IMG/VR virus record: IMGVR_UViG_3300032278_001946
Location: 1-21,401 of that record
Strand: one strand, 5' to 3'
DNA length: 21,401 bases
From: a virus
Under the pieces are notes generated by a model. That model was given only the letters and a program-made list of their open reading frames with translations, was not told the origin of the DNA and did not search any database. Made by a program: the position numbers and the translations under genes. This document shows, in pieces, positions 1 through 21,401 of this stretch. The first letter of the stretch is position 1. Each line of letters starts with the position of its first letter.

Positions 1-237
1 TGTTGCTGAGATATATTCTTTCAATCCCTCGATTGTCAAGGCCAGATCAGAAGTGGACTCGTTAATACCGCTACCGTTACCGCTCACAAGCTCTATGATT
101 CGGTTAAACTGATTATTTATCGAGACATTGAGAGCTTGATACTGAAGATCGGTAGCATCTTCCATCTTAACCAATCGACTATTCGTATCTTTGTTAATCT
201 CTTCACTGATAACTTGTGCTACATCATTCAAATTCAT
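1..237 (-). CDS. Unknown leftward early protein, 3' end outside the window
   Basis: The gene reads leftward from an ATG at 237 and stays open for 79 codons to the window edge, so its C-terminus is missing. AAAGGAG lies just upstream of the ATG, which fixes the start. The visible protein is hydrophilic (begins MNLNDVAQVISEEINKD), predicted mostly helical, and has a Ser/Gly/Asn stretch around residues 54-61. I recognise no family. It is the last visible gene of the left arm and is preceded by the same hairpin and U-tract junction as its upstream neighbours, so it probably belongs to the same early unit. Confidence 0.75.
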   Translation of the reverse strand, partial: MNLNDVAQVISEEINKDTNSRLVKMEDATDLQYQALNVSINNQFNRIIELVSGNGSGINESTSDLALTIEGLKEYISAT

Positions 238-259
238 TTGTATCTCCTTTGTAATTGGC

Positions 260-299
260 AAAAAAAATGGTAGAGAGTAGCTGACTGCTACCCTCTACC
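260..299 (-). terminator. Terminator-like intergenic hairpin, copy 5
   Basis: Read on the minus strand, a 13-position stem (GGTAGAGGGTAGC against GCTACTCTCTACC, one A/C mismatch) with a 5-nt loop is followed by one A and eight Ts. This is the form of an intrinsic terminator. It lies between the gene ending at 315 and the gene starting at 237. It is the most diverged copy of a hairpin series in this arm. Confidence 0.7.
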
Positions 300-314
300 T
301 ATAGTGCTATGGTT

Positions 315-656
315 TTAAAGAGAAATCTGTTTGAAACCTACATCTCTCACTACCCAGTGGGTATCTGACAACTCATCTACAAATATATCTCCTACCATCG
401 ATGATCTAACCATCTTCAATTTCCAATCTGAAGATGGGTTATCGTTCTGACTCTTGAGAAATGCCTCTTCAAGCCTACCGTCAACTGTTTCGTACTCATC
501 TACTTCCATATCTGCTACGTGTAGATGTGTATGAATACCATCTTCATTCTTTGTAGCATGAAGTCTAGTGTATGATGGATTATCTTTCTTAAGGCATCCA
601 TATACACCATAAACCTTAGTAAACAACCTCTGATGATAAATCGTTACTTCATTCAT
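315..656 (-). CDS. Unknown small early protein (113 aa)
   Basis: The likely start is the ATG at 654-656, with GGGAG seven bases upstream. A longer reading from a TTG at 674 would place that ribosome binding site inside the coding sequence, so I prefer the ATG. The protein (MNEVTIYHQRLFTKVYGVYG...) is soluble, mixed alpha/beta in character, and ends in FKQISL. I recognise no family. Its start overlaps the end of the upstream gene by 8 nt (ATGAATGA), so the two are translationally coupled. This is the only junction of the arm without an intergenic hairpin, which suggests the pair acts as one expression unit. Confidence 0.75.
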   Translation of the reverse strand: MNEVTIYHQRLFTKVYGVYGCLKKDNPSYTRLHATKNEDGIHTHLHVADMEVDEYETVDGRLEEAFLKSQNDNPSSDWKLKMVRSSMVGDIFVDELSDTHWVVRDVGFKQISL

Positions 657-918
657 TATGTTTCTCCCTTTCAATTCGTTTCCTCATTAATTTATACACT
701 TCCTCTGGTAGCCATTGAAAGACTCCTGCGCTGTCTGTGTATGTTCGGCTGTGGTAAGTCCCCCACATCTCCTGATAGTCGTCAAACTCACCTAGAAACA
801 CCAACGTTTTTTTCCCCGTTCTTGGGGACGTTTTCTCTTCTAATGCCTTGTGAGAGAAAGTCAAGAGATCAACAGGTTTGCCATCTTCATCGCATGCAAC
901 ATACGCAACGTATGCCAT
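649..918 (-). CDS. Unknown small early protein (89 aa)
   Basis: AAAGGAG is followed by two near ATGs. The second (MAYVAYVACDEDGKP) is at the better spacing and was chosen. The protein has a beta-rich start, a central SPRTGKKTLVF segment, and a helical, basic C-terminus (EEVYKLMRKRIEREKHNE). I recognise no family. It is coupled by an 8-nt overlap to the next gene. Its leader carries the hairpin and U-tract junction shared by most genes of this arm. Placement beside an ArdA gene makes a host-takeover or anti-defence role possible, but nothing in the protein itself shows this. Confidence 0.75.
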   Translation of the reverse strand: MAYVAYVACDEDGKPVDLLTFSHKALEEKTSPRTGKKTLVFLGEFDDYQEMWGTYHSRTYTDSAGVFQWLPEEVYKLMRKRIEREKHNE

Positions 919-941
919 TCATTTCTCCTTTGTTTGATAAT

Positions 942-977
942 AAAAAAGGGTAGAAGATTATCTATCCCCTACCCTTT
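942..977 (-). terminator. Terminator-like intergenic hairpin, copy 4
   Basis: On the minus strand, a 9-bp stem AAAGGGTAG/CTACCCTTT encloses a 15-nt loop and runs into a T tract. It begins four bases after the stop codon of the gene at 981-1463 and precedes the ribosome binding site of the gene starting at 918. The stem ends match the other copies, but the loop differs. Confidence 0.7.
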
Positions 978-980
978 GGG

Positions 981-1463
981 TTAATCTAATGAAAAGTATT
1001 CCACGCCACCATGATCATCTAAGGAAACTATCTCAGGATAGAATTGCTGTTCTTCCCTGTACTCCTTTAATTCTTCTTCGGAAGAGGCAATTACTTTGCC
1101 ATCTTCGCTTTCGCAGAATTTCTTGCCGTCATATGTGAACTGAAAATCGTCTCCTTTCTCTTCACATACGTTAATGCTATCGTTATTGTAGTCGATGGAA
1201 TATCCTTTTTCACATGCAACTACTTCCAAAATTTCTCCAAATAGTTCATCTTTGATCATGTCTGCTTTGCTTTGGTTTGTTGTCCAAAAAGCCCAAACTT
1301 TGCCAGAAGGAAACGTATTGATAGAGTCTCCAAAGTATCTGGATTCTACTAATACTCCATCTTCAGTGATGAATAAATATTTGTTGCTATCAGTCGAGAA
1401 AATATAGTCCATCTCCTCTTCAATTTCTTTCTTGTATCTTTGTTTCAAATCTACTCGTTTCAT
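981..1463 (-). CDS. Unknown strongly acidic early protein (160 aa)
   Basis: The ATG at 1463 follows AAAGGAG within a leader nearly identical to that of the ArdA gene. The product has about 38 Asp/Glu against 18 Lys/Arg, a net charge near -20. The negative charge is concentrated in the second half, and the N-terminal 12 residues are basic. The segment from about residue 20 looks beta-rich (NKYLFITEDGVLVESRYFG). I recognise no family. High acidity next to ArdA, which is itself a DNA mimic, makes a DNA-mimic anti-defence role an attractive guess, but it is only inference from charge and position. Confidence 0.75.
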   Translation of the reverse strand: MKRVDLKQRYKKEIEEEMDYIFSTDSNKYLFITEDGVLVESRYFGDSINTFPSGKVWAFWTTNQSKADMIKDELFGEILEVVACEKGYSIDYNNDSINVCEEKGDDFQFTYDGKKFCESEDGKVIASSEEELKEYREEQQFYPEIVSLDDHGGVEYFSLD

Positions 1464-1528
1464 TCTTGATTCTCCTTTGTTTTTCAGACAATAAAAAAAG
1501 GGTAGAGAGTTTCTACCCTCTACCCTTT
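1464..1528 (-). repeat. Intergenic leader repeat, copy 3
   Basis: This unit comprises a terminator-like hairpin, a T tract, a short AT-rich linker and AAAGGAGAATCAAGAATG. It closely matches the units at 2046-2108 and 2330-2392, except that the linker palindrome is degraded here. The same cassette therefore separates unrelated genes. Confidence 0.75.
1493..1528 (-). terminator. Terminator-like intergenic hairpin, copy 3
   Basis: An 11-bp stem AAAGGGTAGAG/CTCTACCCTTT with a 10-nt loop is followed by seven Ts on the minus strand. The 5' arm carries GGGTAGA twice in tandem, so an alternative 7-bp hairpin with loop AACTC is possible. It starts four bases after the ArdA stop codon. Confidence 0.75.
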
Positions 1529-1532
1529 GGTG

Positions 1533-2045
1533 TTAGCTATGCTGACTGAAAACATAGCAATTATCCGTGAAAGTGTATTCCATACTCCATTCATGTTCGA
1601 TGCTAGACCAATCAATGTGAGATTCTAGAAAATCTGGTATTTCATACAGACTATCAAACTGTTCTCGAACGAAATCAGAGAAGTAACTCCATTCGCCTTG
1701 GCATCGTTCCTCCATTTTCTGAATAAGATCATGTGCTGTTTCATTATTGGCGATAGATCCTACCATCTCGTTAAGATAATCGTACATCGCCATGTGGTCG
1801 ATATTTTGATACTCCATAATCTCCCAATAGATTGGGTTAATGAAGTGCTGACCAATCAAGTTGTATGGTATGTTTTCCCAGTCTTGGAAATCCAGTTCCA
1901 CATCCATCTCATCACTATGCAGTTTGTTGCAGTGGTTTATAAATTCTTCACTGCTACCAAAATCATTTAACGCAACCCATGAACCACCTAAATTCCCGTC
2001 TGCATATTTCAGACAACTACCAACGTATACTGATGCGTCTTTCAT
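1533..2045 (-). CDS. ardA: ArdA-type anti-restriction protein
   Basis: ArdA proteins are acidic dimers shaped like B-form DNA that occupy the DNA site of type I restriction-modification enzymes and so protect incoming DNA. At 170 aa the length is usual for the family. The typical ArdA pattern is present in order: an N-terminal YVGSCLKYADGNLGGSWVAL, then EEFINHCNKLHSDEMDVELDFQDWENIP at residues 34-61, a helical central part, and a C-terminal EIPDFLESHIDWSSIEHEW followed by a hydrophobic strand ending in YVFS. The ATG at 2045 follows AAAGGAG. It lies third in the leftward arm, immediately after host entry if that arm is early. The assignment rests on recognised sequence pattern; activity is not shown. 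Confidence 0.92.
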   Translation of the reverse strand: MKDASVYVGSCLKYADGNLGGSWVALNDFGSSEEFINHCNKLHSDEMDVELDFQDWENIPYNLIGQHFINPIYWEIMEYQNIDHMAMYDYLNEMVGSIANNETAHDLIQKMEERCQGEWSYFSDFVREQFDSLYEIPDFLESHIDWSSIEHEWSMEYTFTDNCYVFSQHS

Positions 2046-2108
2046 TCTTGATTCTCCTTTGAATTGTAGACAATAAAAAAGGGTAGAGAGTTTCTACCCT
2101 CTACCCTT
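2046..2108 (-). repeat. Intergenic leader repeat, copy 2
   Basis: Hairpin, T tract, the short palindrome ATTGTCTACAAT (2063-2074) and AAAGGAGAATCAAGAATG, nearly identical to copies 1 and 3. The palindrome between terminator and ribosome binding site is conserved with copy 1. Confidence 0.75.
2075..2108 (-). terminator. Terminator-like intergenic hairpin, copy 2
   Basis: A 10-bp stem AAGGGTAGAG/CTCTACCCTT with a 10-nt loop, followed by a run of six Ts on the minus strand. It begins eight bases after the stop of the gene at 2117-2329 and lies upstream of the ArdA ribosome binding site. Confidence 0.75.
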
Positions 2109-2116
2109 AGCAGTTT

Positions 2117-2329
2117 CTAGTAATCCCAAAGCAGCCAAATACCGTCACATTCCTTTATCGAGTCGCAGTCATGTATTAGTGGCTTATCCTTGCTATCTAT
2201 TTCTTTTACCGCACTACAAATCTGCTCTTGTGTGTATTCATCCTTTACAGATTGAAACGTTCTAGCGATTAGGATTAAATCTTTCTTGATGCTATCCATT
2301 AAAACTTGGTCTCGTTGTTGTCCAGTCAT
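2117..2329 (-). CDS. Unknown small early protein (70 aa)
   Basis: The ATG at 2329 follows AAAGGAG in a copy of the arm's leader repeat. The product (MTGQQRDQVLMDSIKKDLILIARTFQ...) has a helical N-terminal half, then a Cys- and Asp-rich tail ending IKECDGIWLLWDY with three aromatic residues near the C-terminus. Three Cys are present, but not in a clear zinc-finger spacing. I recognise no family. Position between two hairpin junctions makes it a one-gene unit in the early arm. Confidence 0.75.
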   Translation of the reverse strand: MTGQQRDQVLMDSIKKDLILIARTFQSVKDEYTQEQICSAVKEIDSKDKPLIHDCDSIKECDGIWLLWDY

Positions 2330-2392
2330 TTGTTTCTCCTTTGAATTGTAGACAATAAAAAAAGGGTAGAGAGTTTCTACCCTCTACCCTTT
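2330..2392 (-). repeat. Intergenic leader repeat, copy 1
   Basis: Promoter-proximal copy of the repeat cassette: hairpin, T tract, palindrome ATTGTCTACAAT (2345-2356), then AAAGGAG and the start codon. It is nearly identical to the copy at 2046-2108 over most of its length. Confidence 0.75.
2357..2392 (-). terminator. Terminator-like intergenic hairpin, copy 1
   Basis: An 11-bp stem AAAGGGTAGAG/CTCTACCCTTT with a 10-nt loop, followed by seven Ts on the minus strand. It begins four bases after the stop of the first gene of the arm. If it terminates efficiently, most transcripts from the promoter at 3023-3051 would end after one gene. Confidence 0.75.
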
Positions 2393-2396
2393 GGTG

Positions 2397-2690
2397 TTAC
2401 TTGATGTTAGTATCATCCCAACGTTGTGGAAATGTTTTGAAATGGGTTGTCGTTCTTCCTATCCTCGTTTCTAGCGATAGATTGGTACGTTTGAATGTTC
2501 TGCCTTTCGTAAGGTATTCCCATTCCTTTAAAACCCAATCTCGATCAGTTTTGACTATCTTGTGGACTCTTGAAACATTCCCAGAGTCCAGAGCAAAATC
2601 TTCCACAAAAATAATAGAGTACAATCCACGTCTTGCATCAGATGCTAACGTGAATTTTCCCCTTTGGTCTTGATATTCTACCATCATCAT
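2397..2690 (-). CDS. Unknown early protein, first gene of the left arm (97 aa)
   Basis: The ATG at 2690 lies seven bases after AAAGGAG. The next two codons are also ATG, so the exact start could be two codons later. The product is basic and soluble, with a beta-rich N-terminal half (FTLASDARRGLYSIIFVEDF) and a C-terminal half rich in Arg and Thr (GRTFKRTNLSLETRIGRTTT). I recognise no family. It is the only gene of the arm not preceded by the hairpin repeat. Instead it follows the long leader from the consensus promoter, so it should be the most highly expressed of the set. Confidence 0.75.
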   Translation of the reverse strand: MMMVEYQDQRGKFTLASDARRGLYSIIFVEDFALDSGNVSRVHKIVKTDRDWVLKEWEYLTKGRTFKRTNLSLETRIGRTTTHFKTFPQRWDDTNIK

Positions 2691-3016
2691 AATAATACTC
2701 CTTTGCTTGAGCAGGTTTGAAACAACCTAACCACTATCCCTTGATAATGTCGTAGAAGGTTATCGCCTTACTGCCTTATATATTCTAGCGCAATTTGTGT
2801 TATCCCAGCTACTCACTCACTCGCTTTCACTTGGTTCCCAGCCTATCAGGTTTGGCTATTCTTATGCTAGAGTCTTGTAAATCCCTGCCCTTAGTCGTTC
2901 CTGTATCTATCAGTAGCTGGCAACATCGTCACAATTACGTTTCCCAGTTGACCAAGGTTTTACTGCTTTGATGTACTGCTCTGTTTTTCGCTTTCGTTCT
3001 CCTGTCTGCTTTTGAT
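2691..3016 (-). other. Long untranslated leader of the leftward transcript
   Basis: No credible gene lies in this stretch of about 325 bases between the leftward promoter and the first ATG. On the transcribed strand, a perfect 9-nt complementary pair (CCAGCTACT at 2912-2920, AGTAGCTGG at 2805-2813) could close a domain of about 100 nt. A small 5-bp hairpin sits near the ribosome binding site (2713-2728). The start at about 3016 is inferred from the -10 position. A leader this long is unusual for a phage early gene and may have a regulatory RNA role. Confidence 0.5.
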
Positions 3017-3022
3017 ATCTCT

Positions 3023-3051
3023 ATTATACCAACGCATTTCTACGGTGTCAA
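3023..3051 (-). promoter_or_regulatory. Perfect-consensus sigma-70-type leftward promoter
   Basis: Read on the minus strand: TTGACA (3051-3046), a 17-bp spacer, then TATAAT (3028-3023). Both hexamers match the consensus exactly, at the optimal spacing. It points into the seven-gene left arm and would be recognised at once by host RNA polymerase, as expected for immediate-early transcription. Confidence 0.9.
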
Positions 3052-3123
3052 CTGCTTTCTACTCATTCAACGCAATTAATTTGAAATAGTTTCGTTTTTC
3101 TCACTTGGCATGATGTTTTTATA

Positions 3124-3152
3124 TTGATGATGTATCGCTTTTGTGGTATAAG
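3124..3152 (+). promoter_or_regulatory. Rightward extended -10 promoter for the replication genes
   Basis: TTGATG, a 17-bp spacer, then TATAAG, with TG one base upstream of the -10 (TGGTATAAG), an extended -10 form. Predicted transcription would begin near 3159, about 32 nt before the GTG start of the primase-helicase. It is back to back with the leftward promoter, with about 72 bp of AT-rich DNA between the two -35 elements. Confidence 0.7.
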
Positions 3153-3190
3153 TGTATAAGTAAAAAGAAAAGTCAAGAGGTGAAAATAAC

Positions 3191-6100
3191 GTGTTAAAGG
3201 ATTGCAATCTAAAGCCTACAGCGAGCTGTACCGCATGCGGTAAACCAGATTGGTGTATGGATTTCGTTAACCCAGCAGGGAATATTGAAGCGAACCTATG
3301 TCATCGTGTGCCTAGTGCTATGGAAGCGAAAACGGGCAATGGTTGGATACATTTTACTAACCAACAAACGGAATACATACCTAAGAAGATATCCAAAGGG
3401 ACAAAGTCTCCGAAACGGAATCCCAGACGTAAATCATGCAGTAAGACTACCGACAAGGTATTGAAAGCCTTGTGGAGCATCCTGAGCCTATCAGATAAGC
3501 ATCAGACCAACCTGATAGCACGTGGTGTAGCTGAGACATCGCAGTATCGTACCTACCCAGAAGGGAAAGCATTGCAACAAGCAACACGACAGATGAAGGA
3601 AAGGTTTAGTGCTGACCAGTTGCGTAAGGTTGCAGGATTCAGAAGGGCAAACGATGGTAGCATGTATCTCCCTCGCCTCAGTGGTATGCTGATCCCATGC
3701 GTAGACGCTACGGGTCGCTTCATAGGCTCACAGATCAGGCTATCCACAGACACCAAAAACAAGTATATCTGGTTCTCGAATTCAGACCGAAAGGCAGTCA
3801 CAAGTGGGACTCCGATCCACACCGCTCCACCACCCACAGACACGAAACCAGTAGAAAGAAAATCGAAGGAACTCTACCTTACCGAAGGAATTTTAAAAGC
3901 TGATATCACTGCCCAAGAACTAGGGATGGTCTGCCTTGGTTTAGCGGGTGTGAGTGCATATGACCGTCCCGAACTTAAAAACACGTTAACCTCTCTTATC
4001 GCTTTGCGAGGGACGGTCAATATTGCATTTGACATGGATCAGGACACTAATCCGTTAGTGAAAAAGGCGTTAGACAAACTCGCAACACATATAAGCTCAT
4101 GGGGATACAAAGTACGGTTCGCCAGATGGGACTCAACCTATAAAGGGATTGACGATTTTCTGGTACAAGCAAACTCTCCGAATATACAGTATGAACCGTA
4201 CTCCCCGCCAATAAGCATTAACTCCCTTAAAACCACCCCCACAATAGTTTTCGATGATGACGGTGAAGTTGTCAGGGAAAACGGTAAGATCGTTAAAAGG
4301 ATTCAGGAAAAAATCAGGGTGGTAGACAGTACTTTCATTTCAGAAGATGTTGAAGTGGATCTGGAAGGGTTAAGGAACTCTATGGGGACCATTATTACTG
4401 ATTTTGCTGTTTCGGGTGGTGGTAAAGGGTTATTAATGAGGGCTATCCCCGGACTCGGTAAAACCCATACCAGTCGAATTGTCTTGGAGTCCCTATCAGC
4501 TAAAGGAACTCTACGACCAGTATTCGCTATGCCTCGACATGATTTGATGGTTAACCTTAAAGATTGGCAGAGAATACGTCCACGACAACCTCGGTTACAG
4601 GAACAGCGAACTATCCCGTTACCTATCCTTCAGGAAAGGATCGAAGACGCTATCGAAGAGGCTCGTTATACAGGTAAGGTGAACTATGGAACTCTACCCA
4701 GTCTCTGTCATCAATGGGAACGGGCTAATTCATTAGCCTCCAGAGGATGGAACGTTGTAAGTAATCTCTGCATGACGGATTGTGATATAGGACTGGGTGA
4801 TTGTTTATATTTCAATCAGTTTGAACAGGAAGGGAAACTGGCAACGGTACATGAAACGTTGTTCATCCCACGCTTTTGTAACTCTATATTCGGTCCAGAA
4901 GAAGAAAATATTGATGGTTGGCAAGATACAACGCCAAGATTACCTAGTGTAGCGGTCATCGATGAGCCTTCCCCGTCCAAATGGATCAGAACTACCGAGA
5001 TAAAGGAAGAAGACCTTACTTTTGCTATTAGTAAATGTTGGAGTGATGACGTTTTGGAGCTTCTGAAGGTTGTTCGGGAAGGATATGAGACCTTTAAACG
5101 GGATATGGGTGGTGCACGTACACTTGGTGGTAAGGAATTAATGGATATCCTTATCAAAACAGCAGGGAATCAGGAAATATTAGAAGAATTGATACGTAAA
5201 TGCGAGCCAGACAAGACAATTAAGAACGAAACCGTACTCGTTAAGTTCGATTCGTTGACTGTTAACAGGAAATCGGACTTTTCTATCGTTATAGATGGGA
5301 AAAGCTACTATGTTGACTCAGCAAAAGCAAAAATTCACAGCAAAAACCTACTGGAAGTAGAAAAAGTATACGCTATCATCAAAGAACTTCCCATCCATAG
5401 CGAATTTGACGATAAGGACGGAGTTCCGTTGAATTTTCAGAGTGATCTGGTCACTGTACTGGATCGGGAACTCAGGAATTATGATGAAGATGGATATAAT
5501 TCCTCGATTTACTTTGATGTAGCAGAAGGGATACGACTAAATATTAAAAACGACCTTGCGGTCCCTTCGCATACACCATTAATCTGTCTGGATGGACAGG
5601 GAGACCCGAAACTGCTGGAGATGCTAACGGGCAGAACCTTTGAAGAGTGGTCATACGACAAACTACCTGATACATCTATAGTCCAACTCGTTGATGGTGC
5701 GTATGGCGTGACTTCTCTTTGGAACTCTAAGACTAAAGCACCTAAGTTTTCCTTAGAGAAGTTACTCGATACTATTGTTTTCCCTAAAGTGGAAGAAAAT
5801 CCAGAAGAATGTCTCATAGTAACGTGGAAAGTTATCGCTGATTACCTTAAAACCCTTCAGGATAAGGGCGAGTTGTCGGGTGCGGTAGGGATCGAACATT
5901 ATGGTAATCTCAGAGGGTCTAACGAATATGAAGATAGGGAAACCGTTATTCTTTTAGGGACACCCAATATCAATACCGATCAACTTGAAGAACAGGTTAA
6001 TGCACTCTTTGTCGGTGGCGATAGAGTTAATATGGATACCCATAGGGTTTGGGAACAATACGATTACCGTGACATTAACGGTAAAGGATATGAGGTGCAA

Positions 6101-6817
6101 GTCAGACGCTATCAGGATGAACGAGTTGAACGAATGGCCCGTATTTATCGGGAATCAGAAATGGTTCAAGCAGCTCATCGTGTCCGTCCCGTTGTCAATT
6201 CGGGTAATCGAGAGATAATCATTCTCAGTAACATACCTATCCCGCAACTTGCACCCACTCATTTAACCTCTGCCGAAGAATTAGCCAAATCATCTATGCC
6301 GATTAACCCGACTTCGATTAAAACATATAAGGCTTTATTACGGGAAGCGACACGTATATCGAAAGATATCATGTTAGAGTTCGGTTATATACGAGCAACG
6401 TTACTCCAATCCGCACTACGAGAGTGGTATGACGATACCGTTAATAATAATACCTTTGATGATAATAGCGGTTCACTGACAGTGACTGCGTTTCCTGTGT
6501 TACGAACACTAGAAAGATGGGTTCGTGACATAGCTTATGAGGAAGGATGGGATAGTTTACGGTGTACCGTAACCAATCGATTCGATTTTAATGGTTCGGG
6601 AGCAGTAAGTATCATTATTTTCCATGATGGAGTGATGGGTATAGAAGATATTTTGGAATATGCTAAGGCAGATTACATAAAAATGAAGGGTTTGACCGAA
6701 GAAGAGGTTGAAGACTTAATCTTTGACTGGGAATTCTTTAACGATGATATTGACCCGTACTCAATCCCTGTCATAGACAGTAGTGAACCGCCAGATGAAT
6801 GGTACGATAGGCTATAA
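3191..6817 (+). CDS. Phage primase-helicase (zinc finger, TOPRIM-like, P-loop helicase)
   Basis: A 1208-residue replication protein that probably primes and unwinds phage DNA. An N-terminal zinc motif has Cys13, 16, 22 and 37. A TOPRIM-like domain of the DUF3854 type spans about residues 150-330, with LYLTEG (Glu232), FDMDQD (Asp281, 283, 285) and GIDDFL (Asp321, 322). The P-loop PGLGKTHT is at 420-427, the Walker B VAVIDEP at 587-593, and a motif VI-like QAAHRVRP at 993-1000. Between Walker A and B lies a Cys cluster (506, 527, 531, 538) suggestive of a zinc or iron-sulfur insertion. The GTG start has AGAGGTG eight bases upstream. It is first in the rightward operon, ahead of an SSB-like gene. 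The C-terminal 200 residues are unassigned. Primase-helicase is inferred from motifs, and replication initiator-helicase is the alternative. Confidence 0.9.
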   Translation: MLKDCNLKPTASCTACGKPDWCMDFVNPAGNIEANLCHRVPSAMEAKTGNGWIHFTNQQTEYIPKKISKGTKSPKRNPRRKSCSKTTDKVLKALWSILSLSDKHQTNLIARGVAETSQYRTYPEGKALQQATRQMKERFSADQLRKVAGFRRANDGSMYLPRLSGMLIPCVDATGRFIGSQIRLSTDTKNKYIWFSNSDRKAVTSGTPIHTAPPPTDTKPVERKSKELYLTEGILKADITAQELGMVCLGLAGVSAYDRPELKNTLTSLIALRGTVNIAFDMDQDTNPLVKKALDKLATHISSWGYKVRFARWDSTYKGIDDFLVQANSPNIQYEPYSPPISINSLKTTPTIVFDDDGEVVRENGKIVKRIQEKIRVVDSTFISEDVEVDLEGLRNSMGTIITDFAVSGGGKGLLMRAIPGLGKTHTSRIVLESLSAKGTLRPVFAMPRHDLMVNLKDWQRIRPRQPRLQEQRTIPLPILQERIEDAIEEARYTGKVNYGTLPSLCHQWERANSLASRGWNVVSNLCMTDCDIGLGDCLYFNQFEQEGKLATVHETLFIPRFCNSIFGPEEENIDGWQDTTPRLPSVAVIDEPSPSKWIRTTEIKEEDLTFAISKCWSDDVLELLKVVREGYETFKRDMGGARTLGGKELMDILIKTAGNQEILEELIRKCEPDKTIKNETVLVKFDSLTVNRKSDFSIVIDGKSYYVDSAKAKIHSKNLLEVEKVYAIIKELPIHSEFDDKDGVPLNFQSDLVTVLDRELRNYDEDGYNSSIYFDVAEGIRLNIKNDLAVPSHTPLICLDGQGDPKLLEMLTGRTFEEWSYDKLPDTSIVQLVDGAYGVTSLWNSKTKAPKFSLEKLLDTIVFPKVEENPEECLIVTWKVIADYLKTLQDKGELSGAVGIEHYGNLRGSNEYEDRETVILLGTPNINTDQLEEQVNALFVGGDRVNMDTHRVWEQYDYRDINGKGYEVQVRRYQDERVERMARIYRESEMVQAAHRVRPVVNSGNREIIILSNIPIPQLAPTHLTSAEELAKSSMPINPTSIKTYKALLREATRISKDIMLEFGYIRATLLQSALREWYDDTVNNNTFDDNSGSLTVTAFPVLRTLERWVRDIAYEEGWDSLRCTVTNRFDFNGSGAVSIIIFHDGVMGIEDILEYAKADYIKMKGLTEEEVEDLIFDWEFFNDDIDPYSIPVIDSSEPPDEWYDRL

Positions 6818-6820
6818 ATA

Positions 6821-7099
6821 ATGATAGAAATACCGAATAAAGACACCCTAAGTATGACTTACGGCTGGTTAAAAGGGTGTAAACATGTCAAAGCGTTATA
6901 TATACCACCAGCTAGATCGAGATTCTTAACGAATTGGCTTACAGATACCGAAAAAGCGGATTGTAAGCGGATGAAAGGGAAACTCCCTTGGACAATATGG
7001 AATTCCGCATGGAAAGCTATGTTGGTTGATTATGAGTATACAATGGAATCAGAAGTATTCCGTTCACTAAAAACAACCTTGGATAAGGAGAACCTGTAA
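6821..7099 (+). CDS. Unknown protein in replication operon (92 aa)
   Basis: It begins at an ATG three bases after the primase-helicase stop, with only a weak ribosome binding site, so coupling to upstream translation is likely. The product (MIEIPNKDTLSMTYGWLKGC...) is basic and has a Trp-rich second half (LPWTIWNSAWKAML). Two Cys (residues 20 and 48) are far apart and form no motif. I recognise no family. Its stop is one base before the start of the SSB-like gene, so it is co-translated with replication genes and probably has an accessory DNA role. Confidence 0.8.
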   Translation: MIEIPNKDTLSMTYGWLKGCKHVKALYIPPARSRFLTNWLTDTEKADCKRMKGKLPWTIWNSAWKAMLVDYEYTMESEVFRSLKTTLDKENL

Positions 7100-7100
7100 T

Positions 7101-7508
7101 ATGGAAGATCAATTTGTGATTAGCTTTAACGACTCCCTTCACCCGGAAGGAGAGTTTGAAGGGGTGATCGCTGATGTTGAGGTAGACGAAGGTCAGTACG
7201 GGAGACAATACAAGTTTCATGTTGATACAAGCGAGTCTGAACGTCCACTATGGATATGGACACAACTGAAGACTGGCGAGACCAGTAAACTTGGAAGGCT
7301 TTTAATGGCTTTAAAGCGGTGTAACTATAAGGATTTACTAGAGTTCCTTAAAGACGATGACCATGAGTTCGATGTACGGAACTCTATCGGAGCTTCGTTT
7401 ATGGTCACAGTTACTCATAAAGAGAACCAAGCGGGCCAGATAAGGGCAAACATAACAGATTTCGGACCCCTTGAAGGTGAAGAAGGGCAAGAGGAGATAC
7501 CATTTTAA
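7101..7508 (+). CDS. SSB-like single-stranded DNA-binding protein
   Basis: A 135-residue protein ending GEEGQEEIPF. That acidic tail with a terminal Ile-Pro-Phe is the hallmark of bacterial and phage SSB proteins, and it docks partner enzymes such as helicases and recombination proteins. The body (FEGVIADVEVDEGQYGRQYKFHV, then SFMVTVTHKE near residue 100) has alternating strands compatible with an OB fold, but it lacks the ordinary E. coli SSB signature, so it belongs to a diverged phage type. AAGGAG lies ten bases upstream of the ATG. The stop overlaps the next ATG (TAATG). Function is inferred from the tail, size and neighbours. Confidence 0.72.
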   Translation: MEDQFVISFNDSLHPEGEFEGVIADVEVDEGQYGRQYKFHVDTSESERPLWIWTQLKTGETSKLGRLLMALKRCNYKDLLEFLKDDDHEFDVRNSIGASFMVTVTHKENQAGQIRANITDFGPLEGEEGQEEIPF

Positions 7509-8752
7509 TGGATGACAAAAAGATTAATACCCCTACAATATATCTTGCGGGAACCCATAGTAAGGAGTGGAGAGGTGAAGTTTGCAATTCTTTTCAGATA
7601 GAGGATAAAGCTAAGGATAATAACAACCTGCTATGGTCATCAGATTTTTCTGTTTTGGACAGGTTCAATGGTGTGGGGCTGAAAAGGTTCCATGAAGATT
7701 TTAATAATGATTTTGACGAGGTTTCTGATTCGTATGGAATATGCAATTCGGTTCGTCAGGCTAAAGAGAAATCGGATCTTATATTTATTTATATATCTAC
7801 ACCTCCCGACCCTTTAACCTTTTTAGAGGCAGGGGTGATTTTGGGACAGGATAGAATCCCGATTGAGGGGTTCGATACGGAGAGGTCACATGCCAGAGTC
7901 GTGGTGTACATGGATGAATCTGCACAAAAAAGAATCCCGAAAGACCCTGTCTACAGGTACTTGTCGGGACTGACTGCTTATTCTCCTCCTGTGACAATGA
8001 AGGACGCTTTAAGGAATTGGATATATAAATTTAACTATGACCTGCTTTTACATCCAGATAGTCCGATAGAGAAAGTGTTTTTTGAGTATTGGCTGGAAGA
8101 GATGTGGGCAGATCTGGATAGCGGGACTCATTTGGAACCTAACTATCCTGTATATAACGCTGTAGCAGGAAAGAATTTCTATATAGATTTCGCTCATCCT
8201 GAAAGTCAGGTCGCTGTTGAGCTTGACGGGATGGGACATTTCGGTCAGAGTGTACCTCAAGACCCCGAACATGAAAACGGGGACCCGGCAAGTTATCGGA
8301 AATATTTGGATGAAGATAAAATCCAGAAACATTATCAACGCCACCGATTATTACAGGAAGATGGGTGGGAACTGGTAAGGTTTACGGGCCGAGAAGTGAA
8401 TAACAATACTGTAGCTTGTTGCGAATTTGTCCAGAAGGTTATTAGGTCAAGGATGGGAGTGGTGAAGACCCCTGACCCCGGATTGCTTCAGACAGGCAAA
8501 GAACTGAAACGGTTGCGTGTAGATGCGGGGTTAACCCAAAAGCAAGCCTCGGAAGTTACGGGTCTGCAAAGAAGAAGGTTCTCAGATTTTGAGCGAGGGT
8601 TGCTGTATCTGCCTTCTGATTCAGAGGCGTTACTGAGGAAGAAGTATCACGAATTAATCCAACCTAAGCTGGATCAAATCTTAGAAGAAGTTCCACTAAC
8701 GTACTCTGATGAGGATAGGCTTGTTGAGCAAGAGCCAACGGGTACGGGTTGA
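7508..8752 (+). CDS. Three-domain protein: deoxyribosyltransferase-like, PD-(D/E)XK nuclease, XRE HTH
   Basis: Three parts are visible in 414 residues. Residues 9-135 resemble the nucleoside 2-deoxyribosyltransferase-like fold: TIYLAG at 10-15, then SVRQAKEKSDLIFIYIS at 81-97 and FLEAGVILG with Glu107. Residues 184-312 resemble DUF559/Vsr-type nucleases: SPIE (Glu188), YIDFAH (Asp227), VAVELDGMGH (Glu238-x-Asp240), and GWELVRFTG at 286-294. Residues 329-366 form a Cro/C1-type helix-turn-helix (ELKRLRVDAGLTQKQASEVTG). Catalytic residues of the nuclease appear intact. It is translationally coupled to the SSB-like gene and overlaps rusA, placing it in a replication/recombination operon. Possible roles are base or nucleotide modification, host DNA attack or a defence function; none is shown. 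The nuclease domain is the surest call and the first domain the least sure. Confidence 0.75.
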   Translation: MDDKKINTPTIYLAGTHSKEWRGEVCNSFQIEDKAKDNNNLLWSSDFSVLDRFNGVGLKRFHEDFNNDFDEVSDSYGICNSVRQAKEKSDLIFIYISTPPDPLTFLEAGVILGQDRIPIEGFDTERSHARVVVYMDESAQKRIPKDPVYRYLSGLTAYSPPVTMKDALRNWIYKFNYDLLLHPDSPIEKVFFEYWLEEMWADLDSGTHLEPNYPVYNAVAGKNFYIDFAHPESQVAVELDGMGHFGQSVPQDPEHENGDPASYRKYLDEDKIQKHYQRHRLLQEDGWELVRFTGREVNNNTVACCEFVQKVIRSRMGVVKTPDPGLLQTGKELKRLRVDAGLTQKQASEVTGLQRRRFSDFERGLLYLPSDSEALLRKKYHELIQPKLDQILEEVPLTYSDEDRLVEQEPTGTG

Positions 8753-9143
8753 TCTCAAGAATTTAAAGTTCCCGTCGCTTAATGAGATGTACGGGGGGAA
8801 CCATTTCGTCAGGGCTAAGATTAAGAAAACATTTGGGATAGCATTAAAAGCAATATTCAGGCGAGGATTTCGTCCTGTTAACCAGTATCCCTTTAAGATC
8901 CAGTTTACTTGGTATTTCCCTGATTTAAGGACAGATCCTGATAATCGTGCTGGGGTTGGACAGAAAATAGTGCTTGACTCTTTACAGGATGCTGGCATTA
9001 TTAGGAACGATACCTTGAAGGATGTAAACTATATTTCACATTCTTTTAGTCTCGATAGGAAAAATCCGAGATTAATAATCAGGTTAGATGAACCGCAACC
9101 TGAAAAGGAAGAAAGTTCGGATAACCAGTTAAGTTTTTTATAA
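8709..9143 (+). CDS. rusA: RusA-family Holliday junction resolvase
   Basis: RusA proteins are small dimeric metal-dependent nucleases that cut four-way junctions formed in phage recombination and replication. The family core is present: FPSLNEMYGGN near residue 21, DPDNR with Asp76 and Asp78, VLDSLQDAGII with Asp90, and NDTLKDV with Asp101, matching the conserved acidic residues. At 144 aa it is slightly longer than usual, with a polar tail (EKEESSDNQLSFL). The ATG at 8709 overlaps the previous gene by 44 nt. In-frame TTG codons at 8721 and 8724 are alternative starts and the true one is uncertain. Its neighbours fit a role in resolving concatemers before packaging. Confidence 0.88.
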   Translation: MRIGLLSKSQRVRVDLKNLKFPSLNEMYGGNHFVRAKIKKTFGIALKAIFRRGFRPVNQYPFKIQFTWYFPDLRTDPDNRAGVGQKIVLDSLQDAGIIRNDTLKDVNYISHSFSLDRKNPRLIIRLDEPQPEKEESSDNQLSFL

Positions 9144-9154
9144 AGGAGACAATA

Positions 9155-9781
9155 ATGTTACTAGGGTTAAAAACGTCACATACAGACGTTATAGATGAGC
9201 TTCTTCAGGCAGAGGGACTATGGGTGGATGATCCTGACGATAAGGGAGGGGCAACTATGCGGGGTATCACGTTAAAATCTTATTGTGACTATCTCGGTAG
9301 GGATGTCTCTAAAGATGAGTTGCGTGACATGCCTAAAGAAGATGCCGTGAAATTCTATAAAAGCATTTATTGGGACGGTGCAAAAGTAGATACATTCAGT
9401 GATGATTTAAAACATTTGTGGATGGACATGTCTGTCAACCACGGAAAACGGAACGCAGGTAAGATTTTGCAGCAAAGCGTTAATACGAAAGAGAATGCAA
9501 ATGTTCTGGATGTGGACGGGATCGTAGGAATGGGGACGTTGAATGAAATAGGTATCCTCGATATCAAGGATGTGCTGGTCGAAAGGGTTATCTTTTTCGT
9601 TAATAACATATTTGATGGGTCTCGATACCTTAAACGGACACCGCAAGCCAAGTTTATCAGGGGGTGGACCTTTCATCGTGTGTTCCATTTCCTCACTTAT
9701 CCGCTGGAGATTATTATCGGGAAAAGGGATGCGGAAATCGAGGTATTAAAAGCACGTATTGAGGAGTTGGAAAATGCTTGA
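9155..9781 (+). CDS. GH108-type muramidase endolysin
   Basis: Glycoside hydrolase family 108 lysozymes cleave the glycan backbone of peptidoglycan. The family motif is clear: AEGLWVDDPDDKGGATMRGIT at residues 19-39, with Glu20 the expected catalytic acid. A helical region with WDGAKVD and MDMSVNHGKRNA follows, then a C-terminal peptidoglycan-binding-like part with DVDGIVGMGTLNEI around residue 129. The last 25 residues form a charged helix (RDAEIEVLKARIEELENA). Length 208 aa is slightly above the usual 170-190. No signal peptide is seen, so release would need a holin or similar. AAAGGAG precedes the ATG. The stop overlaps the next small membrane gene (ATGCTTGA), forming a lysis cassette. Confidence 0.9.
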   Translation: MLLGLKTSHTDVIDELLQAEGLWVDDPDDKGGATMRGITLKSYCDYLGRDVSKDELRDMPKEDAVKFYKSIYWDGAKVDTFSDDLKHLWMDMSVNHGKRNAGKILQQSVNTKENANVLDVDGIVGMGTLNEIGILDIKDVLVERVIFFVNNIFDGSRYLKRTPQAKFIRGWTFHRVFHFLTYPLEIIIGKRDAEIEVLKARIEELENA

Positions 9782-9872
9782 AGCTGTTGTTTTTTTTGGA
9801 GGGTTTGTCTTATTCACAGCTTTACTGGTTATTCTTATACGCAAGGTGCAGGGTACAAGTGGGATTAGGTGA
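9774..9872 (+). CDS. Small single-span membrane protein, candidate lysis protein (32 aa)
   Basis: The ATG sits inside the last codons of the endolysin gene, an 8-nt overlap typical of coupled lysis genes. GAGG lies about eleven bases upstream. The peptide has one hydrophobic segment (residues 4-22, VVFFGGFVLFTALLVILIR) and a short basic tail. Position after the endolysin suggests a holin-like or spanin-like role, but sequence alone cannot decide. It is too short for confident assignment. Confidence 0.5.
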   Translation: MLEAVVFFGGFVLFTALLVILIRKVQGTSGIR

Positions 9873-10110
9873 GATACTCAAGGGATATTTATACTGGAAA
9901 GGATGGAGGTCTCTATGGAAAAGGGGCAGGAAAGCTAATCAAGAAGCTATTGAAGACCTTCTTAACCAAATTAGGATTTCTGGTAAGACCGTTTCTGAGA
10001 CCGAAGAAGTAGAGAGGGTTCCTATAATGGAAAGCAAATCTAAATCGTTTACTGACAGTGAACTTTATGAAAAGGAGCGTCAGGTGGGGATAGAAATCCA
10101 CCACTGGTAA
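9859..10110 (+). CDS. Unknown charged protein after lysis genes (about 83 aa)
   Basis: The frame is open from a TTG at 9778, but that region overlaps the endolysin end and the small membrane gene. I therefore place the start at the GTG at 9859, just before the upstream TGA. The product begins GLGEILKGYLYWKGWRSLWK, a basic aromatic segment, then has charged helices (NQEAIEDLLNQIRISG, TETEEVERV). I recognise no family. If the longer start is used, the N-terminus would be hydrophobic and the protein could be a spanin-type partner. The start is uncertain, but coding is likely from the composition. Confidence 0.5.
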   Translation: MGLGEILKGYLYWKGWRSLWKRGRKANQEAIEDLLNQIRISGKTVSETEEVERVPIMESKSKSFTDSELYEKERQVGIEIHHW

Positions 10111-10112
10111 GT

Positions 10113-10457
10113 ATGGAAACTATAGAGATGACATTAAGAGGACTTCCCGTAGAAATGAAGGGTAATACTATATATATAACACTTAGGTACTCTGAGGACG
10201 GGCAGTTTAGTATAAATGATAAGATTAAAGAGTATATTGATAGGGGTTACAAAGTAGAGGTTTCCGTTGATGGTCAGGTTACCTATCTGGATGTCAGGAC
10301 AAATTATGTTTCCAAGGAACGGGTAGTGACCAAGTTTAAAGATTCTCAAGATTGGTTTAAGTATTGGTACGAGGTTGGGGACAAACCAGCGCAAGAGGTG
10401 ATTGATTTTGAAAACATACAGGATAACGTACACGCAATCCAGCGAAAACACGGTTGA
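10113..10457 (+). CDS. Unknown protein (114 aa)
   Basis: The ATG is two bases after the previous stop. A second ATG five codons later is an alternative, and neither has a good ribosome binding site. The product has a beta-rich first half with the segment GNTIYITLRYSEDGQFSINDKI and a strand EVSVDGQVTYLDV, then a Trp- and Tyr-rich segment (WFKYWYEV). I recognise no family. The 3' end overlaps the following gene by 50 nt in another frame. Confidence 0.65.
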   Translation: METIEMTLRGLPVEMKGNTIYITLRYSEDGQFSINDKIKEYIDRGYKVEVSVDGQVTYLDVRTNYVSKERVVTKFKDSQDWFKYWYEVGDKPAQEVIDFENIQDNVHAIQRKHG

Positions 10458-10614
10458 GGTAGAGGCTTCCAGTGCTAAGGAAGCATGGGAGCTAATCAAG
10501 AAGGGAGACCTTGAGAATAACAAGAGTGTTCTTTGGAATATTCAAGGCAAGGGTATGTTTAAAGCTAAACTAACAGAAGAGATCACGAAACACATTGCGA
10601 GTAACCCAGCGTGA
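10408..10614 (+). CDS. DpnD/PcfM-like small protein (68 aa)
   Basis: The likely start is the TTG at 10408, giving MKTYRITYTQSSENTVEVEA, with AGAGGTG about seven bases upstream. A TTG two codons earlier is also possible. The pattern of an N-terminal strand, a TVEVEASSAKEAWELI helix entry and a C-terminal strand resembles the small DpnD/PcfM-like family found in plasmids and phages, whose function is poorly known. The stop overlaps the GTG of the next gene (GTGA). The family call is tentative. Confidence 0.6.
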   Translation: MKTYRITYTQSSENTVEVEASSAKEAWELIKKGDLENNKSVLWNIQGKGMFKAKLTEEITKHIASNPA

Positions 10615-10778
10615 GGGAGAGTAAGAAGATTCATGCTATTTGTCCGACCTGCGACAAGGAGTTTTCTTTCATTCCGAGTAGGAAACAGAAGTATTGTAGC
10701 CATCCCTGTTTCTTGAACCATCCTGAAAACAAATCTAAACGAAGGGCAGCTTTTAGTTCTTTTTATAAGAAGGGTTGA
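10611..10778 (+). CDS. Small zinc-ribbon-like protein (55 aa)
   Basis: A GTG start overlaps the previous stop (GTGA). The product has a compact CPTC (Cys11, Cys14) followed by KYCSHPC (Cys29, Cys33), a four-cysteine spacing typical of small phage zinc-binding proteins. The tail is basic (KSKRRAAFSSFYKKG), fitting nucleic acid binding. AGGGAG lies inside the reading frame and not upstream, so translation probably depends on coupling. Confidence 0.6.
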   Translation: MRESKKIHAICPTCDKEFSFIPSRKQKYCSHPCFLNHPENKSKRRAAFSSFYKKG

Positions 10779-10780
10779 TT

Positions 10781-10819
10781 ATGACTATTTTAATATTTTT
10801 GCTCTGGTCTGTTTATTAG
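10781..10819 (+). CDS. Possible hydrophobic micropeptide (12 aa)
   Basis: The ATG has a good AAGGG six bases upstream and lies two bases after the previous stop. It encodes a 12-residue hydrophobic peptide (MTILIFLLWSVY). It could be a real micropeptide, a translation-coupling element or chance. Confidence 0.2.
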   Translation: MTILIFLLWSVY

Positions 10820-10849
10820 AAACTAAAAAGCGTAGTAAAAGAATATGAT

Positions 10850-10966
10850 ATGGGTGATCTTTTTTGGTGGGTTGCAACTCTGATCGTTGTTTCCATTATA
10901 TTAATGTTTTCTATTATTGGATTAATCACAACAGTTGGATGGGTTGTAGTTCTCTTATTGGGATGA
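10850..10966 (+). CDS. Small membrane protein with two hydrophobic segments (38 aa)
   Basis: The frame from the ATG at 10850 gives MGDLFWWVATLIVVSIILMF, a short turn, then a second hydrophobic stretch (GLITTVGWVVVLLLG). This could be two short membrane spans or one long one. The small size and two-span layout are compatible with a holin, but nothing specific is seen. No good ribosome binding site is visible. The stop overlaps the next ATG (ATGA), supporting coupled translation. Confidence 0.45.
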   Translation: MGDLFWWVATLIVVSIILMFSIIGLITTVGWVVVLLLG

Positions 10967-11082
10967 GGTATCCCAAAAAAAGAAGGTTAAAGGTTGAATG
11001 GGTAGAGAAACTCGTTGAGAAGAAATCTACCTTTTGGCGCAGGTTGATTATTTGGTTTAAGAAATCCTTTTGGGAGAAATAG
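10963..11082 (+). CDS. Small basic protein (39 aa)
   Basis: The start is the ATG overlapping the previous stop (ATGA). A longer reading from a GTG at 10864 would run through the membrane gene in another frame and is less likely. The product is basic and aromatic (MRYPKKRRLKVEWVEKLVEK, then TFWRRLIIWFKKSFWEK), with an amphipathic C-terminal helix that could bind membrane or nucleic acid. No family is recognised. Confidence 0.45.
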   Translation: MRYPKKRRLKVEWVEKLVEKKSTFWRRLIIWFKKSFWEK

Positions 11083-11088
11083 ATAAAC

Positions 11089-11442
11089 ATGAAATCATTA
11101 AGAGAGATTGTTGGTCCTTACAAGGAAACTGAACCTATTATATATGATAGTGATGGAATACCATTATTAGAATGTACATGGATTCCTCCAAATTCATGGA
11201 ATGCTAGAAAGGAGCAATATAAGAATGCAGGTCTTTGGCAGTTTGTTTGTCCTAGTTGTAAGAATACCCATACACATGGAGCAGGGCTGGAGGATGATCA
11301 GTCTTTTGGGATAAAAGGACATAGGATGTCTCATTGCATAAAGAAAGATAAAATTGGAAATAGGTCTTTTCCTAAAGGTTATTATCTTAAGTATGTAAGT
11401 GGCTATAGACCTCAAGAATTTGGGATAGGTCGTAATGTTTAG
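11089..11442 (+). CDS. Cys/His-motif phage protein, likely metal-binding (117 aa)
   Basis: The core has CPSCKNTHTHGAG at residues 54-66 and GHRMSHC at 77-83, giving Cys54, Cys57, His61, His63, His78, His82 and Cys83 as likely metal ligands. A CPxC-x3-HxHG...GHRxxHC pattern recurs in phage hypothetical proteins I have seen, mainly from actinobacterial phages; its function is unknown. Between the two halves is a short acidic insertion (LEDDQS). GGGAG is about 13 bases upstream of the ATG, rather far. The last codons overlap the next tiny gene. Confidence 0.72.
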   Translation: MKSLREIVGPYKETEPIIYDSDGIPLLECTWIPPNSWNARKEQYKNAGLWQFVCPSCKNTHTHGAGLEDDQSFGIKGHRMSHCIKKDKIGNRSFPKGYYLKYVSGYRPQEFGIGRNV

Positions 11443-11521
11443 TTTTATATTAATGGTAGTTTCAGCTTTTGTTGTTATGTATGCTGCTGTCTGGCTTATT
11501 AACGAGATATATAGGAGATAA
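11435..11521 (+). CDS. Tiny membrane peptide (28 aa)
   Basis: The ATG lies within the last codons of the preceding gene (8-nt overlap). The peptide is one hydrophobic span, MFSFILMVVSAFVVMYAAVW, then a short polar tail (LINEIYRR). Its last codons contain the AGGAG that serves the next gene, so it could act partly as a coupling leader. Reality as a protein is uncertain. Confidence 0.4.
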   Translation: MFSFILMVVSAFVVMYAAVWLINEIYRR

Positions 11522-11522
11522 G

Positions 11523-11774
11523 ATGGCTAAAGCGGGGAGGCCACGGTTGAAAGTGATAAAGCCTGAACAATACAAAGAAACTATAATTACGATGATGAGA
11601 TACGGTACAAACGTAGATCAGATTGCAAAAGATTTAGATATCAAGGAATCTGTTCTGGATGATTTCATCAGGAAAGAAGGTATAGACTGGGATTTAAGAC
11701 GCAGGTCTTGGGCATGGAAAACTGAAGGGAAGGTTTATAGAAAAAGGAGAGGGGGGAAGCATAAGGAAATATGA
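11523..11774 (+). CDS. Small HTH DNA-binding protein upstream of terminase (83 aa)
   Basis: AGGAG seven bases upstream fixes the ATG at 11523. The product starts MAKAGRPRLKV, with a GRPR motif like that of AT-hook proteins, followed by a helix-turn-helix-like segment (TMMRYGTNVDQIAKDLDIKE) at residues 23-42. The C-terminus is strongly basic (KVYRKRRGGKHKEI). It probably binds DNA. Directly before the terminase genes, it may help in packaging-site recognition or regulate the operon, and it is a possible alternative TerS candidate. The stop overlaps the next start (ATGA). Confidence 0.7.
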   Translation: MAKAGRPRLKVIKPEQYKETIITMMRYGTNVDQIAKDLDIKESVLDDFIRKEGIDWDLRRRSWAWKTEGKVYRKRRGGKHKEI

Positions 11775-12325
11775 ATAATCTTAAAAGGACATGGAAATAT
11801 TCAGAGGAAGAAAAGCGTCATGGTGTGTTTCTTTATATGCTTTGCGGAAGATCGTTTCAGCGGGCAGCGGAGATGATGGGGGAACCTTGTACAAGAGATC
11901 GCATACGGTCATGGGTCGAGACTTATAAGCATGATGGAAGGTTTGAAGAGATAACGGCTGAAGCGGAAGAGTATTTCGCTAAAACCCTAATGACTGCTGC
12001 GGGAACTACCCTTTCAGTTATGATGAGTAACTTGGAAGAAGCGGATTTAAGAACACAGTTACTTGTTTTTGACAGAGTTATGCACTATTATAATACGTTT
12101 AGGGATCAACCTGTGCAGTTGACAGCACAACATAAAACCGTTGTGAGTATCACCGAAGGCGAAGTAAAAAAAGAGATAGAGAAGGTGTATGGTGGACTTA
12201 TCAAATCAATCTCTAGTGGACCTGTGGGAAACGGCTTACCTGAATCACCCCCAGTTGTTAGTGGAAAACTTGGGGCAGATGACGGCAGCAATGGGAGCAC
12301 TGTTAAAGGTACAGAGCAAGAGTAG
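11771..12325 (+). CDS. terS: Probable terminase small subunit
   Basis: TerS binds the packaging site and recruits TerL. The 184-aa product has a helix-turn-helix-like N-terminus (RHGVFLYMLCGRSFQRAAEM, then TRDRIRSWVETY), a central helical part (TAEAEEYFAKTLMTAAGTT to FDRVMHYYNTF) suited to oligomerisation, and a low-complexity C-terminus (SSGPVGNGLPESPPVVSGK onward). No strong family match was recognised; the call rests on position, size and architecture. Its last 45 codons overlap the start of TerL in another frame, and that tail is rich in Gly, Pro and Ser, as expected if its sequence is constrained by the TerL frame. Confidence 0.72.
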   Translation: MNNLKRTWKYSEEEKRHGVFLYMLCGRSFQRAAEMMGEPCTRDRIRSWVETYKHDGRFEEITAEAEEYFAKTLMTAAGTTLSVMMSNLEEADLRTQLLVFDRVMHYYNTFRDQPVQLTAQHKTVVSITEGEVKKEIEKVYGGLIKSISSGPVGNGLPESPPVVSGKLGADDGSNGSTVKGTEQE

Positions 12326-13958
12326 GGAACTCGTACCTTTTATCCCTAACGAAACCCAGATGAGGATCTATAGGGAAATCTTCAGGCAACAGGAAGAAGG
12401 GAAACCTGTTCGTATCCTTGAGTTGAAAGGAAGACAGCAAGGTAGTTCTACAGGGATAGGGGCTTATAATTTCCTCCGTACTATCTGTGAACCGGGGACT
12501 AATAGCCTTATTATCACTGAAGAGAAGGGGGGGTCTGCCTCCAATATTTTCAGTATGTATAGACGGTTCCATCAGTATTTACCCTTACCTGTATCTACAG
12601 AGTCAGCGAGAGAAGGGCATCTGTTGAAACTAGCCCCTCCTGTTAATAGTCAGATTAAGGTTGAAGGGGAAAAGAACGTTACGTCCTATACCTTTCAGAT
12701 GGTACATTTATCTGAAGCTGCGTTCTTTACCAATCTCTCCAAAACGTTAGCCATGCTTTTCCAGACAGTACCTGATGACCCTTCCACATTGATAATACTC
12801 GAAACCACAGCTAATATGGCAGGTGACGATTTCGCTATTGAATGGACAAGAGCACAGGAAGGTAAATCTGATTTCTCTGCTTTGTTTATCCCGTGGTATG
12901 TTCATAACGAATATAAGACTCCGTTCAAAACAGAAGCTGCTGTCAAAAGGTTTGAAGATTCCGTTGGGACAGCAGCGAACGATATGTACGGTGATGAAAG
13001 AGGGCTTTTCGAGCAGTATCCGGAGATGAGTCTTGAGAGTTTAAGTTGGAGAAGGTCAGCAATCAGGAACCGTACTCAGGGCAGTATTTCGGAATTCATG
13101 CGACAGTACCCTGCCACAGCAGAAGAAGCGTTTCAGGCTAGTAATAACAGTATATTTGATATGGGGGTTCTTTCTCGCTGGTTGGAGAAAACTGTTCCCG
13201 CAGGGTATCGGGGTTACTTTGTTTCTAGAAACGGGGAGCCTCATTTTGAAGAAGACAGTTCTGGTATTGTTCATATCTGGGAAGAACCTCATCTTTATCT
13301 CGAATATGTTGCAGGGTCTGACCATGCGGAAGGATTGGATAGTGGGGATTATTCGTGCTGCTTGATATTTAAGCGGATGCCGTTACAGCTTGTGGCTAAG
13401 ATAAGAGGGTTTGACGGAAGACAAGTTCCTATAGACGAATTTGCAGAACAGATGTGGTTAATGTCCCTTTATTATAATCAGGCTTATTGCTGTCCTGAGA
13501 ATAATGCGGATGGGGGTACGGTTGCACATATCCTTAGAAACGAATATACTTACCCGAATTTGATTACTGAAGAGATGTTAGGGTTGTTCGCTCACAAGAC
13601 TGACAGGATAGGTTGGAGAAACACTTCAGCTACCCGTAGGAGAGTTGTCGCTAGAGTGCAGGAAGCTATTCATAATGAAGAAATGGTTATACCTGATGAG
13701 AAACTTATACGGGAATGCCAGACTTTTGTGGCAGTCAACGGAAGACCTCAAGCGATGAAGAAAGGTAAAGGTAGACGGATCGGAGAACCTGAAGATGGGT
13801 ACTATGATGATGAAGTCATTGCTTGCGGAGGGGTTTTGTTAGCACATGACGCTCTTCCTTTACCGAAGTCAGCAAGTTATTATGAAGCTAAAGATCAACC
13901 GTATTGGTCAGAACTGGATGATTTGATGGGCGGGAAGCATTATCTGGATTTAGTTTAA
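12189..13958 (+). CDS. terL: Terminase large subunit (ATPase and nuclease)
   Basis: TerL drives DNA into the prohead and cuts the concatemer. In 589 residues: an N-terminal LVPFIPNETQ at 48-57; a Walker A of the terminase type, KGRQQGSST at 80-88; a Walker B region QMVHLSEAAFF with Glu176; and a coupling motif TTAN at 206-209. The RNase H-like nuclease follows with GSDHAEGLDSGDYS (Asp378, Asp384), PENNADGG (Glu437) and GYYDDEV (Asp540/541). Family length is normal. The start at 12189 gives a 137-nt overlap with TerS. ATG codons at 12279 and 12291 would reduce the overlap, but residues 1-30 read like real protein (LVDLWETAYLNHPQLLVENL), so I keep the long form. Confidence 0.92.
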   Translation: MVDLSNQSLVDLWETAYLNHPQLLVENLGQMTAAMGALLKVQSKSRELVPFIPNETQMRIYREIFRQQEEGKPVRILELKGRQQGSSTGIGAYNFLRTICEPGTNSLIITEEKGGSASNIFSMYRRFHQYLPLPVSTESAREGHLLKLAPPVNSQIKVEGEKNVTSYTFQMVHLSEAAFFTNLSKTLAMLFQTVPDDPSTLIILETTANMAGDDFAIEWTRAQEGKSDFSALFIPWYVHNEYKTPFKTEAAVKRFEDSVGTAANDMYGDERGLFEQYPEMSLESLSWRRSAIRNRTQGSISEFMRQYPATAEEAFQASNNSIFDMGVLSRWLEKTVPAGYRGYFVSRNGEPHFEEDSSGIVHIWEEPHLYLEYVAGSDHAEGLDSGDYSCCLIFKRMPLQLVAKIRGFDGRQVPIDEFAEQMWLMSLYYNQAYCCPENNADGGTVAHILRNEYTYPNLITEEMLGLFAHKTDRIGWRNTSATRRRVVARVQEAIHNEEMVIPDEKLIRECQTFVAVNGRPQAMKKGKGRRIGEPEDGYYDDEVIACGGVLLAHDALPLPKSASYYEAKDQPYWSELDDLMGGKHYLDLV

Positions 13959-13968
13959 GGGGGAGGTT

Positions 13969-15753
13969 ATGGCGAAAGGTAAGAATTTTGAGCAGATGAC
14001 TAAAGAGGATGACATCCTTGAAGTTTTTAAGTCTATGCGTGATGAATCACGTGAGAAGGTTGAACCCAGAGCGAAAGAAATACAGCGCAATTATTTGACT
14101 TATTTGGGGAACCATTATCTGAGAGAGAATGAAGAAGGATGGACCCCTGATGACAAAGCACCTTCGTGGAGGTTTAGGGTCAAAAGGGATATTATAGGCC
14201 CTATGGTGGATACTTTACGCCCCATCCTAATGAGGGGATACCCTAAATATTACGTTGAAGCGGATTATCCTGAATTACCTGCCATGATTGAGACGGAAGA
14301 TGGTCAGCAGGTTCCTACGCCTATGCGAGAAGGGGATAGTGCAAGATTCTTACAGAATATCCTTGAAGCGTTCCATGAAGAACGGGGTGAAGGTATCGAG
14401 GTGGCGAAACTGCTGGTTGATGTTTTGGTTGGCGGGACTGCTTATCGAAAAGTGAAGTTCTGCCCGCAGACGAACAGGGTGCGATTACCACATATGAACT
14501 TTGAAGATGTTTTCCCCGACCCATACGGAACACGTAGTGATTTCGGGGACCATAAATATGTGATTATACGTAACGAGATGGATTGTTATGATATTGAACG
14601 TATTTACGGTGTTAAAGAGAAGGATTTCGGTGGGGATGACGAAGACACGCTTGGTGACGGCTTATTCAAAACTGTTAAGACGATGTTTAATAAGAATTCT
14701 AGCCAGAAGAAAGATACTGTTGATCAGAACGAAACATGGAAACGGAGAAGGTATGATGTGTGGGAGTTGTATTATAATGAAATGACTCCGATGCAGACAG
14801 AGTTCGGTAAAGCTCCTCCTAAAGCTGTGCGTTATCCTAGAGGTAGGCATATCGTTATAATCAACGATAAAGTGGTTGCGGTAGACAGGGAAAACCCTTA
14901 TTGGCATGGTCAGTTCCCTATACTTTCTTATAACGCTAACCCGTTACCACATGAGTTTTTCGGTAAGAGTGATGTGGACTCGATGGTCTCTATTCAGAGT
15001 GCGGGGAACATTTTGCAGAACATGGTTATTCAGAACGCTATGCTGTCTACAAATACCCAATGGATTTATGAGGAAGGAGCGTTGTCAGCCGAGGAAATTA
15101 CAAATCAGCCCGGACTAATGATACCAGTGGCTCCGGGGGGTATAAGTAGACTTCAGAGGTTGGAACCCGCAAACATTGGTCGTGATGCAATGATGCTTAT
15201 AGAGCAACTTGAAGGTCATGCCCGAAGTGATATTTCAGGGGTTCAGGATGTGATGATGGGAAGAGAGCCGACATCCAATTCGTCAGGTATATTAGCGAAC
15301 ACGTTGCAAAGTGCTGCATTGACAAGGCAGGGGTTCAAAGTGCTGTCTCTTGATGTTACTTATAAACGTCAGGCAATACTGGAAATATCGTTAATACAGC
15401 AGTTTTACAATTTTGAAGATCCGCAAGTTACTCGTAAGACGCAGATGGGAGAACTTATGCAGTGGAATGAAGCTATACGCAACCTGACATATGATGTTGT
15501 AGTGGAATCTAAAGCTGATATGCCTCATAATGTTGTTGCTAGAATGAATATGGGTATCCAGATGTTGCAGATGGGGGTATTCGATATTATGGAATTCTTG
15601 GATTATACAGGGATAAAGATACGTGAAGATCTGAGGAACTCGTTGGTCGGAGCTAGTTTTGGTCAAGGTCAACAAGGTCAAGGTCAGGGGGGTCTCGCAG
15701 GTCAGGAGAATCTGGGTTCAGGGGTTCCGCAACAAGCTCTGCCTTCAATGTAG
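13969..15753 (+). CDS. Portal protein
   Basis: The portal forms the dodecameric DNA gate at one capsid vertex and docks TerL. This 594-aa protein follows TerL directly and has the podovirus-like portal pattern: a helical N-terminus with YLTYLGNHYL, a central region with PDPYG and an HGQFPI turn, and the long helical stretch from GKSDVDSMVSIQSAGNILQN to MVIQNAMLS. A C-terminal helical crown region ends in a Gln/Gly-rich tail (GQGQQGQGQGG) near residue 565. GGGGGAGG is seven bases upstream of the ATG. The tail is probably disordered. Confidence 0.9.
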   Translation: MAKGKNFEQMTKEDDILEVFKSMRDESREKVEPRAKEIQRNYLTYLGNHYLRENEEGWTPDDKAPSWRFRVKRDIIGPMVDTLRPILMRGYPKYYVEADYPELPAMIETEDGQQVPTPMREGDSARFLQNILEAFHEERGEGIEVAKLLVDVLVGGTAYRKVKFCPQTNRVRLPHMNFEDVFPDPYGTRSDFGDHKYVIIRNEMDCYDIERIYGVKEKDFGGDDEDTLGDGLFKTVKTMFNKNSSQKKDTVDQNETWKRRRYDVWELYYNEMTPMQTEFGKAPPKAVRYPRGRHIVIINDKVVAVDRENPYWHGQFPILSYNANPLPHEFFGKSDVDSMVSIQSAGNILQNMVIQNAMLSTNTQWIYEEGALSAEEITNQPGLMIPVAPGGISRLQRLEPANIGRDAMMLIEQLEGHARSDISGVQDVMMGREPTSNSSGILANTLQSAALTRQGFKVLSLDVTYKRQAILEISLIQQFYNFEDPQVTRKTQMGELMQWNEAIRNLTYDVVVESKADMPHNVVARMNMGIQMLQMGVFDIMEFLDYTGIKIREDLRNSLVGASFGQGQQGQGQGGLAGQENLGSGVPQQALPSM

Positions 15754-15812
15754 AAAATAAATTTCCGCTTTTGGGGTCAGTTACGGAATAGTATAAGTAG
15801 GAGGTAAATTAT

Positions 15813-16004
15813 ATGTCATCCGAAACTGAACTTCGCATTATCATCAAGCCCACGCACGTTGAAAGGATTACACTGCGGGCGGTAGATGACGAGGGGGAAT
15901 TGGTTGGATTGGAGATGTACAAGGAATTGCTTGAAGAAATCCAGCGATTTACTCGTTGTGCCAACCAGATTTTAAAGGATTCTCAATTACTATTCTACCT
16001 GTAA
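15813..16004 (+). CDS. Unknown small protein after portal (63 aa)
   Basis: A strong ribosome binding site (AGGAGG, eight bases upstream) fixes the ATG. The product (MSSETELRIIIKPTHVERITLR...) is slightly acidic, with N-terminal strands and a C-terminal helix (KELLEEIQRFTRCANQIL). No family is recognised. The 60-bp gap before it holds an imperfect inverted repeat (TTCCG...CGGAA) and a weak TATAAG, which I do not call as a promoter. Confidence 0.7.
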   Translation: MSSETELRIIIKPTHVERITLRAVDDEGELVGLEMYKELLEEIQRFTRCANQILKDSQLLFYL

Positions 16005-16017
16005 AACGGAGGGAACT

Positions 16018-16131
16018 ATGCCGAAAGTAGGTAAGAAACATTTTTCGTATAGCAAGAAAGGTCGAAAAGCTGCCAGTACTTACGCTAAGAAGACAGGTAA
16101 GAAGGTCACCAGAAAGAAGAAACGGTATTAG
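16018..16131 (+). CDS. Very basic small protein (37 aa)
   Basis: GGAGGG is five bases upstream of the ATG. The product is nearly all Lys/Arg, Ser, Gly and Tyr (MPKVGKKHFSYSKKGRKAAS...), net charge about +16. Peptides starting MPKVGKK and of this composition are familiar next to portal and capsid genes of podovirus-like phages; their role is unknown. It could bind DNA or an acidic scaffold, and might be packaged with the genome. It is too short for most gene finders, but the ribosome binding site and composition support it. Confidence 0.7.
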   Translation: MPKVGKKHFSYSKKGRKAASTYAKKTGKKVTRKKKRY

Positions 16132-16133
16132 CA

Positions 16134-16244
16134 GTGTGGGTTTATGGCTGGGTAGCATTACTAAGGTGTTTGGTTGCCACGGGACTGGCGTTAGTGGTGT
16201 TTATTATGATAGGGTTATTAGCAAAATACTTATGGCAATTTTAG
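16134..16244 (+). CDS. Tiny hydrophobic protein (36 aa)
   Basis: A GTG start lies three bases after the preceding stop, with no good ribosome binding site. The peptide is hydrophobic almost throughout (VYGWVALLRC, then TGLALVVFIMIGLLAKYLWQ), consistent with one membrane span, or two short ones. It ends three bases before the next ATG. The tight packing supports a gene; function is unknown. Confidence 0.42.
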   Translation: MWVYGWVALLRCLVATGLALVVFIMIGLLAKYLWQF

Positions 16245-16247
16245 GTA

Positions 16248-16553
16248 ATGATACAGATAAGCGAAGAACTGGTGAGGTCATTATTAGAGGATGATAATGT
16301 ACCTTTTGCAGAAATCAATTTAAAAAAACATAAAGGGACCCTTACTTATCTTGAAGTACGCTTGAAAGCGATAGATGAAGAAGGGATCGCATGGATAATG
16401 AAGGTTTTGGATTATGCCAATCAGCGAAACAAAAAAAGCGCAGGATCTGGTGATAGAGTACAAGGTACGGTTGGAGGAAGCGTTGAAACCCAACGCAATC
16501 CTGAACCAAAGATTGATAAGGGTAATAGGCTTAAATACAGAGATTCTTCTTGA
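16248..16553 (+). CDS. Unknown protein (101 aa), C-terminus overlaps next gene
   Basis: The ATG lies three bases after the previous stop. Residues 1-60 look like a normal folded protein (MIQISEELVRSLLEDDNVPF, then TLTYLEVRLKAIDEEGIAWI). The last 40 residues (SAGSGDRVQGTVGGSVETQ onward) are polar and low in complexity, and they lie where another good reading frame begins at 16414. The tail is therefore probably shaped by overlap, or the frame normally ends by slippage at the run of seven As (16432-16438). Confidence 0.6.
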   Translation: MIQISEELVRSLLEDDNVPFAEINLKKHKGTLTYLEVRLKAIDEEGIAWIMKVLDYANQRNKKSAGSGDRVQGTVGGSVETQRNPEPKIDKGNRLKYRDSS

Positions 16554-16638
16554 AAGCATGACGCAGACTGCACAGTTACGAGATGAAGTGGGTAGAATGC
16601 GGGCTGATATGAAGAGTATTGCAAAAAAAAATTGTTGA
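16414..16638 (+). CDS. Unknown helical protein (74 aa)
   Basis: The ATG is nine bases after GAAGG. The product (MPISETKKAQDLVIEYKVRL...) is almost all helical, with heptad-like spacing in ILLESMTQTAQLRDEVGRMR, suggesting a coiled coil. It overlaps the previous gene by 140 nt in the +1 frame. No family is recognised. Its position just before the scaffold promoter is compatible with a head assembly accessory role. Its TGA stop lies inside the -35 element of that promoter. Confidence 0.65.
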   Translation: MPISETKKAQDLVIEYKVRLEEALKPNAILNQRLIRVIGLNTEILLESMTQTAQLRDEVGRMRADMKSIAKKNC

Positions 16639-16663
16639 CAAATAGGTTTTGATGGTGTATTAG
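16635..16663 (+). promoter_or_regulatory. Probable promoter for the capsid genes
   Basis: TTGACA (16635-16640), a 17-bp spacer and TATTAG (16658-16663): a perfect -35 with a moderate -10. A perfect TATAAT follows at 16669-16674, but with no good -35 at normal spacing. Either could be used. The site stands before the scaffold and capsid genes, with a leader of about 140 nt. Confidence 0.6.
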
Positions 16664-16690
16664 TTTTTTATAATCGTATTTCTTTCTATG

Positions 16691-16717
16691 TCGTTTCGTT
16701 TTGGTTGCCCGAAACGA
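16691..16717 (+). promoter_or_regulatory. Hairpin 1 in the scaffold mRNA leader
   Basis: An 8-bp perfect stem TCGTTTCG/CGAAACGA with an 11-nt loop, in the untranslated leader downstream of the promoter. No U tract follows, so it is not an intrinsic terminator. Confidence 0.55.
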
Positions 16718-16718
16718 A

Positions 16719-16752
16719 GGTCTGGTATGTTATAGGCGTAATGTACCAGACC
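16719..16752 (+). promoter_or_regulatory. Hairpin 2 in the scaffold mRNA leader
   Basis: A 14-bp stem GGTCTGGTATGTTA against TAATGTACCAGACC, with two G-U wobble pairs and a 6-nt loop. It starts two bases after hairpin 1. The outer nine pairs are perfect. No U tract follows, so an RNA-stability, processing or protein-binding role is more likely than termination. Confidence 0.65.
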
Positions 16753-16810
16753 GCATTTATAAATAATACTGGACAAGTCGTTAAGACCCCAAAATAAAAA
16801 GGTGTAAAAA

Positions 16811-17605
16811 ATGTTAGAAGACCAAGGCTCACAAGCTGCTGAAGAAACAGGGAACTCCGATCAAGGAACAAACCCTGTTGCACAGGAGAGTACAGTCACC
16901 GCAACTCCAGAACTGGATGAAGCGGGAAGCGAACTGCAACAGATGCGTAACGAGATGGATAAGAAAAATGTCCATGCTCAGAGAAAGATTACGCAGATGG
17001 GGCAGGATAATTCACAGATGCGAGATGATTTAAGTCAAAGGGATGGTGAGGTGCAACAACTTCGTCAACAGGTGAACGAGTTGCAATCGAAGCAGTCCCA
17101 ATATATGTCTGATTACGGATTAGAAGATGCTAACCAAGAGGCTTCAGGGTCTGATGGGGGGCGATTGGATATGATGGAAAGGGCATTAGGTGACACGATA
17201 ACCGAGATGTATAATATGCGTGAAAGCCTAGCTCAGGCTGATGCTGGGAGTAAGCAAACTCAACGGGTTCAACAGTACACGGATAACTACGGCATGAGTG
17301 CCGAAGATGCACAATTGGCAATCCAGTACGAGGATGCGGGAGAGTTTATGAATTCCCATAAAGTTATTGAACTAGCTTCAGCACAAAATAGATCACGGCA
17401 ATCGGCAAACCAGAGACGAGGTTCATATTCTTCTACTGAGGGGAGTTCTTCTTCTTCTCTATTTAAGAGCGCAACTGACAATAAGGCTGCTGTCGATAAT
17501 ATCTTAGGGGGTTCTAGGACTCCCGAAGAGGTGGCGAGTCTAATCGCTGATGATCCTAGCTTGATTGATAAGTTGGGCGACAGTTTAAAATTCAGTAGTG
17601 AGTAA
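16811..17605 (+). CDS. Capsid scaffold protein
   Basis: Scaffolds guide capsid assembly and leave the prohead before or during packaging. The 264-aa product is highly polar, with a disordered acidic N-terminus (residues 1-40), a long coiled-coil stretch rich in Gln, Met and Asp (about 42-98, including LSQRDGEVQQLRQQVNELQS), a Gly/Ser linker, a helical region with MMERALGDTIT, a Ser-rich run near 211-217, and a helical C-terminus (TPEEVASLIADDPSLIDKL) of the kind that binds capsid protein. AAGGTG is six bases upstream of the ATG. It is directly before the capsid gene, as usual. Confidence 0.82.
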   Translation: MLEDQGSQAAEETGNSDQGTNPVAQESTVTATPELDEAGSELQQMRNEMDKKNVHAQRKITQMGQDNSQMRDDLSQRDGEVQQLRQQVNELQSKQSQYMSDYGLEDANQEASGSDGGRLDMMERALGDTITEMYNMRESLAQADAGSKQTQRVQQYTDNYGMSAEDAQLAIQYEDAGEFMNSHKVIELASAQNRSRQSANQRRGSYSSTEGSSSSSLFKSATDNKAAVDNILGGSRTPEEVASLIADDPSLIDKLGDSLKFSSE

Positions 17606-17615
17606 CTACAGTCAG

Positions 17616-17651
17616 GACGGGCCGGACTAGAGACTGGCCCGTCTTCTCTCT
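17616..17651 (+). terminator. Attenuator-like hairpin between scaffold and capsid genes
   Basis: A GC-rich 8-bp stem GACGGGCC/GGCCCGTC with a 12-nt loop, followed by TTCTCTCT, a weak U-rich tail. It lies about ten bases after the scaffold stop. It may partly terminate transcription, or stabilise RNA ends between scaffold and capsid messages. Confidence 0.6.
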
Positions 17652-17695
17652 AGTGGTTGTAGTGAACAACTTTAATTCTATAGGAGTTTACTACA

Positions 17696-18757
17696 ATGGC
17701 AGCTATTCTTGACCAAATCAGTATAGCGACCTTAGCGATGCACCCTGACCTCAACACTAAACTGTTGAGTAGAGATTCTGCACTCTTGCGGATCTTACAG
17801 GCTAAATCGTCTAGCATGACAGGGTCGCCTCTGAAAATTAAGGTCAGATATAAAAGAAATAATGGCGGTTGGTACGCAGGTTTCGATACTTTCAATACCG
17901 CAAGGGTTGAACAGTTAGCCGAAGGTAGCGTGAACTGGACTAATGTCTATGTTAACGTTACTGTAGACGAAGACACCTTGGTAACAAACGCTGGTATGAC
18001 GATCAAAGACCTTTTGAGCGTCAATTCACTTAAAAACCTACCTAAACGTGATCGAGTTACCCTGATCAATATCTTTGGTGCTGAACTTGAAGGGGCGATA
18101 GACGACAAGCAACAATTGTTGAATTCTGCCATCTATACAGGTAGTTCAGGCAACAAACAATTGACTGGTCTTGACGGTATCATTGCAGGTTCAACAGCCC
18201 ACCCCGGTGCTTACGCTGGTATGGCTGCTGCTGATCTAGGTACATTCGATGATGGACGTAGAGGGTTCCTTAGCGGGACTGATGGTTCTGCTACTAAGGA
18301 TAATGTATGGGCAGCTAAGACTAAAACATTTAGTCCTACGCAGTCCATCTTGCTGGAAAATATAGCCGATGGTTTAAATGACTGTAATCAAGGGTCTTCG
18401 GACGGAATTGATTATGTCATTATGCCACTCGATATTTGGTCTTCTTTAGAACTGCAACTTGAAGGTCAGAAGACTCGTCCTAACGAGAGCCTTTCTGCTA
18501 TCGGGTTCCGCACAAATATCGAATGGGTAAGTTTCGGTTGTACTTTCGTTGCTGATCCTTTCTGCCCTGCTGGTACGGTTTACGGTATCAACACTAACCA
18601 TCTTAAACTAGCGACACATCCGGGTCTGCAAATGGAAATGTCACAGTTTAAAGAACCGACAGATCAAGCTGCTATCACAGCACAGGTTAAGTCGAAGTTG
18701 CAAACATGGTGCGATGATCGTGCCAAGCACTTCAAAATAGAAGGCTTAACTGCCTAA
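17696..18757 (+). CDS. Major capsid protein
   Basis: This 353-aa protein follows the scaffold in the normal head-gene order and has the composition of an HK97-fold capsid protein: a helical N-terminus, long strands (SPLKIKVRYKRNNGGWYAGF; NVYVNVTVDEDTLVTNAGMT), a central helix (INIFGAELEGAIDDKQQLLN), an Ala/Gly-rich region near 160-200, and a C-terminal part with IDYVIMPLDIW and a final helix (ITAQVKSKLQTWCDDRAKHF). No HK97 crosslink Lys/Asn pair can be assigned by eye. AGGAG is nine bases upstream of the ATG. The fold is inferred; the gene order makes the role strong. Confidence 0.88.
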   Translation: MAAILDQISIATLAMHPDLNTKLLSRDSALLRILQAKSSSMTGSPLKIKVRYKRNNGGWYAGFDTFNTARVEQLAEGSVNWTNVYVNVTVDEDTLVTNAGMTIKDLLSVNSLKNLPKRDRVTLINIFGAELEGAIDDKQQLLNSAIYTGSSGNKQLTGLDGIIAGSTAHPGAYAGMAAADLGTFDDGRRGFLSGTDGSATKDNVWAAKTKTFSPTQSILLENIADGLNDCNQGSSDGIDYVIMPLDIWSSLELQLEGQKTRPNESLSAIGFRTNIEWVSFGCTFVADPFCPAGTVYGINTNHLKLATHPGLQMEMSQFKEPTDQAAITAQVKSKLQTWCDDRAKHFKIEGLTA

Positions 18758-18768
18758 AGGAGGATGAT

Positions 18769-19038
18769 ATGGCTACTTATAAGCGGAAACGTACTCCAGA
18801 CGGGTTGGGGTTAGAGACTGTCACTGCTGCCGAATTACTTGCTGATACCACTTATGTAGGGTTGGTTGAAGTTACACCTGATACAGGTGATGCTTTTACC
18901 GTTTCTAAAGTGGGGGCGATTTTCTGGTGGTTGGATGCTGCTTCTTCTGCAACAGCACAGAAGCTCTATGCTTCTAATCGTGCACCTGTGACGCTGATCA
19001 CTGACGGTGTAGATCAAGGGGATATTGATCCAGATTGA
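18769..19038 (+). CDS. Small head-region protein (89 aa)
   Basis: AAAGGAGG six bases upstream gives a strong ribosome binding site. The product (MATYKRKRTPDGLGLETVTA...) has a basic N-terminus and an Ala-rich hydrophobic middle (VGAIFWWLDAASSATAQKLY), and ends acidic (GVDQGDIDPD). It is twelve bases downstream of the capsid gene and upstream of a strong terminator, so it should be expressed at capsid level. A decoration or head-stabilising role is plausible by position only. Confidence 0.75.
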   Translation: MATYKRKRTPDGLGLETVTAAELLADTTYVGLVEVTPDTGDAFTVSKVGAIFWWLDAASSATAQKLYASNRAPVTLITDGVDQGDIDPD

Positions 19039-19057
19039 TGAACTAAACTAAACTAAT

Positions 19058-19089
19058 GGTGCGGGGTTAGTTCCTCGCACCTTCTTTTT
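19058..19089 (+). terminator. Intrinsic terminator after the capsid unit
   Basis: The stem GGTGCGGGG/TTCCTCGCACC folds as nine pairs with a 6-nt loop (one G-U pair), directly followed by TTCTTTTT. This is a classical rho-independent terminator. It closes the scaffold-capsid-small head gene unit. Genes beyond it need read-through or another promoter; none was clear in the 36 bases that follow. Confidence 0.88.
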
Positions 19090-19125
19090 AACTGCCGTTA
19101 TAAGGGTGGGAGATGGAGGAATTTA

Positions 19126-19653
19126 ATGGCTACGAATTTTGTTAAAAGACGATCACAATGGACGAGTTCTGAGAAGAATTCAGCTTATTCAGTAAACATA
19201 CGTAAACGAGCTTTAGGGGCTACCTTAGATGCTAATGGTAACCTCAGTATTTATCGACCTGCATCAGGTGGGGGTTTAGGTCTCCATATTGAACAGGAAG
19301 GTACGGCAGCTTGTTTGCAACTTACAGGTGGTGGTATTCAACCTGCATATGAAGAAATAGATGCTACAAGTGCAAATCAGACTGTAACCGTTAAGGTTTA
19401 CGGTGTCACTTCTATGAAAACTGGCGGTGCTTATACAATAAGTGGGACCTTACCTGATTTAGCAGCTACTGATATAGGCAGGACTAAAACTTTTATTTTA
19501 GGTGCTGCGGGTAGCGGGGCTGTTATAATATCAGGTAACTGGCAAGGGTCAGATACTCTAATGGATATACAAAATGCGAATACGGCTCTTACTCTTGTGT
19601 GGAACGGAGATAGCTGGATAGCCGAAGCTAGTGCTGGAGTGTCATTCTCATAA
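19126..19653 (+). CDS. Beta-rich virion protein (175 aa)
   Basis: GGAGG is six bases upstream of the ATG. The product has a basic N-terminus (MATNFVKRRSQWTSSEKNSA) and then repeated strands with Gly/Ser/Thr-rich turns. The C-terminal half (TKTFILGAAGSGAVIISGNW, then NTALTLVWNGDSWIAEASAG) is typical of small phage structural proteins that fold as beta sandwiches or trimeric spikes. No family is named. It lies between capsid and adaptor genes, and may be a head decoration, a head fibre or a connector accessory. Confidence 0.72.
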   Translation: MATNFVKRRSQWTSSEKNSAYSVNIRKRALGATLDANGNLSIYRPASGGGLGLHIEQEGTAACLQLTGGGIQPAYEEIDATSANQTVTVKVYGVTSMKTGGAYTISGTLPDLAATDIGRTKTFILGAAGSGAVIISGNWQGSDTLMDIQNANTALTLVWNGDSWIAEASAGVSFS

Positions 19654-19665
19654 TAAGAGGTCTAT

Positions 19666-20970
19666 ATGTCGTTTACGCTTAAAGACCTTAAGACAGAGTT
19701 ACGTCTACGTATAGGTGAACCGACGGATGGTACTGTCGGTTCATCTGTCACTTATCAGGACGAAACAGGTGTCGATGAGGCTGCCTTAGCATTAAATCTT
19801 GCTCAAAAGAAAGTCTGTGATGATGCACTGTCCACAGGATTTGCCCTTTTACAGGGACGTAAGAAGATGGCAGTTGTCTCCAGTACAAGGGAATATTCCC
19901 TTCCTTCTGATTTCACTTCCGTATTAGACCTGTTCCATTTGCATAACGGTAGTTACTATCGTTTATCCCGTCATCCGTTACGAATGATGAAAGACAGGTT
20001 GTCTGTCAATACGACTGGTACAACCTACAGCCATTACGATGTTTTCGGTAGGGCGGGCGAGGTTCTGTTGGAAAGTACGGTTACTACGGGGGGGGTAAGC
20101 AGTTTTGTTGACAATCTTCAAAATTTTACTTCAGGGGCTTTGGGTGCTGTAGGTGATATTGTTTTTAATCTGACAGATGGAAGTTACGGTACAATAACTG
20201 TGGTGGATGGGAACACGGTAACAGTAGACAGGTTAGTCGGTGGCAGAAACAATGAATTCGACCTTAATGACAGATATCATATAGAAACCAAGGAACAGAT
20301 ACTGGATATTCTGCATGTTTATCCCGCTATTACCGCAGGTGGTGATCTGGTTACGGTACAGGGAAACACCGCTTGGGGAGGGAGTTCTACCTTAACTTAT
20401 ACACCTGCTGATGAAGCGATACTCTATTCTATTTCAGTAACGTTAGATTCACCGCTCCCGACTACACCTGTGAGAGTGTCTGTTACTGATACGGCTAATG
20501 CTACTTTGGGATCGGTTGTGGTAGGGAGCAATGAAGCGGTTTTCTCTGAAGGGATCAAACTGGATGGGGGGGTGGCAAGGAATATAATAGTAACGGATGC
20601 TGATGGTGCAGCGGTGACCCCTACCTATTATAGTATAAAGGCTTATACGGGAACGGAAGAGTTGGAGTTGTATTATTCTCGAATACCTGTTAATATGTCA
20701 GCTAACACCGATTATTCGGAGTTACCTGATTGGGCGAGGGAAGCGATTCTCTTATGGGCCATATACCTGACATCATGCAAGATTTTTGGCGGTGAAAGCA
20801 ATCAATCCGCTCAAGCGAGAACGCAATACGAATTTGAAGTCCAGAAGATAAAACGGTTTATGAGGGTTAAGGATCAGGATCGACTTAACCTCGTTACGGA
20901 TGTGGTGGCAAGCAGGACAATCCCCACCCATAAGAATGTACCTACTAACATAGCGTTACCTTTAGGTTAG
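19666..20970 (+). CDS. Head-tail adaptor protein with inserted beta domains
   Basis: The N-terminal 130 residues (LKDLKTELRLRIGEP, ALNLAQKKVCDDALSTGFAL, REYSLPSDFTSVLDLFHL) and C-terminal 100 residues (ELYYSRIPVNMS, LPDWAREAILLWAIYLTS, then an EFEVQKIKRFM helix) match the pattern of podoviral adaptor/tail-tubular proteins of the SU10-adaptor type, which ring the portal. Between them lie two apparent additions: residues 150-208, with the phage structural repeat motif GDIVFNLTDGSYGTITVVDG...GGRNNEFDLNDRYHI, and a beta-sandwich-like segment at about 221-333. At 434 aa it is about twice the usual adaptor length. AGAGG is seven bases upstream of the ATG. Confidence 0.75.
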   Translation: MSFTLKDLKTELRLRIGEPTDGTVGSSVTYQDETGVDEAALALNLAQKKVCDDALSTGFALLQGRKKMAVVSSTREYSLPSDFTSVLDLFHLHNGSYYRLSRHPLRMMKDRLSVNTTGTTYSHYDVFGRAGEVLLESTVTTGGVSSFVDNLQNFTSGALGAVGDIVFNLTDGSYGTITVVDGNTVTVDRLVGGRNNEFDLNDRYHIETKEQILDILHVYPAITAGGDLVTVQGNTAWGGSSTLTYTPADEAILYSISVTLDSPLPTTPVRVSVTDTANATLGSVVVGSNEAVFSEGIKLDGGVARNIIVTDADGAAVTPTYYSIKAYTGTEELELYYSRIPVNMSANTDYSELPDWAREAILLWAIYLTSCKIFGGESNQSAQARTQYEFEVQKIKRFMRVKDQDRLNLVTDVVASRTIPTHKNVPTNIALPLG

Positions 20971-20980
20971 GAGACAAAAA

Positions 20981-21382
20981 ATGGCGAATAGAAGTTCTTT
21001 TGAAACTCTTAAAGCAATCGGGTCATCTATAACTGATGCGGGCGGGATACAATTCGATATTGACGAGATGAACGTTGATCTGGATTCAGTGAAACCTGCT
21101 TCTGTTATCAATGCGGGGGCTAACATTGCTGTCGGTACTGTTGCGGAAAGGGTGGCTATAGCAGAGGTAACGGGTGTCAAGCATGGGATAATGTTAACAG
21201 CTAAAACAACTAATACGGATACAGTGTACGTGGGGCCGTCGGGAATAACAGCGGGAACGGATGCTTCATCTGGGACCCCCATAGAAGCTGGAGAGTCATT
21301 GACGGTAGGGTTCAATGACCCATTTAATCTGTATTGCATAACCCCTTCAGGATCGCAAACCCTGTTCTACATGGCGGTGTAA
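20981..21382 (+). CDS. Small virion-associated protein (133 aa)
   Basis: GGAGAC lies about six bases upstream of the ATG. The N-terminal third is polar. The rest is beta-rich with the pattern GVKHGIMLTAKTTNTDTVYV, GPSG..., EAGESLTVGFND and a last strand ending LFYMAV. Similar strands recur in phage decoration and tail-accessory proteins (ligand VYVG, a Gly-Glu-Ser turn). No specific name is possible. It follows the adaptor and is likely a structural component. Confidence 0.7.
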   Translation: MANRSSFETLKAIGSSITDAGGIQFDIDEMNVDLDSVKPASVINAGANIAVGTVAERVAIAEVTGVKHGIMLTAKTTNTDTVYVGPSGITAGTDASSGTPIEAGESLTVGFNDPFNLYCITPSGSQTLFYMAV

Positions 21383-21385
21383 CTA

Positions 21386-21401
21386 ATGAGAATGCACAAG
21401 A
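21386..21401 (+). CDS. Possible start of a further gene, cut by the window edge
   Basis: An ATG four bases after the preceding stop opens a frame (MRMHK) that continues out of the window. Tight gene packing makes it likely that a gene begins about here, but 16 bases cannot show which, and no clear ribosome binding site is seen. Confidence 0.25.

Follow-up and report, generated by a model that had tools for sequence, protein, structure and literature searches.

A three-domain gene in a replication operon

The window, that is, the whole 21,401-nucleotide stretch of uncultured-phage DNA analysed here, encodes on its plus strand a 414-residue protein in which a deoxyribosyltransferase-like (NDT/DrHyd-like) domain, a predicted DUF559/Vsr-type nuclease domain and a predicted XRE-type helix-turn-helix (HTH) follow one another in a single reading frame (Table 1). 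The frame is preceded by a ribosome-binding-like AGGAG, and its start codon shares one base with the stop codon of the upstream SSB-like gene in a TAATG junction. This overlap, together with a 3′ end that runs into the gene for a RusA-like resolvase, makes the gene part of a replication/recombination operon. The first large gene of the operon encodes a TOPRIM-like protein that also has a weak helicase-loader-like match and is likely a primase/helicase. As no terminator-like site was found on the plus strand between 2600 and 9300, the nuclease gene looks like an ordinary member of this operon.

Table 1. Features of the window around the nuclease gene.
Feature	Position	Strand	Details
ArdA-type antirestriction protein	1533-2045	-	PF07275, E 3.2e-13, over cut-off
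Sigma-70 consensus promoter	3051-3023	-	12/12, TG before the -10 hexamer
TOPRIM-like (DUF3854) protein	3191-6817	+	1208 aa; PF12965, E 1.8e-12
SSB/replication-initiation-like gene	7101-7508	+	phrog_378, E 2.6e-3; NF046043, E 1e-4; both weak
NDT-like + DUF559 nuclease + XRE HTH gene	7508-8752	+	414 aa, ATG start
NDT/DrHyd-like domain	7532-8029	+	residues 9-174, core 9-115
E107, predicted nucleophile, in FLEAG	7826-7828	+	conserved with NDTs
DUF559/Vsr-type PD-(D/E)XK nuclease domain	8057-8449	+	residues 184-314; PF04480
XRE-type helix-turn-helix	8489-8647	+	about residues 328-380; HTH_31, PF13560
RusA-like Holliday junction resolvase	8709-9143	+	phrog_1682, E 1.9e-24

Comparison with four related IMG/VR contigs (L001-L004) showed that the window lacks about 500 bp (at about 8727-8736), including a 165-aa ORF that lies directly downstream of the nuclease gene in all four and is followed by RusA in L002 and L003. 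It is because this segment is missing that the RusA start (8709) falls inside the nuclease gene, whose last few codons are altered by the same loss. We rejected a toxin-antitoxin reading, as the neighbouring 165-aa ORF is dispensable: it is lost in the window with the nuclease intact.

Upstream of the operon, the divergent region carries the promoter listed in Table 1, which points toward the leftward genes. The phage also encodes an ArdA-type protein, suggesting that it encounters host DNA-targeting defences.

The N-terminal part resembles deoxyribosyltransferases

Residues 9-115 matched PF15891 with an E of 4.5e-3 for the whole protein and 5.1e-4 for the domain alone, both below the curated Pfam cut-off. 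For comparison, we gathered NDT-family proteins from genomes via PF15891, plus a set from viral contigs. When a profile of the genomic NDTs was run with hmmsearch against 2,605 sequences, including 2,000 domain shuffles, the phage copies ranked first, with modest scores that were best for L002 and L003 and weakest for the window's own copy. Alignment of the N-terminal domain with NDT relatives by hhalign gave a Prob of 84 (P 7.1e-6) when the set included a Streptomyces canus plasmid protein, described below, and a Prob of 27 (P 6.5e-4) without it.

In a 28-row alignment that included viral NDTs, Y12, D101, T104, E107 and G109 were invariant, and a 31-row alignment likewise showed D101, T104, E107 and G109 without variation. 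From the aligned motif and established enzyme knowledge, we take E107 to be the counterpart of Glu98, the nucleophile of the Lactobacillus leichmannii NDT, and D101 presumably corresponds to the Asp six residues before that nucleophile. By contrast, Asp72 of the L. leichmannii enzyme, which we take to be a catalytic, base-contacting residue, has no equivalent in the phage domain: the position is Val or Ile (V82/I82) in the window's lineage, a departure from catalytically typical NDTs. About half of the aligned viral NDTs have Cys or Asn at the same position. The initial annotation had proposed an enzyme that senses or makes altered nucleotides; given the Val/Ile at this position and that no nucleotide-modification gene was recognised nearby, the making of such nucleotides finds no support, and the domain may sense rather than make them.

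With four near-identical rows as input, an AlphaFold2 model of the whole protein reached a pLDDT of 36. A model of the N-terminal domain, built on an alignment whose rows included NDTs, was also of low confidence (pLDDT 48.6). Searched with this NDT-seeded model, Foldseek returned only deoxyribosyltransferases as best PDB matches (E 2e-4, TM 0.35-0.52); since NDT rows were fed into the model, these matches are support rather than proof. The statistics are weak to moderate and the NDT-seeded model is of low confidence; on this evidence the N-terminal part is a predicted member of the NDT/DrHyd superfamily.

An intact predicted nuclease domain under purifying selection

For the middle of the protein, PF04480 (DUF559) scored 24.0-27.6 bits against a Pfam cut-off of 20.6, and PF18741 (MTES_1575) matched as well, below its cut-off. 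The nuclease motif is intact, with E188, D227, E238, D240 and H244 all kept, supporting the prediction of a DUF559/Vsr-like PD-(D/E)XK nuclease. The C-terminal part scored 27.7 bits with PF13560 (HTH_31; cut-off 27) and had phmmer matches to XRE/C-protein structures.

The full fusion is intact in three further IMG/VR contigs (88-96% identical), a fourth carries its 3′ part, and the gene lies in the same place in all of them. Three intact copies and a 3′ fragment elsewhere in IMG/VR rule out an assembly error, which the initial annotation had named as something that would refute it. Its description of one protein joining the three domains also held: the ORF is exact and the Pfam domains occur in that order. 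Asp227, Glu238 and Asp240, the IYLAG start and the acidic residue of FLEAG (E107), all of which it had pointed out, are invariant across the four full-length copies, and the HTH it had called well formed exceeds the family cut-off.

Selection on the full-length copies was purifying, with dN/dS well below 1 in every domain. In comparisons with enough changes, the N-terminal domain had dN/dS values of 0.28-0.6, the nuclease about 0.1-0.2 and the HTH about 0.1, so that in most comparisons the nuclease and HTH were the most constrained parts and the N-terminal domain the least. The N-terminal domain of L001 is identical to that of the window, yet its nuclease is closer to those of L002 and L003; this mosaic looks as if parts had been exchanged by recombination. 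The selection pattern and the domain exchange would fit a fixed cutting activity joined to a faster-evolving ligand or recognition part.

In a 64.9-kb relative (G002), whose ends overlap, the final 40 bases recurring near the start, the operon is also present and leads into genes that match the terminase, portal and capsid genes of the window. The same contig encodes a tryptophan-halogenase family protein (L018:7093-8253; PF04820, E 2e-32) and, elsewhere, glycosyltransferase, methyltransferase and radical-SAM genes. A single ORF of 4,258 aa spans its positions 38102-50878, and its counterpart in a further relative (G003) has 4,275 aa.

A two-domain relative on a Streptomyces plasmid

Searching plasmids by tblastn, we found a 301-aa Streptomyces canus protein annotated as 'DUF559 domain-containing protein' (WP_331722838; plasmid NZ_CP108301.1), in which an NDT domain is likewise followed by a DUF559/MTES_1575 nuclease. 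PF05014 matches its N-terminal part over the cut-off and PF15891 just below it. The nuclease is 30% identical to that of the phage protein (E 6e-15), and the equivalents of Y12, T104 and E107 and of E188, D227, E238, D240 and H244 are kept. In contrast to the phage protein, it has no C-terminal HTH, and the residue at the D101 position (D92 in L. leichmannii numbering) is Ala and that at the D72 position Cys. The initial annotation knew of no described phage system with this order of domains and had suggested profile searches for it. The three-part protein is indeed undescribed in our searches, but this kind of fusion does have a relative, the NDT-DUF559 pair in S. canus, which lacks the HTH.

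The settings also differ: the S. canus gene lies on a bacterial linear plasmid near an HNH-helicase and TcmP, with no obvious replication module. Its neighbours (L098; the protein itself at L031:2416-3321) encode an HNH-DEAD helicase, a 443-aa unknown protein, a DUF5131/Gp37 protein and TcmP, and the DUF5131/Gp37 protein matches the PADLOC candidate PDC-M41B. The neighbourhood looks like a candidate conflict island rather than a metabolic one, with this single case possibly a coincidence.

Relatives of the 414-aa protein were absent from 50,697 phage records searched by tblastn, and further NDT-DUF559 proteins from 300 Bacillota and 297 Bacteroidota genomes, a sample outside the Actinomycetota, the phylum of S. 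canus. The Bacillota and Bacteroidota searches did yield DUF559 proteins, with no N-terminal NDT motif in those read out. Scans of viral contigs for YLAGTHSxxWR and VELDGMGH returned the same phages only, and a scan of genome contigs with the family alignment confirmed nothing; two genome-contig matches to the motifs were non-coding chance matches. We also discarded a 24% tblastn match in faecal phage MT836349, which has stops in every frame, and a match on a Methylophaga plasmid, a 429-bp DUF559 gene too short for an NDT domain. No description of an NDT-nuclease-HTH protein was found in the literature searched, with most subscription papers outside reach. Since the NDT-like plus nuclease order is repeated in a plasmid protein, the fusion seems to be genuine, rare and so far undescribed.

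Likeness to described systems

The N-terminal domain shares the pattern Y...D..T..E.G with the L. leichmannii NDT (1f8x), a C. thermalis NDT (8pqq), DNPH1, YtoQ (8of6) and the PF15891-like 4mcj, and in the model it appears to have their common Rossmannoid strand and helix order; unlike the phage protein, these enzymes stand alone, with neither nuclease nor HTH. DUF559/MTES_1575 Vsr-like REase effectors share the PD-(D/E)XK-type core with its E, D, ExD and H motif. They occur alone or fused to helicases, HEPN and other domains, whereas a described fusion to an NDT was not found. MTES_1575 is named as a Vsr-like REase in a survey of HEPN proteins, and conflict systems are known to use both this nuclease and the NDT domain as modules (PMC3710099). 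Fusions of AbiJ-NTD1 to NDT are one of the nearest themes.

Retron effectors carry NDT and winged-helix labels (PMC12548924, PMC12887533), and the Retron-Eco1-type NDT effector resembles the phage protein in uniting NDT-like and DNA-binding domains within one system; unlike it, the Retron-Eco1 system includes a reverse transcriptase and an ncRNA and lacks a nuclease domain. Restriction nucleases fused to HTH control proteins also exist (PMC3850674). One, CR.NsoJS138I, likewise joins a nuclease to an XRE-type regulator, but is partnered by a methyltransferase and lacks an NDT domain. On the nucleotide side, DmtZ is a phage NDT-Dut fusion with a role in nucleotide metabolism (PMC12884076). Inactive members of the TIR-DrHyd-SLOG class act as nucleotide sensors, and a survey of viral NAD and ADP-ribose systems reported that DrHyd is rare in viruses, with predictions limited to ADP-ribosyl cyclases (PMC9503650).

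Possible functions of the fusion

Our preferred reading, which we hold tentatively, is that the protein could be a phage early-operon DNase, set by the ligand of its NDT-like domain, steered by its HTH and most likely acting against non-phage DNA. Ligand gating, substrate, target and purpose of the 414-aa protein we infer as follows. The ligand of the N-terminal domain, a (deoxy)nucleoside, a nucleotide or an NAD-like molecule, would be bound and perhaps cleaved, and the ligand state of the domain would set when the DUF559 nuclease acts. The HTH would direct the protein to particular DNA or regulate its own operon. Produced during replication alongside the SSB-like protein and RusA, the nuclease would most probably cut DNA other than the phage genome being copied: the host chromosome, a plasmid or competing phage DNA. 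In favour of this reading are the intact nuclease and NDT motifs, tight operon coupling and the conflict-like neighbourhood of the S. canus gene; against an attack role, the location in a replication module makes DNA processing equally natural.

Such processing is the main rival, rather unlikely in our estimate: a nuclease that serves phage replication or recombination, nicking DNA or processing ends, for instance, with the SSB-like protein and RusA, in which the NDT-like domain would play a structural or ligand-binding part and the HTH would bind an origin or operator. Wherever the context of the copies is known, the gene sits between the SSB-like gene and RusA with overlapping frames, and the strong constraint on nuclease and HTH would also be expected. 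However, we found no iteron-type repeat array in the divergent region (2680-3200), replication modules usually have no need of a deoxyribosyltransferase-like domain, and the S. canus relative lies outside any obvious replication module.

It is improbable that the protein is a nucleotide-salvage enzyme whose nuclease degrades host DNA while its NDT domain reworks the (deoxy)nucleotides set free, to supply phage DNA synthesis. Phage NDTs with roles in nucleotide metabolism are known, including DmtZ (PMC12884076), but the D72-equivalent is lost in the window's lineage, both the D72- and D92-equivalents are changed in S. canus, and no nucleotide-metabolism gene was recognised nearby, with part of the ORFs of the 64.9-kb relative profiled. 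An HTH would moreover be superfluous in such an enzyme.

We consider a free-standing homing endonuclease that acquired extra domains decidedly improbable. Annotated phage homing endonucleases do include DUF559/Vsr-like nucleases, and a PADLOC homing-endonuclease model matches the S. canus relative weakly; yet in the small sample of members found, the gene always holds the same position with frames overlapping its neighbours, and no empty site was seen among the relatives (gene present in all, n=4). A defence effector of restriction or retron type that the phage carries as cargo, which would echo the NDT plus DNA-binding theme of retron effectors and the fusions of control proteins to restriction nucleases, is highly improbable: neither a reverse transcriptase (PF00078) nor a DNA methyltransferase of the two families searched (PF01555, PF00145) was matched in four records (the window and three related ones, including the 64.9-kb relative), which makes a retron or ordinary restriction-modification unlikely, and the possible partner, the 165-aa downstream ORF, is lost in the window.

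Extending the preferred reading of a ligand-set DNase, a broader and doubtful proposal is that NDT-DUF559 proteins, with or without an HTH, might form a so far undescribed class of DNA nucleases, gated by a ligand within a single chain and present in phages and bacterial plasmids, which the phage would turn against the DNA of its host or of a competitor. By reading or destroying a signal of the (deoxy)nucleotide or NAD type, the NDT/DrHyd domain would switch the Vsr-like nuclease. If true, a single phage-encoded chain would couple nucleotide sensing or cleavage directly to the cutting of DNA, and the phage and plasmid proteins would offer two separate starting points for study.

Other arrangements of the domain were also seen. 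A nuclease fusion was visible in 0 of 68 viral NDT loci. Four viral loci (L161, L165, L166 and L167) encode proteins of about 400 aa with a long N-terminal extension and the NDT at the C terminus, and two bacterial loci, L085 and L096, share this build and resemble fusions of PfkB with NDT.
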